Source: Thermoproteaceae archaeon (GTDB taxonomy: Archaea > Thermoproteota > Thermoprotei > Thermoproteales > Thermoproteaceae). Taken from it: a stretch of 64,000 nucleotides of DNA. The notes beneath the pieces were generated by a model that saw only the letters and a list, made by a program, of their open reading frames with translations, ran no database searches and had not been told where the DNA came from. The position numbers were made by a program, and so were the translations under genes. This document shows, one piece after another, positions 1 to 64,000 of this stretch. Position 1 is the first letter of the stretch, and the number at the start of each line of letters is the position of its first letter. The stretch spans positions 1 through 64,000 of the forward strand of contig WANN01000012.1 in the NCBI GenBank assembly GCA_015521775.1, given 5' to 3'.

Positions 1-11
1 GATAGCGTGGA

Positions 12-1040
12 CTAGGCCCTATATACCGCCCAGAACTGCTCTACAGCGCTTTTCAGCACGCTTATGCCTAACTCTATGTCTCCCACATCTATATGTTCCT
101 CCTCTGTATGGGCGTACTGGGGGTCGCCGGGCCCATACGCTGCTACGTTACGGGTCAGGGCCGCCAGGAGGTTCATGTCGCTCGTCCCCAGTTTCCTGGC
201 CAGGACAGGCCTCCTGCCCAACAGGAGGAGCGCCCTGGACAACGACCTCGCGACCGGATTGCCCGGGTCCACCTCCACGGGCTCCACGCAGCTGGTCACC
301 TCGGCGCTTGGAGGAAGCCGACCGCGGACCTCCTCACAGCTTCCACTTGGGGGTATTCTGACATCTATATGCACAGTGCATTCACGGGGAACCTTGTTAG
401 GATAGTCGCCGCACGTCACCATTGTGGGGGTCGCCGTATATGAGTGGTACCTATATTCGCGTCCAAACAGCCCCACAACGGTCGCCATGTCGTCGCAAAG
501 CGCCAAGATGGGGTTATCACCGACCGGGCTGCTGGAGTGGGCGCTGCTCCCGAGCAGCCTCAGCACAACGTGTGCGCTTCCCCTGTACCCATACACGACT
601 TTGTGATCGGTTGGCTCAAGCACCACTACGCCGTCGGGAGACGGCACGTTGCCGTTCGACATCAATGCCCTCGTACCCCTACTGTCGCCTTCCTCGGCAG
701 TGACCAACGCAAGCACCAGGGTGCCCCTGACGGGCGCCTCGTGGTAGGCATACAGCGCGGCTACCAGGGGACCTTTGTCGTCCACCGCGCCCCTACCGAA
801 CACCTTGCCCCCGGCCTCCCTGACCGGTATGTAGCCGGGCACGGTGTCCATGTGTGCGTGCAGCCAAAGCACTGGGCGGCCGCGGCCCCTCATAGAGACC
901 ACGTTGCCCACATCGTCTATGTACGCGTCGTGGCCCCAACGCAATAGGAAGTCCCTAAGGTAGCCCGCCACCGCCGCCTCCTCGTATGTGGGGGAGTACA
1001 GCGATAGTAGGTCCATAAGGGTCTCCAAGGGACTCCTCAT
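12..1040 (-). CDS. lysK: [LysW]-lysine/[LysW]-ornithine hydrolase
   Basis: M20-family metallopeptidase of 342 residues, complete. It shows the family's metal-site signatures: HAHMDT near residue 61, GRGAVDDKG near 83 and EEGD near 116. In the AAA pathway via the carrier protein LysW, this enzyme releases lysine (and in many archaea ornithine) from LysW in the last step, in the cytoplasm. The ATG overlaps the stop of the upstream lysJ by 4 nt, so the two are almost certainly one transcript. ArgE/DapE-type deacylases are related, but the pairing with a LysJ-type aminotransferase favours LysK. The rest of the lysW/X/Y/Z genes is not in this window. Confidence 0.88.
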   Translation of the reverse strand: MRSPLETLMDLLSLYSPTYEEAAVAGYLRDFLLRWGHDAYIDDVGNVVSMRGRGRPVLWLHAHMDTVPGYIPVREAGGKVFGRGAVDDKGPLVAALYAYHEAPVRGTLVLALVTAEEGDSRGTRALMSNGNVPSPDGVVVLEPTDHKVVYGYRGSAHVVLRLLGSSAHSSSPVGDNPILALCDDMATVVGLFGREYRYHSYTATPTMVTCGDYPNKVPRECTVHIDVRIPPSGSCEEVRGRLPPSAEVTSCVEPVEVDPGNPVARSLSRALLLLGRRPVLARKLGTSDMNLLAALTRNVAAYGPGDPQYAHTEEEHIDVGDIELGISVLKSAVEQFWAVYRA

Positions 1041-2179
1041 TGCAGTACTTCCAGGAGGGCGCGCCTTATGTGGTCTATGTCGTCCTCGCTTATCATGTAC
1101 GGGGGCAAAAACCTGAGCACGTTCACGCTGGCCGTCAACGCCATCACGCCCCGTTCAAGGAGACGCTCAACAAACGGCTCTGCCTTAACCCTGAGCTCCA
1201 GCCCAACCATGAGGCCGTCGCCCTTAACCCTCAGGGCTGTGCGCCCCTTAACCGAGCTCAACGCGTCCATGAGCGCCTTGCCAGCGGCGCGCACAACTGT
1301 AGGCACGTCCCGCTCAACGAAGTGCCTTATGGCTGCCGCTGCGGCGGCCATGGCAAGTGCGTTACCGGCAAACGTAGACCCGTGTTCGCCCGGCTGGAAC
1401 ACCTCGCCCAAGGCGTCCGACGCTATGACAAGGCCTATCGGCACCCCACCGCCAATCGCCTTGCCAGCGGTGAATAGGTCCGGGTAGACGCCGTATTTCT
1501 CAAATGCCCAAACGCTGCCAGTCCTCCCAAAGCCGCACTGTATCTCGTCGAATATGAGTAGCGCGCCCCTCTCCTTAGTGGCCGACCTTAAAGCCCCGAG
1601 GAATTCCCTAGTCGCGACGCTGAGGCCGCCCTCGCCCTGCACCGGTTCCACAATCACGCAACACACGTCCTCGTCCACGTGCTTGTCCACCGCATGCGGC
1701 GCGTTGAACGGCGCAAACCTGACATGGGGATAAAGCGGCTGGAAGGCCCTACGGTAGGCCTCGTTCCAGGTAATTGACAGGCTGCCCATGGTCCTACCAT
1801 GGAAGGAATTGGTGAACGCGACGATGGTCTTCCTCCCCGTAACCTTTTTGCCTATCTTTATCGCCGTCTCCACCGCCTCGGTCCCCGTGTTCTGGAGGTA
1901 AACCTTGCCGAACCCCGGGGGCAATATCGTACTAATGGACCGGGCAAATGCGTCCCTGGCCTCATTGCCAAAGTTCAGGGGCACAGACACAATGCGCCTA
2001 ACCTGCTCCACCACTGCATCCACCACATCCGGGTTGGAGTGGCCTAGAAACGCGACGCCATGGTTCGTGTTGGCATCTATATATTGCTTGCCCCTGGAGT
2101 CCCACACATACTGCATGAAGCCCCTCACAATCTCTACCCCATACGACTTGTAGTACCTTGCTATCACGTCGCCGTTCAC
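1037..2179 (-). CDS. lysJ: [LysW]-aminoadipate semialdehyde/glutamate semialdehyde transaminase
   Basis: Class III PLP-dependent aminotransferase. Visible motifs are IFDEIQCGFGRTG and the Schiff-base lysine region AGKAIGGGVPIG. It transfers an amino group to the LysW-bound semialdehyde, the step before LysK, and is translationally coupled to lysK by a 4-nt overlap. The longest open frame begins at an ATG at 2221, but a clear TATA box (2200-2208) lies inside that extension, 25 nt upstream of a GTG at 2179. The GTG start gives 380 residues beginning just before the conserved ARYYKSYGVEIV region, the normal LysJ N-terminus. Acetylornithine aminotransferase activity cannot be excluded, as the family is dual in many archaea. 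Confidence 0.88.
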   Translation of the reverse strand: MNGDVIARYYKSYGVEIVRGFMQYVWDSRGKQYIDANTNHGVAFLGHSNPDVVDAVVEQVRRIVSVPLNFGNEARDAFARSISTILPPGFGKVYLQNTGTEAVETAIKIGKKVTGRKTIVAFTNSFHGRTMGSLSITWNEAYRRAFQPLYPHVRFAPFNAPHAVDKHVDEDVCCVIVEPVQGEGGLSVATREFLGALRSATKERGALLIFDEIQCGFGRTGSVWAFEKYGVYPDLFTAGKAIGGGVPIGLVIASDALGEVFQPGEHGSTFAGNALAMAAAAAAIRHFVERDVPTVVRAAGKALMDALSSVKGRTALRVKGDGLMVGLELRVKAEPFVERLLERGVMALTASVNVLRFLPPYMISEDDIDHIRRALLEVLQ

Positions 2180-2199
2180 GGGAGTCCAGGTACCGCCAC

Positions 2200-2208
2200 T
2201 TAAAAAAG
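2200..2208 (-). promoter_or_regulatory. TATA box of lysJ-lysK
   Basis: On the minus strand this reads CTTTTTTAA. It is centred 25 nt upstream of the GTG at 2179, the usual archaeal TATA-to-start distance for leaderless mRNA. It decides the start codon of lysJ, because any ATG upstream would lie outside the transcript. Confidence 0.7.
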
Positions 2209-2332
2209 TGTCCCCGGACACTTCCGCCAGGAGGCCTATGGCCTAGGCCCCAGGGACAACTCCCCATTGTGGCTCCGTCGACGATAGGCCGACACTCCGG
2301 ACAGACATAGTTGCCCGGCGGAAAAGGCCTGG

Positions 2333-2380
2333 TCAGCCTGGACTAGGACAGCCCACGTGAAGGCAACGCCGACTCATCAT
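2333..2380 (-). ncRNA. Weak C/D-box sRNA candidate
   Basis: On the minus strand an exact C box (ATGATGA, 2374-2380) is followed 37 nt later by an exact D box (CTGA, 2333-2336), for a total of 48 nt, the same size as the other candidates in this window. A possible TATA (TTAATGG on the minus strand, near 2406) lies about 26 nt upstream, inside the end of the membrane protein gene. The internal D' would be TTCA and no convincing C' box is visible, so this is the weakest of the four candidates. Confidence 0.28.
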
Positions 2381-2385
2381 TCCGC

Positions 2386-2751
2386 CTATCCGGGCTTAAA
2401 CACCATTAAGTAAAGCATGGCTATGAATAGCACGCCGGCCACATGTACTGTACGCCTATACATTCTGGCCCCCTTCTCCACAGAACGGAAAGTTAGGGCC
2501 GCTGGAACCAATTCCAATATTGCCACTAGGAGGGCGAGGCCGAGCGCCATGTGGGTCCACACCGGAAAACCGAGCGCCATAGCTGCGTATAGGCCTGTGG
2601 CCACCACTATGACGCCCAGGGCTATCCTTGCAAGCGCCAGCCTCCTAACCGTGTGGCCCATGGAGGACGTGCATTGAAGCGAGCCCATAGCGACCGCCGC
2701 GGCCCATCCGAACGCGGCGAGTATATGTACATAGACCACCCCATCGTACAT
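2386..2751 (-). CDS. Small four-helix membrane protein
   Basis: 121 residues with about four hydrophobic segments (roughly residues 4-22, 40-60, 66-88 and 98-118) and conserved-looking histidines at helix ends (H9, H66 or so, H103). This pattern resembles CopD/DUF-type cytochrome-like membrane proteins, where histidines may bind heme or copper, but the family is not firmly recognised. A TATA box (CTTTAATAG on the minus strand) is centred about 24 nt upstream of the ATG, supporting this start. It stands alone, transcribed away from the peroxiredoxin promoter. Real gene likely; function unknown. Confidence 0.7.
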   Translation of the reverse strand: MYDGVVYVHILAAFGWAAAVAMGSLQCTSSMGHTVRRLALARIALGVIVVATGLYAAMALGFPVWTHMALGLALLVAILELVPAALTFRSVEKGARMYRRTVHVAGVLFIAMLYLMVFKPG

Positions 2752-2795
2752 GACTTAAAGAAGACATTTCTATTAAAGAATTACTTGTATCTGTG

Positions 2796-3272
2796 TCAGG
2801 AGCCGCCGGCAGCGCTTATCACCTCGTCGTATGGGGGCTCGTTCCTAGGGTCGTCCGAGTACCACACGTACTTGATTGTGCCGTCAGGCCCTATGATGTA
2901 GACAGCCCGCTTGGCCAAGTAGAAAAGTTCTAGGCCCAACAAGTTGGGCAGCACAACGTCGTACTTGGCTATCACAGTCCTGTTGAAGTCGGAGAGGAGG
3001 GTAAACCCAAGCGAGTTCTTCTCCTTGAACTCCTTTAAGGAGAAGGGGCTGTCAACGGATACCGCGATTACCTCGGCATTGGCCTTGTTGAGCTTCGCCA
3101 TGTTGTCCCTGAAAGTGCACAGTTCCTTCGTGCAGACGCTTGTGAATGCGCCCGGGAAAAACAAGAGGACCACATTACGTCCCTTGCTAAGTACATCGTA
3201 GAGCCTGACCGGCTTGAGGTCCGTGTCCAAGAGCGTGAAATCAGGGGCCTTTTCGCCGACCTTAAGCGGCAT
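2796..3272 (-). CDS. Peroxiredoxin, PrxQ/BCP-like
   Basis: 158-residue thioredoxin-fold peroxidase reducing hydrogen peroxide and organic peroxides in the cytoplasm. The peroxidatic motif PGAFTSVC places the catalytic Cys at 47, and a second Cys at 52 (CTKELC spacing) is the resolving Cys typical of atypical 2-Cys PrxQ/BCP enzymes. The N-terminus (VGEKAPDFTLLD) is standard, so the ATG start is sound; a TATA (TTTATAT) is centred about 24 nt upstream. It is divergent from the TusA-like gene. Peroxide defence fits an organism that also carries heme O synthase. Confidence 0.93.
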   Translation of the reverse strand: MPLKVGEKAPDFTLLDTDLKPVRLYDVLSKGRNVVLLFFPGAFTSVCTKELCTFRDNMAKLNKANAEVIAVSVDSPFSLKEFKEKNSLGFTLLSDFNRTVIAKYDVVLPNLLGLELFYLAKRAVYIIGPDGTIKYVWYSDDPRNEPPYDEVISAAGGS

Positions 3273-3346
3273 GTTCTAGATGCCGATTTCACCATATAAA
3301 CATGTTTCCTGGGAAAAACTTAATAATTTACGAGGGAATGACCAGC

Positions 3347-3586
3347 ATGGAGATTGTGGAGAGATTGAAGTTTTCAAAGGAAGAATCCTGCGAGAAGCTG
3401 GGCCTCAAGCACCCAGTCTACATATTACTGGACAAGGCCAAGGACCTGGAGCCCGGCAAGGCCATAGAGATCGCCACAGACGACCATGACTGGGCCATAA
3501 CGATCAGGACGGTCATGAGCAACGCTGGGTATAAGGTCCTCGAAGAGAGGGAAGGGGAATACATCAAGCAGATAATATATAGGTAG
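3347..3586 (+). CDS. TusA-like small protein lacking the catalytic Cys
   Basis: 79 residues from the chosen ATG. The C-terminal part (EIATDDHDWAITIRTVMSNAG) follows the TusA/SirA fold pattern, in which GxxLEVxADDP precedes an amphipathic helix. TusA proteins relay sulfur through a Cys in a CPxP motif, but here the equivalent place reads KHPV, so a sulfur-carrier role is doubtful; a lone Cys lies near residue 10. An ATG exists at 3302, but the TATA box (about 3318-3326) lies downstream of it and is centred 24-25 nt before 3347. The family assignment is by pattern only. Confidence 0.6.
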   Translation: MEIVERLKFSKEESCEKLGLKHPVYILLDKAKDLEPGKAIEIATDDHDWAITIRTVMSNAGYKVLEEREGEYIKQIIYR

Positions 3587-3897
3587 GGGTCAGAGCCTCT
3601 GAGACGCGAACATAACGGAGAGACCTATGGGTGGTCCCCCACTGTATCAGCAACGTGACGGGGTTAAGCGCGCGGCGTTGCGTACAACGTGATCCATTAT
3701 GTCCCACGTATGACGAGGCCGGAGACGGCTATCCCTAGGGAAGGCCGACACATGTCTTGGGAGGTAAGGGCGTTGAGGCTGCGCCGGGTGGGACTCGACA
3801 CATGGGCGCCGTGCGTTTGACAACGGTAACGGAGGGGACATAGAAACATGGAGGCTGGTCCAGTATGGGGCACCTACAACGGCTCTCCAAAAGGGGT
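3587..3897 (+). other. Intergenic stretch, nothing identified
   Basis: About 310 nt between convergent genes. Open frames here are short, lack upstream TATA boxes and have no recognisable protein motif. No tRNA, exact C box or strong terminator hairpin was found. RNase P RNA was considered and not supported. Confidence 0.5.
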
Positions 3898-4503
3898 CTA
3901 GGGAATGCCTATTTCGACTTCCCAGAGGTCCCTACAGAGGGCCGGCAACAGCATGTCCGAGACCATGTCAGTGTTTTTGATGCCTTTCTGTTGAAGGTAC
4001 TTGATAACTGCGTCCCTGCCCATGGCAGGCAACGGGAGTTGTTGGTCCTCCAATATGCATCCCTCAGGGTGTTCATATACCCTGAGGGGGGACTCGCCGA
4101 TGAGGTCGCAACTGCCTCCCACGCAATGGTAGATCCCGGTAGGTCTCTGAACTACGTACTCGTCAACGCCTAGGGGAACCAACGGCCCCCTGGCACATAC
4201 ACAGTCAGCGTCAACGGCCTTATACAGCTCCATGAGTATCCCCTCTGTTGTCGCTTCTCCAAGCGCCTTCCTGTGGTATTCGTAGAATGACGTCACCACC
4301 TTGTGCATTGATCCCCCTATCTTCAACCCGAAAAAACGCTTTACCTCGAGCGGGTCTTCTCCCAAGGCCACAAGCAAATAGATGAAGATATACGTGTCGA
4401 GCTGGTGCCTGCCCAGAAGCTCCACCCCCTTACTTAGAAGCGTCCCCCTAGGCGGCCTCGATGGGCAGGACATGTCCGAGAAGGTGCTTGGACACGGCCT
4501 CAT
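3898..4503 (-). CDS. Uncharacterised protein
   Basis: 201 residues, no family recognised. It contains seven or so cysteines, including ADCVCARG near residue 96 and HCVGGSCD near 126, which could bind metal, and helical segments around residues 35-75. A TATA box (CTTTTTAATT on the minus strand) sits 25 nt upstream of the ATG, so the start is good and the gene is probably real. It is divergent from L40e, with separate promoters. Confidence 0.6.
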   Translation of the reverse strand: MRPCPSTFSDMSCPSRPPRGTLLSKGVELLGRHQLDTYIFIYLLVALGEDPLEVKRFFGLKIGGSMHKVVTSFYEYHRKALGEATTEGILMELYKAVDADCVCARGPLVPLGVDEYVVQRPTGIYHCVGGSCDLIGESPLRVYEHPEGCILEDQQLPLPAMGRDAVIKYLQQKGIKNTDMVSDMLLPALCRDLWEVEIGIP

Positions 4504-4590
4504 GAGCCTGGTCCCTTAGCGACAATTAAAAAGTTAGTTGGGTTCCTGCCCTCACAACAACGCTTAAAAAAGGGCCGCCCAAATTGTGTC

Positions 4591-4749
4591 ATGCCGATAC
4601 ATTTGGAGGGCGAGAAGCTCCAGATAGTCATGGATTACCTGTTCAATTATAAAATATGCAGGAACTGCGGCGCGAGGAACCCGCCTGACGCTGAAAAGTG
4701 CAGGAGGTGCAGGTCGCGCAACCTCAGGCCGAAGAGGTTCAAGAAATAG
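4591..4749 (+). CDS. rpl40e: Ribosomal protein L40e
   Basis: A 52-residue gene too short for common ORF cut-offs. The protein begins MPIHLEGEKLQIV and ends CRRCRSRNLRPKRFKK. Four cysteines at 23, 26, 37 and 40 form the C-x2-C...C-x2-C zinc site of L40e, a large-subunit ribosomal protein. The family's KLQIV start and RNLRPK tail match closely. A TATA box (GCTTAAAAAAG, about 4562-4572) lies about 24 nt upstream of the ATG, indicating a leaderless monocistronic mRNA. Confidence 0.95.
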   Translation: MPIHLEGEKLQIVMDYLFNYKICRNCGARNPPDAEKCRRCRSRNLRPKRFKK

Positions 4750-4754
4750 GCACT

Positions 4755-5051
4755 TCATCTAATGACGTAAAATAGCGGGGAAGAAATACGCTCCGATTTG
4801 CATTGGGGACACCTGGACGGCCTCGACAGTCTCTCCCTGTCCTTGAACACGTAGCCGCATTTCCTACACTCGGGCGGTACCATGACCAGCTTGATGCCTT
4901 GGCGCCGCAACGTCTTCCTTACATGTTCCAGTTCCTCATACACGTCGCGCGGCTTCATGTCGAGCCCTGCGGCCTCTATTATGGCTTCGGCTGTGAGGGG
5001 CGCATCCGACGACAACAACACTTCCATTATCCTCTCCCTACGCGTCCCCAT
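4755..5051 (-). CDS. Winged-helix/zinc-ribbon transcriptional regulator
   Basis: 98 residues from the chosen ATG. The first about 60 residues look like a winged helix (TRRERIMEVLLSS, then PLTAEAII), followed by a zinc ribbon with C-x2-C (CRKC) and C-x2-C (CPQC) near residues 62-80. The architecture matches archaeal predicted regulators of the COG3357 type; targets are unknown. A longer frame reaches 5111, but a TATA box (TTTTTATTC on the minus strand) lies between and is about 24 nt upstream of the ATG at 5051. Confidence 0.78.
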   Translation of the reverse strand: MGTRRERIMEVLLSSDAPLTAEAIIEAAGLDMKPRDVYEELEHVRKTLRRQGIKLVMVPPECRKCGYVFKDRERLSRPSRCPQCKSERISSPLFYVIR

Positions 5052-5112
5052 GGTCTGGATTATGCCAGAATAAAAATTCCGCGTTACTGCCCCTGGGACA
5101 GACAGGTGCAAA

Positions 5113-5120
5113 TTTTATAA
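5113..5120 (+). promoter_or_regulatory. TATA box of tRNA-Val
   Basis: TTTTATAA, centred about 24 nt upstream of the first base of tRNA-Val at 5141. Confidence 0.65.
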
Positions 5121-5140
5121 GTGGGGGCCTACTGTGGGAG

Positions 5141-5303
5141 GGGCCCGTAGTCTAGCGGTTAGGATGCCCAGGGCCATGGCCCGCACAGGCCTTACAAGGC
5201 CCCCCACGCCACAATGTCCAGAGGCGTGGGGCCCCAGAACGCGGGAGATCCCGGTCGGCGCTACTAGGCGCCGGGGGAGGTTCGAATCCCGGCGGGCCCA
5301 CCA
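5141..5303 (+). tRNA. tRNA-Val(UAC) with three introns
   Basis: The 163-nt gene gives a perfect 76-nt cloverleaf only if three segments are removed. Exons: acceptor GGGCCCG, D arm GTCT...GGAT, G26 and CCC, GC, loop CTTACA, C, GCGGG, AGATC, T arm CCGGG/TTCGAAT/CCCGG, acceptor CGGGCCC, A73, encoded CCA. Inferred introns are 5170-5188 (19 nt, position 29/30), 5197-5239 (43 nt, canonical 37/38) and about 5255-5279 (25 nt, in the T stem at 52/53, or one base earlier). Introns 2 and 3 contain strong hairpins (9-bp and 6-bp stems). Lengths sum exactly: 76+19+43+25. Textbook bulge-helix-bulge motifs were not all confirmed by eye. Confidence 0.9.
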
Positions 5304-5423
5304 ATCGGACTCCCCTCGTCAACGGACGCCGTTGCCTCACGCCGCGTTGACATGCCATGTCCCGTTGAGGCTGTTCCCAGCCGTCATGTACGGCTTTAAA
5401 AGGCCACCAGCAAGGTGAAGGCC

Positions 5424-6161
5424 ATGTACCTGGTGTATTTTAGGCCGGATCTCAGGGACTACGGCGTTAAGCTGGCCGAGGAATTGGGGGCCCGAATACT
5501 TGGGAGCAGCGGGAACGCCGACGGTGCAGAGGTAACGGTGGTTGTTGGTGGCGATGGGACCTTGCTACACGTAATACAGAGCTTTCCAGAGGTGCTTCGA
5601 TCCGTGATATTTCACGTTGGGGCTGGCAAGGTGAACTTTTACAGGACTGTGCTCATGGGCGCAGTGGGGCCAAGAGAGGTCGCTAGGCTGGTGCTTGAAA
5701 GGAGGTACATAGTGAAGGAGTTCCCCATGCTCGATGCGGGCATATGCACAGCTCTAAACGATGTCGTTGTCAGGGGGGCCAACGTGGCCAAGCTAGTAGG
5801 GATAAGGCTCACCGACGGCTACCTGGACCTGGACGTAAGGGCCGACGGCGTCATTGTGTCCACGGTACATGGCGCCGCTGGGTACGCCTTTTCCCTGGGG
5901 GCGCCCATAGTGGATGACAGGATAAGCGCAAAGGTGGTCGCCTTCATAGCGCCGTTCCCGCTATATGTGCGCCCTATAGTACACCCCTGGGAAAAGAAGG
6001 TGGACGTGGAACTTACGGAAGACGGGTACATCATATGCGACGGGCAGGTCCGGGGCACTGCTAGGAGCGCCACTGTGGGTCCAAGCAACGCGGTGGCCAG
6101 GATAGCAGCGTTGGACGCCAACTTCTACGAAAGGGTAAGGGAAAGGCTGAAATCGCAATGA
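5424..6161 (+). CDS. nadK: NAD kinase
   Basis: ATP/polyphosphate NAD kinase making NADP in the cytoplasm. Hallmarks are the GGDGT motif with flanking VVVGGDGTLLHV near residue 45, the conserved ALNDVVV, and the STVHGAAGYAFS stretch (family: STPTGSTAY), followed by PIVDD. 245 residues from ATG 5424, normal for archaeal NadK. A GTG at 5415 is open, but the TATA (TTTAAAA, 5395-5401) is centred 25-26 nt before 5424. Its stop overlaps the ATG of the PIN-domain gene by 4 nt, so the two are co-transcribed. Confidence 0.92.
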   Translation: MYLVYFRPDLRDYGVKLAEELGARILGSSGNADGAEVTVVVGGDGTLLHVIQSFPEVLRSVIFHVGAGKVNFYRTVLMGAVGPREVARLVLERRYIVKEFPMLDAGICTALNDVVVRGANVAKLVGIRLTDGYLDLDVRADGVIVSTVHGAAGYAFSLGAPIVDDRISAKVVAFIAPFPLYVRPIVHPWEKKVDVELTEDGYIICDGQVRGTARSATVGPSNAVARIAALDANFYERVRERLKSQ

Positions 6162-6502
6162 GCTGCGCCGTACTCGACGCATCGGCTGTGCTGCATGCCC
6201 GAGACGCGCGGGCCTTTCAGGGAATGACGCTGTACACTACGGACCTTGTGCTCGAGGAGCTCAGGGACCCGCGTGCAAGGGCTGCAGTGGAGATACTGGG
6301 CATAAACGTGGTGCCCTGCGAGCCGAAGAAGCTTGAAAGAGAGAGGGGCGCACTGAGGGGTCTTTCACCGGCCGATATTTCGGTTCTGCTGCTTGCAGCA
6401 GAATACGGATGCATCCTCTTCACCGACGACGGAAAGCTGTACGCAGCCGCAAGGAGGCGGGGTATACGCGCCAAAAGGATTTACTATGGGGGGAGCCGTT
6501 AG
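6158..6502 (+). CDS. PIN-domain protein, Nob1-like but without zinc ribbon
   Basis: 114 residues. PIN-nuclease acidic residues are visible: LDASA near residue 7, EEL near 33, SPADISV near 71 and FTDDGKLY near 88. This order and the GCILFTDDGKL segment resemble the PIN part of archaeal Nob1, the endonuclease that trims the 16S rRNA 3' end, but the usual C-terminal zinc ribbon is absent. VapC-type toxins are the alternative, though no antitoxin gene is adjacent. It is translationally coupled to nadK (ATGA overlap). Predicted metal-dependent RNase; substrate uncertain. Confidence 0.75.
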   Translation: MSCAVLDASAVLHARDARAFQGMTLYTTDLVLEELRDPRARAAVEILGINVVPCEPKKLERERGALRGLSPADISVLLLAAEYGCILFTDDGKLYAAARRRGIRAKRIYYGGSR

Positions 6503-6518
6503 GGCGCCGATAGGACCG

Positions 6519-7205
6519 CTACATGCCCCATTGTCCCAAGAGGATGAACGTCGTGAGTCCAACCGTCAATGGTATGGACATGTTGTCCTCGACCCCGTAC
6601 GCCTCTGCAAGCATGGCGGCTAGGCTTATGATTATGGCCGATGGGCCCAGGAAAGGCGCCAGTACTGCCGTATTAGCCAGCGCGCCTGCCAGGGAGCCCT
6701 CAAGGCTGGTTCTGCTGCGGGGGAAACGCCTTTTGCCGTGCTTCGTGCCTACTATCCCAGAGACCGTGTCGTAGACCGCCAGGCTTGTCAACGCGGTCAA
6801 CGTTGGTAGGTCGCCGAACAACGTGTTGGTTATGTAGATGCCCACTATTCCGAGGAGCATGCCGACATAGCCGCTTTTCTTCTCATAGTCGCGCTCGACG
6901 CTCCTCACCATGTCTATGATCTCCTCCCTGAACCTTTCGTACTGCTCCCTCACGTACAGCCTATCCATGCCGGGGGCAAACCTCTGGAGCCTCTCGAACA
7001 TCTCTTCGGACCTGTGCAGGAGGTCGTTGACGAGCTTTATGGCCAGTTGGGGCTGCTTAACCTGGAGCGCGTATAGGAGCGATGCCGACACGACAAGTGC
7101 CGCATAGTACATCCTCGGTTCCAGGGGGGGCACGGCGTATGGGATGAAGAGGAGCGATATGAACGCTATATGGATGGCCTTACGGAGCTTGACGGGGTCC
7201 CTCAT
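6519..7205 (-). CDS. Dolichol/phytol kinase-like membrane enzyme (SEC59 family)
   Basis: 228 residues with about six membrane segments and a cytoplasmic helical insert (about residues 65-115, rich in R, E and Y). Family signatures of CTP-dependent polyprenol kinases are visible: RKAIHIAF near residue 8 and, near 150-172, YDTVSGIVGTKHGKRRF followed by TSLEGSLAG, the CTP-binding loop. It likely phosphorylates an isoprenoid alcohol for glycan or lipid synthesis. It overlaps the DUF371 gene stop by 4 nt and is downstream of it in a two-gene operon. Confidence 0.75.
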   Translation of the reverse strand: MRDPVKLRKAIHIAFISLLFIPYAVPPLEPRMYYAALVVSASLLYALQVKQPQLAIKLVNDLLHRSEEMFERLQRFAPGMDRLYVREQYERFREEIIDMVRSVERDYEKKSGYVGMLLGIVGIYITNTLFGDLPTLTALTSLAVYDTVSGIVGTKHGKRRFPRSRTSLEGSLAGALANTAVLAPFLGPSAIIISLAAMLAEAYGVEDNMSIPLTVGLTTFILLGQWGM

Positions 7206-7594
7206 CGCGTGAGCAGCACCTCGGCCAGGGCCACATAGCCCCTTCGGAGTAGGTCCACTATGCCCCTATCTATGTCGTTGGCCGCCTTGCTCGCCTGGAT
7301 GCCGAAGGTATGTTCGTCCACGTGGGTACTGCGTCTGAACACGATCCTACTGGCGTCACGGGGCCTCCTCATTGGTGTAAGGGCTGTGAATGAGTCCCTG
7401 AGATTGCCGACGCTTATATGGATCTGTAGGACCCCCCTTTCCCTGAGTCTCTCCATGAGCCCGCGATCCTCCACTTCTATACAGCATAACAATATGCAGT
7501 CGCCCCGCTGCGACACGTAGGGATCCGAAGTGAACTCTATGGTCCTCCTGTTTGACGCCCTGATGTTGACGTGACCGCGTCCTATGATCACCAT
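7202..7594 (-). CDS. DUF371 protein
   Basis: 130 residues from the chosen ATG. The N-terminus GRGHVNIRASNRRTIEFT and the following QRGDCILLC match the DUF371/COG2090 pattern (GHPNIxATHxTTxEFTxxxxLTxxGDCIIG). The function of this archaeal family is unknown. The open frame can start with GTG at 7600, but the TATA (TTTATAG on the minus strand, about 7618-7625) is centred 27 nt from ATG 7594. First gene of an operon with the polyprenol-kinase-like gene, suggesting but not proving a membrane or lipid connection. Confidence 0.8.
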   Translation of the reverse strand: MVIIGRGHVNIRASNRRTIEFTSDPYVSQRGDCILLCCIEVEDRGLMERLRERGVLQIHISVGNLRDSFTALTPMRRPRDASRIVFRRSTHVDEHTFGIQASKAANDIDRGIVDLLRRGYVALAEVLLTR

Positions 7595-7718
7595 GCTCAC
7601 GCGTCTACACAGCGAGGACTATAAATCGGATGCTGGCCCATGATGGACATATCGCTAGATGCCGAACGGCCGCCGATGAGGGCCAAAAAATGACATATAC
7701 TTCTGGATGCCCAACAGC

Positions 7719-8843
7719 ATGGACGTGGAAACCCGCTTGGACCTTGTCCTCAGGTATCCCACGGAGGAGGTGCTCACAGTGGAGGAGCTGCGCGAGCTGC
7801 TCCACAGCGGGGAAAAGCTGAGGCACTACATAGGGTTCGAGATAAGCGGCTTCATACACCTGGGCACTGGGCTGGTCAGCATGTCCAAACTGGTCGATTT
7901 CCAGAAGGCGGGCATAGAAACCACAATTTTCCTAGCAGACATACACTCGTGGCTGAACAACAAGCTCGGCGGCGACCTAGACGCCATAAGACGCGTTGCG
8001 GTTACGTACTACAGGGAGGCATTTAGGCTCCTCATAGCCGCTCTCGGAGGAGACCCCGACTCGACCCGCTTCATATTGGGGTCCGACCTCTACCATAACA
8101 ACGACGAATATTGGTACCTGCTCATGGACATAGCCCGGAACACGACCCTCTCAAAGGTGAGGCACAGCCTCACTATAATGGGACGCAGGGGCGAGGAGGA
8201 CTCAGTGCCCTTTGCATGGCTCATATACCCCCCGCTTCAAGTGGCCGACGTGTTCGCGCTGGGGGCCCACATTCCCCATGGGGGGATCGACCAGAGGAGG
8301 GCGCACGTATTGGCGCGCGAGGTATCCCACAGGGTCCGCTTCTACCCCTTGATGCTTGGGGACAGAAGGGTAAGGCCTGTGGCGGTCCACCACAGGCTGC
8401 TCCCTGCGCTCAACATCGAGTCACCGCCGTCCAGCAGGGAGGAGCTGAGCAGTCTCAAGATGAGTAAGTCCGTGCCTCAAAGCGCCATATTTGTCCATGA
8501 TACTGCCGATGAGATCAGGGAAAAGGTGCTCAGGGCCTACTGTCCGCCGAGGGAGGTCGAGTACAATCCGGTGATGGAAATGGCGCGGTTGGTGGGCTTC
8601 AGGGAGGCGCGTAGCTCCCCCTTCGTGGTTGACAGGCCGGCTAAGTATGGCGGCCCCGTAGAGTACTGGACGTTTGAGGAGTTGGAGGGGGCGTATAGGG
8701 AGGGCAAGCTACATCCGTTGGACCTCAAGATGGCCGTGGCAGGGGAACTTGCAAGGCTCCTCGAGCCGCTTAGGAGACACTTCCAGGAGGGCCCAGGAAG
8801 GGCCCTCCTGGAGGAGATGAGGGGACTCATGATAACCAGATGA
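7719..8843 (+). CDS. tyrS: Tyrosyl-tRNA synthetase
   Basis: Class I aminoacyl-tRNA synthetase charging tRNA-Tyr, archaeal/eukaryotic type. The HIGH-equivalent is HLGT near residue 47, the KMSKS loop is KMSKS near residue 248, and conserved archaeal TyrRS blocks are seen ([37 protein letters not shown]). 374 residues from ATG 7719. An in-frame ATG at 7707 is possible; TATA-like CATATAC at about 7694-7700 and the usual MDxE start favour 7719. The last codon overlaps the start of the HD-hydrolase gene, so the two form an operon. Confidence 0.93.
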
Positions 8844-10483
8844 GGTACGCCAAGACTATTAGGGACCCGGTACACGGATGGATCAGGCTTCTAGACAGCG
8901 AGGCGAAGATCGTTGATTCTCCTCTCCTGCAGAGGCTGAGATACGTAAAGCAGTTGGGATTCGCCTACCTGGTCTACCCATCGGCTACCCATACGCGGTT
9001 TGAACACACCCTGGGCGTGCTGTACATAGCCAACATGCTCATAGAGAGGATACGCCACCTGGTGGCGACCGCCGACGAGCCCCACGTCAGAGCCCTGAAA
9101 CCCATATTCGAGGACCGCGACAAGTCGAGCGAGCTGATCCGCTCTTTACGTCTGGCCGCCCTACTGCATGACGTAGGCCATCCCCCGTGGTCGCACGCGA
9201 TAGAACACGACCTGCTGGACATGGTGGTGAGGACCACGGCAAGGGAGGGGTGGTGCGACGTGGGGGAGGGCGCCCCGTATATAACCATAAGCGAGGTAGG
9301 GAAACTTAAACCGCATGAGTTGACGGGGTACCTGCTGCTCGGGAACAGATGGGTGGAAGAGCTTATTGACGGGGCCTATGGAGACGTAAAGGTGCTTGAA
9401 CTGGCCCGGCTGATACTGTACTTTAAGCAGCTAGACAGGTTGAGGGAACGTGGCGATGGGGTTCCTGACATATTCGAGAGAGATGTTGCGAGGCTATCCG
9501 AGATGTACCATGGGGAGAAGGAGATGTACAGTACGGTCAAGTTGCTCTCGAATACCATATCGGGCACGTTGGACGCCGATAGGCTGGACTACGTTATGAG
9601 GGACATGTACTTCACTGGGGCAGCGGTGGGCTCGGTGGTCACCAACGTCGACGTGGACAGAATAGTTAGCAATGTGTATGTGGATGAAGAGTATAGGCTC
9701 ATAGTTGACGAGAGGGCGCGCGTGAACATCGAGGGATACGTGCTGGCCCGGTACAATCTGTACAGGTGGGTCTACCTGCACCATAAGACCGTGCTGTTCA
9801 CGAAGATAGGCCGTATAGTCATGAGAAAGGCCCTCAATGCCAGCGAAAAAAACACGCGGGACTTCATGTGCCTACTCGCTAGGTTCGTCCTGGGCCGCGT
9901 CGTGGGCGACGAATTACTGAAGGTCACAGACGACGGCTTGAACATGGCCCTGCTCTTCGGCGGCATACGTGAGTTCCTCGATTACATAGTGATGAGGCGG
10001 GCCCCCTACATCTCGCTGTGGAAGAGGGACAAGGACTACCAGGACACGTTGGGGAGGGCCACGGTGAACGTGAATATAGACATAGACGAACTTGCGGCAA
10101 ATTGGGATGCTGAGGATGTCGCTGAGAGGCTCCGAGACATGATAATCGAACTGCTCAGATACCTGCTCAGGGAGAGGGAGAACTACTGTGGGGACAGGCT
10201 CGCGGAGTTCCTCGAAGAAAGGGACAACGTGATCGTGGAGTACGTCAAGTTCAGCCCCCATGAGGACATAGGCCTATACCATGCGGGCAGACACACGAGC
10301 ATAGTGGAGCTGTCGCCGCTCGTATCCGCGATTAGGGAGGCCTGGGAAAAATCGCCGCATCTCTTCATCTACGTCCACAAGTCGCTGGACGAGGAGTGCA
10401 GGGAGGTGTTGAAAAAGTACATAGGCAAGGTGCTTGGGCTGGTCCTCAGCCTACTCAAGGACGAGCACAAAAGCCCCGTTTGA
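8840..10483 (+). CDS. HD-superfamily phosphohydrolase (COG1078/SAMHD1-like)
   Basis: 547 residues. The N-terminal sequence [12 protein letters not shown] is the signature of COG1078 hydrolases related to dGTPases and SAMHD1. Metal ligands are visible: HTRFEHTLG near residue 52, [12 protein letters not shown] near 108 and [12 protein letters not shown] near 247. It probably hydrolyses (d)NTPs or another phosphate ester; the substrate is not set by sequence. The ATG overlaps the tyrS stop (ATGA). The C-terminal about 200 residues are less conserved and helical. Longer than the usual 400-450 residues, with an insert near residues 380-430. Confidence 0.85.
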
Positions 10484-10503
10484 CGTCTGTTCCGGCGGCG
10501 CCA

Positions 10504-10773
10504 TCATATACGTATGCCCAGCTCAGCGGTTGCGCGTTCTATGGTCCATGGGGCTATCTTTGTGGCGGCCCACCTGCCCCTTTCCGTGAGCCTCACCTTG
10601 GTGCCGTTTCTCTCGACCAGGCCGTCCAACATGGGGACCCATAGCCGGGGGTCGACCCCTGGCAACCTCAGCGACTCGAGGAACCCGGCAACCTCGCCCA
10701 CCTCTACCTCGCCGCCCCTCTCATACATATAGCGTACAACGAGGGCCCTGACGAGCACCGATATCCTGCTCAT
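10504..10773 (-). CDS. Small winged-helix-like protein
   Basis: 89 residues, predicted helix-rich with a winged-helix flavour: VRALVVRYMYERGGEVEVGEVAGFL, then LDGLVERNGTKVRLTERGRW, where a beta wing ends in TERGR, common in archaeal DNA-binding regulators. TATA (GTAAAAACT on the minus strand) is about 24 nt upstream of the ATG, supporting a real leaderless gene. Convergent with the HD hydrolase. No specific family is recognised. Confidence 0.6.
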   Translation of the reverse strand: MSRISVLVRALVVRYMYERGGEVEVGEVAGFLESLRLPGVDPRLWVPMLDGLVERNGTKVRLTERGRWAATKIAPWTIERATAELGIRI

Positions 10774-10848
10774 ATATGCCCGTATTTCCCCGAGTTTTTA
10801 CCTGTAACAGATATTTTAGATGCGTACCGGGGGTACGGCGAAAATATT

Positions 10849-11907
10849 CTAGAAGAGGAGCCTTTCGAAGCTGCTTAGAGTCCTGGCGCCTGTATCGGTG
10901 ACCAGCACATCGTCCTCTATCCTTACGCCGCCGAACCCATTTATATACACGCCCGGCTCAATAGTGACCACCATGCCGCTGCGCAGCTCCACATCGCTGT
11001 CGGGGGAGAGACGGGGAAACTCGTGGACCTCTATCCCGAGGCCGTGGCCAACCGAGTGTGTGAAGAACTGGCCGTACCCATACTCCTCCAACACGGCGCG
11101 CGCAGCCTTGTCTACTTCGCTGGCCCGCACGCCGGGCCTCACAGCGTTTAGCGCGGCCCTCTGGGCCTCCAGGACCGCAAGGTACATGTCCCTCTGTTTT
11201 TCCGACGGCCTACCCACCACGAACGTCCTAGTTATGTCCGAGCAGTAACCCCTGTACTTGGCCCCAATGTCCACCACCACCATGTCGCCCTTCACTATAT
11301 GCCTGTCCCCGAACCTGTAATGGGGAAACGCCGAGTTCTCCCCGCTGCCCACTATTGGCTCGAACGCGACCCATTCAGCGCCCCCATTTATTATTTCCTG
11401 GACTATGTACGAGGCCACCCTGCGTTCCGTGGTGCCGCGGTGGAGTAAGTTTACGGACATGGAAAGGGCCCTTTCCGCTATCTCCACAGCCTTGGCCATG
11501 ACGTCGACCTCATCCTCGTCCTTGATCGCACGGAGCTCGCGCATAGTGCTGGAGATATCCACGCTAGAGAAGCCTAGGGGCCTGTCCGACCCAACCGAGC
11601 CCTTCACGAGCCCCTCTATTGCCTTCTCAAGGGACCCAGCAACAGCAAGCCTCTCCGCGGGCTTCGCTGGGGGGACCTCGACGCGCGCGTACCCTATCAC
11701 CGAATTGGCAAGGCGTTCGAACTCCCTTTTGGCCCTCTCGTAATCTAGACGAGAGACCACCAGCGTCGTGTCGCCGCTCTTGACGTTTATAACCACGGCG
11801 AGGGCCTCCCCGAATCCCGAGACGTAGGCTATGTTGGGCGGGTCCAACAGCACGGCAAAGTCTATGCCGAGCTCCCCGAGCCTTCTAACTATCCTTTGCA
11901 CGCGCAT
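10849..11907 (-). CDS. pepQ: Xaa-Pro dipeptidase/aminopeptidase (M24B)
   Basis: 352-residue pita-bread metallopeptidase cleaving X-Pro bonds in the cytoplasm. All five metal ligands are identifiable: D in VVDIGAKY, D in CSDITRT, H in SVGHGLGIEVHE, E in TIEPGVY and E in GVRIEDD. The length is standard for archaeal PepQ. TATA (TGTAAAATTAG on the minus strand) is centred 24 nt upstream of the ATG. Monocistronic. Confidence 0.92.
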   Translation of the reverse strand: MRVQRIVRRLGELGIDFAVLLDPPNIAYVSGFGEALAVVINVKSGDTTLVVSRLDYERAKREFERLANSVIGYARVEVPPAKPAERLAVAGSLEKAIEGLVKGSVGSDRPLGFSSVDISSTMRELRAIKDEDEVDVMAKAVEIAERALSMSVNLLHRGTTERRVASYIVQEIINGGAEWVAFEPIVGSGENSAFPHYRFGDRHIVKGDMVVVDIGAKYRGYCSDITRTFVVGRPSEKQRDMYLAVLEAQRAALNAVRPGVRASEVDKAARAVLEEYGYGQFFTHSVGHGLGIEVHEFPRLSPDSDVELRSGMVVTIEPGVYINGFGGVRIEDDVLVTDTGARTLSSFERLLF

Positions 11908-11952
11908 GGCGCTTGGCTCTCCCGGCTAATTTTACATTCCGGCTGCCACGCA

Positions 11953-12330
11953 TCACCGCCTGGCCCGCCTGAGGAACTCCTCTATAGGTATAGGCGGGTC
12001 GAACCTCCTGACGACCGTGAACCTTATGATCGTGATATAATCGTTGTCGGAGAGCCTTGGATATAGCTTGCGGAGCTCCGAAAGGAGCTCGTCCAGACTG
12101 GCGAACCCGTCCCTTGCCGCAAGCCTCTCGTCGAGGTCCCTCACGGGCATAGTGGCCACGCCCTCAATCAGGGCCTCGGCGTAGACCGAGCCGCCGGAGG
12201 CCACGTACACTACTGCGTACCGTGGCCTCACGATGCCCCACCTTATGGTCATGCGCTTGTCCCCGGACAACACCTTTTCCAGGTGCTCCCGCTTGAAACG
12301 CAGGAATAGCCCTAGCTCCACGGTGCGCAT
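11953..12330 (-). CDS. ASCH-domain protein
   Basis: 125 residues. LFLRFKREHLEKVLSGDKRMTIRWG is the ASCH N-terminal pattern (strand, helix, K-x-x-T-x-R), a PUA-like fold proposed to bind RNA and act in translation or RNA modification. ATG 12330 is chosen over a GTG one codon upstream, as the TATA centre lies 24 nt away. It is divergent from the next gene and appears to share one TATA element with it. Confidence 0.8.
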   Translation of the reverse strand: MRTVELGLFLRFKREHLEKVLSGDKRMTIRWGIVRPRYAVVYVASGGSVYAEALIEGVATMPVRDLDERLAARDGFASLDELLSELRKLYPRLSDNDYITIIRFTVVRRFDPPIPIEEFLRRARR

Positions 12331-12348
12331 CACATAGTAACGACAAAC

Positions 12349-12358
12349 TTATTTTAAT
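12349..12358. promoter_or_regulatory. Shared bidirectional TATA element
   Basis: TTATTTTAAT in the 48-nt space between the ATGs at 12330 (minus) and 12379 (plus). Its centre is about 24 nt from each start, so one near-palindromic element could serve both leaderless genes; no second AT-rich box is available. Confidence 0.6.
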
Positions 12359-12378
12359 CTGGGACATGTGGCGTGTTG

Positions 12379-12987
12379 ATGGAGCCAAGGGTTGACAGCG
12401 GCCTCGTTAAGGTCGAGGGAGTGGCCCCTCTCGACGCCCTATACCTTTCGCTTTACCTTTCCCCGCTGGGAATACACCTAGACAGGTACGATGGGGGGAC
12501 CGCCATATTCAGGACCACGTATCCGTTGGACTACGAGGGAGAGGCCGAGGAGGTCGTTAGGGCTGTAAGGAGGGCCGTCGCGTCCATGAAGGCCCTAGAG
12601 GGGGAACTGCTGCCTGCCGAACTGGAAAGGATGCTGCTTATGCGTGGATGGGTCGCACGCAGGGACGGAGTTATGATACGGGGAATCATGACCGCCAGGG
12701 GCTACACTACGTATGCGATCAGAGTGTACGGCGAGCTGGCGGACCCAACCGTTTCGATGTCCGACGCAAGGATCGACGTGGCCGTCATGCCGCTGTCCGC
12801 CCTGACCGTCGACGTGGATACGTATACGTGCATTATATCCGCATTGACCTCCATGGGCTACAGGATCGCCCATGCCCACATGACGTACGCGTTCCTGGAG
12901 AAGCACGTGGGTGGGACCAACATGGCGTCGCTGGCGCATGAACTGGAGTCGGCCCTACTACACGTAGAGCAGGACTGTAGACCATGA
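12379..12987 (+). CDS. Uncharacterised protein
   Basis: 202 residues from ATG 12379 (GTG 12373 and TTG 12376 also open the frame). No family recognised. Predicted mixed alpha/beta, with a charged helix near residues 55-85 (EAEEVVRAVRRAVASMKALEGEL) and a C-terminal helix ending in Cys. It overlaps the next gene by 4 nt, so it is co-transcribed with a membrane-anchored HTH protein; a joint role is plausible but unproven. Confidence 0.6.
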   Translation: MEPRVDSGLVKVEGVAPLDALYLSLYLSPLGIHLDRYDGGTAIFRTTYPLDYEGEAEEVVRAVRRAVASMKALEGELLPAELERMLLMRGWVARRDGVMIRGIMTARGYTTYAIRVYGELADPTVSMSDARIDVAVMPLSALTVDVDTYTCIISALTSMGYRIAHAHMTYAFLEKHVGGTNMASLAHELESALLHVEQDCRP

Positions 12988-13331
12988 TGGAATACGTGAT
13001 ATCCATAGCCCAGATATTGCTGCTGGTCCTTGCAGCGTCCTACTCGCGCTCCAAAGTCAGGAGGAGCATCGCCGCTGCAGTGGGCAACGAACGCGACGAT
13101 CAGCGCGAGGGGCTGAACAGGTTGGACCCGCTGGAAAGGGAGATAGTGGAGTACCTCATGAACAACGGCGGGGTTGCGTTTCAGGGGGAGATAGGCAAAG
13201 CGCTGGGCATACCCAAATCCACGTTGCATAGGACTATTACCAGGATGGCAGAGCAGGGCATTGTGACTGTTAGGAGGCAGGGCAGGTACAACCTAATCGC
13301 GCTCTCCGAGATTGCTAACAGGGAGGAATAG
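12984..13331 (+). CDS. Membrane-anchored MarR/COG2512-type helix-turn-helix protein
   Basis: 115 residues: one N-terminal transmembrane helix (about residues 4-21, EYVISIAQILLLVLAASY), a basic linker, then a winged helix (about 45-110) with DPLEREIVEYLMNN, GEIGKALGIPKSTLHRTI and VRRQGRYNLI wing residues. It could be a membrane-tethered transcription regulator. It is translationally coupled to the upstream unknown gene, and its 3' end overlaps the convergent gene at 13293 by 39 nt. Confidence 0.75.
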   Translation: MMEYVISIAQILLLVLAASYSRSKVRRSIAAAVGNERDDQREGLNRLDPLEREIVEYLMNNGGVAFQGEIGKALGIPKSTLHRTITRMAEQGIVTVRRQGRYNLIALSEIANREE

Positions 13332-14036
13332 GTCTAGCGGGGTGGCCTCCCCAAGCTCGCCCAACTTCACCGTGTGTACGGTCCTGGCCGCCTTGAATAT
13401 GTCCACCACCAGCCGCGTGAACTCTTTCTGCATGCCTATCCCCACCGCGACAGACACGTTCAAAGCCCCGTGGGGGCGTCCCCTGGCCAGCACCATTATC
13501 CCACTACCATACGCCTTGGCGATGCCCTCTTCCCGGCTTGTTTGGAGGCCCCTCGCAGATGTAAGCGAAACTATGTCGTCCAAGTCCGCGCTCAGCCTAA
13601 GCTCCGCCAGGTGCATGCCTACACTCCTCCTCGCATAGCGTTCCACCGACGAGCGGAACATCCTTACAATGAGCCCGTACATGCCCCTTTTCGTGGTCCC
13701 CGAAAATAGCCCCACGTCTCCCTCGACTGCTTGCCTTCTAACCACGCTGCCCAGCCTAAGGAACGTGTGTCTGCGTACACCCCTATAATGCTGATACTCA
13801 TACACGACGTACATGGAAGCCCAGCCATTCGAGCCGACCATTGGGCCGGGAACCATTATAGGGTCCAGCACCCTAGTGTAGGGGTACGCCCCTTTATACG
13901 GCCTGACCATCACATATGCCGGGGTCCCCTCACATGCCGGCCTAAGGGAAACCCTCCCATGTTCAAGACCGACGCACATGCCGTCGGCGTACTTGACCAG
14001 TGGTCTGTCCGGTGTCAGCACTATGCTGCCAATCAC
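13293..14036 (-). CDS. Uncharacterised protein
   Basis: 247 residues, GTG start. A TATA (ATTTTATTC on the minus strand, near 14058) is about 22 nt upstream. N-terminal half beta-rich with many Gly, Pro and Tyr; C-terminal half alpha/beta, with a possible hydrophobic core GIGMQKEFTRLVVDIFKA. No family recognised. The 3' end overlaps the HTH gene on the other strand by 39 nt; both frames look coding up to their stops. Confidence 0.55.
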   Translation of the reverse strand: MIGSIVLTPDRPLVKYADGMCVGLEHGRVSLRPACEGTPAYVMVRPYKGAYPYTRVLDPIMVPGPMVGSNGWASMYVVYEYQHYRGVRRHTFLRLGSVVRRQAVEGDVGLFSGTTKRGMYGLIVRMFRSSVERYARRSVGMHLAELRLSADLDDIVSLTSARGLQTSREEGIAKAYGSGIMVLARGRPHGALNVSVAVGIGMQKEFTRLVVDIFKAARTVHTVKLGELGEATPLDLFLPVSNLGERD

Positions 14037-14093
14037 GTTTTACAGCAATTTCCCGAATAAAATGCATACCAACATCCTTAGGAGTATTACAGG

Positions 14094-14513
14094 CTAGCTC
14101 AGGGGCTTCAGGAAACGTATGGGCCCGTAGCTGCCCAACTTGTCTATTATCAGGTTCAATGGAGGGGCGCTGGAATCCGTGAAGCCGGCTATCCTCACGT
14201 CCCTCTCGTATATACGTATGAAGGCGTCGCCCATCCTTATGGTCACCTCCTTGGGGCCGAAAATCACCTTGAACCGGACCCTGTTACGTGCGAGCGTGTC
14301 AGCGACTTCCCTTACTAGGCTCACCTGCCTAGGCGTTGGACGTGCCCGCGGCCTCCGCTTTTTCAGGTCGCTGAGCTCCTCGCCGTCTACTTGGCCCTTC
14401 ACTATTCCCTTGACCTTGTCTATGTATATGCCGTCATCAGCATAGTCCAGGACCTCTATATTCCGCAGTTCTTCTAGTCTGCTTAACAGCCCATTAATGT
14501 CCACCTTCTCCAT
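14094..14513 (-). CDS. Uncharacterised protein
   Basis: 139 residues. It starts with a short helical region (VDINGLLSRLEELRN), then a basic linker (KKRRPRARPTPRQ, about residues 50-62) and an alpha/beta C-terminal domain. The basic linker suggests nucleic-acid contact, but this is inference. TATA (ATTTTAAAG on the minus strand) is 25 nt upstream of the ATG, so the start is well supported. Confidence 0.6.
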   Translation of the reverse strand: MEKVDINGLLSRLEELRNIEVLDYADDGIYIDKVKGIVKGQVDGEELSDLKKRRPRARPTPRQVSLVREVADTLARNRVRFKVIFGPKEVTIRMGDAFIRIYERDVRIAGFTDSSAPPLNLIIDKLGSYGPIRFLKPLS

Positions 14514-14533
14514 AGGCGTAGGCAGGCGCCGCT

Positions 14534-14725
14534 TTAAAATATATTTTGGCTTGTGTCCTGGCGAGAGCCCTTCCTATACACGTGCTTCCCATGCTGCGCC
14601 TCGACGTGCGCAACCGCATCAGTAACGGAAAAGAAGCGCCGACCACATCTCACGCACCTCAGATGGATGGTCCTCCCAATCCTCTCGGTGGTTACATGGT
14701 GCCTGAGTTCCTCAGGGACCTCCAC
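14534..14725 (-). CDS. Small C2H2 zinc-finger protein
   Basis: 63 residues, GTG start 19 nt downstream of a clean TATA (ATTTAAAG on the minus strand). The core CVRCGRRFFSVTDAVAHVEAQH is a classical C-x2-C-x12-H-x4-H-like finger. Such tiny single-finger proteins are common in Crenarchaeota and may bind DNA or RNA; no target known. Confidence 0.75.
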   Translation of the reverse strand: MEVPEELRHHVTTERIGRTIHLRCVRCGRRFFSVTDAVAHVEAQHGKHVYRKGSRQDTSQNIF

Positions 14726-14799
14726 TTATGTCCATGGGCAGCGACTTTAAATGGGTTGCCTTTGAGGCATTATTTATTACTTTGCAATTATCCCTACCA

Positions 14800-14994
14800 A
14801 TGGAGGCGCCGACCACTCATCTTAACAGTCAGACCGCTGAGAATTTGACCAGATGCCCTTCCTGCAACAACGAGATGAAGGCCGAGTCCCAGTGGATAAG
14901 GATGGACCAGAAATATAATAGGAGGGTTAAGGAGAGGGTCCTAATCTGCGACAAATGCAAGATCAAAATAAGACAACATATACTCCTGGAATAA
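14800..14994 (+). CDS. Small zinc-ribbon protein
   Basis: 64 residues from ATG 14800, with CPSC near residue 19 and CDKC near residue 51, a two-knuckle zinc ribbon, and basic, polar residues between. The open frame extends upstream to 14728, but the TATA (ATTATTTATTA, about 14768-14778) is centred 27 nt before 14800. Its stop overlaps the ATG of the next gene (TAATG), so it is in an operon with the membrane protein. Confidence 0.75.
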   Translation: MEAPTTHLNSQTAENLTRCPSCNNEMKAESQWIRMDQKYNRRVKERVLICDKCKIKIRQHILLE

Positions 14995-15542
14995 TGTTGA
15001 GGCACCATGAGAGGGGGCACCTAGAGGGCCTAAGGGACAAGTATAATAGGTACATGTTTATATCGGCGCTCGCCATACTGTCCGCCCTCACTATGTATTC
15101 TACGGCGTTCGCGTTTTCCAATGCGCCCTCTTTTCTGACGAGGCCTCCTAACCAGGCAGTGGCGTTGCTCAACGCTGTCAGCATCGCCCTTATAGTGCTG
15201 TCGGTTGCGCTCACTGTTACAATCGTAATAGGCAAGTCAGCCGCTTCCTCCTATTCCTTCAGGTCCGCTAGGTCCATGCTCCTGGCGTCACTTGTACAAA
15301 GCCTTGTGTTGCTCCCCCTCTCCCTGGCAGGCACAGTGCTGATGTATCTAAGCGTGGGGAGCATAGGCGCACAGGCCTCGCAATGGCTGGTGCTCGGTAT
15401 AGGTATGGCGGGCACAGCCATATACGCCGTGTCGTCAACGTTCCTGATAATGGCCAGAAGCGTCATGACGGAGCTCTTCTACTACTATGCCCCTAAAAGG
15501 AGGGTTGAGAAACTTGGCGGCCCAGCCAAGGGGGCTACCTGA
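14994..15542 (+). CDS. Four-helix membrane protein, unknown
   Basis: 182 residues from the ATG overlapping the upstream stop. About four hydrophobic helices (near residues 18-40, 52-78, 95-118 and 124-150), and a charged N-terminus and C-terminus. Not a recognised transporter. The upstream coupling to a zinc-ribbon protein suggests a regulator/membrane pair. The last 108 nt overlap the 3' end of the gene on the opposite strand. Confidence 0.65.
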   Translation: MLRHHERGHLEGLRDKYNRYMFISALAILSALTMYSTAFAFSNAPSFLTRPPNQAVALLNAVSIALIVLSVALTVTIVIGKSAASSYSFRSARSMLLASLVQSLVLLPLSLAGTVLMYLSVGSIGAQASQWLVLGIGMAGTAIYAVSSTFLIMARSVMTELFYYYAPKRRVEKLGGPAKGAT

Positions 15543-16094
15543 CCTCAGCATGGTGAAGAGAACGGCATCATAGAGGCGCCCAAGCACATCGCTTATCTGT
15601 GAACAGCCGAACTCCCTACACAGGCCGCTGAACAGATCGTCTGCCCGTACTGTCACCTGCGGCGGGGCCGAGCCCACTTCCCGTAAAAACGCCGGTGAAA
15701 ATACCGCCCTGATCCAGACCACTAGGCCGTCCTTCTCGCCCGTCCTCCCAATTACGTGGAAAAGCCCCATGAGGAGCTTCGAGTAGACCAGCGCTGCAAC
15801 TTCTGAAAGGCGAACGGAACGGTCATCCACGCCGACCGCGTCACGCGACCTGGCAATCAGCGCATTGGCGAAGTCAACGAAAAGGTCCAGCTTCACCTCC
15901 AGTTCCTTTACGAACCTTATACCCTTTATGGCCGCGTCGCACCTATCCCTGTCAGGGCACCTGGCGCACGTATGGCCCAGGCTACGCCTACTGCACTCAG
16001 CGCATAGACCCGTTAAGTCGCATACGTCCAGGAACGGCGATGCAAACCCGCATTCCCTGCATGTGCCCAGCCTCACGACGCGTAGCCTTGCCAT
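15435..16094 (-). CDS. Cysteine-rich uncharacterised protein
   Basis: 219 residues from ATG 16094. The N-terminal about 50 residues carry three C-x2-C pairs (CREC, CAEC, CARC) and more cysteines, a likely double zinc site; the rest is helical. The open frame reaches 16166, but a TATA (TTAATATA on the minus strand) is inside the extension, about 22-25 nt before 16094. No family recognised. Its 3' end overlaps the membrane protein gene by 108 nt, so one of the two C-termini may be slower-evolving than it looks. Confidence 0.6.
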   Translation of the reverse strand: MARLRVVRLGTCRECGFASPFLDVCDLTGLCAECSRRSLGHTCARCPDRDRCDAAIKGIRFVKELEVKLDLFVDFANALIARSRDAVGVDDRSVRLSEVAALVYSKLLMGLFHVIGRTGEKDGLVVWIRAVFSPAFLREVGSAPPQVTVRADDLFSGLCREFGCSQISDVLGRLYDAVLFTMLRSGSPLGWAAKFLNPPFRGIVVEELRHDASGHYQER

Positions 16095-16174
16095 GGCAAC
16101 GACGGCAACGCATATATTAAGACTCGCGCCAATTGGGGCAGGCAAATAATAAAAACGGTGCGCCACGGCAATGC

Positions 16175-16723
16175 GTGGAGGCGCATACCGAGACCAGGCT
16201 GTTGGAGGGCGAGGAAGAGATAGTGGGTAAAGGTTCCGTGGTTTTCCGTATAAGGGAGGCGAGGGTCGAGGACATGCAGCAGATCATAAGGATCAACAGG
16301 GCTGTACTCCCCGAGAACTATCCAGAGTTCTTTTTCCATGAACACTTGCGCCACTTTCCAAAGGCGTTCATAGTGGCGGTCCTGAAAGGGAACGTAGTAG
16401 GATACGTAATGTCCAGGGTGGAGTACGGGTGGTCGCTGATAAGTAAGGGACTGCCCCTGCGTAAGGGCCACATAATCTCGGTTGGCGTGCTGCCCGAGGC
16501 TAGGAGGGTGGGCATAGCCTATAACATGCTTCTCAGAGCTTTCAGGGCGCTGAAATACGTCTACGGGGCCTCCGAGGTGTACCTCGAAGTCAGGGTTTCC
16601 AACGAGCCGGCCATATCGCTGTACAGGAAGCTAGGCATGGAGGTTATCAGCGTGGTGCCTAGGTACTATTCTGATGGGGAAGATGCGTATATAATGGCCA
16701 GGCAGCTCGGCGACGGCCTCTAA
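16175..16723 (+). CDS. rimI: RimI/Ard1-type protein N-acetyltransferase
   Basis: GNAT-fold enzyme of 182 residues that acetylates protein N-termini in archaea. IREARVEDMQQIIRIN begins the domain; the acetyl-CoA loop is ISVGVLPEARRVGIAYNML (R-x-x-G-x-A), and the C-terminal NEPAISLYRKLGMEV is the family tail. GTG 16175 is chosen because TATA (AATAATAAAAA, about 16146-16155) is centred 25 nt upstream. This leaves about 20 residues before the domain, as in Sulfolobus Ard1. Confidence 0.88.
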   Translation: MEAHTETRLLEGEEEIVGKGSVVFRIREARVEDMQQIIRINRAVLPENYPEFFFHEHLRHFPKAFIVAVLKGNVVGYVMSRVEYGWSLISKGLPLRKGHIISVGVLPEARRVGIAYNMLLRAFRALKYVYGASEVYLEVRVSNEPAISLYRKLGMEVISVVPRYYSDGEDAYIMARQLGDGL

Positions 16724-16734
16724 GGCCCTTTTCG

Positions 16735-16944
16735 CTAGACATCCACGATGCCTTTCCCCTTACCTTTAAGTTCCTCAATTGCCTTGTCCGCCATGTCGGT
16801 GGGCAGACGTATTGTGTAAAGGTATTTCCCCAGCCTTGCCTTGAGCTTCACCATGCCCGTTTCCTCATACCTCTTGACCCTAATCTCAGAGGCCTTTTCG
16901 GCATACCTCAGCCATAGTTCCAATATGAACAGTTCCTTTGGCAT
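16735..16944 (-). CDS. rpl38e: Ribosomal protein L38e
   Basis: 69 residues. MPKELFILELWLRYAEKASEIRVKR and VKLKARLGKYLYTIRLP match the L38e pattern (MPKEI...FL..A..A...RV.R....VKLK.R....LYT). L38e is a eukaryotic large-subunit protein that also occurs in Crenarchaeota. TATA (ATTTTTAAT on the minus strand) is 24 nt upstream of the ATG. Monocistronic. Confidence 0.85.
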   Translation of the reverse strand: MPKELFILELWLRYAEKASEIRVKRYEETGMVKLKARLGKYLYTIRLPTDMADKAIEELKGKGKGIVDV

Positions 16945-17069
16945 AAAAGCCCATATGGCATCCCATTAAAAATTTATGGACTGGCCGCACGGCCTCGACG
17001 TCGGCCAAAGCCCATCGTGACGTCGGGCTGCCGTTGGGCCCTGGCCACGGCGCACCACATAGCGCCGAG

Positions 17070-17486
17070 TCACCGGTACAGACCCATAGACAGGGAGGTC
17101 CTAAGGCTCTCCTTGCTCTGAAGCGCCAACATGTTTATATAACGGGCATAGTAGTCCACGATGTAGTCGGGGCACTTCTCCTTGTTGCTCAGATATATTC
17201 TATCCCCGACAAGCGAAACTTTTCCTTCTTTCCTCATGTCGTCCAGCGTGTTGAGGAGTGTTGGGCTCCACATGTGGTACCCGTCGTCGACCCAGTCTAT
17301 TGAGTCCCCCATGACGTGCCTCACGGCCAAGTTCAAGTATTCTAGGTCCACAGCCCCGTTACGAGCCAGTAGGATCATCATTATCACGCACCTCAATATC
17401 ACGTGGTGGCCTGTCCACCCTCTAAAAAATCTATCGTGGCTGTCGGGCTCCCCATAGCGAAATGCCAGGTAATACCCTGCTGCCAT
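17070..17486 (-). CDS. Uncharacterised protein
   Basis: 138 residues from ATG 17486; a GTG at 17495 adds three residues. Histidine, tryptophan and aspartate are frequent, with a helical core (VILRCVIMMILLARNG). A winged-helix-like segment may lie at residues 80-105 (LLNTLDDMRKEGKVSLVGDRIYLS). The nearest TATA is only about 15-18 nt upstream of the ATG, so the start is uncertain. Confidence 0.5.
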   Translation of the reverse strand: MAAGYYLAFRYGEPDSHDRFFRGWTGHHVILRCVIMMILLARNGAVDLEYLNLAVRHVMGDSIDWVDDGYHMWSPTLLNTLDDMRKEGKVSLVGDRIYLSNKEKCPDYIVDYYARYINMLALQSKESLRTSLSMGLYR

Positions 17487-17525
17487 ACGTGTCACCTATT
17501 TTAACAGGCCAACGTAGACAACCAC

Positions 17526-18560
17526 GTGAAGGTGCGCATCGACGCACATGGGACTACGAAAGAGCTTGTACTGTCATCGCTGGAAGACGTGGAGGAGCTT
17601 TGCGGCGAACTGAGGAGCCTACTCGCCAGTGCCCACTCGGGGTGCATACGCAACAGTTGGTACATTAGGATACCACCCGAAAAACTGTTGGCCCTCTTGA
17701 GGACAGCATACGAGATGTACCTCAAGGGCGTGCTATCCGTGGGCGACGTAGTGGAGCACTTCCTCGAGCAACAGGGCCTCAACAGGAGCCTTACGAGGGT
17801 CATAACGCCTACGCTTTCATCCCTTGGTCTCACATCTGACGGCATATTCACGCGGCCAGCCATAGAGCTGGGTAGGAGCATGGCTGAGGGACGGATCGAC
17901 GGTGCCCTTGCCCTTCTGGGAAAAATGGCCTCAAGCAACTGTGTGCTTTCCCTAATAGTGGACAGAGCGAGACAGGAAAGGTGTGCCGACCTTCACAACA
18001 TAGTGAGCCGCACGTTGTCTGAGTTCGGGAAAAACCCGCGTAAAGACGAGGTTGCCTATACGGTCTCGTTCATAAGGCTTGCCTTTCCCGACCTGTGCGG
18101 GGACGGGTGCCCGAGTCTGGACCCACGCTGTGTGGGCTCCGATTATCCATTCGACAAGTGTATAGACGATATATACCAACACCTATATAAGGAGAGGGGG
18201 GACGTGATCACGGAGCTCTTCGAGAAACTGGACATATCGTTGCTCCCCCAGCACCTCAACATAAGGATGAGGGGGGAGGGCATGTACGACTTCGTGGTGA
18301 GGGGGACCCAACGCGTAGTGGGCAAACTGTTCCTTGGGGGGCCCATCTCGTCCAGGGGCGATCTGCCCATCGGCGAGCTAAAGACCGCGCTGATGGAAAT
18401 AGAGGGGCGCGTCAGAAGCGTCGTAAGCGAGGGCATGTACGAGTTCTACATGAAGCTGGTGCCCATAGTAAGTTCGGACGGCGGCTGCGGGAGGCTGAGA
18501 CTCTACGTGGAGGTGGTTAGATCCGACCTCGAACGTGCCTCTAAGATAGTCAGCCTGTAA
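17526..18560 (+). CDS. Uncharacterised protein
   Basis: 344 residues, GTG start, TATA TATTTTAA (17497-17504) centred 25 nt upstream. The N-terminal about 120 residues look like two helical bundles with a winged-helix-like stretch (VLSVGDVVEHFLEQQGLNRSL). The middle has several cysteines (CGDGCPSLDPRC near residues 193-206) that may bind metal. The C-terminal third is alpha/beta. No family recognised. It is convergent with the HD gene, with an 11-nt overlap. Confidence 0.55.
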   Translation: MKVRIDAHGTTKELVLSSLEDVEELCGELRSLLASAHSGCIRNSWYIRIPPEKLLALLRTAYEMYLKGVLSVGDVVEHFLEQQGLNRSLTRVITPTLSSLGLTSDGIFTRPAIELGRSMAEGRIDGALALLGKMASSNCVLSLIVDRARQERCADLHNIVSRTLSEFGKNPRKDEVAYTVSFIRLAFPDLCGDGCPSLDPRCVGSDYPFDKCIDDIYQHLYKERGDVITELFEKLDISLLPQHLNIRMRGEGMYDFVVRGTQRVVGKLFLGGPISSRGDLPIGELKTALMEIEGRVRSVVSEGMYEFYMKLVPIVSSDGGCGRLRLYVEVVRSDLERASKIVSL

Positions 18561-19356
18561 CTATGTTGTGAGTCGTCTCGAAAACCCGGGTGATCCAGTG
18601 GCTGCCCTTTACGTGGACCCGCACCTCGACGTGCGGCGCTAGACCGCTCGTGGCTATTTTACGGCCCAACACCTCATCGACCTGGAAAATGCCTGCGTCG
18701 CTTGTCATGTCGACGTTTATGGCCAGGGGCTTCTCATGACCCTGGGTGATCCATACGCGCCTGATCGACATGGCGGATACCGCGTGTATGTCCTTTTTAC
18801 CCGCGCTGTAGGGTATTCTGGCCCTCCCCTCGGACATGTCTGTGCCGTCCGCAATCTTGGCCATGGCAGATTCCACCGTGAGGCACGTGTACGCCTCGTC
18901 GTGGCAGAACACACCGTGGAGTATCTCCTGCTTCACGTGGTACATCTTCTCGTCGCTGTATATACGTGGGAGCAGCTTGTCCATGAGCTTGTCCGTTATG
19001 ATCACCGAGAACAGCGGGTGGTGCGTTCTGTGAATGCTGTTCCCTATATCGTGAAGGTACGCTATGGCCATGGTGACGAGCCTTGCATCTTCTAGATCGC
19101 CTATGCCGAATCTGACTATGTCAGGCGTGAATCCCCTCGACGTGAGGACTTCGAAAATGGCGAGCGCGCTTCCAGCCACTATCCTCGAGTGCACGGGGCC
19201 ATGATCGTTATATCTGAGCCGGCCGACCGCCATCCTATTGGCCGAGGCGAGGTACGCGTTGACCTCGGCGTCACGTGTTAACATCTCCCACATGGCCCTT
19301 AACTTGCCGTTGCCCACAAACAACTCCACCAGTTCCGGACCTACAGGAAACTCCAT
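18550..19356 (-). CDS. HD-domain phosphohydrolase (COG3294-like)
   Basis: 268 residues from ATG 19356. Metal-binding HD pattern: NDHGPVHSRIVAGSA near residue 50, AYLHDIGNSIHRTHH near 98 and HDEAYTCLTVE near 150. The architecture matches archaeal metal-dependent phosphohydrolases of COG3294; the substrate is unknown. The frame is open to 19377, but TATA (AGTTTTTATT on the minus strand) overlaps that extension and is 26 nt before 19356. Confidence 0.75.
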   Translation of the reverse strand: MEFPVGPELVELFVGNGKLRAMWEMLTRDAEVNAYLASANRMAVGRLRYNDHGPVHSRIVAGSALAIFEVLTSRGFTPDIVRFGIGDLEDARLVTMAIAYLHDIGNSIHRTHHPLFSVIITDKLMDKLLPRIYSDEKMYHVKQEILHGVFCHDEAYTCLTVESAMAKIADGTDMSEGRARIPYSAGKKDIHAVSAMSIRRVWITQGHEKPLAINVDMTSDAGIFQVDEVLGRKIATSGLAPHVEVRVHVKGSHWITRVFETTHNIVTG

Positions 19357-19431
19357 GTCCCAGGTAGCGTGCAACAATAAAAACTATTCCCGGTGGGTAG
19401 ATTGTTAAAATACTGGTCTGGTCCCGGGAAC

Positions 19432-19746
19432 ATGCATGTAGTGGTGTTCATAACAGCGTCATCGCCGGAAGAGGCCGAAAAGATTGGGAGGGCGCTGGTC
19501 GAAAAGAAACTGGCTGCGTGCGCCAATGTTATAGGCAACGTGCGCAGCGTGTACTGGTGGGAGGGACGCGTGGAAGAGGCGGGCGAGGCCATGGTTGTGG
19601 TCAAGACGCGGGTGGACAAGCTCAACGAGCTCATCGCTGAGGCCAAAAACACGCATAGCTACCAGGTCCCCGAGATAATTGCTGTGCCCATAATACATGG
19701 CCTCCCAGAGTACTTAAAGTGGATCGACGACAGCCTTGGGAAATGA
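19432..19746 (+). CDS. cutA: Divalent-cation tolerance protein CutA1
   Basis: 104-residue CutA1, a trimeric PII-like protein linked to metal tolerance. Signatures: HVVVFITASSPEEAEKIGRALVE at the start, KLAACANVI near residue 30, YWWEGRVEE near 43, HSYQVPEIIAVPI near 76 and YLKWI near 96. TATA TGTTAAAATAC (about 19403-19413) is 24 nt upstream of ATG 19432, so the upstream in-frame codons are untranslated. Its stop overlaps the apgM start by 4 nt. Confidence 0.93.
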   Translation: MHVVVFITASSPEEAEKIGRALVEKKLAACANVIGNVRSVYWWEGRVEEAGEAMVVVKTRVDKLNELIAEAKNTHSYQVPEIIAVPIIHGLPEYLKWIDDSLGK

Positions 19747-20984
19747 GGCGCGTTATCATGTTGCTACTCGACGGCGGGGGGGACAGGCCAAGCGGCGGGG
19801 GTCCCACGCCGCTGTATGCAGCGCACAAGCCTAACCTAGATAGGCTCGCTGCAGCCGGCAGCTGCGGCATACTGGATCCCATAGCGCCAGGGATTAGGCC
19901 GGGAAGCGATACAGCCCACCTATCTATATTCGGATACGATCCGTATAGGTATTACACAGGGAGAGGGGCGTTTGAGGCCCTTGGGGCTGGCATAGAGCTC
20001 AGGCCGGGAGACGTCGCGTTCAGGACAAACCTAGCCACCGTGGATGAGAACAACGTGGTGGTGGACAGGAGAGCCGGGAGGCATGTGTCCCCAGAAGAGG
20101 CCTCGGAGGTTGAGAGACTCGTCAACGAGGTGATTGCTCCCACTGTGATGGGCAAGCTGGGCGTAGAGGTGGTGTACAAGTCCACGGTCGAGCACAGGGG
20201 GGTGCTCGTCATGAGGGGTCCCGTCTCGCATAGGGTGAGCAACACGGATCCCCACAAGGTGGGGGAGCCCATCCTCGAGGCCAGACCGCTCGACGGGTCG
20301 AGGGAGGGTAACATAACCGCAGAGGCGCTGAACATGGTCACCAGGCTGTTTTCGGAACGCGCACGGGAACTTGGAATAAACGCGGCGCGAAGGGAGAAGG
20401 GGCTTCCGCCGATAAACGCCATACTTGCAAGGGGTGGCGGATACATGCCCAGCATAGAGCCTATTACTCGTAGATACGGGGTCAGGGCCGCTGCTATTGC
20501 GGGGGTGGCCCTTATAAGGGGAGTAGCTAGGGCAGTGGGTATGGACGTGTACACTGCGCCAGGCCTCAATGGCACAGCCAGCGACGAATACGCCCATGCC
20601 CTCAGGCTCGCCATGGACCTACTCGCTGGGTATGACCTAATCTTCCTACATGTCAAGGGCACGGACAGCGCTGGGCACGACGGCAACTACGACCTGAAAA
20701 GGACCGTCGTGGAGAGACTCGACAGAGCGCTCTCCGAGTACATGGACAGGCTTGAAGGCATGTACGTGATGGTGACTTCTGACCATGCAACGCCGGTTTC
20801 TGTAAGGGAACACACAGGGGACCCCGTGCCAATACTGGTGTACGGCCCCGACGTGGTCAGAGACGAGGTGGACAGGTTCAGCGAGCTTACCTGTTGGAGG
20901 GGGGCATTGATGAGGATAAGGGGTATGGACATAATGCCCATAGCGTCGAGCTACCTTGGCCTCTCGGAGAAGTTCGGGGAGTGA
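19743..20984 (+). CDS. apgM: Cofactor-independent phosphoglycerate mutase, archaeal type
   Basis: 413-residue enzyme of the alkaline phosphatase superfamily interconverting 3- and 2-phosphoglycerate in glycolysis/gluconeogenesis. Metal and catalytic sites: LLLDGGGDRP at the N-terminus, the phosphorylated Ser in GSDTAHLSIFGYDP near residue 61, HVKGTDSAGHDGN near 302 and TSDHATPVSVREHTGDPVP near 340. The start overlaps the cutA stop (ATGA), favouring this ATG over an in-frame one at 19719. Confidence 0.93.
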   Translation: MRRVIMLLLDGGGDRPSGGGPTPLYAAHKPNLDRLAAAGSCGILDPIAPGIRPGSDTAHLSIFGYDPYRYYTGRGAFEALGAGIELRPGDVAFRTNLATVDENNVVVDRRAGRHVSPEEASEVERLVNEVIAPTVMGKLGVEVVYKSTVEHRGVLVMRGPVSHRVSNTDPHKVGEPILEARPLDGSREGNITAEALNMVTRLFSERARELGINAARREKGLPPINAILARGGGYMPSIEPITRRYGVRAAAIAGVALIRGVARAVGMDVYTAPGLNGTASDEYAHALRLAMDLLAGYDLIFLHVKGTDSAGHDGNYDLKRTVVERLDRALSEYMDRLEGMYVMVTSDHATPVSVREHTGDPVPILVYGPDVVRDEVDRFSELTCWRGALMRIRGMDIMPIASSYLGLSEKFGE

Positions 20985-20999
20985 CGGGGCCCCTTTAGA

Positions 21000-22547
21000 T
21001 CAGTCGTACCTACAATTGGTCACCACACCCAATATGCGCGTAATGCTGTTGCGCATGATGAACTGTTCGTTTGCCGTTAGGGCCCAGTAGCGCCTAAAGC
21101 ATATGGTGGCTTCCCCCACATCTCCGTTCATGAGTCTCCCCTTGTCTATCTCGACTATGGTTGCTGGCTCCCTGACCGACCTGTAGTGGACCACGCCCTC
21201 AAATCCCGGTCTGATGACCGTGGGATGCCTAAGCACGAAGAGCCGCGCTTCAAAGCAGCGCGTCGGTCTCTCCGGCATGTCCGTGACCATCATCCCCTTG
21301 CTAACGGCCACGTTGTCTATCGCCATGGTCACGTACTGGCCAGCCCTCGCAGATTCGGTGGGGACCCTATTCACGTGTATCGACTTAACCATGGCCCTCT
21401 GCCACGAGCCGTCATGGGTTGGGCCCACATACACCCTATCCCCACGCCTCACAACGCCGCTGATGAGGAGGCCGCCCACCACAAGCCCTACGCCCCTAAC
21501 CGAGAAGACCTCGTCCACGTACATCCTCGCGCTACCCGTGTCATCCCACGTTTGGCGTGGGGGGAGGAGGGCGAGGAAGCGGCGCAACTTGTCCATGCCG
21601 TGGCCAGTAACGTTGGAGACGAGGAATATGGGCACGATCTTTATGTTCGTCATAGAGCGGGCCGCAACCACCACGTCGTCCCAGTCGCGGACCAACATGG
21701 GCAGCCTACTGACCCCCGGCATCTTGACCAGTCTCTGGACCTCCTCAAGGGTCCTGTCCAGGACTTCGGGCGGCGCTAGGTCGACCTTGGTGACCACTAT
21801 TATGACGGGCAGGCCGAGCGCGGCCGCAATGCCAAGGTGCTCCCTGCCCATGCGTTGAAGCCCGGCGTTTGCCCCGACCACAAGCATCACGTAGTCCGGC
21901 GAGCGGCTAAGCACGCCCCTCAGAGTGGTCCTCACGTACCGCTCATGGCCGCCGAGATCTGTGAAGAAGAGGACCTTCTCAGACCTTAGGAACACTTCCT
22001 GCTCGTCGAGGGGATCCGACAACGCCTCGTTGACCACCCTATCGCCCACGAATCCCACTATTCTGCTACTAATGGAGCTTGTGCGTCCCGTCAGTATTTC
22101 GTGTATGTAGCGGGCCACCACAGACCGGAGCTCGCCTTTACCGTTGTCGCGTCTACCCGTCATGACGGCCCCGATCAGCGTGCTCTTGCCCGCATCCACG
22201 TTGCCTAGAACCGTGATGTACACGGTCAACGGGGGCGAAGTGCCGCGTTTCCACCTTATCAGTACCTCGGCTATTCTTCCAGAGTAGCCGTCAACAGTCC
22301 TGAGGACATGTATTGTGGCGTTTATTCTGTTCGCAGCCCTTTCCAACGCTGCAAGCGATCTCTCCAGCAGGTCCTGTGGAAGGCCCACGGGCTGCCCATC
22401 GTCGGTGACGCCAATGACGTATAGCGCCTCGCCCCCACCCTCGAGTATACGTCTCCTCATCTGCCCAGCTATATGATCGTCGTCGCTTAGGTCTAGGCGC
22501 AGCTTGTACTCGACGTTGCCCTCCTCGCTTTCTGGCGGGTAGGTCAC
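21000..22547 (-). CDS. GTPBP1-like translational GTPase
   Basis: 515 residues, GTG start. An N-terminal about 110-residue extension precedes an EF-Tu-like G domain: G1 GNVDAGKST near residue 115, G3 DLGGHERY near 197, G4 TKVD near 252. EF-Tu domains 2 and 3 follow (VDEVFSVRGVGLVVGGLLISGVV). This is the architecture of COG5258/GTPBP1, implicated in mRNA decay or translation quality control; the archaeal role is unclear. A 38-codon Cys-rich gene ends 20 nt upstream on the same strand, and no strong TATA lies between, so the two are probably co-transcribed. Confidence 0.88.
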   Translation of the reverse strand: MTYPPESEEGNVEYKLRLDLSDDDHIAGQMRRRILEGGGEALYVIGVTDDGQPVGLPQDLLERSLAALERAANRINATIHVLRTVDGYSGRIAEVLIRWKRGTSPPLTVYITVLGNVDAGKSTLIGAVMTGRRDNGKGELRSVVARYIHEILTGRTSSISSRIVGFVGDRVVNEALSDPLDEQEVFLRSEKVLFFTDLGGHERYVRTTLRGVLSRSPDYVMLVVGANAGLQRMGREHLGIAAALGLPVIIVVTKVDLAPPEVLDRTLEEVQRLVKMPGVSRLPMLVRDWDDVVVAARSMTNIKIVPIFLVSNVTGHGMDKLRRFLALLPPRQTWDDTGSARMYVDEVFSVRGVGLVVGGLLISGVVRRGDRVYVGPTHDGSWQRAMVKSIHVNRVPTESARAGQYVTMAIDNVAVSKGMMVTDMPERPTRCFEARLFVLRHPTVIRPGFEGVVHYRSVREPATIVEIDKGRLMNGDVGEATICFRRYWALTANEQFIMRNSITRILGVVTNCRYD

Positions 22548-22567
22548 ATGCCTAGCCTAGGCCCCAT

Positions 22568-22684
22568 TCAATGTGACCTATAGTTCTCAAATATTGTGGT
22601 GATGGTCATGACCTCGACGCACTCGGCATACTCCCTGCACTCCTTGCATCCAGCCTTTTCCCAACAGAAGTCCACGATGTCCAT
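22568..22684 (-). CDS. 38-residue Cys-rich microprotein
   Basis: Newly read short gene below usual length cut-offs. The peptide starts MDIVDFCWEKAGCKECREY and has four cysteines at 7, 13, 16 and 22 (C-x5-C-x2-C-x5-C), enough for one zinc or iron-sulfur site. A TATA (CTTATAAG, 22705-22712) is centred 25 nt upstream of the ATG, as for most genes here. Codon use is GC-rich and the peptide is acidic and helical. The GTPase gene starts 20 nt downstream. No database check was possible. Confidence 0.6.
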   Translation of the reverse strand: MDIVDFCWEKAGCKECREYAECVEVMTITTIFENYRSH

Positions 22685-22914
22685 GGTCCATTTCCACTTC
22701 TCCCTCTTATAAGGTTATCTGATATTATTAGACTCGAATTCCCATATAATATTTAACAATACGTAGCCCTATTCGTAGGAAATATCCCTATACATTTCCC
22801 GCATATAACCCTGAGCTGGGCAAGCCAGAGTAACGGCGCGCCACAGGCCTAACTGGGCCGCCGTGGGCATCACAGTTGTAAAACACTTTAAAAACGATCC
22901 GCAAGATTGTGCCA
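22685..22914 (+). other. AT-rich divergent intergenic region
   Basis: 230 nt between the Cys-rich microprotein and the PhoH-KH gene. It contains the TATA boxes of both (22705-22712 minus; CTTTAAAA centred near 22889 plus) and an AT-rich patch at about 22715-22800 with a further TATA-like TATAATATTTAA (22746-22757), for which no downstream gene is seen. Confidence 0.5.
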
Positions 22915-24030
22915 ATGATAGACCGGCTAAAACCTATGACCGTGGGACAAGAACGACTACTTAATGCGCTGGAAGAACAGGAAAACGAGATTGTGGGCGT
23001 CTTCGGCCCGACTGGGACCGGCAAAAGCCTCATATCGATAGTGTTCGGCATAGACAGGGTGATTAAGGGCCAGTACAAGCAGTTCATAATCGCGAGACCT
23101 ATAGTGGACGTGGCTACTGGGAGGGCCGTGGGCCCAGAGGAAATGGGGGAGCTGTATTATAAAATCGCTTCCGCGTACCTATCCGACATACTGAGCGGCC
23201 TAGTGGAACACGAGGACCTGGACAAACTGCTCAGGGGCGGAAAGATCGTGGTGTCCGATGTCAACTATTTAAGGGGCAGAACCTTTGACGATAGCGTGAT
23301 ATTCCTCGACGACGCGCAGAACACTCAGCCCGAAAACGCCGCAGAGATGCTGATCAGGATGGGGAGAAACGCCAAGCTCATTGTGGCTGGGGACCCCATA
23401 ATACAGAAATCCACGTTCACAGACAAGGACGGGGCCACGCTTCTGCGCGAGGCGCTACTCGGCGAGGAGAAGACCGCTGTGATAGACCTCGGCATAAAGG
23501 ACATCGTGAGGCCGGGGGCCCGTAGAGGAGTCAGGTTGGCGCTGGAGCTTCGCATGAGGAAGCGTGAGCTCTCCCCCAGCGAGCGCCACATAGTCGAGAC
23601 CGCACGTATATATGCCCCCGACGCCGACGTTGTGAGCGCGGTGGAGTTCAAGGCTGAGAAGGACGGGCTTGGCATAAGGGCTGACGCTGTGCCAGATGCG
23701 TTGGTCGTTGTGAAGGAAGGCCACTTGGGCAGGCTCGTGGGGAAGGGCGGGGAAAGGATACGTAACATAGAGAGGGAGGTTGGGCTTAGGCTCAGGACCA
23801 TAGAGATGGTCCTCGACTTCAAGCAGTGGATAAGCGCCATACACCCAATCGGATGGATTAGGAAGCACATAATAGACGCCGATTTCGCCGGGCCTGAACT
23901 GCAGGTAATGGTCAAGAGGGACGAGTTCGGGGGATTCGTGGGTAGGAGGGGGGCATACGTGAAGCTGATAGACTCAGTGTTCAGGAGACTCATAAGCGTT
24001 GGCGTGAGGGCTGTCGAGGGCGAGGACTAG
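22915..24030 (+). CDS. PhoH-type ATPase with C-terminal KH domains
   Basis: 371 residues. The N-terminal PhoH P-loop ATPase has Walker A GPTGTGKS near residue 31, Walker B VIFLDDAQN near 128 and the sensor VAGDP near 158. The C-terminal half holds KH RNA-binding signatures: HLGRLVGKGGERIRNIE near 270 (GxxG = GKGG) and FGGFVGRRGAYVKLID near 340 (GRRG). PhoH proteins are predicted RNA helicases or nucleases; KH domains support an RNA role. ATG 22915 is chosen over GTG 22909 because TATA is 26 nt upstream. Convergent with hxlB, 4-nt overlap. Confidence 0.88.
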   Translation: MIDRLKPMTVGQERLLNALEEQENEIVGVFGPTGTGKSLISIVFGIDRVIKGQYKQFIIARPIVDVATGRAVGPEEMGELYYKIASAYLSDILSGLVEHEDLDKLLRGGKIVVSDVNYLRGRTFDDSVIFLDDAQNTQPENAAEMLIRMGRNAKLIVAGDPIIQKSTFTDKDGATLLREALLGEEKTAVIDLGIKDIVRPGARRGVRLALELRMRKRELSPSERHIVETARIYAPDADVVSAVEFKAEKDGLGIRADAVPDALVVVKEGHLGRLVGKGGERIRNIEREVGLRLRTIEMVLDFKQWISAIHPIGWIRKHIIDADFAGPELQVMVKRDEFGGFVGRRGAYVKLIDSVFRRLISVGVRAVEGED

Positions 24031-24644
24031 ATGAACTCTATGTTTGCGTGCATCTTCCTCAGCTCGTCCTCGTTTATCCCAAGCCTATGCATTACCTCAG
24101 CTATCACGGCGTCCAACATGACCATTGCTGTGTCCTCGAACAGCGTGCCCAAGGGAGAAAGGGGCTCATGTATTCCAAGTATCTGCCTCGTGAAGTAGTC
24201 GTCAAGGGGGGCCAGCTTGGTCCTGCCCGGCAACTTTATCACTAGGTCCGCCACGTTGCCTAGAGGGGAATCGGGATACGACGTTATAGCAACAACAGTG
24301 GCGCCCACCCTTTTCGCAGCCTCCGCGGCGGCCACCACTATCTGCGTGCTGCCGCTGCCCGAGATCGCGACCAACATGTCCCCTTTGCCTATGCTCGGGG
24401 TAATGGTCTCCCCAAGCACGTAGGATCTAATGTTCAGGTGCCTGAGCCTCATTGCGAATCCCCTGCCAACGAGGCCGGAACGGCCCACCCCAACCACTAT
24501 TACCTTGCACTGCGTGTTGTACGCCCGGACAAGGTGCTGGACGAAGCTTTCAATGGATCCCTTGTCGATCTCGCGGAGCGACCTACCTATGAACTCCACT
24601 ATTTCCCTATACGCTGCCTCGAAAAATTTCAGGTTATAATCCAT
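24027..24644 (-). CDS. hxlB: 6-phospho-3-hexuloisomerase
   Basis: 205-residue SIS-domain sugar isomerase. VIVVGVGRSGLVGRGFAMRL, DMLVAISGSGSTQIVV and AITSYPDSPLG are typical of PHI of the ribulose monophosphate pathway, which converts between fructose 6-phosphate and hexulose 6-phosphate. In archaea this runs in reverse with HPS to make ribulose 5-phosphate. ATG 24644 is chosen because the TATA (ATATATAAAT on the minus strand, about 24666-24674) is 26 nt away. hps is not next to it here; rpiA is 26 kb away. Confidence 0.88.
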   Translation of the reverse strand: MDYNLKFFEAAYREIVEFIGRSLREIDKGSIESFVQHLVRAYNTQCKVIVVGVGRSGLVGRGFAMRLRHLNIRSYVLGETITPSIGKGDMLVAISGSGSTQIVVAAAEAAKRVGATVVAITSYPDSPLGNVADLVIKLPGRTKLAPLDDYFTRQILGIHEPLSPLGTLFEDTAMVMLDAVIAEVMHRLGINEDELRKMHANIEFI

Positions 24645-24666
24645 GTCACGCAAAAAATCAGTTCAT

Positions 24667-25071
24667 TTATATATATAGTGATCTGTCCCCTCTAAACACC
24701 TCGTGTCTCTGGGGCCTTAGGGCCTCAACAATGAAGTTGAACGCAGCATCGGGATCCGTGTGGTCGCCGCACGTATACACGTCGACGGTGGCGAACTTGT
24801 ACTCCGGCCATGTATGGATAGATATGTGGCTTTCGGCGATTATGCCGAAAACCGTTATCCCTCCATTGGCGCCGAATCTATAAGAGCCGACTGAGATCAG
24901 CATGGCGTTTGCCATCCTCGCCGCCTCCCTCACAATCTCCACGAGCCTCACCTCGTCTGTAAGGGTCTCGTAGTCACATTCGTAAAGATTTCCATAGATG
25001 TGCCTACCAGTAACGAGTTTCTCGTTCCTCTCCCCATTAACCGTACTCTGAACAAGCTTCTCCGGCCCCAT
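24667..25071 (-). CDS. Pyruvoyl decarboxylase of the SpeD family (AdoMetDC or ArgDC)
   Basis: 134 residues from ATG 25071. The proenzyme self-cleaves at the Glu-Ser bond in AESHISIHTWPE, making the pyruvoyl cofactor; VDVYTCGDHTDP follows. Prokaryotic AdoMet decarboxylase and crenarchaeal arginine decarboxylase are close paralogues of the same fold, and the choice cannot be made from this sequence; both feed polyamine synthesis. A longer frame to 25095 starts only 6 nt from the TATA box, so 25071 (about 30 nt away) is preferred. It lies just upstream of hxlB. Confidence 0.85.
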   Translation of the reverse strand: MGPEKLVQSTVNGERNEKLVTGRHIYGNLYECDYETLTDEVRLVEIVREAARMANAMLISVGSYRFGANGGITVFGIIAESHISIHTWPEYKFATVDVYTCGDHTDPDAAFNFIVEALRPQRHEVFRGDRSLYI

Positions 25072-25125
25072 TTCCCCCGCCTCGAAATGATGCATAGTTT
25101 AAAAATTTTGGCGTCTCACCCTTCG

Positions 25126-25175
25126 GTGATGACGACGGTGTGTTACGATGACGTGAGGAGTGGTGACACGGCTGA
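25126..25175 (+). ncRNA. C/D-box sRNA candidate
   Basis: C box GTGATGA (25126-25132) and D box CTGA (25172-25175) span 50 nt. Fitted internally: 12-nt guide, D' ACGA, 5-nt spacer, C' TGAGGAG, 11-nt guide, D. D' and C' are degenerate. A TATA (TTTAAAAAT, 25098-25106) is centred 24 nt before the C box; the same box on the other strand fits speD. Archaeal guide RNAs of this form direct 2'-O-methylation; the D guide would pair with CCGTGTCACCA. Target not searched. Confidence 0.42.
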
Positions 25176-25241
25176 CGTCACACCCACATGCATAGCGTTC
25201 CCCCATCCTAATACCTTTATAGGGGTGTCAATGGGTCACAG

Positions 25242-26024
25242 ATGAAGTTCCTGAGACCGCTTAGGGCATTTCAAAGCAGGGAGGTGGACCCCACATATGT
25301 GGTTGAGGCCCTCAAATGCTTGTCGTCCCCCTATGGACACCCCCTCTACACGGTGGGGGAGAACGCGAGGGCCATGGTACTCACTGGGTTCAGCAGGAAG
25401 GATGCGGTGGCCACAAACGCGTTGCTCTACGCGCTGTACCTCAACTGCACGGACTATCCGCTCCGCCCTATTAGGAACGCCATCGTTATACCCATCGTGA
25501 ATCCTCATGCCTACTCGTCCGAGCCTTCTTACCTAGATGAAAGGGACATCAACGTGTATTTTGATACGTTGACGCTGAGAAGCAAGCACAGCGAGAGGTG
25601 GCATGTCGTGTACCACAGGTTGAAGCCGAGCATAGTTGTGGTTATCAGGGGAGGCGAAAGGCTCAGGGTACACGCAACAGACCAGCTCATTGCGGGTGAG
25701 CTCGGCGCCAGCACGTTCAGGCCCAACAGCCCCTTGACCCCGCACGAACACGTGGCCCTCGAGTACAGCCACTCCGTGTACATAGAAGCGCCCAACGATC
25801 CCGAGTTCATACCCGAAATAATCGATGTTGTGTCCAGGGCCATAACAGCCGATGTGCCTCGCGTAGATGTTCAGGATAGGCAGGTAGAGCTCGATGTGGC
25901 CGCAGACAGAGTCGCGTTCATCGAGAAGCACGGCATTGTAGTGGAGAAGCACGGGGAACGTACAACGCTCCGAGGCGATACGGCGCTCGTCGACGTGCTG
26001 CCCAGATACCTCGCCGGCGTCTAG
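25242..26024 (+). CDS. Uncharacterised protein with M14-carboxypeptidase-like pattern
   Basis: 260 residues. The order AMVLTGFSRKDAVATNALLYALY, then AIVIPIVNPHAY, then DERDINVYFD resembles the zinc-carboxypeptidase/AstE fold (GxHxxE, NPxG, DxNRxF), but the metal ligands expected in the first motif are missing. It may be an inactive or strongly diverged relative; this is a pattern call only. TATA (CCTTTATAGG, near 25213-25222) is 24 nt upstream of the ATG. Convergent with thiDN, 4-nt overlap. Confidence 0.5.
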   Translation: MKFLRPLRAFQSREVDPTYVVEALKCLSSPYGHPLYTVGENARAMVLTGFSRKDAVATNALLYALYLNCTDYPLRPIRNAIVIPIVNPHAYSSEPSYLDERDINVYFDTLTLRSKHSERWHVVYHRLKPSIVVVIRGGERLRVHATDQLIAGELGASTFRPNSPLTPHEHVALEYSHSVYIEAPNDPEFIPEIIDVVSRAITADVPRVDVQDRQVELDVAADRVAFIEKHGIVVEKHGERTTLRGDTALVDVLPRYLAGV

Positions 26025-27397
26025 CGCCCGGTATCCCGGCCGCCGCGTACGCCGATAACTTTCAGCAGTTTGGCCACGGCATCCACGGCATCCACGCCGA
26101 ATATGTTGACCATGGGCTCTTTTCCCCAGTCACCTTCGTGGTACACCAGGTCGGGCACAGCGCCTATACGTTTAATCGCAGACTCTATGCCCCACCCTAT
26201 GGTTCCCCCCTCCACGTACTTCAAGTGCGGCGGCTCCTCACGCCTATCGTAGAATGAGACCTTCAGACCTAGGCTGACCGCCCTGCCTATAATCTCCTTG
26301 CTATACGACGCGTTCAGCGCCGCTCTGTACCTGGCATCGTAACGCATAGCCGTCAAGACGGCCCTCGCCAAGTGCCTAGATGCGCCGAATGCCACCGGCC
26401 CATTAACCCTAATGGTGTCCCGCACCCTCGAAATCCTTCCGACGACGCCGGCCACCGAGCTTATGTCGTCGGCGTAGGGCCATGGAAGGGCCATGACAAT
26501 GTTCATGTGGACCTCTGGGACGTGGGGCGCCACCGCTCTGCCATGACGTTTAAGGAGCGATACGGCCCTCTTCACGTTCTCTATTACGCGCCACCTCTCG
26601 GCATCAGGCTCCATCGACGCCATTGGGTTGACTGGGCAGTGCCCCCCTCCCACCTTGTGGCCATACCTTATGGCGCCGGTTATGTGACGCTTAGCCTTCT
26701 CCACCGCATCCTCGAGGCCGTGGCCTCTGGCTACCATTGCTGTTATGGCCGCAGAGAAGCTGCATCCAGTCCCGTGGAAGCACCCTTCTACGCGCGGCGC
26801 CGCGAACTCCCTGAACCTGCCTTCCACGTACAACACATCCACGGAGTAGTTGCCGGCAAGGTGGCCGCCTTTGACTATGACAGCATTTACCCCATACTCG
26901 TCCGCTATCTTCTTCGCAGCGGCCTTTGCATCGTCCACATCCCTTATGGCTAACCCACTCAGTCTTTCTGCCTCCATCCTATTCGGCGTTACTAGAAGCG
27001 CCATTGGCAGTATATATTTGCCGAGCGCCTCGACCGCGTCGGGTCTAAGTAGGGGAGCCCCGCTCTTGGCTACCATTACAGGGTCCACCACTAGGGGGAA
27101 GCCATACTTTCCTAGGAGCCTTCCCACGGCCGCTATGATCTCGGCATTGCTGAGCATGCCGGTTTTGGCGGCGTCTACGCCTATGTCCTCGACCACCGCC
27201 TCTATCTGGGCCGTCACAACTTCCGGCGGCATGTCGTGCACGGCCCTCACCTCGCGGGTATTCTGGGCCGTCACGGACGTCACAGCGGCCATCCCGTATA
27301 CCCCTAAGGCCGCAAACGTCTTGAGGTCCGCCTCTATGCCTGCCCCACCCCCCGAATCGCTACCGGCTATGGTCAATGCACGGGGAATGCGGGCCAT
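26021..27397 (-). CDS. thiDN: HMP/HMP-P kinase fused to thiamine-phosphate synthase (ThiD-ThiN)
   Basis: 458 residues. Residues 1-about 265 are the ribokinase-fold ThiD: GSDSGGGAGIEADLKTF near 13, VVDPVMVAKSG near 103, VIVKGGH near 170 and FHGTGCSFSAAITA near 205. Residues about 290-450 are a ThiN domain (IVMALPWPYADDISSVAGVVGRI, then VVYHEGDWGKEP), which in archaea joins HMP-PP with thiazole phosphate in place of ThiE. TATA is 27 nt upstream of the ATG. Two TenA genes at 57-58 kb serve the same vitamin. Confidence 0.92.
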   Translation of the reverse strand: MARIPRALTIAGSDSGGGAGIEADLKTFAALGVYGMAAVTSVTAQNTREVRAVHDMPPEVVTAQIEAVVEDIGVDAAKTGMLSNAEIIAAVGRLLGKYGFPLVVDPVMVAKSGAPLLRPDAVEALGKYILPMALLVTPNRMEAERLSGLAIRDVDDAKAAAKKIADEYGVNAVIVKGGHLAGNYSVDVLYVEGRFREFAAPRVEGCFHGTGCSFSAAITAMVARGHGLEDAVEKAKRHITGAIRYGHKVGGGHCPVNPMASMEPDAERWRVIENVKRAVSLLKRHGRAVAPHVPEVHMNIVMALPWPYADDISSVAGVVGRISRVRDTIRVNGPVAFGASRHLARAVLTAMRYDARYRAALNASYSKEIIGRAVSLGLKVSFYDRREEPPHLKYVEGGTIGWGIESAIKRIGAVPDLVYHEGDWGKEPMVNIFGVDAVDAVAKLLKVIGVRGGRDTGR

Positions 27398-27476
27398 AGG
27401 AACCGAGTGTTATGCCATTATTATAATGTGCGTCCCACGCATTGGATTGTCCGCGCACAGGGCCGGTTTTTCGGGC

Positions 27477-28016
27477 TCACTCGCAAAGGTCACGCCCGTG
27501 CTCCTCCATCCCCAACGCCTTGAACTCCCTATAATCCTCGCATCTGCTCCAAGGATATGATATCCACACCCAGTCCTCAAGCTTCTCAATGTAGAAGTCG
27601 GGGACGAAACTGCTTGTGGACTTCAAGTGCAACACCGCTGTCTTCACGTCCAACGGACCAGCCATCGAGACGAAGTCAACAGCAATCTCGAGCGTCTTGC
27701 CCGTGTCAGAGACCTCGTCCACTATGAGCACCTTACGTTCCCTCACAATGCTTGGCTCTACCCCATGATAGATCAGCGGCCTCTCGTGTCGTCTCCGCGC
27801 AGTGCCCCAGTACTTGATCATTATGGCTATTATGTCATCGACGCCCAGAACGTCGCTTATGATCCTGGCCGGGACGAGGCCCCCCCTGGATACCGCAACT
27901 ATAAGGTCAGGCGAGTAGCCCGACGCCCTAACCTTGCCGGCTAGGCGCAGAGACAGAGATACCGCCTCGTCCCAAGATATGTGTAATATCCTAATACTAT
28001 CCTTTTGACCCCCCAT
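27477..28016 (-). CDS. Purine/xanthine-type phosphoribosyltransferase (COG2236)
   Basis: 179 residues, type I PRTase fold. The PRPP motif is VLIVDEVSDTGKT near residue 97, and LIVAVSRGGLVPARII near 38 is the PPi loop. The WVWISYPW C-terminal hood is as in COG2236 archaeal salvage enzymes (hypoxanthine/xanthine/guanine). The exact base is not decidable. TATA (TTATAA, about 28038-28043) is 24-25 nt upstream of the ATG. Confidence 0.82.
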   Translation of the reverse strand: MGGQKDSIRILHISWDEAVSLSLRLAGKVRASGYSPDLIVAVSRGGLVPARIISDVLGVDDIIAIMIKYWGTARRRHERPLIYHGVEPSIVRERKVLIVDEVSDTGKTLEIAVDFVSMAGPLDVKTAVLHLKSTSSFVPDFYIEKLEDWVWISYPWSRCEDYREFKALGMEEHGRDLCE

Positions 28017-28140
28017 GCTGACCTTTAAATAGTCTCGTTATAAGTCTTCTCCAGAACACGTGGGAGAGTATGGTGAAACTTTCGGCGATGTTTCGGATAA
28101 AATTGAAGTAATTGATTTAAAAAGGGGAACGTACGTATAC

Positions 28141-28371
28141 ATGTACTGCGTGCTAATAAACGAGGAAAACAGTCGTGTGCTGGTCTCCGGAAAGGCGGAG
28201 GACATGAAGGCGGAGTCTTGGCGCGTCGATAAGTGTTTTGGAGATTGGTACGAGGCCTATGAACATGCCGTGGACCTAGCCGACACGTACGAATATGTTT
28301 TGGAGTGGTACGTGGAGGAACAAATGGAGGCCGTGGAAAAGATGCGCATCATACTCCTAAGGCCGAGCTGA
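28141..28371 (+). CDS. Small acidic uncharacterised protein
   Basis: 76 residues from ATG 28141: a strand-rich start (MYCVLINEENSRVLVSGKA), a Trp/Tyr-rich middle and a long acidic C-terminal helix (ADTYEYVLEWYVEEQMEAVEKM). The frame is open back to GTG 28060, but that part is AT-rich, and a TATA (TTTAAAAA, 28116-28123) lies within it about 21 nt before ATG 28141; GTG 28150 is another option. The 3' end overlaps ctaB by 23 nt. No family recognised. Confidence 0.55.
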   Translation: MYCVLINEENSRVLVSGKAEDMKAESWRVDKCFGDWYEAYEHAVDLADTYEYVLEWYVEEQMEAVEKMRIILLRPS

Positions 28372-29203
28372 GTATCAATGTCGCCAGGAAGAGGGTCAAC
28401 ACAGGGCTCGACGCTTTGAACATCCCCCAAAAAATTTCCGGGGTTGGGTTCCTGAAAGCCTTAAGCGACTGCATCACGGACACTACCGAGGGGGCCACAA
28501 AGAGGAGCATCACCAAGTTCGCGCCCATCAGGTACAGGTAGACCAGCCACATGTACGCCGTTGCCGCTATGTTGAGGAGCGCCACCACTTTGACGGATTC
28601 GCTGTAGTTCAGCACCACGGGAAGCATGGGTATCGATGCACGCCTATAATCATCGCTGTATCTAATGGCGAGGCTCCATATATGTGCGGGTATCCACATG
28701 TATATCGTGAATGATAGGAGCACGGCCTCCAGGCCTATATGCGATGCCAACGACCAGCCTGTGAGAAACGCCGCGTTGCCCGCAAATCCACCTAAGAGCA
28801 CGTTGGACCAGTGTCTCCGTTTAAGAAGCACCGTGTACACCACTACATATGAAAACATGCCCAGAAGCACGAACAGTGTGGGTACAGGGCCGAGCAACAC
28901 GTAGGAGAGGAGCACGCCCAGGAGCATAAGAGCATACGAGTATGCCGATGCGGCGACAGGGGAGACAAGGCCCCTGGGCAGCGGTCTCTTCATGGTGCGC
29001 GACATGACGCTGTCCACATCGCGTTCATAGTACATGTTGAACGCTGCTGCCCCGCCCGTAGAAAACACGCCCACCAAAACAAGCGCCGCCAGCTTCCAGA
29101 CGTCCGGCGCCCCCTCTGATGCCACCAAGTAGCCCGCAACTGAGGCGAAGACCAGTAGCCAGATAACGTTGGGCTTCATGAGCAGCACGTACCGCCTTAC
29201 CAT
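28349..29203 (-). CDS. ctaB: Protoheme IX farnesyltransferase (heme O synthase)
   Basis: 284-residue membrane prenyltransferase with about nine helices. UbiA/CtaB motifs: AAFNMYYERDVDSVMSRT near residue 55 with PLPRG, and RYSDDYRRASIPMLPVV near 185. It makes heme O for terminal heme-copper oxidases, implying aerobic (or oxygen-tolerant) respiration. ATG 29203 is chosen because the TATA (CAATATTAA on the minus strand, near 29230) is 27 nt away. cox genes are not in the window. Confidence 0.93.
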   Translation of the reverse strand: MVRRYVLLMKPNVIWLLVFASVAGYLVASEGAPDVWKLAALVLVGVFSTGGAAAFNMYYERDVDSVMSRTMKRPLPRGLVSPVAASAYSYALMLLGVLLSYVLLGPVPTLFVLLGMFSYVVVYTVLLKRRHWSNVLLGGFAGNAAFLTGWSLASHIGLEAVLLSFTIYMWIPAHIWSLAIRYSDDYRRASIPMLPVVLNYSESVKVVALLNIAATAYMWLVYLYLMGANLVMLLFVAPSVVSVMQSLKAFRNPTPEIFWGMFKASSPVLTLFLATLILSSALGV

Positions 29204-29285
29204 GCTGCACAAACGGGAATCATCTTAATATTGCTTTACATAGGGGCGAGGGACCGCAGCACCATTCCACCTTTATGGGGCAGAA

Positions 29286-29813
29286 TCACCGCGATTCTTC
29301 GCGGCACTCACAGGGACCCAGCCATGGGGCTGCCCGTCTAACCGTATCGCGTGACTGCTCCCATCTTTCGCACAGCCACTCTGGTATATGCGGCCTCCTA
29401 ACAATGTCGTAGTAATCGTACGGCTTCAAGTCCAGCACAGGCGTGCCTGTCCAGGCATCCAAGCCCTTGACGAACACCTTAGGGGGAGACACCCCGAGCA
29501 GCTCCACCACGCTTAGACCTATGGGGTTAGGTCTAGGGGGAAAACGCGTGGCGAACACTCCGACGTCCGGCAGGTCTTCCCTTCCCCATGGCCTCACAAC
29601 GAGCCTCGTATCACGTACCTCGTGCATCCAGTATATCACAAATATGTGGGAGTACCCTTCAAGCCCCAGCAGACCAGCAGCGTACCGGTTGAACACCCTT
29701 ATAGTGGACACAACGTTGTAACGGGAGCCCCTCGCTGAGGGGGGCCTGTCAATGCCCACATCGACCACGCCTATGGGCCTAACACGTATTTCAGCACTTA
29801 GGTCACTCGCCAT
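29286..29813 (-). CDS. trmO: tRNA (N6-threonylcarbamoyladenosine37-N6)-methyltransferase
   Basis: 175 residues, TrmO/YaeB family, SAM-dependent methylation of t6A37 in tRNA. Strong signature GVFATRFPPRPNPIGLSVVELL near residue 85, preceded by IYWMHE and followed by VKGLDAWTGTPVLDLKPY. No TATA is at the leaderless distance; the nearest good box (GATATAAAG on the minus strand, near 29914) would give a leader of about 75 nt. That leader contains a short ORF and a C/D-box sRNA candidate overlapping the trmO start codon. An in-frame TGA just upstream rules out earlier starts. Confidence 0.9.
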   Translation of the reverse strand: MASDLSAEIRVRPIGVVDVGIDRPPSARGSRYNVVSTIRVFNRYAAGLLGLEGYSHIFVIYWMHEVRDTRLVVRPWGREDLPDVGVFATRFPPRPNPIGLSVVELLGVSPPKVFVKGLDAWTGTPVLDLKPYDYYDIVRRPHIPEWLCERWEQSRDTVRRAAPWLGPCECREESR

Positions 29814-29840
29814 CCTTCAGGGCCTGCGTAGGCTCATCAT
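29791..29840 (-). ncRNA. C/D-box sRNA overlapping the trmO start
   Basis: Best sRNA candidate in the window. On the minus strand: C box ATGATGA (29834-29840), 13-nt guide, D' CTGA (29817-29820), 3-nt spacer, C' ATGGCGA, 12-nt guide, D CTGA (29791-29794). C, D' and D are exact consensus, and the spacing is that of archaeal 2'-O-methylation guides. The C' box contains the trmO ATG. The D guide would pair with CACTTAGGTCAC and the D' guide with GGCCTGCGTAGGC; targets not searched. No TATA sits directly upstream, so it may be processed from the trmO leader. Confidence 0.62.
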
Positions 29841-29886
29841 CTCCAGCTCGCTTGGATCCGGGCAGCGCCGCGCCATGCGCACGCAT
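29803..29886 (-). CDS. Possible 27-residue leader ORF of trmO
   Basis: ATG 29886 lies about 28 nt from the TATA near 29914, the leaderless spacing. The reading frame runs 27 codons and ends at a TGA within the first codons of trmO, so termination could couple to trmO initiation. The peptide (MRAHGAALPGSKRAGDDEP...) has no recognisable motif and its DNA is also the sRNA candidate. It may be translated or only transcribed. Confidence 0.3.
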   Translation of the reverse strand: MRAHGAALPGSKRAGDDEPTQALKDGE

Positions 29887-29926
29887 CTAGGCTTAATGGT
29901 CTTGGCCCCTTTATATCGTTGGCCCA

Positions 29927-30460
29927 TCATATGTCCCCTGGACCTCTTTGTCTGGCTCTAACATGGATACCCCTACATATGGCCGAGGCGAGCGCTTCTG
30001 GGTCATCGCTGTAGGTGAGCGGCGCCAGTCCCCTTCTGTCAAAGGCATGGGGAAACGCGTCCATTAGGCTGTCGCTTTCCATGCCGGTCCCAGTCAACAC
30101 GTACACGGGCTTGCCCATGACATATCCGAGGAAAGCTTCGATCATGGTCCCCACGGCCCCTCCGAGGACCGCCACAGCATCACACGACCTCACCATGATG
30201 ACAGAGCGACACCTATAGTCACAACCCGTTCTAATTGGTATGCCGGGCACCTCCACGTCCTCCCTCTCTATTGGCAGGAAGAATATGGTGGTCATGCCAA
30301 GCGCCCTGGCCAAGTCAGCTACAACCTTCATTAAGCCCCAGTAACCACCAAGAAGAACCATGGGTGAGCACTCCCTTAGAGCCGACATGAAGGAGGAGAC
30401 CTTCTTAACGTTGTCGTCGCTGTACTCGCCGCTGTGCGCGGCCACCGCCACCATGAACAT
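29927..30460 (-). CDS. LOG/SLOG-family Rossmann protein (TIGR00725-like)
   Basis: 177 residues. VLLGGYWGLMKVVADLA near residue 36 and AVLGGAVGTMIEAFLGYVMGKPVYVL near 97 are the GGxxGxM and GGxGTxxE motifs of the LOG-like (cytokinin-activating/nucleotide hydrolase) fold. It likely binds or hydrolyses a nucleotide derivative. TATA (TATATACTA region near 30485) is 25 nt upstream of the ATG and probably also serves the divergent MFS gene. Confidence 0.8.
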   Translation of the reverse strand: MFMVAVAAHSGEYSDDNVKKVSSFMSALRECSPMVLLGGYWGLMKVVADLARALGMTTIFFLPIEREDVEVPGIPIRTGCDYRCRSVIMVRSCDAVAVLGGAVGTMIEAFLGYVMGKPVYVLTGTGMESDSLMDAFPHAFDRRGLAPLTYSDDPEALASAICRGIHVRARQRGPGDI

Positions 30461-30499
30461 GGCTGTGGGCTTTGTCCCTAGTATATGTAATTGTCGTGG

Positions 30500-31735
30500 G
30501 TGGGCCCCGTCACGTTGAGGAGAGACCTAGCCCTATACTACGCCATAGCCGCGTTCATTAGCTTAGGCTTCTCCATCGTACAACCATTCATGCAGTATTA
30601 CGTGGAGGCGCTGGAGAATCCCTATGCCCGTCTCCCCGAGGAGAGGGAAATGGTGAGGTTCACGCCGGCGGCGCTGCTAGGTTACGCGTACATGAATGCG
30701 GTCTTTATGGCCGTTAGGGCCCCAAGCGCGTTCCTCTTCGGCGTTGTGGGGGATCGAGTGGGCAAGGCCGCCATGATAAGGGTGGGCACGGGGATCTACC
30801 TCTTTGTGGGCCTCGTCTACGTTTTCGCCCAAGACGTGTCCCAGGCCGTTGCAGCTAGGGCTATGCAAGGGGTCGCCAGCGCCATGGTGTGGCCGTTGCT
30901 GCAGGGGGCAATAGCCAGCTCAACCGAGAGGGCGGGAAGGGGGAGGGCCCTAGCCGTGTACTGGATAATAAGCAACGTGACCTGGCTGGTGGGGCCAGCA
31001 ATTGGGGGCTTCCTCTACAGGGTGGCGCGGCTTGTCTCGGGGTCCGATGTACTGATAGACGTGTTGAGGACCGCATTCCTAATGCTGGCCGCAATACTCG
31101 TAATACCCTTCCTCTTGTCCTTTCTGGTTCCTGAGCCTCCAACGCGTATCGACGCAAGGCCACGGCCCAACGAGGGAGCTTTACGGGTTATCAACGTCAT
31201 GGCGCTGCTAAACGGGCTCTCAATGGGCATTGCGTCCACCATAATCATAGTCTTCCTCTCAGAGTACGTCAACGGGGACCCGGCCGTTATAGGGGCCATA
31301 ATAACTGTCGCCGGACTGCTTGGAACTGCGGCGTCATATCCCGTAGCACGCTTAAGCGATCTGACCGGCGAGAGGGGGAAGCTTGTGGTTGCGGGTCAGC
31401 TACTTTCCAGAGGCGCCTTGCTCCTCATGCCGCTGTTCAGGGACCCAGCACACTTCACCGCCGTGTACACAGCCATGATGGTGGGGTTCAACATTTCGGC
31501 CCCCAACCTAGGCGCCTTGCAGGCCGAGCTTGCCGGGGGAAGGCTGGGATCGGTCTACGGCAAGTTCCAGGCGTTCATGAACGCCGGCGCCGCGCTGGGG
31601 CCGATAATAGGCGCCCTATGCTATATAGGCCTAGGACCCATAGCCGCCTTCTGGACAGCGGCGTTGTTCGGCCTACTGGGCCTGGCCACATTCGTGGCTG
31701 GGGTCTACAAGGACACGTCAAGGCGCATGCACTGA
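30500..31735 (+). CDS. Major facilitator superfamily transporter
   Basis: About 411 residues with 12 hydrophobic segments and a charged loop after the sixth helix (PEPPTRIDARPRPNEG). The loop between helices 2 and 3 shows the MFS-like GVVGDRVGKAAMIRVG, and the second half repeats ARLSDLTGERGKLVV. Substrate unknown. The start is uncertain: TTG 30491, GTG 30500 and TTG 30515 are in frame, and the TATA near 30485 favours a start near 30510. Confidence 0.85.
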   Translation: MGPVTLRRDLALYYAIAAFISLGFSIVQPFMQYYVEALENPYARLPEEREMVRFTPAALLGYAYMNAVFMAVRAPSAFLFGVVGDRVGKAAMIRVGTGIYLFVGLVYVFAQDVSQAVAARAMQGVASAMVWPLLQGAIASSTERAGRGRALAVYWIISNVTWLVGPAIGGFLYRVARLVSGSDVLIDVLRTAFLMLAAILVIPFLLSFLVPEPPTRIDARPRPNEGALRVINVMALLNGLSMGIASTIIIVFLSEYVNGDPAVIGAIITVAGLLGTAASYPVARLSDLTGERGKLVVAGQLLSRGALLLMPLFRDPAHFTAVYTAMMVGFNISAPNLGALQAELAGGRLGSVYGKFQAFMNAGAALGPIIGALCYIGLGPIAAFWTAALFGLLGLATFVAGVYKDTSRRMH

Positions 31736-31760
31736 TTTTTAGTACCGTATTATGAGGTAC

Positions 31761-32531
31761 ATGGGAAGGACTTCCGCAGCTGCTTCCTCTGGGGGCGCCG
31801 GGTCGGTATACATAATCGGTGCCGGTCCTGGAGACCCCGAGTTGATCACCGTGAAGGCGCTCAGGCTCCTCGGCGAGGCCGACGTAGTGCTCTACGATAG
31901 GCTTGTGCCGCGTGAATTATTGGGCTCTGTAAAGCCCAATGCACGGCTCATCTACGTGGGGAAAGAGCCCGGCCGGGCGGCCATGTCGCAGGAGGAAATA
32001 AACAGGGTCCTCGTAGAGGAGGCCAAGCGGGGGATGGTCGTAGCGAGGTTGCACGGGGGGGACCCATTCGTTTTTGGGAGGGGCTTCGAGGAATGCTCTT
32101 ACGTGGTCTCCCACGGCATCAAGTGCGAGGTCGTGCCTGGGGTCACATCAGCCATCGCGGCGCCGGAAAAGTACATGATACCGCCGGTCCTCAGGGGGGT
32201 GGCAAGCAGCTTCGCCGTGATAACCGGCAAGGAGGACCCGAACAAGGGACGGCGCTTCGTGGATCCGGGTAAGGTCGCGTCGGCGGTGGACACATTGATA
32301 GTGCTCATGGGCGCGGGGACCATCGGGGATGTGGCCCGCAATATAATGGGGGCCGGCGTAAGGCCCGATACGCCGGTCGCCGTCATAATCAACGCCTATA
32401 GGCCGGGCGAGGAGTTCCGCGTATATACCCTGTCTACCGTGCCGGAGAGAGTGGACAATCCCGCGGTGATAGTGATAGGCGAGGTCGTCAAAAAGGCGCT
32501 TGCCTTGCTGGGCCATGATACTGCTCGTTAG
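31761..32531 (+). CDS. cobA: Uroporphyrinogen-III C-methyltransferase
   Basis: 256-residue SAM methyltransferase making precorrin-2, the entry to siroheme and cobalamin. Motifs: VYIIGAGPGDPELITVKALRLL near residue 20, LYDRLVP, VARLHGGDPFVFGRG near 95 and EVVPGVTSAIAAPE near 125. ATG 31761 is chosen over 31752 since TATA (ATTTTTAG, near 31738) is 23-25 nt upstream. It overlaps hemD by 17 nt, and both belong to tetrapyrrole synthesis. Confidence 0.93.
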   Translation: MGRTSAAASSGGAGSVYIIGAGPGDPELITVKALRLLGEADVVLYDRLVPRELLGSVKPNARLIYVGKEPGRAAMSQEEINRVLVEEAKRGMVVARLHGGDPFVFGRGFEECSYVVSHGIKCEVVPGVTSAIAAPEKYMIPPVLRGVASSFAVITGKEDPNKGRRFVDPGKVASAVDTLIVLMGAGTIGDVARNIMGAGVRPDTPVAVIINAYRPGEEFRVYTLSTVPERVDNPAVIVIGEVVKKALALLGHDTAR

Positions 32532-33183
32532 GGGTAAGGAGGAGCCCAGGGAATATCCCCCCTATGTAAAGAGCATAGCCCTTTTCAGCGCTGTACCTAA
32601 CGTGGCCAGGGAGGACTTGGCTGGGTTGCGGGCCGATTACGTCGTGGTGATGAGCCCCCTGGTGGTCGATATAGCCGAAAGGATTGGGGCAGGCGACGCC
32701 TTCAGGTCGCTGGTGGAAGGGGCCCAATGCACCATCTGTGTGGGTCCCTCCACAAGGCTACGCGTTGGCAGGTGCGTAGTACCGCGAAGGTACTCCAGCA
32801 GGGGCGTGGAGGCCATACTGGACACGTTAGAGCTGGGCGAGGTGCTCGTGTTGAGGTCAGCCCACGGCTCCCCTCTCAAGACCAGCCACAGGTACCGCGA
32901 GGTGCATGTTTACAGGCTGGAGCCGAGCCGGGAGGCCCAAGAGGAGTTGCGTAGGTGGCTTCCAGAGGCCAGCGCAGTGATCGTCACGAGCCCCATGGTG
33001 GCCTCCGCCCTAGTAAACATCGCAGAGGCGGGGCGGGCGGCGTTGCCCCTTGTTGTAGCCATAGGCGAGGCCACGTCGGCCGTCCTAAGGGCCCACGAGA
33101 TCCCGCATTTGATACCGGAAAAATACACGATCGACGAGGCCATCAGCCTAGCCCGGAGAATGCTGGGGGTGGATACACGCTAG
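32515..33183 (+). CDS. hemD: Uroporphyrinogen-III synthase
   Basis: 222 residues. HemD is poorly conserved, but the pattern is right: two Rossmann-like halves, VVMSPLVVDIAERIG near residue 45, VLVLRSAHGS near 110, AVIVTSPMVASALV near 155 and VAIGEATSAVLRAHEI near 180. It cyclises hydroxymethylbilane into the substrate of CobA, encoded immediately upstream in the same operon. The 3' end overlaps the convergent ahbAB-like gene by 4 nt. Confidence 0.85.
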   Translation: MILLVRGKEEPREYPPYVKSIALFSAVPNVAREDLAGLRADYVVVMSPLVVDIAERIGAGDAFRSLVEGAQCTICVGPSTRLRVGRCVVPRRYSSRGVEAILDTLELGEVLVLRSAHGSPLKTSHRYREVHVYRLEPSREAQEELRRWLPEASAVIVTSPMVASALVNIAEAGRAALPLVVAIGEATSAVLRAHEIPHLIPEKYTIDEAISLARRMLGVDTR

Positions 33184-34157
33184 TCGGCCACCGACTCCAC
33201 TCTGCGGGCCATCTCCCGTCCACCTAACAGGTCGCGCACGCTGAAGAGGAGCCTGTACTCGCCCACTCCCAGCCCGCTGAGCCTCTCCCCAGCCACCTCC
33301 ATTATTATATTCCTATTGATCCCATGCATCATGAAGTAACAGTTGTAGCCCCACTTTCCGGGCACCACGTTCCTCTTGACTATATGGGTCGCCTCAGGGA
33401 TCGAGACTACCCTGCCACAGTCGTCTATGTTGAAGACCACCATGGCGTTCTCGTTGAACCCCACTCCCGAGGAGTCCAGGGTGGCATGGAAGTCCCTTAT
33501 GACTCCAGCGTCGCGTAGGGACCGTATAGTTTCCACCAGCCCGTCCACGGACATGCCAAGCTTCTCCCTTAGCTCCGCGAAGGGCCTCTGGACCAGGGGG
33601 ATGGACCTAATGTACCTGAAGAAGTCCATGGGCATGCCTGTGTCCTCCACGGTGGGCGGATTCTCTGGCAGCACCCGGAGCGGCACACGTGAGACCCCCC
33701 TGTACAGGTCGAACCTGACGTCCACGCGGTACGTCCGCTGGGAGTACAGCACCACGTAGTCCAGCCCCCACTTCTCCGCCACTGTCCTGACCTTGGCCTC
33801 GAGGTCCTCACGCGTATTCGCCTTGGTAACGTACCACAGGTTATACGGCTCGTACTCCCTGAGAAAGTTGTGGCTCACATAGGGGTCCCTGTTGACCTCG
33901 GCAGCCACCTCGTCCACCAGGTGCGGTGGAACCGCCATGCCGACAAGCGCCGCCACCAGTCCCCGGGACCTGTAGTTGAGGACGGCCCCAATCCTCTTCA
34001 GCACGCCCCTCTTGACGAGTCCCCTCAACATTTCTATCACGGCCTCCTCGTCGATTCCAAGGCGCCGTCCAACCTCCTCGAAGGGGCGGTCCACTATGGG
34101 GAAGTCGTACTGGACCTCCATCAACAGGTCAACCTCTTTATGGGAAAGATGGGCCAT
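33180..34157 (-). CDS. Fused AhbA/AhbB-like siroheme decarboxylase
   Basis: 325 residues made of two tandem Lrp/AsnC-like units. Each has a winged helix (DLLMEVQYDFPIVDRPF near residue 10; FRYIRSIPLVQRPFAE near 175) and a RAM-like domain with VSHNFLREYEPYNLWYVTKA near 94 and GKWGYNCYFMMHG near 275. These are the marks of AhbA and AhbB (NirD/L-type), which decarboxylate siroheme to didecarboxysiroheme, normally as a heterodimer. Here both halves are in one chain. It converges on cobA-hemD, fitting heme synthesis by the siroheme route. d1-heme synthesis is the alternative. Confidence 0.88.
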   Translation of the reverse strand: MAHLSHKEVDLLMEVQYDFPIVDRPFEEVGRRLGIDEEAVIEMLRGLVKRGVLKRIGAVLNYRSRGLVAALVGMAVPPHLVDEVAAEVNRDPYVSHNFLREYEPYNLWYVTKANTREDLEAKVRTVAEKWGLDYVVLYSQRTYRVDVRFDLYRGVSRVPLRVLPENPPTVEDTGMPMDFFRYIRSIPLVQRPFAELREKLGMSVDGLVETIRSLRDAGVIRDFHATLDSSGVGFNENAMVVFNIDDCGRVVSIPEATHIVKRNVVPGKWGYNCYFMMHGINRNIIMEVAGERLSGLGVGEYRLLFSVRDLLGGREMARRVESVAD

Positions 34158-34201
34158 CACATTGACCTGCCTATCCTATAAATAAGGCTTCCACCTTGCA
34201 G

Positions 34202-34630
34202 CTACCTGTCGGCCGACCCCCCAAAGAGCCTACTGTGCTCCCTGAACATGCACCTATCCTGCACGACCACTATGCCGGCCTCCTCCGCCCTGCGCGCAGC
34301 CTCATCGTGCCTTATCCCCAACTGAAGCCAAAGCACCTTGACGTCCCCCCTACGCCTCAACCTCTCGAGGACCTCCTCGACGACCCTCGGCACCTCGTCG
34401 CTCGGCCTAAACACATCGACTATCTCCACGTCCTCCGGTATCTCCAAAAGGCTCTTGTACGCCTTTCTGCCCATTATCTCGTCCGCCGTTGGGTTGACTG
34501 GGAATATCTCGTAGCCGTTGTCCGCTAGGTACTTGGCCACCCTGTAGGAGTCCTTTTCAGGCGATTTGGACAGTCCCACGACAGCCACCTTACGATACTT
34601 GGACAGTATCTCCCTAATTTTCTCGTCCAT
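34202..34630 (-). CDS. CoA-binding domain protein (YccU family)
   Basis: 142-residue Rossmann protein. KVAVVGLSKSPEKDSYRVAKYL near residue 14, IFPVNPTADEIMGRKAY near 44 and VLWLQLGIRHDEAARRAEEAG near 100 match CoA_binding_2 proteins, thought to bind CoA or an acyl-CoA; cellular role unknown. TATA (CTTAATATT on the minus strand) is 25 nt upstream of the ATG. Confidence 0.85.
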   Translation of the reverse strand: MDEKIREILSKYRKVAVVGLSKSPEKDSYRVAKYLADNGYEIFPVNPTADEIMGRKAYKSLLEIPEDVEIVDVFRPSDEVPRVVEEVLERLRRRGDVKVLWLQLGIRHDEAARRAEEAGIVVVQDRCMFREHSRLFGGSADR

Positions 34631-34676
34631 GTACGGGGTCTCGAAACCCCAATATTAAGGTTCCCTGGGCCCCAAC

Positions 34677-35108
34677 TCAGACGACTATGGACGCTATGTT
34701 GGCTATCTTGGGCCATCTCAATGCCGCCTCCATGGCTATGGGCCCCGAGATTTCGCTTCCCTTAGGCTCGCCCTCGGGCGTAACTATGGCCACCGCGTTG
34801 TCCTCAAAGGCGACCCACGTGCCGTCTGGGCGTCGGAAGGGCCTCCTCTGCCTCACAACTATGCCCCTAATTATCTGCTTTCTGAGCTCAGGCCTGCCCT
34901 CCCTCACGACCACGACCACCATGTCGCCTACGCCTGCCCCCGGAATCCTCCTGTGGGTAGTCTTTGCGTGGGCCCCCACCACGCCTATCACCCGGACCAG
35001 CCGGGCGCCAGAATTGTCCGCCACAGGAACCATGCTGTTCATGAACACGCCGGGCGTTACGTGGAACCTGTATGGGACCCCTACGGTCTTCACGCCGCGC
35101 TTGGCCAT
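34677..35108 (-). CDS. rpl14: Ribosomal protein L14 (uL14)
   Basis: 143-residue large-subunit protein. [55 protein letters not shown] and [20 protein letters not shown] are the L14 core. It has its own TATA (TTTTTATAT on the minus strand) about 25 nt upstream. In most archaea L14 sits in the spc-like cluster with L24, S4e and L5; here its neighbours are a CoA-binding protein and endonuclease III, so the cluster is split. Confidence 0.95.
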
Positions 35109-35200
35109 AGAACTTGCAGATGCGCCACTATATAAAAATTGGCCGTCCGCGGGCGTTTAAGGGGCTTTGACTTAAAGTACCCGATGCGTGGCCGATTAAC

Positions 35201-35890
35201 ATGGGCGGCGGCATCTGTAGGGAGGACCTGGAGCGAGCGGCATCAAGCGTCCGCGTGAACCTTGAGAGGTTCGTCACGCCCAACATATTTAGGGCCACTG
35301 GAGACGTGTTTAAGACCCTCGTGGCAACTGTGCTCAGCCAAAACACCAGCGACCGAAATGCGCTGGCGGCGTACAGGAGACTTGAGGAGCTGCTGGGGGA
35401 CATCACCCCTCAGGGACTCGCCGCGGCGCCTCTGGAAGACGTTGAGGAGGCCATAAGGCCTGCCGGCATGCATAAGGTCAGAGCGCGGAAGCTGAAGGAA
35501 CTCGCTGCTGCGGTGCTGGACAGGTTCGGCGGTAACCTTAACGGGATAGGCAACATGCCCACGGAGGCCGCCAGACAGGTCCTCCTATCGTTGCCAGGGG
35601 TAGGGCCCAAGACAGCCGACGTCGTACTGGTCAACCTAGGCAAGCCTGCCTTCCCAGTGGACACCCATATACTGAGGATTGGGAGGAGGCTGGGGATTGG
35701 GAACACATATTCGCAGATCTCTGGGAGGATAATGTCCATGTTGCCGCCCAGCGAGTACCTGAGGGTACACCTGGCGCTGATACAGTTCGGGAGAGAGGTG
35801 TGCAGGGCGCGTAGGCCTCTATGCGGTGCGTGCCCCCTCAGGGACAAGTGCAGGTACTACGCGCTTCACGCGTCTTCGGAGCGCCGATAG
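35201..35890 (+). CDS. nth: Endonuclease III-type DNA glycosylase
   Basis: 229-residue HhH-GPD glycosylase/AP lyase. The helix-hairpin-helix has the catalytic Lys in [12 protein letters not shown] near residue 130, the catalytic Asp is in [12 protein letters not shown] near 152, and the [4Fe-4S] Cys motif is C-x6-C-x2-C-x5-C ([17 protein letters not shown]) near 203. It removes oxidised pyrimidines or mismatched T/U from DNA; the Nth versus MIG subfamily is not settled by eye. TATA CTTAAAG is 26 nt upstream of the ATG. The 3' end overlaps aroC by 25 nt. Confidence 0.92.
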
Positions 35891-36984
35891 GCGGACCGCG
35901 CAGTGCGTCTGACCAGCCCGGCCAACATTGCGTGGTCCGCCAACACGATCCTCGTCATTGCGATCAGAGCCACCAGAGCCTTGGGCGTGGTGCTCACGTC
36001 GTACCTGCCGCTGAACGTTATTTCCTCCTCCTCCATGCGCGTGAGGTCCACGGTGCGCTGCGGTTTACGTATGCTTGGCGTGGGCTTGAACGCGACGCGG
36101 AACCTTATCGGCTCGCCGATTGAGAGGCCGCCGAGCAGCCCCCCAGACCTGTCCGAGCCGAGGCCCACCCTGCCGCCCTTAACCACTATAGGGTCGTTGG
36201 CCTCGCTGCCCCTCATCCTGGCCAGCTGGAAGCCATAGCCGAACTCCACGCCCACTGCGCTCGGTATAGAGAGGGCTGCCTTGGCCAGGTCGGCCTTGAG
36301 CTTGTCGAACACGGGCTCGCCCAGGCCGGGCGGCACCTCGGTGGTGACCACCTCCACCACGCCGCCCACGCTGTCGCCCTCGGATGCCACCTTGACCAAC
36401 ATGTTGATTGCGGCTTCCGCCATATCGCCGTCAAGCATGGGCAGGGGCCTCTCCCAGGCCCCCTCGGCCTCCTCGTAGGAGGCGGGGCGCGACGAGACTC
36501 GGAGCCCCCCCAACTCGACTATGTATCCGCTGACCCTAACGCCTATTTCCTCAAGCACCTTGCCGGCTATTGCGCCTGCGACTATACGTGCCGCTGTTTC
36601 TCTGCCGCTGGCCCGACCGCCCCCTCGATGATCGTGGTATGCCCCGTACTTCAAATAGTAGGCGAGGTCTGCGTGGCCTGGCCTCGGCCTCATCCACAGC
36701 TCCTTATAGTAATCGGACACGGCCCTCCTGTTCCTTATTATGACTGCTATGGGCGAGCCTATGGCATGGCCGTCCTTAACCCCGGACAGGATCTCTATCT
36801 CCTCCGGCTCGCATCTCGGGTTGAGTACCCTCACATGGCAGAACATCCTCCTCTGGAGCTCCTTCCTTATGTGCTCCTCGTCTATGGGGACCCCGGGCGG
36901 GACCCCGTCGACCACAACCCCTATGGCGGGCCCGTGGCTCTCCCCAAACGTGGCCACGCGGAACACCCTACCGAAGAAGCTCAT
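35866..36984 (-). CDS. aroC: Chorismate synthase
   Basis: 372 residues, complete. The three signatures are visible: [14 protein letters not shown] near residue 13, [16 protein letters not shown] near 120 and [15 protein letters not shown] near 285. It converts EPSP to chorismate, last step of the shikimate pathway, using reduced flavin. TATA (CAATAATTA on the minus strand) is 24 nt upstream of the ATG. No other aro gene is adjacent. Confidence 0.95.
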
Positions 36985-37134
36985 GGAATAGACGAAGCCC
37001 TAATTATTGTTTTTGCCCTTCAATACGCGGCCGCGTAAGGCCCATGCGCCCCCTACCAAATGCGGGGCCGCTTTCCCAGATACCTGTACTTTTATTATGG
37101 CAAACTTTTTATTGCAACGCGTAAAAAAACATGT

Positions 37135-38217
37135 ATGGTCTCCGTCGCCATCGGCGGCCTTGAAAAGCACTTCCCCCCCAACGTTTACGCGCTACGCAAT
37201 CTGACGCTGAACATAGCCCATGGGGAGTTCATAGTGGTTCTTGGTCCCTCGGGATCCGGCAAGACCACGCTCATAAGGTGCATAGCGGGCCTTGAGGCGC
37301 CTACCAGGGGCAGGATATATTTCGATGAGACCCCTGTGGTGGACCTCGAAAGGGGCATACTGGTGCCGCCCTCCAAGAGGAACATAGGCATGGTATTCCA
37401 GAACTGGGCCCTCTACCCGCACATGAAGGTGTTCGACAACATAGCGTTCCCCCTAAAGGTGAAGAGGGAACCTCGGGGAGAGATAGAGAGGCGTGTTAGG
37501 GAGGTCGCCGAGGCGCTTGAGATTGGACATCTCCTCGACAGGTACCCAAGGCAGCTTTCCGGGGGGCAGCAGCAGAGGGTCGCAATAGCCAGGGCCCTCG
37601 TCAAGGAGCCCCAGGTCCTGCTAATGGACGAGCCTTTCTCAAATCTGGACGCGCGTCTAAGGATATCGGCAAGGGAATTCGTGAAGTCGCTGCAACGGAA
37701 GCTCAAAATAACCACCATACTGGTCACGCATGACCAGCACGACGCCTATGCCCTGGCCGACAAGATAGCCATAATAAACAACGGCGAACTGCAACAGTTC
37801 GGCCCACCGGACGAAATACTCAGAAGGCCGGCAAACACGTTCGTGGCACAGTTCTTCGGCGATCCCCCCATAAACCTCCTCAGAGGCACCGTGAGGGACG
37901 GACACGTGCATCTGGGCGACGTAGATATACCGCTTGAGGCCGATGTGCCTCGGGGAGCAGACGTCTACGTGGGTATAAGGCCAACCGACATATACGTGTC
38001 CGATGCCCCCCACGATGCTACAGACGTGGAGCTTCCGCGTGCCAGGGTCAAACTGCTCGAGTACCTGGGCTACGCCCAGATAGCCGTGGTCACGTGGGGC
38101 TCCACAGAGGTCAGGGCCGAGGTGTTCTCCAGGGTAGCGGAAGGCGATGAGGCGAGGGTGTTCCTTAAAAGGGATGCCGTCAGGCTGTTCGACGGCGATG
38201 GAAAGCTCCTTGCCTAG
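37135..38217 (+). CDS. CUT1/MalK-type ABC transporter ATPase
   Basis: 360 residues. Walker A GPSGSGKTT near residue 40, Q-loop VFQNWALYPHM near 87, signature [15 protein letters not shown] near 141, Walker B VLLMDEPFSNLDARL near 161 and the switch His in VTHDQHDAYALA. The C-terminal about 120 residues form a TOBE/MOP regulatory domain, as in MalK/UgpC/GlcV sugar ATPases, which are often shared by several importers. The ATG is 26 nt after a TATA (CTTTTTATT); upstream in-frame codons lie before it. No permease or binding-protein gene is nearby. Confidence 0.9.
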   Translation: MVSVAIGGLEKHFPPNVYALRNLTLNIAHGEFIVVLGPSGSGKTTLIRCIAGLEAPTRGRIYFDETPVVDLERGILVPPSKRNIGMVFQNWALYPHMKVFDNIAFPLKVKREPRGEIERRVREVAEALEIGHLLDRYPRQLSGGQQQRVAIARALVKEPQVLLMDEPFSNLDARLRISAREFVKSLQRKLKITTILVTHDQHDAYALADKIAIINNGELQQFGPPDEILRRPANTFVAQFFGDPPINLLRGTVRDGHVHLGDVDIPLEADVPRGADVYVGIRPTDIYVSDAPHDATDVELPRARVKLLEYLGYAQIAVVTWGSTEVRAEVFSRVAEGDEARVFLKRDAVRLFDGDGKLLA

Positions 38218-40886
38218 CCACCCCTAATAATTCTCCGGAGCACGTAGTGCAGTATGCCGCCGTTCCTAAAGTACTCCACCTCCATGGGAGTGTCCAGCCT
38301 AACCCTTAACTGGGCCTCGTCGACGCGGCCGTCCCTTCTATGGATGCGCAGGACCACATATTTTCCTGGGGACAGGCCATCGGATAGGCCCACTATGTCG
38401 TACGTCTCCGTCCCGTCGAGTCCCAGCGTGTCGGCGTTCTGGCCGTCCATGAACTGGAGCGGCAGGATCCCCATGCCTATCAGGTTGCTCCTATGTATGC
38501 GTTCGAAGCTCTCAGCTATCACGGCCCTGACGCCCAATAGCTTGGGGCCCTTTGCGGCCCAGTCACGCGAACTGCCTGCACCGTAGTTCTTGCCCGCTAT
38601 CACTATTACAGGTACGCCCTCGGCCTTGTAGCGCATCGCAGCGTCGTAGACCGTCATGACCTCTCCGCTGGGCCAGTGCACCGTGTAGCCCCCCTCCCTG
38701 TCGGGCAACATCCTATTCCTCAGCCTCCTATGGGCGAACGTGCCCCGCACCATGACCTCGTGGTTGCCCCGCCTGGCCCCATATGTGTTGAACTCATGCG
38801 GCGGCACGCCCCTCTCGGCCAAGTATCTGCCGGCAGGGGAGTCGCTGGGAATTGCGCCAGCTGGGGAAATGTGGTCCGTGGTGACGTTGTCGCCGAGTAT
38901 GAGCAGTGGGCGGGCACCGATTATGTCTGAGATAGGCGGCAGCCTGTCGGGGTCAAAGTCGTCGAAAAACGGGGGCCTCTGTATGTAGGTGTTGCTGGGG
39001 TCCCACTCGTACATCTCGCCGCCGGGCGCCTTGAGGCCAGCCCATTCCGGCACCAGGTCCCCAAGGTTGCTGTACCTATCCACAAAGGCTTTGGGATCCA
39101 CCGCCTCGGACATGTAGGCCCTTATCTCCTCTGCAGTGGGCCATATATCCCTCAGGTACACTGGGCCGTCCTTGCCCATGCCTAGGGGTTCCCCCGCTAT
39201 ATCCCTAAGCACCGTGCCCGCTAGGGCGTACGCGACCACGAGCGGGGGCGACGCCAGGAAGTTCATCCTCACGTCTGGATGTATCCTCGCCTCGAAGTTC
39301 CTGTTGCCCGACAACACGCTGGAGACCACGAGGTCTCCCTCCTTGATGGCCCTCGATATGGGCTCAGGAAGGGGACCCGTGTTGCCTATGCACACCATAC
39401 ATCCGAACCCTGTGACAGAGAAGCCCAGCGCCTCCAGGTACTTCAGGAGCCCAGACCTGGACAGGTACTCCACCACAACACGGGAGCCGGGGGCCAACAC
39501 GGTTTTTACCCGCGGGTTGACGGAGAGGCCGCGCTCCACCGCCTTCTTGGCCAGTATGCCTGCGCCTATCATCAGCGCCGGGTTGCTCGTGTTGGTACAG
39601 CTCGTTATCGCGGCTATGACTATGTCCCCGTCGCCTATGTCCGTCTCAGCGCCGCCCACCTCAACTCTAACCCTGGCCGGGCCATGGACACCCCTTTTCT
39701 TCCTGTGCTCCTCTATGACCGAGAGGGCGGCCTTGGGGGTCTCTGAAAGGCTGCGGCGCTGCCACGGTAGGGAGGGGCCCGCAACGCTTGGCTCGACCGT
39801 TGACAGGTCCAGCTCGACTACTTCGCTGTACTCCACGTCGCCCTCTTCGGGCACGCCGAACATGCCCTGCTCCCTGTAGTACCTCTCCACGAGTGCCACG
39901 TGGTCGGGCCCTCTCCCGGTCATCCTGAGGTATTCAAGGGTCAGGTCGTCCACGGGGAACAGGCCTATCGTGGCCCCGTATTCGGGCGCCATGTTCGCGA
40001 TGGTTGCCCTGTCGGGCACCGACAGCTCCAGCACGCCCCTGCCGAAAAACTCGACGAATTTGCCCACGACGTTGTGCCTACGTAACAGCTCCGTTATGGT
40101 TAGCACTATGTCTGTGGCCGTTACCCCTTCCCTGGGCTTACCGTACATGTAGACACCAACCACGTCTGGCGGGGGAACTGCAATGGGTTGGTCTAGGAGA
40201 GCCGCCTCGGCCTCGATGCCGCCGACTCCCCAGCCCAGGACGCCTAGGCCGTTTATCATAGTGGTATGGGAGTCCATGCCCACCACGCTGTCGAAGAACG
40301 CAGTGCCCCCATCCACCATGACGACCCTCGCTATGTACTCCAGGTGCACCTGGTGTATTATGCCGGTGCCCGGCGGAAACAGCCTAAAATTGGAAAACGC
40401 GTTCTGGGCCCACTTGAGGAAGACGTACCTGTCCCTGTTACGCTCGATTTCGAGCTTGTGGTTCAAAGCATAGGCGTCGCTAACCCCGAAGTAGTCGGCC
40501 TGCACCGAGTGGTCGACGACTAGGTCTGTCGGCACCTGCGGGTTTATGACCCTCGGAGCGAGGCCGTGCCTGGCCACCACCTCCCTCATGGCGGCAAGGT
40601 CCGCCAATGCAGGGACGCCGGTGTAGTCCTGCATGATGACCCTGGCCACCTTGAACGGTATCTCCTTGGGGATCCTCCTACCTGGGCGCCACGAGGCCAG
40701 GTTCTCGACGTCCTCTGCCGTGATCGCCGATCCGTCCAGGTTGCGGACTAGCGATTCCAACATTATCCGTATGCTGAGCGGAAGCCTGGAAATCCCCGGG
40801 AACTGGCCCTCCAGCTTTCTCAGGGAGTAGTACTTGTATCTAGAGGCGCCGACCTCTAGAAACGAGGTGAGGTTGCCCTTGTCCAT
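38214..40886 (-). CDS. acnA: Aconitate hydratase A
   Basis: 890-residue aconitase (IRP1/AcnA type) interconverting citrate and isocitrate. The [4Fe-4S] cysteines are in AITSCTNTSNP near residue 435 and GFGCMVCIGNTGP near 497. The swivelling domain has GDNVTTDHISPAG and GKNYGAGSSRDWAAKGPKLLG near 780. TATA (CTTTTTATA on the minus strand) is 23 nt upstream of the ATG. It lies downstream of the ferredoxin oxidoreductase genes on the same strand but has its own promoter. Confidence 0.95.
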   Translation of the reverse strand: MDKGNLTSFLEVGASRYKYYSLRKLEGQFPGISRLPLSIRIMLESLVRNLDGSAITAEDVENLASWRPGRRIPKEIPFKVARVIMQDYTGVPALADLAAMREVVARHGLAPRVINPQVPTDLVVDHSVQADYFGVSDAYALNHKLEIERNRDRYVFLKWAQNAFSNFRLFPPGTGIIHQVHLEYIARVVMVDGGTAFFDSVVGMDSHTTMINGLGVLGWGVGGIEAEAALLDQPIAVPPPDVVGVYMYGKPREGVTATDIVLTITELLRRHNVVGKFVEFFGRGVLELSVPDRATIANMAPEYGATIGLFPVDDLTLEYLRMTGRGPDHVALVERYYREQGMFGVPEEGDVEYSEVVELDLSTVEPSVAGPSLPWQRRSLSETPKAALSVIEEHRKKRGVHGPARVRVEVGGAETDIGDGDIVIAAITSCTNTSNPALMIGAGILAKKAVERGLSVNPRVKTVLAPGSRVVVEYLSRSGLLKYLEALGFSVTGFGCMVCIGNTGPLPEPISRAIKEGDLVVSSVLSGNRNFEARIHPDVRMNFLASPPLVVAYALAGTVLRDIAGEPLGMGKDGPVYLRDIWPTAEEIRAYMSEAVDPKAFVDRYSNLGDLVPEWAGLKAPGGEMYEWDPSNTYIQRPPFFDDFDPDRLPPISDIIGARPLLILGDNVTTDHISPAGAIPSDSPAGRYLAERGVPPHEFNTYGARRGNHEVMVRGTFAHRRLRNRMLPDREGGYTVHWPSGEVMTVYDAAMRYKAEGVPVIVIAGKNYGAGSSRDWAAKGPKLLGVRAVIAESFERIHRSNLIGMGILPLQFMDGQNADTLGLDGTETYDIVGLSDGLSPGKYVVLRIHRRDGRVDEAQLRVRLDTPMEVEYFRNGGILHYVLRRIIRGG

Positions 40887-40914
40887 GGTGGTTACTACTT
40901 GATGTATAAAAAGG

Positions 40915-41814
40915 TTAAATGAACGACTTCAGTATCGTGGGCCCCTCGGACAGCGCGTTGTCTATTGGGGACGCGGCAGGCGATGCGCCTTTAAGTAGCC
41001 TAGACATTTCGCCGTCGTAGGTCGGGCGCTCGGCCCTATATATAACGCCTATGGGGATCCTCCCATACGGGTCCATCGTCGGCCATTCAAGCGCCTTAGC
41101 CATGGCCTGCATAAGGTCGGCCGGGTCGTGGCCGGACTCCTCGAGTTTGTACACGCGCGCCTTAAACCAGTCGTACGTGTTGACCCTGTTAAACGTCACG
41201 CAGGGGCTGAGGACGTCTATGAGCGCGAAGCCCCTGTGCTCTATGCCCCCCTTGATGAGGCCAGCCAGGTGCGCGGGGTCCCCGCTGAACCCCCTAGCGA
41301 CGTATGTGGCTCCAGACGCTATTGCAAGGGCGAGCGGATTCACAGGATCGTCCACCGAGCCGTAGGGCGTGGACCTGGTCTTCACCCCCTTAAGCGTTGT
41401 GGGCGCCATCTGGCCAGTGGTAAGCCCATAGACCTGGTTGTTCGAAACTATGTACGTTATGTCCACGTTGCGCCTGGCAGCATGGACCAGGTGGTTGGTA
41501 CCTATCGCGTAGCCGTCCCCGTCCCCGCCCATCACTATGACCGTGAGGTCAGGGTTCGCCAGCTTCACGCCGGTGGCTATGGGCAGTGCCCTCCCATGTA
41601 TGCCGTGTATGCCGTAGGTCTTCATGAAGTGGGGCAGCTGCGAGGAGCAGCCTATGCCGGAAACCACCACGACCCTCTCGTTGGGTATGCCCAGCTCGGC
41701 CAGCGCCCTCCTCAACGCGTCCAGGATTCCGTAATCTCCGCAGCCAGGGCACCATATGGGGGGCCTCGCCACAGCGTACTCTGCGGGCTTCCTCACCTCT
41801 ATCTTCACGGTCAT
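40915..41814 (-). CDS. 2-oxoacid:ferredoxin oxidoreductase, beta subunit
   Basis: 299 residues, thiamine-diphosphate-binding subunit. PIWCPGCGDYGILDAL near residue 20 carries the cluster-ligand Cys pair, and VIVMGGDGDGYAIGTNHLVHAARRNVDI near 93 is the TPP motif (GDG...N). It forms a two-subunit enzyme with the fused gamma-alpha chain encoded just upstream (4-nt overlap), oxidising 2-oxoglutarate, pyruvate or other 2-oxoacids to acyl-CoA with ferredoxin. With aconitase and fumarase adjacent, 2-oxoglutarate is the likely main substrate. Confidence 0.92.
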   Translation of the reverse strand: MTVKIEVRKPAEYAVARPPIWCPGCGDYGILDALRRALAELGIPNERVVVVSGIGCSSQLPHFMKTYGIHGIHGRALPIATGVKLANPDLTVIVMGGDGDGYAIGTNHLVHAARRNVDITYIVSNNQVYGLTTGQMAPTTLKGVKTRSTPYGSVDDPVNPLALAIASGATYVARGFSGDPAHLAGLIKGGIEHRGFALIDVLSPCVTFNRVNTYDWFKARVYKLEESGHDPADLMQAMAKALEWPTMDPYGRIPIGVIYRAERPTYDGEMSRLLKGASPAASPIDNALSEGPTILKSFI

Positions 41815-43517
41815 GTCACCACCACAGCCTCAACCCGTTTCCTCATAAGCTCGCCAAGCTCGTCCACGCTGAATGGCTCCCCCCAGTACTTGACCACCCT
41901 CTCGCCTATGTCCACGCCGAGCTCCCTCCTAAGAAGCGCCACTAGCTGGCCCGTGTAGTTGACCTCCACTGCTATCTTCCTTGCGGCCTCGGAAAGCGCC
42001 TTGAGCGCTTGATCCCTCGGCAACGGGTACAAGTCTCTGAATATGAGGGCGTTGTATCCCTGCGACGTGTCCACGAAGTCCATCACGGGCATTGCCGTGG
42101 AACCCCACACCACTAGGGTTGTCCTGGCCCCAGGAGACCCGTAGAGGGACGGCGGCTCCATCTCCCGCCTGATGTAGTCCAGCTTGCGCATCCTCTTCTC
42201 CATCATGACGCGCCTCACCTTCGGCTCGTGCCTGTCCGTTATTACGTCGCCCTTCTCGTCATGCTCGTCGCTGGTGGCTATGTGCATTCCGCCCGGAACC
42301 CCCGGCACAGTGCGCGGGGACACTCCTGTCTCGGTCAGCCTGTACCTCTTGTACTCCTCCCACACCACGGGGGACGTGACGAGGTCGCCGCGCTCCACCT
42401 TGAACCGGGACCAGTCCACCTCGCCTATGGTGGTCATGGACTCGTTGAAGTACAGGTCGGTCAGGACCATGACCGGTACCTGGTACTTCTCGGCTATGTT
42501 GAACGCGCGGGCCACCGTGTACAGGCCGTCCTCTATGGTGGTCGGCGCCAGGACCACTATGGGGAAGTCCCCCTGGGACGGGTTTATCGACATGAGGAGG
42601 TCCGCCTGCTCCGTCTCAGTCGGGAGCCCCGTGCTGGGCCCCCCGCGCTGGCCCAGGAAGACCACTACGGGGACCTCGATCATGGCCGCAAGGCCCACGG
42701 CCTCGTGCATGAGGCTGAATCCGCCCCCCGACGTGCCGGTGGCCGCCCTGACCCCCGCGTAGGAGGCCCCTATGGCCATGTTTATCGCCGCTATCTCGTC
42801 CTCGGCCTGCACAACCGACACGCCGTAGCGGGGGCCCCATTCCGCGAGGAAGTGGAGGAGGGGGCTCGCCGGGGTCATGGGGTACGCCGCGTAGAACTTC
42901 ATGCCGCTGAATAAAGCGCCGAGGGCAAGCGCCTCGGCGCCGCTGATCAAAGGCTTGGGGCTATCACGAGGGAAACTGACATTCAGCCCCCCATAGTGCT
43001 CCTCCACGTGCTTATACCCCAGCTCAGCGGCTGCCATGTTCTGCTCCACGATCTTCTCGCCCTTATCCCCGAACTCCCTCCGCAGGAGGCCCTCCAGCAC
43101 TGACAGGTCTATGCCCAGGAGGGCATACAGGGCCCCAACTGCGACCGTGTTCTTCATGATCCTGTTGCCCGCCTTCAACGCGTACTCGGTTAGGGGAACG
43201 CCTATTAGCCCCCTGCCCTCTCTCTTGACGTCGGCCGAGTCGAATATCGTCACTCTGGCCATGTCGACGTACGCGGCGAACGCGTTCTTGTTAAGCGCTA
43301 TGAGTACGTCGACCGAGTTCCAGGGGCCGTGGCTGTGGATCTTCCTGTCCGAAACCCTGACCTGGTAGAACATTGTGGGGTTGCCCTTTATGATGGAGCC
43401 GTACATCCTAAACGTGAACACGTGGAGCCCCATACGCGAGAAGGTGCTCGCGACGGTCCTGCCGGTGGACTCTACGCCCTCGCCCTGGGCACCGCTGAGA
43501 CGAATGGTCAAATCCAT
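41811..43517 (-). CDS. 2-oxoacid:ferredoxin oxidoreductase, fused gamma-alpha subunit
   Basis: 568 residues. Residues 1-about 180 are the gamma domain (LSGAQGEGVESTGRTVA); about 195-568 are the alpha domain with YPMTPASPLLHFLAEWG, the Y-P-x-T-P motif that distinguishes these two-subunit OFORs, and ATGTSGGGFSLMHEAVGLA. The fused layout is the Sulfolobus/Aeropyrum type. TATA (TTTAAAAAG region on the minus strand) is 24 nt upstream of the ATG. First gene of the OFOR pair, divergent from fumC. Confidence 0.93.
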   Translation of the reverse strand: MDLTIRLSGAQGEGVESTGRTVASTFSRMGLHVFTFRMYGSIIKGNPTMFYQVRVSDRKIHSHGPWNSVDVLIALNKNAFAAYVDMARVTIFDSADVKREGRGLIGVPLTEYALKAGNRIMKNTVAVGALYALLGIDLSVLEGLLRREFGDKGEKIVEQNMAAAELGYKHVEEHYGGLNVSFPRDSPKPLISGAEALALGALFSGMKFYAAYPMTPASPLLHFLAEWGPRYGVSVVQAEDEIAAINMAIGASYAGVRAATGTSGGGFSLMHEAVGLAAMIEVPVVVFLGQRGGPSTGLPTETEQADLLMSINPSQGDFPIVVLAPTTIEDGLYTVARAFNIAEKYQVPVMVLTDLYFNESMTTIGEVDWSRFKVERGDLVTSPVVWEEYKRYRLTETGVSPRTVPGVPGGMHIATSDEHDEKGDVITDRHEPKVRRVMMEKRMRKLDYIRREMEPPSLYGSPGARTTLVVWGSTAMPVMDFVDTSQGYNALIFRDLYPLPRDQALKALSEAARKIAVEVNYTGQLVALLRRELGVDIGERVVKYWGEPFSVDELGELMRKRVEAVVVT

Positions 43518-43594
43518 AATTATAGTTCAGTCGATATTACTTTTTAAATAAAGCAACGCCAAAAGCATTATTATTCGTAATCCCAAATGTCGAC

Positions 43595-44902
43595 ATGACG
43601 TACACAGAGGAGGCCAAGAAGATATTCGAATTCGTGGGCCTTAGATTCCCCAGAGAGGTAATATGGGGGATGGGCATGGCTAAGTGGGCGGCGGCACTGG
43701 CCAACGTGGAGCTTGGTGCGCTGCCAGAAGATCTGGGGAAAGCCATTGCCGACGTGGCGCTGGAGCTGGCCGAGGGCCGCTACGACGACCGCATAGTGGT
43801 CGAGCCTTTCCAGACGGGGTCGGGCACAGCGCTGAACATGAACGTTAATGAGGTCATTGCGGAGGAGGCCGCGAGGCGTCTGGGGCGGCCAGTGCACCCC
43901 AACGACCACGTGAACAAGTCCCAGTCCTCAAATGACGTCGTGCCTACAGCCGTAAGGCTGGCCGCGGCCAGGGCAGTGCACGAATCCGTGATCCCGAATT
44001 ACAACGAGTTGGTGGGGCGGCTCGAGGCTCTGGGAGACGAACATGGGCGCGTGGTGAGGGCCGGGAGGACCCACCTACGTGACGCGCTGCCCACCACGCT
44101 TGGACAGGCGTTCAAGGCCTACGCGGACATGTTGAGACGGGACTTCGCCGTGTTAAAGAGCGCCCTACAGCAGATATACAGGGTGCCGCTGGGCGGCACT
44201 ATGGTTGGAACTGGCTGGGGAGCGCCTAGGGGGTTCGACCGTAGGGCCGTAGACCATTTGCAGAGGGCCACCGGGCTGCCCCTGGAGCCCATGGACAACA
44301 AGTCGCCCGCCATGAGGTCCCTAACGGACCTGGTCAACCTCACGGGCGCGTTGAGGGGCATCGCCCTGGACCTGGTCAAGATGGGGCAGGACCTCCGCAT
44401 AATGTACTCGGGCCCCTTCACGGGCCTCGACGAGGTCAAGATGGGGCAAACAGTCCCAGGCTCCTCATTCATGCCCGGCAAGGAGAACCCCGTGGCCGTC
44501 GAGGCGGTCATGCTGGCCTCGGCGCAGGTCATGGGCCTCGATGCCGCTTCTGCCATGGCCAACACGCTGGGCGAGCTGGAGCTGAACATGGGCATTCCCT
44601 TAGTGGGGTACAATGCCGTTATGGCGGCCAAACTCGTGGGTGGTGCTATGGGCAAACTGTCGCGCCTCGTGTTGCCCTCGGTTACCCCTAACGTTGAGAG
44701 GATGCGCATGTACGCCGAGTCGAGCGCCGCCTTGATCGGCGCCTTGAAGGACGCCGTGGGCTACGACGCCGCTTCTAGAATCGCCAGGCGGCTGGCCGAG
44801 GGCGGCACTGTTAGGGACGTGCTGAGGGAGTTCGGATATGGCGATGAGGACATACGCAGGTTGGTGGACGAGATGGCCGGGGTGGGCCAGGACCATGGCT
44901 AG
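43595..44902 (+). CDS. fumC: Fumarate hydratase, class II
   Basis: 435-residue iron-independent fumarase of the aspartase/fumarase superfamily. QTGSGTALNMNVNEV near residue 86, KSQSSNDVVPTAVRLA near 108, AGRTHLRDALPTTLGQ near 150 and the catalytic loop GSSFMPGKENPVAVE near 288. Argininosuccinate lyase and adenylosuccinate lyase are excluded by the GSGTxxNMNVNEV block. TATA (CATTATTATTC) is 25 nt upstream. Together with aconitase and OFOR it forms a citric-acid-cycle cluster. Confidence 0.93.
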   Translation: MTYTEEAKKIFEFVGLRFPREVIWGMGMAKWAAALANVELGALPEDLGKAIADVALELAEGRYDDRIVVEPFQTGSGTALNMNVNEVIAEEAARRLGRPVHPNDHVNKSQSSNDVVPTAVRLAAARAVHESVIPNYNELVGRLEALGDEHGRVVRAGRTHLRDALPTTLGQAFKAYADMLRRDFAVLKSALQQIYRVPLGGTMVGTGWGAPRGFDRRAVDHLQRATGLPLEPMDNKSPAMRSLTDLVNLTGALRGIALDLVKMGQDLRIMYSGPFTGLDEVKMGQTVPGSSFMPGKENPVAVEAVMLASAQVMGLDAASAMANTLGELELNMGIPLVGYNAVMAAKLVGGAMGKLSRLVLPSVTPNVERMRMYAESSAALIGALKDAVGYDAASRIARRLAEGGTVRDVLREFGYGDEDIRRLVDEMAGVGQDHG

Positions 44903-47631
44903 TCCCAGAACGCGCGGGTCCGCGCGTACTGCCTCTCCGCCTCGAGTATGTTGGCCCAGAGCTCGTCCTCGTTGGACGAGGACGAGAGGACCCTCATGGC
45001 CGTGTGGGGGCCAACCCCGTGGGCCAGCTGGGCCAGTACGCCCAGCCTCCCGTACTGCAGGGTCACCGTAGCGCTGAGCCTAAGGCCGTCCATAAGCCTC
45101 TGCTCCTCCTTGGTCATCCTCATGCGCCTCCGGAACTTCGCCAGGAGCGCCTTGGCCCCGTCCCCGTCAATGCCCTTTAGCACTGCGAGGGCTCCAGATC
45201 CGCAGTTGGGGCACGAGGGACGGTCGGGCATGTATGTTGCCTTCAGCGTCATGATGGCCCCGCAGCTTAGGCACATGAGGTTGACCTCGCGGCTCAACAC
45301 GCGTCTCTTAACGAGCTCCCTCAACATGGCCTGGGACCCCCTTTCCACGGCGAAGTCGTAGCCCACCCCCTCGAACAGTATGGGCTCGTCTATCGGCAGC
45401 GGCGACTGGAAGTACCTGTCCACGAGCATGGTCCTGCCCTCCCTCACCGATGAGACAAACTCAAGGAGACGGGCCAGGTCGATCTTCTCGACTATTATCT
45501 CCCTCATGGTCTCCATGCCCGGCAGGTCATCCATGTACACGTCCACGAGCCTCTGCGGCACGTCTGACACGTCCCGCCTCACCAAGCCCATCCTGCGCGC
45601 CACCTGGAGAAAGCGGTACCTGAACAGTTTCGAGGAGCGCACAGCGTTCGTCACGGTCCTCACTATGTAGTTGTCGTCCCTACGGAAAGCGTCTAGCAGT
45701 ATGTCGGGGCGCGGCCTGTCCCTAAAAAGGAGGAGCACCCTGTACGGGTCGGCGCGGTACCCCACTGGCCCCAGAACGGAGGAGAGGTGATGCGACAGGT
45801 ACATGCCCAGCGCCTCGTTGCCCTTGCTGCCAAGACACGCGTGAACCACGGCGTACTTGTCATGCCTACTTATGAGGGCCCTGTCGGGGCCGGGGATCAG
45901 CGATGGGTCGAGGGCCCCAGTAGCCTCAAGCTCCTCGCCCCTCCGCCTACACACGTCCTGCGCTATGCTGTAGGGGACCGGGATCTCCTCCCCTATCCAG
46001 CTTGGGAGGGCCCCGACCACGTCGGTGTCGGGATAAAGCAGTACTGACGACTCGCCCACACGGGACACAACCCACGTCCTTCCACCCAGGATTATCCTGT
46101 CGCCAGGATTTATGGAATACACGAACTCCTCGTCCAACTCCCCGACCACCCTGCCGCTTGCGTCGTCCACGGCCCTGTACTTCTTCTGGTCCGGTATCAC
46201 GGACACGTTCTCGAAGTAGTATCTTATGGATCCCCTACGGGGGGCCAGACGCTCGCCGTCTACCAGGAGGAGCCTGTGGCGCGCCGAATACTCCACGGCG
46301 GCTCGTACGTCGTCTAGCGTGATGTCGCGGTAGGGGTGTGCCCTCGAGATGACGGCGTGGGCCTCCTCAACAGTGATGTGGCGGCCGTCGAGCCTCGCGT
46401 CGAGGGCCAGCCCGACCAGCTGGTGCACCAACACGTCCAGCGCGTTCTCGTGGTACTCCATCTCGCCGCTTATGTTGCGTCCAAGCGCGGCGTCCACAAT
46501 GGACATGGATTCCAGTCTGTCCTCAGGCGACAGGGCCATGACCACGCCCCTGCTGGGCGCGTCCAGCCTATGGCCAGAACGCCCAACCCGCTGCAACAAC
46601 CTAGACACTTGCCTCGGCGACCCATATTGGATCACCAGATCTATGTGGCCTATGTCTATCCCCAACTCGAGGCTCGAGGTGGACACCACGAGCCTTACCT
46701 TGCCAGATTTAAGGAGCTCCTCCACATGCGTCCTCTCGTCCCTGCTAAGCGAGCCGTGGTGCACCGCCACGGCCTCGCCCATCAGGGCCTTGAGCTTCGA
46801 CCCGAGGAACTCTGCTGTGTCCCTAGTATTGGCGAAAAGGAGGACGTTCCTATGCGTCTCAGCGAGCCCAACTATACGTCTCAGCCTAGCCGCCGTGTCC
46901 ACGGGCACGCCTATCCTCGCTGCCAGCTCGCCGTCCGCCTCAGTAGGCTCCACGTACTCGACGTCCACCAGGTATTCCTTGTCCAGGGACACGTCTATCA
47001 CCTTCACGGGCCTGCCCGTGCCGGCCAGGAACCCGGCCGCCCTCTCGGGGTCCTCCACAGTGGCGGATAGGCCTATCCTCTGATGCGTAGGCGACAGCAG
47101 GGAGAGCCTCTCCAGCCCAAGCGCAAGCTGCGCCCCCCTCTTGCTTGTCACGAGCTCGTGGACCTCGTCTATGACCACGAAACGGGTGCACCTAAGCGCA
47201 TCCCGGAGGCGCCTCAAGAGGAGCACCACTTGGAGGGTCTCCGGCGTTGTGACAAGCACGTGAGGCGCTACTTGTGTCTGGCGCCTTTTGACGCCCGCAG
47301 GCGTGTCGCTGTGTCTGACCTCTAGCCTAATGCCCAAATCACCGGCTATGTTAGCCATCCTCCTGAATATGTCCCTGTTAAGCGATCTGAGGGGAGTTAT
47401 GTAAAGCACGTAGATGCAGTTATCCAGACCGTCCTCAAGGAGCCTCGAGAATATGGGGAAAAGCGCTGCCTCGGTCTTGCCCGTGCCTGTGGGCGCTATT
47501 ATGAGCACGTTTCTGCCCTCCAGAACCGCTGGGATTGCCCTTTCCTGGACGGGCGTGGGCTCCACGTACCCGTACCTCCCCATGACGCCCCTTAGTCGGC
47601 CATGCAACAGACCAAAGACGCCCACACCCAT
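44899..47631 (-). CDS. Lhr-type superfamily 2 helicase
   Basis: 910 residues. Q motif and Walker A are in VQERAIPAV and IAPTGTGKTEAALFP near residue 45, box II is VIDEVHELV near 154, motif III is GLSATVEDPERAAGFLAG near 188, and motif VI is LLQRVGRSGHRLDAP near 345. The C-terminal half has the Lhr winged-helix/core domain and a four-Cys zinc site (CLSCG...CPNCG, about 800-825). Lhr-family helicases act in DNA repair, recombination or RNA metabolism. The 3' end overlaps fumC by 4 nt. Confidence 0.9.
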   Translation of the reverse strand: MGVGVFGLLHGRLRGVMGRYGYVEPTPVQERAIPAVLEGRNVLIIAPTGTGKTEAALFPIFSRLLEDGLDNCIYVLYITPLRSLNRDIFRRMANIAGDLGIRLEVRHSDTPAGVKRRQTQVAPHVLVTTPETLQVVLLLRRLRDALRCTRFVVIDEVHELVTSKRGAQLALGLERLSLLSPTHQRIGLSATVEDPERAAGFLAGTGRPVKVIDVSLDKEYLVDVEYVEPTEADGELAARIGVPVDTAARLRRIVGLAETHRNVLLFANTRDTAEFLGSKLKALMGEAVAVHHGSLSRDERTHVEELLKSGKVRLVVSTSSLELGIDIGHIDLVIQYGSPRQVSRLLQRVGRSGHRLDAPSRGVVMALSPEDRLESMSIVDAALGRNISGEMEYHENALDVLVHQLVGLALDARLDGRHITVEEAHAVISRAHPYRDITLDDVRAAVEYSARHRLLLVDGERLAPRRGSIRYYFENVSVIPDQKKYRAVDDASGRVVGELDEEFVYSINPGDRIILGGRTWVVSRVGESSVLLYPDTDVVGALPSWIGEEIPVPYSIAQDVCRRRGEELEATGALDPSLIPGPDRALISRHDKYAVVHACLGSKGNEALGMYLSHHLSSVLGPVGYRADPYRVLLLFRDRPRPDILLDAFRRDDNYIVRTVTNAVRSSKLFRYRFLQVARRMGLVRRDVSDVPQRLVDVYMDDLPGMETMREIIVEKIDLARLLEFVSSVREGRTMLVDRYFQSPLPIDEPILFEGVGYDFAVERGSQAMLRELVKRRVLSREVNLMCLSCGAIMTLKATYMPDRPSCPNCGSGALAVLKGIDGDGAKALLAKFRRRMRMTKEEQRLMDGLRLSATVTLQYGRLGVLAQLAHGVGPHTAMRVLSSSSNEDELWANILEAERQYARTRAFWD

Positions 47632-47705
47632 CGCCCCGCGCTGGGAATATCAGCATTGCGCCCCCGATACGGGGCACATATATATGGGGGGACTAAACCA
47701 CGGCC

Positions 47706-48008
47706 ATGGGAAGCCCGCGCAGGGTACGCCTAATAGAGTCGGAGGGCCGATACATATACTCTGTGGACGTTTTCAGGGACGGCCACCTGTGCGAGGGCGA
47801 GTACGTTGAGGGGCACGTGGACGACAGGCACTCAGTGAGGATCCACAGGTATCGGACAGGTCTCGGCACCGTGGAGGTCGTGATAAGCAGCTACAAGGGG
47901 AGGCCGCAGGTAGTCACGGCGAGGCTCATAGCAGAGAGGCCGCTCAGCACAGACGAAGTGGAGGCATTCCTGGACAGGGTTGTGGACGAGAAATGCGCCT
48001 CCTCGTAA
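47706..48008 (+). CDS. Small uncharacterised protein
   Basis: 100 residues, beta-rich with many charged residues (RRVRLIESEGRYIYSVDVFRDG, VEVVISSYKGRPQVVTARLIAE), ending in Cys-Ala-Ser-Ser. TATA (CATATATATGG, about 47678-47688) is 24 nt upstream of the ATG. The next gene overlaps it by 16 nt, so the two are co-translated. No family recognised. Confidence 0.6.
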   Translation: MGSPRRVRLIESEGRYIYSVDVFRDGHLCEGEYVEGHVDDRHSVRIHRYRTGLGTVEVVISSYKGRPQVVTARLIAERPLSTDEVEAFLDRVVDEKCASS

Positions 48009-48499
48009 TAGTATACGTAGATACAGATGACGAGGAGCTGGAGAGGTTCGTCGATAGGGCAATCGAGAGGGTCGGGTTAAGGGTGCTGCCGCATGTCGCC
48101 GTGTCGTGGAGGGACCGGACATCTGTGGAGAGGGAGCTCTACCGCATAAAGGAGAGGGCTGTGAGCCGCATGGAGAGGCACGGCACTAGGGCGGTCCTGG
48201 AAACAGCCGTGTTGCAGCTAACCGACGATCAGTACAACTCAGTGAGGCACATGGTCCGACGCAGGGTCGATGAGGCCGCTGCGGCCATGTTAAGCGAGGC
48301 GAGGATGCTCCTCAGCAGGCTCCGCGGGGCCAGGTCCCGGGGAGCGCAGCTCGCCGAGAGGTATAGGAGGCTCACTAGGGACGTGGAGAGGCTGGCCAAC
48401 GCTGCGCTTGCCCTAGACACGAGGAGCCCCATGCTCGACGAGCTGATCAAAGTAATGGAAGAGGTGAGAATAGAAATGAGGAGAGTTCTCAGACGCTAG
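47993..48499 (+). CDS. Helical, possibly coiled-coil, uncharacterised protein
   Basis: 168 residues. A short alpha/beta N-terminus (MRLLVIVYVDTDDEELERF) is followed by about 120 residues that are almost entirely charged and helical, with heptad-like spacing (residues about 85-165), so a coiled coil is likely. It overlaps the upstream gene by 16 nt and the convergent surface-protein gene by 4 nt. No family recognised; function unknown. Confidence 0.65.
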   Translation: MRLLVIVYVDTDDEELERFVDRAIERVGLRVLPHVAVSWRDRTSVERELYRIKERAVSRMERHGTRAVLETAVLQLTDDQYNSVRHMVRRRVDEAAAAMLSEARMLLSRLRGARSRGAQLAERYRRLTRDVERLANAALALDTRSPMLDELIKVMEEVRIEMRRVLRR

Positions 48500-50421
48500 A
48501 AGGTCTCCACCTTTACTGTTCCCCGCCTCCTCTTCACGGCCTTGGTGAACCCAAGCATCGTGGCCCCCGCCAGCAGGCCCAACAAAGCGATCTTCAGGTG
48601 GTCGCCGGTTATATAGTACCCGCCGCCCAACGTTGCCAGTATGTCGGTCCCCACAGTGAACTCGCCGCCATCGGCCACAGATATGACCGACCGGCCGACC
48701 ACCCGGCCGCCGCTCACAACCTGCACATCATACTTGCCGCTTACAATGCCGCTAAACGTGGCCACGCCCAGCTCGTCCGTGAAGGCCTCCGCCACCACCA
48801 TGTCGCCCAACATAAGCTTCACCTGGGCCCCCGCAATGGGCTGAGAGCGGGCGCCCACCACCCTTACCTTCACCTCGCCGACCTTGATCCCCGCATCTAT
48901 GGGGTTGGCGGTGAGCCCCTTGATAAGCACGCTTCCCACCTCGACGCCCCTGAACCTCACGGTCGCCGTTACCTCTCCCGGCCTATAGACGTGTATCTTG
49001 GCCATGCCGTCGGTCACAGGGACAACGCTGCCGTTGGCGACGACGTCAATGCCCTCCACGCCGCGCGGCACCACAAGCGTCACGGGCGACCACTCTATGC
49101 GGAAAGTGTAGTTGCCCGGCTCCCTGTTGTCCCCCAGCTGGGCTATTATGTACGCCTCTGAGCCGTCGCTGCTTATACCCACAAACCTGAAGTACGTGCC
49201 CCATGGCCATTCGGCGTCCGTCATTGAGGATACCTTGACGCCGCTTGGGGTCTCTATGTCCAGCACCCTTGCTATCTCTGGGAGGCGCAGCACCACGCTG
49301 GTCCACTTCCCGAACACCAGGTCGTCGAGCCCCACTGAGACCACAGCCCCCTCCTCGTTCCAGTACACGTATGCGGGCTTGTAGACCAGAGGGACGTAGA
49401 TTGCGGTTGCGGGTACATCCATGTCGTTTACTATACTGAAGGAGTCGCCGTACACTATGGCCACCTTGGTAAACGAGGTGTACGTCCATACTGGAGGCAC
49501 AAGATAGCTTATACTCCTAATGATCCTGGATCTATCGCTGGCATCCACAACGTCCACGAGTGCCCCCTCTATCCTCACACCGCCGACCTCCCTCTCGCCC
49601 CTAACGCCTATCCTGGCCGTATGTATGAGGACAACGTACCCTAACAGTCTCCAGCCCTCGGGGAGGCCGACCTCGCTCCCAGACACATCTACGGCGTCAT
49701 TCGGATTGACGTTTACAGGGACCTCCTCGAGACTCTTCACCAACATGGCGCTGGGCAGTTTGAGGTCGCCGCCGTACTCCACCGCAATTACGTACCCTCC
49801 AGGCGGCGCCTCCTCTATGACGACGAGTTTCGGCTCCACCCGGAACCTGGCCCCCTCCACCTCGTGTATTGGGCGGCCCTCCCCATTAACGACGCCGAGC
49901 ACGCCAAAGGGCGCGTAGTTGTCTATTGAGAACCTCACCAGCATGTCGATTCCCCTGTCAGCTAGGGAGGGGTCCGGCCAGGACAGCGCTATGCGGTTTC
50001 TCTGGCCTTCAACAAGCTCGACATACTTGACCTTGGAAAACACCCTGCTTATCCTGGCCACCACCTCGACCTTCTCCCTCCCGTTGTTAGATATCACTAT
50101 CCTGCGCGCGTCCGGCAACACGACGATCTTGGTCCCCCCGCCTGCCTTTTCGTAGAGCACCGTGCCATCTGCAGTGACGGTGACCGTGGGGTAGACCTTG
50201 TCCAGCTCTATTATTATTTCCTTGAGCTTGTAGCCCGGCGCAGGCGCCAGACCCGGCTTCCCAATCTCGACGGTTCCCCCTCCAGGTATCGTGAATACCT
50301 CTTCGGTGGCCACTACGGCCACGTACTCCACCTTGCCATAGTACGGCACCACGACGGGCCCGGCATACGCAACTATGGACAGCGCCAATACCGCTAGAAG
50401 TAGGGGTACGTGCCTGTACAT
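48496..50421 (-). CDS. Large membrane-anchored extracellular protein
   Basis: 641 residues. N-terminal signal peptide (about residues 1-21, hydrophobic LLLAVLALSIVAYAGP) and a C-terminal transmembrane helix (about 612-630, LKIALLGLLAGATMLGF) followed by a basic tail, so the bulk lies outside the membrane. The ectodomain is beta-rich with Ig-like repeats; near 520-590, VKVRVVGARSQPIAGAQVKL and FTDELGVATFSG form a carboxypeptidase-regulatory/Cna-B-like unit. A surface or S-layer-associated role is inferred. TATA CCTATAAATT is about 25 nt upstream of the ATG. Confidence 0.78.
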   Translation of the reverse strand: MYRHVPLLLAVLALSIVAYAGPVVVPYYGKVEYVAVVATEEVFTIPGGGTVEIGKPGLAPAPGYKLKEIIIELDKVYPTVTVTADGTVLYEKAGGGTKIVVLPDARRIVISNNGREKVEVVARISRVFSKVKYVELVEGQRNRIALSWPDPSLADRGIDMLVRFSIDNYAPFGVLGVVNGEGRPIHEVEGARFRVEPKLVVIEEAPPGGYVIAVEYGGDLKLPSAMLVKSLEEVPVNVNPNDAVDVSGSEVGLPEGWRLLGYVVLIHTARIGVRGEREVGGVRIEGALVDVVDASDRSRIIRSISYLVPPVWTYTSFTKVAIVYGDSFSIVNDMDVPATAIYVPLVYKPAYVYWNEEGAVVSVGLDDLVFGKWTSVVLRLPEIARVLDIETPSGVKVSSMTDAEWPWGTYFRFVGISSDGSEAYIIAQLGDNREPGNYTFRIEWSPVTLVVPRGVEGIDVVANGSVVPVTDGMAKIHVYRPGEVTATVRFRGVEVGSVLIKGLTANPIDAGIKVGEVKVRVVGARSQPIAGAQVKLMLGDMVVAEAFTDELGVATFSGIVSGKYDVQVVSGGRVVGRSVISVADGGEFTVGTDILATLGGGYYITGDHLKIALLGLLAGATMLGFTKAVKRRRGTVKVETF

Positions 50422-50467
50422 GAACTCGCGGGGCCCCGCCCAATTTATAGGAAACGGACATGTTCAG

Positions 50468-51145
50468 TCATTCTATCAAGTATACGCCGCCTCCGGTGCC
50501 GACCACCACTGTGATCCTACCGCCGTAATTCGCGAATATGCCGCTGTCGACGACGCCCGGTATCCCCTTTATCGCCCTCTCCGTGTTGTCGTCGACCTCG
50601 TTACAGGGGCGCCAGTCCAGTATGTAGTTGCCGTTGTCAGTAACCACTGGGCCCAACTTTCCTGTGCCCCTACGCAGCGATGCCTCCCCACACATCTCAG
50701 ACTCTATCTCGTGTGCCACCACTGGCCACGCATATGGGACCACCTCCACAGGCACGGGGGAATTTGTCGGTACCCTGTCCACAACCTTGGACTCATCTAC
50801 TATAACCACGAACCTCCTGGACCAATAGTCCACGATCTTTTCCCTAACTAGCGCCGCTCCCCCACCCTTGATGAGGACACGCCCATCGGACCTCACCTCA
50901 TCTGCTCCGTCCACAGCGACGTCGATCCTATCGACCTGCCATGGGTACCTGATGAGGTCGGCGAGACCTCTACGGGCGGCGTACTGCTCTATGTCCACTG
51001 ACGTGGGGACCAGCAGCACCCGTGGCCGTACATGTGACAGCAGGTCCACGAACCTGTACATGGTGGTCCCGCTTCCAAGTCCAACCACCATCCCGTCAGC
51101 TATGTAGTCCATTGCCCTTTTAGCGGCCGCCATCCTCGGGTCCAT
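50468..51145 (-). CDS. rpiA: Ribose-5-phosphate isomerase A
   Basis: 225 residues. GLGSGTTMYRFVDLL near residue 22 (phosphate loop), AVDGADEVRSDGRVLIKGGGAALVREKIV near 80 (catalytic Asp, Glu and Lys) and the C-terminal VDSGIFANYGGRITVVVGT identify RpiA. It interconverts ribose and ribulose 5-phosphates; with HxlB it fits pentose supply by the reversed ribulose monophosphate pathway. TATA (CATAAATCC on the minus strand) is about 26 nt upstream of the ATG. Confidence 0.94.
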   Translation of the reverse strand: MDPRMAAAKRAMDYIADGMVVGLGSGTTMYRFVDLLSHVRPRVLLVPTSVDIEQYAARRGLADLIRYPWQVDRIDVAVDGADEVRSDGRVLIKGGGAALVREKIVDYWSRRFVVIVDESKVVDRVPTNSPVPVEVVPYAWPVVAHEIESEMCGEASLRRGTGKLGPVVTDNGNYILDWRPCNEVDDNTERAIKGIPGVVDSGIFANYGGRITVVVGTGGGVYLIE

Positions 51146-51214
51146 CGCCCCACATAAGGCCAGGATTTATGTGCTTTGGTAGGGCGACTTTTATTTCCCG
51201 GCAGTATTTCTGCT

Positions 51215-51961
51215 GTGGACGACGTGGCGGGACTGCTACGCCGACTGGGCATAAGGCCACGGAAGAGGCTGGGGCAGCATTTCGTGGTCGAGCGGGGGGT
51301 TATCGACGCCATGACGTCCCATGTGCCGACGGGCAGCGTGGTGTTGGAGGTAGGCGGGGGCCTTGGCGCCCTTACCTTCGAGCTGGCTAGGAGGGCTGCA
51401 CACGTCTACACCATAGAGGTAGATCCGGCTCTTTACGGGTACCTGTCCCGCAATGCGCCGGCCAACGTCACAGTGGTGCGTGGGGACGCGCTCAAGCTTC
51501 AGTGGCCCGACGCCGATGTGGTTGTGAGCAACGTGCCTTACAGCATATCCACGCCACTGCTCCTGAAGGCCCTTAGGTATGGGAGGCCCGCCGTGCTCAC
51601 CCTGCAGAGGGAGGTCGCCGAGAGGTTGGTTGCGGAGCCGGGGACCAAGAACTATGGGAGGCTCACCGTAATTACTAGGTGCCTTGCCGATGTAAGCATC
51701 GCGATGACCATACCGCCAACCGCCTTTTACCCGCCCCCGGAGGTCCACTCGGCGCTGGTGCTCGTGAGGCCCCACGACCCGTGCACCAAGGACATAGAGG
51801 GGCTGGAGAGGCTGACCGCCACGCTCTTCTCGCAGCGCAACAGGACTTTGAGGGCCCTTGCATCCAGGGGAATGATCGGCAATGTCGATCCCAGTCTCGC
51901 CGATAAAAGGGTGCGCCAGCTGACCCTAGACGACGTGGTGAGACTTCTAGGACGGACTTAG
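51215..51961 (+). CDS. ksgA: 16S rRNA adenine dimethyltransferase (KsgA/Dim1)
   Basis: 248 residues from GTG 51215. RKRLGQHFVVE near residue 15, SAM loop VLEVGGGLGALTFELA near 42, EVDPALYGYL near 67 and the catalytic NVPYSISTP near 104 (family NLPYxISTP). It dimethylates two adjacent adenosines in the 3' hairpin of 16S rRNA. The ORF reaches 51176, but TATA (ACTTTTATTT, about 51188-51197) falls inside that extension and is about 24 nt before the GTG. Confidence 0.92.
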   Translation: MDDVAGLLRRLGIRPRKRLGQHFVVERGVIDAMTSHVPTGSVVLEVGGGLGALTFELARRAAHVYTIEVDPALYGYLSRNAPANVTVVRGDALKLQWPDADVVVSNVPYSISTPLLLKALRYGRPAVLTLQREVAERLVAEPGTKNYGRLTVITRCLADVSIAMTIPPTAFYPPPEVHSALVLVRPHDPCTKDIEGLERLTATLFSQRNRTLRALASRGMIGNVDPSLADKRVRQLTLDDVVRLLGRT

Positions 51962-51992
51962 GCCCGGCCACGTGCAGGAATGGGCGTCCCTT

Positions 51993-52880
51993 TCAGTCGA
52001 CCAGGTACACTATCTGGTCCAGGTCCTCGGGCACCACCACGTTCCTGCCCCTAACATGCCTCACGTACCTTTCCAGGTCCCTGTAACGGGAACTGAAATG
52101 CACGAGCACCGCGACCCTGGGCCTAAGCTTGTCCACGATGTCCACCACGTCGAGTACCGTGGAATGGCCCTCCCTGTGGGCGTCCTGCCTAGCCACGTCG
52201 TCCGCGAATGTGGCTTCATGTATAAGTATGTCCACCTTGCCCAGGCCAAGCAGCTTTTCATTGGGCGCCGTGTCGCCGGAATAGACCAAGGTGAGGTGCC
52301 TGTCAGCCCTCGGCTCCAACACGTCCTCCGGCAACACCACCCTACCGCCTACCTCCACTGGACGGCCCAACTTCAACTCTTTCAGGAGCGTGACGGGCAC
52401 GCCCAGCTCCCTGGCCCTTTCCGGTTTCAGTCTGCCAGGGCCCAGATCCCACCTCAGCACGTAGCTGCAGGAATACGAGGTGTGCACGGCCTCCACGCAC
52501 TGTACTTCCAGGTCCCCCTCGCGGAACCCCCCTACATGGGCCCTTACGGCGAACTCGGCGCCCACATATCTGGCGAGCCCCCCAGCAACCTCCTCGATTC
52601 CGGGGGGACCCACCAATACCAGGTCCCTTTTCCGGGAACCCATCTTCATGGTGGAGAGCAGGCCAGGGAGGCCGAAGAGGTGGTCGCCATGGAAATGGGT
52701 TATCGCGATTATGTCCAGCGACGAGGGGCTCACGCCAATCTCCATAAGCCTATACTGGGCGCCCTCGCCCACGTCGAGCAGTATCCGCCGCCCCTTCCTG
52801 TCCTCGACCAGAACGGAGGGGAGCCACCTCCGCGGCGTGGGCACCGCACCGCCGGTGCCCAGCACAGTTATGACCAGCAT
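51993..52880 (-). CDS. rnz: Ribonuclease Z
   Basis: 295-residue metallo-beta-lactamase nuclease that cleaves tRNA precursors 3' of the discriminator base. LGTGGAVPTPRRWLPSVLV at the start, the zinc motif THFHGDHLFGLPGLL near residue 60, HTSYSCSYVL near 140, VYSGDTAPNEKLL near 205 and ILIHEATFADD near 225. The chosen ATG has a TATA (GTTTTATTT on the minus strand) 25 nt upstream; the frame is open further but that part lies in the divergent gene. Confidence 0.93.
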   Translation of the reverse strand: MLVITVLGTGGAVPTPRRWLPSVLVEDRKGRRILLDVGEGAQYRLMEIGVSPSSLDIIAITHFHGDHLFGLPGLLSTMKMGSRKRDLVLVGPPGIEEVAGGLARYVGAEFAVRAHVGGFREGDLEVQCVEAVHTSYSCSYVLRWDLGPGRLKPERARELGVPVTLLKELKLGRPVEVGGRVVLPEDVLEPRADRHLTLVYSGDTAPNEKLLGLGKVDILIHEATFADDVARQDAHREGHSTVLDVVDIVDKLRPRVAVLVHFSSRYRDLERYVRHVRGRNVVVPEDLDQIVYLVD

Positions 52881-52895
52881 GGTGGCCCCATGTGC

Positions 52896-54002
52896 ATGGC
52901 AAATAAAACGTTGGCCAGAAAGGTATTTAGCGTCCAACGGGGCACAGGCGTGGTGTTCAGGGTCTCGGGCATCCCAATGGTGGGCACGCTCTACTTTGGG
53001 CTTGTGGATAGGGGCACAAACGTGGTCGAGGTGAGGCCGACAAGTGTATGCGCGCTGTCCTGCATCTTCTGCAGCGTCAATGCCGGTCCAAAGAGCCGTA
53101 TAAGGCGCAACGAGTTCGTAGTGGAGTTGGACGACTTGCTGGACGCGGCGCGCGAGGTGGCGCATTTCAAGGGCCGGGGCGTCGAGTTCCACATAGACGG
53201 CATGGGGGACCCCGGAAATTACGATCGTCTCGTGGACCTGGTTGCTGGGCTTAGGGAGATCCCCGAGACCAGGACCATATCCATGCAGACCCGCCTCTTC
53301 ATGATGAGCGAGGACAAGGTCAGGCAGCTCGCCGAGGCCGGGCTGGACAGGATAAACCTAAGCGTGGACGCCCTGGACGTGGGCCTTGCCGCCGACCTCG
53401 CCGACACGGAGTGGTACGACGTGCGGAGGGTCATCGAGCTGGCCGAGTACACGGTTAGAAACACCAGTATAGACGTCATCGTCAGCCCTGTATGGGTACC
53501 CGGCATAAACGACGGGGAGATCGCGCGTATAGCTGCCTGGGCACATGCAGCCCTTGGCAAGAAGTGGCCGCCTGTACTGGTACAGAAGTACGTGGCGCAT
53601 AGGCGCGGCCGCAAGCCCGTCAGGGAAATGGGCTGGAGAACCTTCTGGGAAGCGCTGAGGAGGCTAGAGAGGGAAACCGGGCTGAGACTGGTCTTTGAGG
53701 GCAATGCCTTCGGCATCGAGCGCAGGGCTCCCCTTCCAAAGCCGTACGCTGTGGGGGAAAAGGTAAGGCTGCGCGTGGTGACCAGGGGCATCTTCGCCGG
53801 GGAGTACCTTGCAGTGCCGCTCAGGTTGAGGGGAAGCACGATCCACGACAGGTCCGTGACCATAGTGAGCCACGCCGAGCTGCCCGAGGACGCGGTGGTG
53901 ACCGCCCGCGTCGTGGAGAACAAGGACAACATATATCTGGCCTCGCCCAGCGCTGGCCCGCCGCTGTCAGTACGAGGCGTCCCAGGTAGGAATAGGCGTT
54001 AG
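52896..54002 (+). CDS. Radical SAM protein with C-terminal TRAM-like domain (COG2100)
   Basis: 368 residues. The radical SAM cluster motif is C-x3-C-x2-C in SVCALSCIFCSVNAG near residue 51; FHIDGMGDPGNYDRL near 100 replaces the usual GGE block. The last about 80 residues (KPYAVGEKVRLRVVTRGIFAGEYLAVP...VVTARVVENKDNIYLASP) look like a TRAM RNA-binding domain, suggesting an RNA-modifying reaction. The start is uncertain: ATG 52896 and 52890 have no upstream TATA, and the TATA at 52901-52909 fits the divergent rnz, so a later GTG near 52950 is possible. Confidence 0.82.
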   Translation: MANKTLARKVFSVQRGTGVVFRVSGIPMVGTLYFGLVDRGTNVVEVRPTSVCALSCIFCSVNAGPKSRIRRNEFVVELDDLLDAAREVAHFKGRGVEFHIDGMGDPGNYDRLVDLVAGLREIPETRTISMQTRLFMMSEDKVRQLAEAGLDRINLSVDALDVGLAADLADTEWYDVRRVIELAEYTVRNTSIDVIVSPVWVPGINDGEIARIAAWAHAALGKKWPPVLVQKYVAHRRGRKPVREMGWRTFWEALRRLERETGLRLVFEGNAFGIERRAPLPKPYAVGEKVRLRVVTRGIFAGEYLAVPLRLRGSTIHDRSVTIVSHAELPEDAVVTARVVENKDNIYLASPSAGPPLSVRGVPGRNRR

Positions 54003-54089
54003 AGGGCCGGCGTAGTCGGCGGCGCCCCCGTGGAGCCATGCACGGTCCAAAAGGGGGCTCATCCCCGGAAACCATCGATGCGCCGGGGC

Positions 54090-55952
54090 CTAGGCCGGGG
54101 ACAGACGTACCTGGGTGTAGTTTATCCGTGGGGTGCCCCCATAGGGTCCCCCCTCGCCGTTCACCACGGCGTTTATGGGCACCCCATCCAGATCCTTCGG
54201 TATGCCCTCCATGAGCGCTATCCCTGGGGGCACGTCCGGGTCCCGCACCACCTTGACCTTGACCTTGCCCCTGGACCCCTCCATCACAGCGACCTCGCCT
54301 AGTCCCAGCCCGTCTGCGTCTGCCGGCGATAGCCGCACCGCGGGAGGGACAGGGCCATACGTCTCGGCGAACTGGCTGTTTGTGTGCAGCGGTTCCGAGG
54401 TGAAGACCAGTACCGTTCCGCCTGGAGGCTCCACGAACCGCGGTAGGGGAGGATGGCCCTTGGACTCCGCCAAAGTGCTGTAGAACTCTATCTTGCCGCT
54501 TGGCGTCTCGTACCTGTCGTGCGGCGGCGTCTCCAGTTCCATCACGCCCCTCTCCCTCAGCTCTGCGAGCCTTCCCCCGATGGCTACGTCCACCGCCCTC
54601 CATGGGTCCTCCTCGATCAAGGGATGCTTCAATCCTAGGGCCTCTGCTATCTTGCCCATTACCCAGACCTCGCTCCTCGATTCGCCGGGGGGCTGCCTCA
54701 CGGGCCTGTTATATGTCAGGAGGTTGTGCCAGTAGCTGTACACCACGTCCTCCTTCTCCAGGTATAGCGGCGCAGGCAGCACCACGTCGGCGACCAGAGC
54801 AGTGTCGGACCAGAAGGGGTCATGCACCACTAGGAACGCGCTGCCCCTCCGCCTAAGCTCGTTCCCCCCAGGCAACGTGACCAGGGGATTACTATTCCAC
54901 ACATATATGAAGTCCAGGGACCCCCGCCTAAGCTCCTCGCCGAGGGAACCCATGCCGATGATCCTGCTGGGACCCGAGGCGTGGAGTCCCCTGAGGTACG
55001 CCGTGTCTATGCCGAGCCCCTCGGTGTTGCTGTAGTAGAAGCCCCTGTGGATGCCCAGGAGGGCCGGTATAAGGGATATGGCCCTAGCCGCGTCGCCGCC
55101 GTTGAGGGTCCTCCCAATGGCGAAGCCTATGACGGTGAGCGGCCTGTACTCCTCGTAGAAGTCCACTAGCCTCATGAACTCGCCGCGGCTCAGCCCGGTG
55201 ACCCTACAGACATACTCCGGCGTGAACCTCTCCACGTGGGCTCTGAACTTCTCGTATCCCACCGTGTACCTGCCAACGAAGTCCATGTCCACGGAGCCGC
55301 GAACGATGAGCTCCCTTGCTATGCCGAGGGCCAGCGCGGCGTCGGTGCCCGGCCTCACCACTATTGGCACATCGGCGTGTTTAAGCGTCCTGGTCATGGC
55401 TATGTCAACGGCGGCTATCCTCATACCGCGGCGTCTAGCAATCCCCCACCCATGTATGAAGGACGTCGCGGCGTTGACGGCCCAGAACACCGCGGCGCGG
55501 AACCTCTCCATGTCCCTCGGAAAGGCGCCTCGGGCCGTGCCATAATGAAGCGCAATGGCCTTCTTGCCCTCAGAACTGCATATGGAGTAGTCCGTGGACG
55601 CGGCGCGCAGCGCGTTCCAAAGCCTTATGGGGAAGTCCCACGTCAGGAGTCCCTGATTCCCATCGTAGTCCACATGTAGGACCGACTGTGGACCGCGCGC
55701 CTCGAGGGACTCACGTAGGCGCTCCACCACCACCCTAACGGCCTCCCTCCAGGACACCTCCCTGAACTTTCCCTCCTCCACGGCCACATACGGCCTCAAC
55801 ACGCGCCTAGGCGAGTCCGCCCTACGCAGATCTGCGACGCCGCGTGGACACGTGAACCCAAGCGTGGGGAAAAGTGATGCAGGTCTGATGGAGCCTCCGA
55901 CAGCCTCGAAGACACACGTGTCGTAGCAGTCCCTTGTACACGCAACGTACAT
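54090..55952 (-). CDS. Molybdopterin oxidoreductase, DMSO-reductase superfamily
   Basis: 620 residues from ATG 55952. The N-terminal [4Fe-4S] motif is CTRDCYDTC with a fourth Cys in GFTCPRG; bis-MGD-binding blocks include YVWNSNPLVTLPG, VVHDPFWSDTALVADVVLPAPLYLE near 360 and the C-terminal VRLSPADADGLGLGEV (molybdopterin dinucleotide domain). No Tat or Sec signal is present, so it should be cytoplasmic. Electron acceptor and substrate are unclear: no FeS or membrane partner subunit is adjacent. TATA (GTTTATACG on the minus strand) is 25 nt upstream. Confidence 0.87.
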   Translation of the reverse strand: MYVACTRDCYDTCVFEAVGGSIRPASLFPTLGFTCPRGVADLRRADSPRRVLRPYVAVEEGKFREVSWREAVRVVVERLRESLEARGPQSVLHVDYDGNQGLLTWDFPIRLWNALRAASTDYSICSSEGKKAIALHYGTARGAFPRDMERFRAAVFWAVNAATSFIHGWGIARRRGMRIAAVDIAMTRTLKHADVPIVVRPGTDAALALGIARELIVRGSVDMDFVGRYTVGYEKFRAHVERFTPEYVCRVTGLSRGEFMRLVDFYEEYRPLTVIGFAIGRTLNGGDAARAISLIPALLGIHRGFYYSNTEGLGIDTAYLRGLHASGPSRIIGMGSLGEELRRGSLDFIYVWNSNPLVTLPGGNELRRRGSAFLVVHDPFWSDTALVADVVLPAPLYLEKEDVVYSYWHNLLTYNRPVRQPPGESRSEVWVMGKIAEALGLKHPLIEEDPWRAVDVAIGGRLAELRERGVMELETPPHDRYETPSGKIEFYSTLAESKGHPPLPRFVEPPGGTVLVFTSEPLHTNSQFAETYGPVPPAVRLSPADADGLGLGEVAVMEGSRGKVKVKVVRDPDVPPGIALMEGIPKDLDGVPINAVVNGEGGPYGGTPRINYTQVRLSPA

Positions 55953-56123
55953 TGACCTAGTTTCCGAACCCACGTATAAACCTTAACGCCCCAACGCTAG
56001 CCTCGTCACGGATCGGAGTTTGGGCCCCCGGGCACGATGGGGACCGCACAGCAAAATAAAAATGTGGGGGTACAATCGCCCTTTCAATGGGAAAAATAAA
56101 TATTATCGCTTTGTGTGGTCCAC

Positions 56124-56627
56124 ATGTCGGGCACCAACGTCGTGATTGACGTTATTGCCGACGGCGTCGCAGACTTCTTAAAGCGCCTATGCGAGTGCGA
56201 GAGGAGGCGGAGCGAGCTCAGCGACAAGTACGCCTTGACGTCCATCGCCGACGAGGTCATCAAGGCGGCTAACGACGGGAGGAACGTGGACCTGGGCAAC
56301 GTTAGGGTCGAGGTTTCCAGGAGGCTGTTCCGCAGGACGGTCACAGTGCACTTCATGGGGAGGAGCATGACTGTGGACGAGTTCCTGGTCGAGGTGTCCA
56401 AGGCCAGGTCTGCCCTGGCATGGTACGAAAGCGACTGCTCCAGCGAGGCTGTCCTCGAGCCGATATATAGAACAGACGATAGGCCCACCATAGAGTACGT
56501 CAGGGCCAACTACGACACATTTAAAGTGATCTGCGCTGGATCCACTCCCGACCTCGCCTATCCCCCGGACTTCCCTGCATATGCGAGGATGGGCATAGAG
56601 CAGGGCATACGCAAGTACGGTCCATGA
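56124..56627 (+). CDS. Uncharacterised protein upstream of UMP kinase
   Basis: 167 residues from ATG 56124. Alpha/beta with a helical N-terminal half, clustered cysteines (LCECERR near residue 22, DCSS near 104 and VICAGS near 137). The end overlaps pyrH by 4 nt, so it is co-translated with UMP kinase. TATA AAATAAATATT (about 56093-56103) is centred 26 nt upstream of the ATG. No family recognised. Confidence 0.6.
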   Translation: MSGTNVVIDVIADGVADFLKRLCECERRRSELSDKYALTSIADEVIKAANDGRNVDLGNVRVEVSRRLFRRTVTVHFMGRSMTVDEFLVEVSKARSALAWYESDCSSEAVLEPIYRTDDRPTIEYVRANYDTFKVICAGSTPDLAYPPDFPAYARMGIEQGIRKYGP

Positions 56628-57310
56628 GGCTCGTCCTCAAGTTGAGCGGCCGCGTGTTCGACGACGTGGACGCAGTGTCGGCCTACGCCCATATGGTCAG
56701 GGACCTGGCCTCCGATGGGCATGCCCTGGGCGTGGTGGTGGGGGGAGGCGAGGCGGCCAGGAGGTACATAGCGGCGGCCAGGGCCCTCGGGTCAAGCGAG
56801 GCTGACCTGGACCGGATAGGCATAGCTGCGACAAGGCTTAACGCCATGCTCCTAATGTCGGCGCTACGCGGCGTAGCCTACCCAAGGGTGCCCGAAACGC
56901 TGGAGGAGGCCATCGCGGCCTCCGAGAGGTGGCCAGTGGTGGTCCTGGGCGGGCTGCAGCCAGGCCAGTCCACCACCATGGTGGCTGCCCTGGTCGCCGA
57001 GGCGACCGGCACACGCCTCATAGTCAACTGCGCCAACGTGGACGCGGTGTACACCGACGATCCCCGGACCAACCCTAACGCGAGGCCCCTGGAGGAGGTC
57101 ACCCTGGACGAGCTGGAGGCACTTATAAGGGGGAAGGCGCACGCGGGCACCTACGAGCTGGCCGACCCCTGGAGCGTGGCGGTCATGAGGAGGAGCGGCA
57201 TCTCCATGTACGTGGTGGACTGGAGGGACGTTGGAAGGGTGCGCGGCGTCGTGCTGGGCACCGAGAGGCCCGGGACCCGGATCATCCCCCGGCTACACGG
57301 CTCAGATTAG
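56624..57310 (+). CDS. pyrH: UMP kinase
   Basis: 228 residues, amino-acid-kinase fold, archaeal-type UMP kinase making UDP. LKLSGRVF at the start, GVVVGGGEAARRYIAAARALG near residue 37, QPGQSTTMVAALVAEATGTRLIVNCANVDAVYTDDPR near 110-145 and the NP-x-AR-PLEEV block. Shorter than bacterial PyrH and without its regulatory features, as is usual in archaea. Overlaps the convergent tenA-like gene by 9 nt. Confidence 0.93.
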   Translation: MRLVLKLSGRVFDDVDAVSAYAHMVRDLASDGHALGVVVGGGEAARRYIAAARALGSSEADLDRIGIAATRLNAMLLMSALRGVAYPRVPETLEEAIAASERWPVVVLGGLQPGQSTTMVAALVAEATGTRLIVNCANVDAVYTDDPRTNPNARPLEEVTLDELEALIRGKAHAGTYELADPWSVAVMRRSGISMYVVDWRDVGRVRGVVLGTERPGTRIIPRLHGSD

Positions 57311-57901
57311 GGAATCCCAGAACGCGCGCTCATAGGTCTGCACGGCCCTGGCGACCCAGCGGTATCTGGCCATGTCCAGGTACCTCGATGCTATCTCCTC
57401 CCCAAGCCTCTCAAGCTCCCCATAGGGGCCTGCGAAGAGGTCCAGGAACCTGGTTGACCGAACGCCGTTGCTACGCGCCCATTTGGCCAACGCGGCGCAG
57501 TTGGCGCCCCACACGGGCAGGTTGACGGTCATGGCCACAGCGAGGTCGCCCATGGTGCCGGCCACCGCGAGCCAGGAGAGGAAGTGCGTGTATGCCACGG
57601 CTGTGGGGTCCACCCCCTCGTATCCCGGCTCCACGCCCAGTTCCCCTGCCAGCTCCTCCAGGGCGAGGTACGCCTCGTGGTCGCCGTCCACCAGCATCTT
57701 GACGAACCTAACCTCCAGGCGGTCCCTGGCCTTCGACATGGCCATTGAGAGGGCCCTCAGGTCGTTGGGGACTATGTAGAGCTGGTTCGCGACGAACCTC
57801 CTCAGGACCCCCATGGTAGGCCGCTTGACGGGACCGGCCTCAAGTATCGCCTTGTTCAACGGCTCCAGCTCCTTCCTGAGCGCGTCTATTATACCGGCCA
57901 T
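57302..57901 (-). CDS. TenA-like helical protein, catalytic Cys missing
   Basis: 199 residues from ATG 57901. All-helical with TenA/heme-oxygenase-fold landmarks (FVANQLYIVPNDLRAL near residue 35, TAVAYTHFLSWLA near 100 and the C-terminal AVQTYERAFWDSLI). The TenA active-site Cys, in LLPCxWxYAEI of the neighbour, corresponds here to NLPVWGANCAAL, so thiaminase activity is doubtful; it may bind a related ligand or act with the first TenA. Its start overlaps the end of the upstream tenA by 13 nt. Confidence 0.75.
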   Translation of the reverse strand: MAGIIDALRKELEPLNKAILEAGPVKRPTMGVLRRFVANQLYIVPNDLRALSMAMSKARDRLEVRFVKMLVDGDHEAYLALEELAGELGVEPGYEGVDPTAVAYTHFLSWLAVAGTMGDLAVAMTVNLPVWGANCAALAKWARSNGVRSTRFLDLFAGPYGELERLGEEIASRYLDMARYRWVARAVQTYERAFWDSLI

Positions 57902-58539
57902 CTCTCCTCTCTGTAAGCGGCTTCCCAGAACATGTACTCGTATCGGCTGGCCGTGAGGAACGGCCCCACGAGCCTTTCGGGAGGGGCCCCCGAGGCGTCG
58001 AGGAGGCCCCTCATCCTGGCCACCAGCCGCCTGTACTCCTCGCCCAGGTACGTAGAGGCCCATTCCCTGTACAGGTCCACGCCGTTGCGCTCCAAGAGGT
58101 GCCTATGCGCCTCGGCTATCTCCGCGTAGGACCACAGGCAGGGAAGTAGCGCGGCGACGCACTCCTCGAAGGTGCCGTACGTGCACGTGTGGGCCAGGAA
58201 ATTTGTGTAGGCCAGGTTGGCCGCGTTGGGCTCGACGTCCATGGCGTCGCGCAACGTTAGGCCCATCCTGCCGAGGAGGCGCCCGTAGTTGGCCATCTCG
58301 CCGGTGGCGGTGCCGTAGGCCAGCTCCAGCATGGCCCTCATGGACTCGAGGTCCCTCGCCTTGTAGGCCGCCAGGGCCAGCGCCTTGGTGTACCAGACCA
58401 GAAAGTGATAGTCCTGTAAGGCGTAATACCTAAACCTGCCTAGGGGCAGGTCACCCCTGTACAGCTCCACCACGAATGGATGGCCAAGTATTGCGTCCCA
58501 CACGCGCCGCGCCGAGGCCCTCAGCTCCTCCGTCAACAT
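57889..58539 (-). CDS. tenA: Thiaminase II/aminopyrimidine aminohydrolase TenA
   Basis: 216 residues. Canonical TenA features: WDAILGHPFVVELYRGDLPLGRFRYYALQDYHFLVWYTKALALA near the N-terminus, the active-site Cys in LLPCLWSYAEIAEAH near residue 131, and the closing MFWEAAYREERWP. It salvages pyrimidine from degraded thiamine, feeding HMP to the ThiD part of ThiDN. TATA (ACATATATTT on the minus strand) is 25 nt upstream. It is the first gene of a two-gene TenA operon. Confidence 0.92.
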   Translation of the reverse strand: MLTEELRASARRVWDAILGHPFVVELYRGDLPLGRFRYYALQDYHFLVWYTKALALAAYKARDLESMRAMLELAYGTATGEMANYGRLLGRMGLTLRDAMDVEPNAANLAYTNFLAHTCTYGTFEECVAALLPCLWSYAEIAEAHRHLLERNGVDLYREWASTYLGEEYRRLVARMRGLLDASGAPPERLVGPFLTASRYEYMFWEAAYREERWPV

Positions 58540-58567
58540 GGCCCCATCCCGACCCCAAAATATATGT

Positions 58568-59131
58568 TTATATGAGTAAGAAGAGGGCTGCAGCCGCCGC
58601 CAGGGCGATCGCCCAGTACGCTGGGTACACCCTGAACATCTTGTAGCCGTCGAGGGGCGGTATGGGGAGCAGGTTGAAGAGGGCGAGCCACGCGTTTATC
58701 TTGGCGAAGTACCACGCCATTGGGACCACGTGTACCAGGGGGAGGGAGAGTAGGGCGAGCCCTATGTTTGTTGCGGGGCCCGCGGCCGATATGTAAAAGA
58801 AGTCCCTGGGACTTGCGCGGCCCCATATGTTGTACTGGGACACAACGACTGCGCCGGGGGCCGCAAAGATGAAGTTTGTGAGGGCTGGCAGCACCACTGC
58901 CAGGGCCAGCCATGGGTACGAGGCCTCGTACCTGGCGAAGTAGCCCAGCCTGTTGGCCACATACCTATGCGCCAGCTCGTGTCCGAGGAACGCCAAGAGC
59001 AGTATCACGGCCATTACGGGGAGAAGGGCCAGCACGGCGGCCAAACCCAGACCCTTGCCGTACAGCAGCGAGAATCCTAACGATAGGGCTGCCAATGACA
59101 GGGCCATGTCAAGGACCTCCTTCCTATCCAT
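58568..59131 (-). CDS. Site-2-type membrane metalloprotease (M50)
   Basis: 187 residues with about five membrane helices. The zinc motif is HELAH (HExxH) in FLGHELAHRYV near residue 45, and the second ligand region is NLLPIPPLDGYKMF near 155. M50 proteases cut membrane-anchored substrates inside the bilayer; the substrate is unknown. ATG 59131 is preferred over an open frame reaching 59281, since MDRKEVLDMALSLAALSLG looks like the natural N-terminus and a weak TATA-like CAAATACG is about 22 nt upstream. Confidence 0.85.
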   Translation of the reverse strand: MDRKEVLDMALSLAALSLGFSLLYGKGLGLAAVLALLPVMAVILLLAFLGHELAHRYVANRLGYFARYEASYPWLALAVVLPALTNFIFAAPGAVVVSQYNIWGRASPRDFFYISAAGPATNIGLALLSLPLVHVVPMAWYFAKINAWLALFNLLPIPPLDGYKMFRVYPAYWAIALAAAAALFLLI

Positions 59132-59241
59132 GGGGAAACTTGTCTGCCCGTATTTGACCGTTGTGCCGCGGCGCCGATGTTTTACGTGACCGGCACATGT
59201 GGGGCGTGGCAACATATATGTACCTGTGCGGCCATGGGACA

Positions 59242-59289
59242 GTGATGAGGATGGTAGCCGGCGAACATGAGCGGGGTCCAAAGCGCTGA
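59242..59289 (+). ncRNA. C/D-box sRNA candidate
   Basis: C box GTGATGA (59242-59248), D box CTGA (59286-59289), 48 nt in all. Fitted internally: 12-nt guide GGATGGTAGCCG, D' GCGA, 3-nt spacer, C' TGAGCGG, 11-nt guide GGTCCAAAGCG, D. A clear TATA (ACATATATG, 59212-59220) is centred 25 nt before the C box, so transcription would start right at the RNA, as is usual for archaeal box C/D genes. D' and C' are degenerate. Predicted pairing: CGCTTTGGACC for D. Confidence 0.52.
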
Positions 59290-59322
59290 TAACTGTATGC
59301 CGGCTGCGCCCCTACACGCACC

Positions 59323-60138
59323 TCACAGTATCTGGGGTATCTCCTGGCGCTGCGACTGTTGCAGCGTCGAGAGGAGCATCTCCACGTTCTTCTCAACTAG
59401 GAAGGAGTACTTGGAGGCGTGCTCCTCGAGGTTCTGGGTGGGCAGTTCCCTGCCCACCAGCCTGCTGAGGGCCCTGATCAGCTTGAGGGCCGCAACGGCG
59501 TCGGGCCCCACCTTGCCGACCAGGTCGTGGAGGAGGGCCATGACGTCCCTATGCGTGCCCACCCTACCGGTCTCCACCAGCCTCCTCACTGAGGCCAGCA
59601 ACTTGGACTCAGCGAGGAGGAGCACGCCCTTGATCCTGCGGGAGAGCACCGCGTCCAGGAACGCGCCCTCTATTCCGGACACGACGCCCTCCTTTATGGG
59701 CGTGAAGCCGTGTTCTTTGAGCCTCTCCGCCATCTGCTCCTCGGTTACGAAAAACACGTTGTCGCTTTCCTTCTCGCTTACGTTGGGCATCGCCGAGAGG
59801 CACACCACCATTTCTATGTTGTTGTCCTCTGCCCACTCGAGGAGCTTACCTATGAACTGGGCGTATATCTGAGGGGGGACAGGTATGTGCTGCCGGAGCG
59901 CTATTATCCCAGTGTCGGGGCTGTAGAAGAGCCTGTAGGGCAGCTTGGCCACCCCCTCCACAACTGCTATGACTGGGGGCAACGCCTCCACCTTTATCGC
60001 GCCCAGCTCCTCCATCTTCAAAGTGTCTATGAGGTATTCCACGGCCACTATGCCGGAGAGGCTCGGCTCCGGGCAACTCAACACAAGTACGTTGTTCCTG
60101 TCGCGGGGTATGGGGCTTATCTTGACCTCTATCTTCAT
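59323..60138 (-). CDS. PAC2-family protein (proteasome assembly chaperone-like)
   Basis: 271 residues. PEPSLSGIVAVEYLIDTLKMEELG near residue 23, IVVC-type core strands (NNIEMVVCLSAMPN) and FVTEEQMAERLKEHGFTPIKEGVVSGIEGAFLDAV near 130-165 match the COG2047/PAC2 pattern. Eukaryotic PAC2 helps assemble the 20S proteasome; the archaeal function is uncertain. TATA (GTTTATATA on the minus strand) is about 23 nt upstream of the ATG. Confidence 0.85.
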   Translation of the reverse strand: MKIEVKISPIPRDRNNVLVLSCPEPSLSGIVAVEYLIDTLKMEELGAIKVEALPPVIAVVEGVAKLPYRLFYSPDTGIIALRQHIPVPPQIYAQFIGKLLEWAEDNNIEMVVCLSAMPNVSEKESDNVFFVTEEQMAERLKEHGFTPIKEGVVSGIEGAFLDAVLSRRIKGVLLLAESKLLASVRRLVETGRVGTHRDVMALLHDLVGKVGPDAVAALKLIRALSRLVGRELPTQNLEEHASKYSFLVEKNVEMLLSTLQQSQRQEIPQIL

Positions 60139-60551
60139 GTGGGCTCCCCCGCAACCCTATATAAACATTAGAGTGGTCCAACTGTGCCCGGCCGCTGCGT
60201 TGCCCAGCATGAGTGGGGGCTGAATTGCGCCGTCAATTACAAAGTGGGGGCTACTGTGGTCGGCCCTACCCCCCATAGGCCGTCAAGGCGTTGGCCAGAT
60301 ACGTGCTGAAGGTACCGCAGCAACTCCGCGACCTGCTGGACGCCCTGAGGATAACGGAATGAGCGACGATAAATGCGATAACCAACACCTAGCCCCCTTT
60401 TTTCCCACGTAAGAGCCCCATCGAGGAGATGTACAAGGGCGATATAATGGTTGTCGGCCCATGGGACACATACAAGTCAAGGCTCCCTAGGTACGTCGAG
60501 GGCAGGTCGCAGTAAACATGCTTCCCCGTGATGCGGCGCTGCCCTAAACCT
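60139..60551. other. Gene-poor interval with coding remnant
   Basis: 413 nt between the PAC2 gene and the winged-helix gene. It holds the PAC2 promoter (TATA near 60161) and the interrupted reading frame described separately at 60291-60515; the rest shows no RNA gene or repeat. Confidence 0.5.
60291..60515 (+). pseudogene. Possible decayed reading frame
   Basis: In one reading frame, a 23-codon piece (LARYVLKVPQQLRDLLDALR, ending TGA at 60362) and a later piece (SPIEEMYKGDIMVV... from ATG 60429 to TAA 60515) look protein-like, but TGA and TAG stops lie between them. It may be the remnant of one small gene or two unrelated micro-ORFs. No family identified. Confidence 0.3.
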
Positions 60552-60983
60552 TCAGAGGGCGTCCTCGTCGATCTCGATATCGAGCTCCTCCATGCTAGGC
60601 CCCTCATCGGCCTGGTAGAGCACGGGCAGGTCCAGCATCCCCAACATGGCCAACATCGGCAGGAACGATGCGTATTCGCCCAGCACCGCGTGGGCCGACT
60701 GGGGGTCCCCCGTCCGCTCGTACTCTTCCCGGGCCTTGGCTGCCAGTTGCCGCACGCGCATCCTCTCCTCCTCCAGCTCGTGCATGCCCTTGGTAGTGAG
60801 GGCATATGCCTCCCTCCTAAATATGCGCCCCTTCTCCACCCTCTCCACGAGCCCAGCGACCATCAGGGAGAGGAGGGTCCTCTCCACCTCCTCTTGGCCT
60901 ATGCCGAGGGCCCTGGCAATCTTGCCCGGAGTGTCGTATCCCCTAGATATCGCCTCCAGCACCACGTAGTGTTCCGGTCTCAT
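60552..60983 (-). CDS. Winged-helix DNA-binding protein
   Basis: 143 residues. The first about 75 residues form a MarR/PadR-like winged helix: YVVLEAISRGYDTPGKIARALGIGQEEVERTLLSLMVAGLVERVEKG and LTTKGMHEL. Then a charged helix and an acidic tail (MEELDIEIDEDAL). Likely a transcription regulator. It is just upstream of phoU on the same strand as phoU/pstB but downstream in transcription order, with its own TATA (CTAATAAGG on the minus strand, about 25 nt upstream). Confidence 0.75.
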   Translation of the reverse strand: MRPEHYVVLEAISRGYDTPGKIARALGIGQEEVERTLLSLMVAGLVERVEKGRIFRREAYALTTKGMHELEEERMRVRQLAAKAREEYERTGDPQSAHAVLGEYASFLPMLAMLGMLDLPVLYQADEGPSMEELDIEIDEDAL

Positions 60984-61007
60984 CGTATCGTCTAAAACAT
61001 GGCCTTA

Positions 61008-61622
61008 TTAGTGTTTCACCTCCCCTGTAACCAAGTAGTAGGCCCTGTTGGCTATGTACACCGCATGGTCGGAGGCGCGCTCGAGGAACCGGAGGGCGAG
61101 GGTCTCAAGGAGGCCGCATCTGTCCAGCCTCTCCAACGCCCCCATGAGGGCGTCCGCGTAGGCCCTATCCACCACGTCGTCGTCCTTCCTGTGGATCTCA
61201 TCGAAGTGTTCCACGGTCCTCCTCATGAGCATGTCAATCGACTTGGCCAACATGTCGCTCACAGTCCCGGCAACCCTCTCGACCCTGTCCGAGGGACACC
61301 TCACCCCTATCTGGCCCACCGTCTGCGATATGTCGTACGAGTAGCGGGCTATCCTGTACAGGTCGTACGAGGCCTCCATGGCGACCCTGAGAAACCTCAG
61401 GTCCACAGCTGCGGGCTGGTACCTCGCAATGGCCTCTATGGCAAGCTCAGCCACCTGGTCGTGTATCCTGTGCAGGGACGAGGCAAGCGACCTGGACTCC
61501 TCGGCCCCAACATGGCCCCTGTAGGCCCCCACGGCGAGCTCTATCGACCTCAGGGCCAGCTGCGCGGCCTCGGACAACATAGCCGATATGCGTTCCTCGG
61601 CCAGGTCCAAGAGACGCCTCAT
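61008..61622 (-). CDS. phoU: PhoU-like phosphate regulator
   Basis: 204 residues, two three-helix PhoU repeats with paired metal-site regions (SSLHRIHDQVAELAIEAIARYQP near residue 62 and VEHFDEIHRKDDDVVDRAYADALM near 142). PhoU moderates the Pst phosphate importer. The ATG 12 nt after an alternative ATG (61634) is preferred, as TATA (GTATATTTAAC on the minus strand) is 26 nt from it. It lies downstream of pstB on the same strand, with a hairpin-rich 150-nt gap between. Confidence 0.85.
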   Translation of the reverse strand: MRRLLDLAEERISAMLSEAAQLALRSIELAVGAYRGHVGAEESRSLASSLHRIHDQVAELAIEAIARYQPAAVDLRFLRVAMEASYDLYRIARYSYDISQTVGQIGVRCPSDRVERVAGTVSDMLAKSIDMLMRRTVEHFDEIHRKDDDVVDRAYADALMGALERLDRCGLLETLALRFLERASDHAVYIANRAYYLVTGEVKH

Positions 61623-61654
61623 GGTGTGCACCACAACGCGTTAAATATACATGT

Positions 61655-61676
61655 GGGGCCGCCATAGTGCGGCCCC
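61655..61676. terminator. Strong GC hairpin between pstB and phoU
   Basis: Perfect 8-bp stem GGGGCCGC/GCGGCCCC with a 6-nt loop, just upstream of the phoU TATA. A second GC hairpin (GCCCA/TGGGC, around 61690-61704) is adjacent. They could end pstB mRNA or be part of a structured leader; no U tract follows. Confidence 0.35.
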
Positions 61677-61728
61677 TTCCGGGGGCCGCCGCCCAGACGT
61701 GGGCGTCCCGGCCGAGGTTAAAAGGGGT

Positions 61729-61762
61729 GCGTAGCTATATATGCCCATCGGCACCGCTACGC
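61729..61762. repeat. Inverted repeat after pstB
   Basis: GCGTAGC (61729-61735) and GCTACGC (61756-61762) flank 20 nt that include CTATATAT; an overlapping GGTGC/GCACC pair allows an alternative fold. It may be a regulator site or an RNA structure at the 3' end of pstB. Confidence 0.35.
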
Positions 61763-61773
61763 TTGGCCGGCGC

Positions 61774-62520
61774 CTAGAGGGCCCCCGTGACGTACCTCTC
61801 GGTCAGCTCGTGTCTTGGACGGGTGAACATCTCGCCGGTAGGCCCCACCTCCACTATGCGGCCCCTGTACATGAAGGCCACGTAGTCGCTGACCCTGGCG
61901 GCCTGCGGCGGGTAATGGGTGACCAGCACTATGGTCAACTCGCGTTTCAGCTCAACCATGAGCTCCTCGATCCTCGCGGTGTTTACGGGGTCCAGGTTGG
62001 CTGTGGGCTCGTCCATGAGGAGGACCTCTGGCTCGAAGGCCAGCGCCCTGGCGAGCACCAGCCTCTGCTGTTGTCCCCCGGACAGCTTGGAGGCCGGCGA
62101 GCCCAGCCTGTCCCTTACCTCGTCCCATAGCTGGGCCCTCTCCAAGGCCCTCCTCACCCTCTCCTCCAGCTCCCTCCTCGACCTGGCCAGCCTGTTCAGC
62201 TTGAGTCCGAGCGCCACGTTTTCGTAAATGGACAGGTTTGGAATGGGGTTGGGCAGTTGGAACACCATCTGGACCCTCACGCGCAGCCTTTGTAGGTCCA
62301 ACTCGAATATGTTCGCACCGTCGAGGTACACCTCGCCGTTTACCCGCACGTCGGGGTATATCTCGACGAGGCGGTTGAACACGCGTAGGAGAGTGGACTT
62401 GCCCGACCCAGAGGGGCCCATGACCGCGAACACGGTGTTACGGGGAACCTCGAGGTCCACGCCGTCCAATACGCGCATGTTCCCAAAGCTCACCGTGAGC
62501 CCCCTGACTCTCAGAGACAC
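61774..62520 (-). CDS. pstB: Phosphate ABC transporter ATPase PstB
   Basis: 248 residues from GTG 62520. Walker [10 protein letters not shown] near residue 35, Q-loop [22 protein letters not shown] near 85, signature [15 protein letters not shown] near 145 and Walker [17 protein letters not shown]. The PNPIP and DPVNT wording is PstB-like, and phoU follows downstream. The TATA (ATATATATC on the minus strand, about 62540) lies 24 nt before the GTG, inside the longer open frame. pstS, pstC and pstA are not in the window. Confidence 0.88.
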
Positions 62521-62703
62521 GGCACATCCAAACCTTTGATATATATCTATTTCACGGCTGCCAGTGCCCAGGCCTAGGCGACACGGCAACTGCGTGGAGC
62601 GGCGCATACATGGCGAGACGTGCCAGCAGTCCCCGCCACGATTGCTGGGGGCCTCCTCCGTTCCCTATATGCGCCGCGCGCCTACAGCGGCCAAACGCGG
62701 CAA

Positions 62704-62713
62704 AACATATAAA
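62704..62713 (+). promoter_or_regulatory. TATA box of tRNA-Asn
   Basis: AACATATAAA, about 28 nt before the first base of tRNA-Asn at 62737. Confidence 0.6.
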
Positions 62714-62736
62714 TGATGCCCACAGAAAGCGAAAAG

Positions 62737-62830
62737 GCCGCCGTAGCTCAGCCCGGTTAGAGCGGCGGGCTGTTAACCCGTAGAAGCCGAACTGCGGAGG
62801 TCCCGGGTTCGAATCCCGGCGGCGGCGCCA
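62737..62830 (+). tRNA. tRNA-Asn(GUU) with a 16-nt intron
   Basis: Acceptor GCCGCCG/CGGCGGC, D arm GCTC/GAGC with a 10-nt loop, anticodon stem GCGGG/CCCGT (one G-U), loop CTGTTAA with anticodon GTT, T arm CCGGG/TTCGAAT/CCCGG, G73 and encoded CCA. The 94-nt gene exceeds the 78-nt cloverleaf by 16 nt, which fall in the variable region: about 62784-62799 (position 45/46; a duplicated AG makes 43/44 equally possible). Small non-canonical introns at these sites are known in Thermoproteales. Confidence 0.9.
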
Positions 62831-63486
62831 CCCTCAATTGATCCGCGTCCTTAACAGTCAAAAAGGCGTCGCTGTTTGTCCCTCGCCCGGACCAGCCTTT
62901 CGAGTCCCCTTTTCCGTTGGCCTTTCCCGTGTCCAGCCAACGCCTAAGGTAGGCCTCTCCACGTTCCTGCGGGCTGGATCCCTCTCCGCCGCCCACCCCA
63001 TTAGTCTCCGCATGCAGGCGTTGTACAGGTAGGCCCAGCGGCCGCCGCTCCACGCGGAGACACGCCGCCACATGCCTAACCTCGTCACTGCCCCCACACC
63101 CCAAACAACGTCGACTAACATATAACCACCAGCGTGTCACGTCCCGGCCAAGTGCCGCGACCCTCTGGGCACCTGCACGTGTGCCGCACAGTCCTTTACG
63201 GATACGGGCAGTGGCGCCATTGCTCGAACGCGTCTGGGCATTTCGCTGGACATAGATGTGAGTACGCTGCAACCAGATCCAGCATTGTACATGAGCTTAT
63301 CAACTTAATACACATATCTAATGTATATTAGTACACAATATTGTTTATTATTTAAAACATCAATTACGTTTACCTTGACACTTAACGTTTTAAATTTATG
63401 ACTATGTGGAGCCGTAACTCGCGGCGAAAAAATACATGTGTTAGCTTTTTGGAAATAAGGTAAAATTAAAATGACTTTGTAATGTT
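62831..63486. other. Gene-poor region with AT-rich patch
   Basis: About 650 nt after tRNA-Asn. Open frames on the minus strand (62757-63272 and 62858-63121) were judged doubtful: no motif, odd composition, and the first runs antisense into the tRNA. From about 63290 to 63480 the DNA turns strongly AT-rich and carries several TATA-like boxes, including the likely promoter of the last gene (TAAAATTAAA, 63461-63470). No integrase or origin-binding gene is seen. Confidence 0.5.
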
Positions 63487-63520
63487 ATGAGCTTCGTGAA
63501 TGATGGGTCCAATGCGTCTT

Positions 63521-63532
63521 GGGGGGGGGGGG
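63521..63532 (+). repeat. Homopolymer of 12 G at a gene start
   Basis: Uninterrupted G12 between candidate start codons (63487, 63503) and the body of the ATPase frame (63540 onward). Its length decides which start is in frame, so slippage could switch translation. Confidence 0.85.
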
Positions 63533-63539
63533 CGAGGAG

Positions 63540-64000
63540 ATGCTTAACATCTTTAGGAGTGGGCTGACCCTTGTATTCGGATTGCCCGGCACCGGGAAGA
63601 CGAGCCTAGCCCTTTGGGCCTCAAGCGTGCTAAAGCGGAAGACCTTCTGGGTTTCCCTGTATGAAACGCGGAACGACGTGGTGGCCGAGGCCGCGTCCCT
63701 GGGATTGGATATAAGTAATATCGACGTGGTCGACATAATAGCCGCGCCCAAAGAACAGGTCCTCTTGGAGCTCCTCCTAGAGCGGTCAATGGGCTACGAC
63801 ATGCTCGTGATAGACGGCATCAACGCCGTGGGGGAAAGTAGGGAGGTGGCCACCGCTCTTCACAGGATCTCGCGTGACATGCCAATAATTGCCATAGGCG
63901 AGGAGACCATTGAGGGGACGCCCTTTTCGTACATAGCAGACAACATCGTGAAGCTCGAACATGAGCTGGGCCCTGAGGGACAGTACAGATACATCCACAT
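63540..64000 (+). CDS. RecA/KaiC-like P-loop ATPase (5' part, cut by window end)
   Basis: At least 153 residues, running off the end. Walker A GLPGTGKTS near residue 14, Walker B DMLVIDG near 84, and a KaiC/GvpD-like layout (FWVSLYETRNDVVAEAASLGLD). Archaeal KaiC-like ATPases act in signalling or regulation. With G12 the frame can start at ATG 63540 or TTG 63519. ATG 63487, which sits 22 nt after a TATA, would be in frame only with 10 or 13 G, and ATG 63503 only with 11 or 14 G. Confidence 0.8.
   Translation, partial: MLNIFRSGLTLVFGLPGTGKTSLALWASSVLKRKTFWVSLYETRNDVVAEAASLGLDISNIDVVDIIAAPKEQVLLELLLERSMGYDMLVIDGINAVGESREVATALHRISRDMPIIAIGEETIEGTPFSYIADNIVKLEHELGPEGQYRYIH

Follow-up and report, generated by a model that had tools for sequence, protein, structure and literature searches.

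A predicted tRNA-Leu guide RNA of the C/D-box type overlapping the 5' end of a trmO-like gene in a Thermoproteaceae archaeon

The trmO leader and its C/D-box elements

The window, a 64,000-nucleotide stretch of DNA from a heat-loving Thermoproteaceae archaeon, contains a trmO-like gene whose leader and first codons harbor the elements of a C/D-box sRNA. The features of the locus are as follows:

29286 to 29813, minus strand: trmO-like gene, 175 amino acids, Pfam TrmO_N (6.9e-29)
29803 to 29886, minus strand: 27-codon ORF ending inside trmO
29910 to 29916, minus strand: TATA element ATATAAA, beginning 103 nt before the trmO ATG and retained in the sister genome
29791 to 29840, minus strand: predicted 50-nt C/D-box sRNA body, C box through D box (from the sequence read and its identity in the sister)
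29834 to 29840, minus strand: C box ATGATGA, exact to the RUGAUGA consensus (PMC4644070)
29821 to 29833, minus strand: D' guide GCCTACGCAGGCC, 13 nt, pairing with the variable-arm base and T-stem of tRNA-Leu
29817 to 29820, minus strand: D' box CTGA (exact), its TGA doubling as an in-frame stop just 5' of trmO
29814 to 29816, minus strand: D'-C' spacer AGG, 3 nt (from the sequence read)
29807 to 29813, minus strand: C' box ATGGCGA, made up of the trmO start codon and the four bases after it, 5/7 to RTGATGA
29795 to 29806, minus strand: D guide GTGACCTAAGTG, 12 nt, pairing with nt 31-39 of tRNA-Leu(UAG)
29791 to 29794, minus strand: D box CTGA (exact), within trmO codons 7-8

Reading of the minus strand bore out the initial annotation, which had described exact C, D' and D boxes, guides of 13 and 12 nt and a 3-nt spacer, and had equated the C' box with the initiation site of trmO: ATGGCGA is formed by the first seven bases of the gene. 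Since the TGA of D' is an in-frame stop directly upstream, the ATG of C' is the first possible start codon of trmO. As in other archaeal C/D-box sRNAs, the outer C and D boxes are exact, and an internal pair is present, in which D' is exact and C' has lost one sheared G-A position but carries a TGG variant also found in a homologue from a relative (G002, see below). The guides agree with the usual length of about 10-12 nt, the D' guide lying one nucleotide above the typical range stated in PMC4644070. A terminal stem was not evident in the sRNA.

The TATA element is the presumed promoter of a transcript spanning the sRNA and trmO; its measured distance of 103 nt fits the earlier estimate of about 100 nt. 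In several relatives, a TATA-like element is situated roughly 25-30 nt before the trmO start; the leader of this genome and its sister may therefore have been inserted between the promoter and trmO. The 27-codon ORF terminating within trmO exists as annotated, but was rejected as a gene because replacement and silent changes are mixed in the comparison with the sister and a coding signal is lacking. An alternative upstream reading frame was likewise discarded, since the sister has a 1-nt deletion that puts it out of frame. The gene upstream of trmO (29927-30460, same strand) encodes a SLOG-domain protein (Pfam LDcluster4), whose stop at 29927 lies just before the TATA element. The role of TrmO in archaea is uncertain, m6t6A not having been found in archaeal tRNA (PMC4132733).

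Arrays of this kind are rare by chance. In a relaxed C-D'-C'-D scan of the window, the trmO-leader locus was the sole match (score 20), and 60 first-order shuffles searched on both strands gave two matches in total, none of them scoring above 19. Pattern searches, from which all genome-wide sRNA counts given here derive, detected three exact TGATGA-CTGA-CTGA arrays in the 1.4-Mb assembly and none in the reversed control; in seven relatives, there were 18 matches to this pattern versus three in the controls. In an Rfam search of the trmO-leader sRNA, no C/D family reached the threshold.

The sister genome (G001; contig JALWZH010000151.1 in GTDB) does not differ at any of the 50 positions of the sRNA body, whereas 9 of 76 positions between TATA element and C box and 44 of 502 in the remainder of trmO have changed. 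According to our own binomial estimate, the probability of 0/50 changes at a rate of 12% or 9% is about 0.002-0.01; for the 27 noncoding nucleotides of the sRNA alone it is about 0.03, a value that is suggestive at most. Conservation of the boxes upstream of trmO had been proposed as a check. It held within the sister, where boxes and guides are invariant in a changed leader, but not in the other relatives read (outside the genus), in which C/D boxes 5' of trmO were absent. The arrangement of sRNA and trmO is thus known in two species only.

A guide family beside serS

Homology to the 3' half of the sRNA was found elsewhere in the family. Over C' box, guide and D box, the G002 sRNA is identical to the trmO-leader sRNA at 19 of 24 positions, including the TGG in C' (GTGGAGA in G002). 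A degenerate pattern derived from these two sequences matched 16 of 19 Thermoproteaceae genomes (this one and the sister counted), nearly always in a single copy and with zero mismatch in five genomes outside the genus. Since this pattern originated in part from the trmO-leader sequence, a second one weighted to the consensus of the relatives was applied. It again returned the trmO-leader locus as top match in this genome and in the sister, and no better second copy in either of them.

A complete C/D sRNA could be read in 14 relatives (L122-L135), the general form being RTGAYGA-...CAGGCTAG-CTGA-NNN-TGAVGA-GGGATCTAARCG-CYGA. In most of them the sRNA lies tail-to-tail with a gene carrying a class II tRNA-synthetase domain (Pfam PF00587), which we read as serS, and in the serS-adjacent sRNAs the D box abuts the serS stop codon. 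Rfam models sR60/sR1 matched the sRNA of one relative weakly, under the curated cut-offs. The serS-adjacent sRNAs occur in Thermoproteus- and Pyrobaculum-type genomes, and the family may already have been catalogued for Pyrobaculum by Lui et al. 2018. Its D' guide matches the D-loop of tRNA-Gly(UCC) (CUAGCCUGG), from which a C in the D-loop, about C16, is predicted to be methylated.

The trmO-leader sRNA has the C' box, D guide and D box in common with the serS-adjacent guides, as well as the predicted target of the D guide, U34 of tRNA-Leu(UAG). It differs from them in gene neighbourhood, in its D' guide, which is not of the CAGGCTAG type, and in the target of that guide. Because both the position at the 3' end of serS and the D' guide differ, the two sRNAs are regarded as sharing a module and not as full orthologues. 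In this lineage, serS is located on the same contig, about 40 kb from trmO (L218, G000:C12:69284-70195). Its 3' flank is devoid of a C/D sRNA in this genome and in the sister; since the usual site of the family is empty, the module appears to have moved, and relocation into the trmO leader is the most likely explanation of its position. A transfer of guide modules among sRNA genes has been proposed before (PMC4644070).

Predicted targets in tRNA-Leu

The conserved core of the D guides, GGAYCTAA, is complementary to UUAGRUCC. Among the tRNAs scanned in this genome and the sister, the anticodon arm of tRNA-Leu(UAG) was the sole place where this octamer occurred; the arm was subsequently read in relatives too. 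An N+5 alignment places guide nucleotide 5 opposite U34, which is paired in every member aligned, and contiguous pairing to the anticodon arm covers 9-11 nucleotides in most members. At guide nucleotide 3, which faces U32, nearly all members have A or G, and at nucleotide 8, which faces G37, they have C or U; the variation at both positions is thus compatible with the pairing. By contrast, the GAG and CAG isoacceptors of tRNA-Leu are mispaired with the D guide at the target position.

The copy in the trmO leader forms nine contiguous pairs with nt 31-39, seven of them Watson-Crick and two G:U. Seven contiguous Watson-Crick pairs are fewer than the usual nine (PMC4644070); of the three differences from the G002 guide, two are pairing-neutral, leaving the nine contiguous pairs. 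Taken alone, this match is not significant, as 135 of 400 shuffled D guides found an equal run in some tRNA, and the assignment of the target is for this reason based on the family. When shuffled guides were limited to the tRNA-Leu(UAG) site, 45 of 20,000 succeeded; for the Pyrobaculum-type D guide, 6 of 1500 shuffles reached a run of 11. Most likely, the D guide directs ribose methylation at the wobble position U34 of tRNA-Leu(UAG). In another crenarchaeote (acidocaldarius, PMC7668247), tRNA-Leu(UAG) has been observed to bear a methyl mark at this position. The serS-linked family, present in most of the Thermoproteaceae genomes searched, thereby gains a concrete predicted target. Comparable guides are known from Pyrococcus, whose sRNAs are aimed at nucleotide 34 of tRNA-Leu(CAA), tRNA-Leu(UAA), tRNA-Met and tRNA-Trp (PMC7994747); wobble-base methylation is predicted likewise here, but the Pyrococcus guides concern other isoacceptors and in the trmO-leader sRNA both guides are directed at tRNA-Leu.

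The D' guide pairs at all 13 positions (11 Watson-Crick, two G:U) with GGCCUGCGUGGGU, located at the variable-arm base and T-stem of tRNA-Leu. This genome has the match in four genes and the sister at three loci. In two series of shuffled guides, 10 of 3000 and 6 of 1500 equalled it, and only one other of 394 CTGA-preceding 13-mers tested matched as well. Across the N+5 position, the D' guide contributes nine Watson-Crick pairs and four more, and the D guide nine pairs including two G:U, in its case with the support of the family. The target of the D' guide would be a U at the variable-arm base of the tRNA-Leu isoacceptors. Given the pairing of one guide with the tRNA-Leu(UAG) anticodon arm and the 13/13 match of the other, both guides of the trmO-leader sRNA appear to point at tRNA-Leu. 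The tRNA-Leu genes of this genome (L187, L194, L201) seem to carry an interruption 5' of the anticodon, at a site that is not canonical; compared with the intact genes of relatives, they show similarity only from about query nt 36 onwards.

A search of rRNA and tRNA for two target strings had been suggested in the initial annotation, and both strings proved to match tRNA-Leu and not the rRNA of relatives. As neither a 16S nor a 23S rRNA gene turned up in this assembly, the test for rRNA targets was confined to relatives, whose 16S and 23S sequences yielded chance-level matches for the trmO-leader guides. For the family D guide, an attractive 23S site (ACAUAGGUCCC) was dismissed on account of a mispair at guide nucleotide 4.

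Origin of the module and possible effects on trmO

On the whole, we regard it as well supported that the locus contains a C/D sRNA overlapping the 5' end of trmO, which would guide methylation of tRNA-Leu, most likely includes a relocated module and probably imposes a cost on the overlapped gene. Within this scheme, 29840-29791 would encode the sRNA, and its 3' half coincides with the beginning of the trmO reading frame. Transcription would start about 25 nt past the TATA element and run through the sRNA into trmO. As in published sRNA biogenesis, L7Ae, Nop5 and fibrillarin would assemble on the boxes, and trimming of the exposed ends would leave an sRNP of about 50 nt. Each transcript could then give either the sRNA or TrmO mRNA, and the overlap would probably lower trmO output as a result, as a cost and not as a regulated switch.

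That the sRNA is a genuine guide RNA is very likely. The imperfect C' box and the Rfam scores below threshold would also be expected if coding and leader sequence resembled an sRNA by accident, but such a coincidence is highly improbable in view of the box statistics, the conservation in the sister, the family and the two tRNA-Leu matches taken jointly. It is equally improbable that the leader merely forms a k-turn in the trmO 5' UTR which binds L7Ae for translational control and does not guide methylation. Sulfolobus l7ae offers a precedent for control of this type (PMC5539422); however, both guides complement tRNA-Leu, and conservation of the D guide extends to other loci. As to the origin of the sRNA, it might be a new formation at the trmO leader that came to match tRNA-Leu(UAG) independently of the serS-linked family. 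The deviating D' guide and location would suit such an origin, and so would the vacant site downstream of serS in this genome and the sister. Nevertheless, we consider it rather unlikely, since convergence would have to account for the 19/24 identity with G002 (TGG of C' included), and only 112 of 100,000 shuffles of the D guide reached 9/12 identity to the G002-type guide. Relocation of the module is therefore preferred. On this view, a guide module may retain its target in spite of a new gene neighbourhood and a new partner guide, and may even provide the initial codons of a protein-coding gene. The trmO-leader sRNA is a known kind of RNA in an unusual position, the first trmO codons being half of a guide RNA.

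Archaeal C/D sRNAs often overlap the ends of ORFs; in 7% of the sRNA genes studied the overlap is with a 5' end, and a reporter placed downstream of such an overlap was expressed at a lower level (PMC7994747). These cases resemble the trmO locus in box anatomy, spacing, overlap with the start codon and expected processing from an mRNA-type transcript. They differ from it in that their start codon is mostly located in a guide or past the D box, while that of trmO lies in the C' box. Regulation of trmO by the overlapping sRNA is plausible. It could take the form of a built-in control, as originally proposed, in which sRNP assembly or processing removes or hides the start codon and trmO expression follows the level of L7Ae or the sRNP. 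The coincidence of C' box and start codon, the reported effect of 5' overlaps (PMC7994747) and the repression by L7Ae of its own mRNA via a 5'-UTR k-turn (PMC5539422) speak for this mechanism, which is compatible with a function as guide RNA. As in the L7Ae system, an L7Ae-binding motif would be expected near the start codon of trmO, but there it belongs to a complete C/D guide RNA and control is putative. On the other hand, the arrangement with trmO is confined to two species, and the same module adjoins serS elsewhere, indicating that its main role is independent of trmO. Built-in control is therefore possible but not favored, and a simple overlap cost is the likelier interpretation. Still more doubtful is a coupling of two tRNA-modification activities, in which a single transcript becomes either a tRNA-Leu guide or the mRNA of a putative methyltransferase and the balance is set by the sRNP on the start codon.

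A second C/D candidate with exact boxes was noted at L057 1501-1547 (G000:C9:102910-102956), TGATGATTTTCGCCCCCCTGACAGGTGAGGGGAAGAAGTACCGCTGA; it is nearly identical in the sister (L078).
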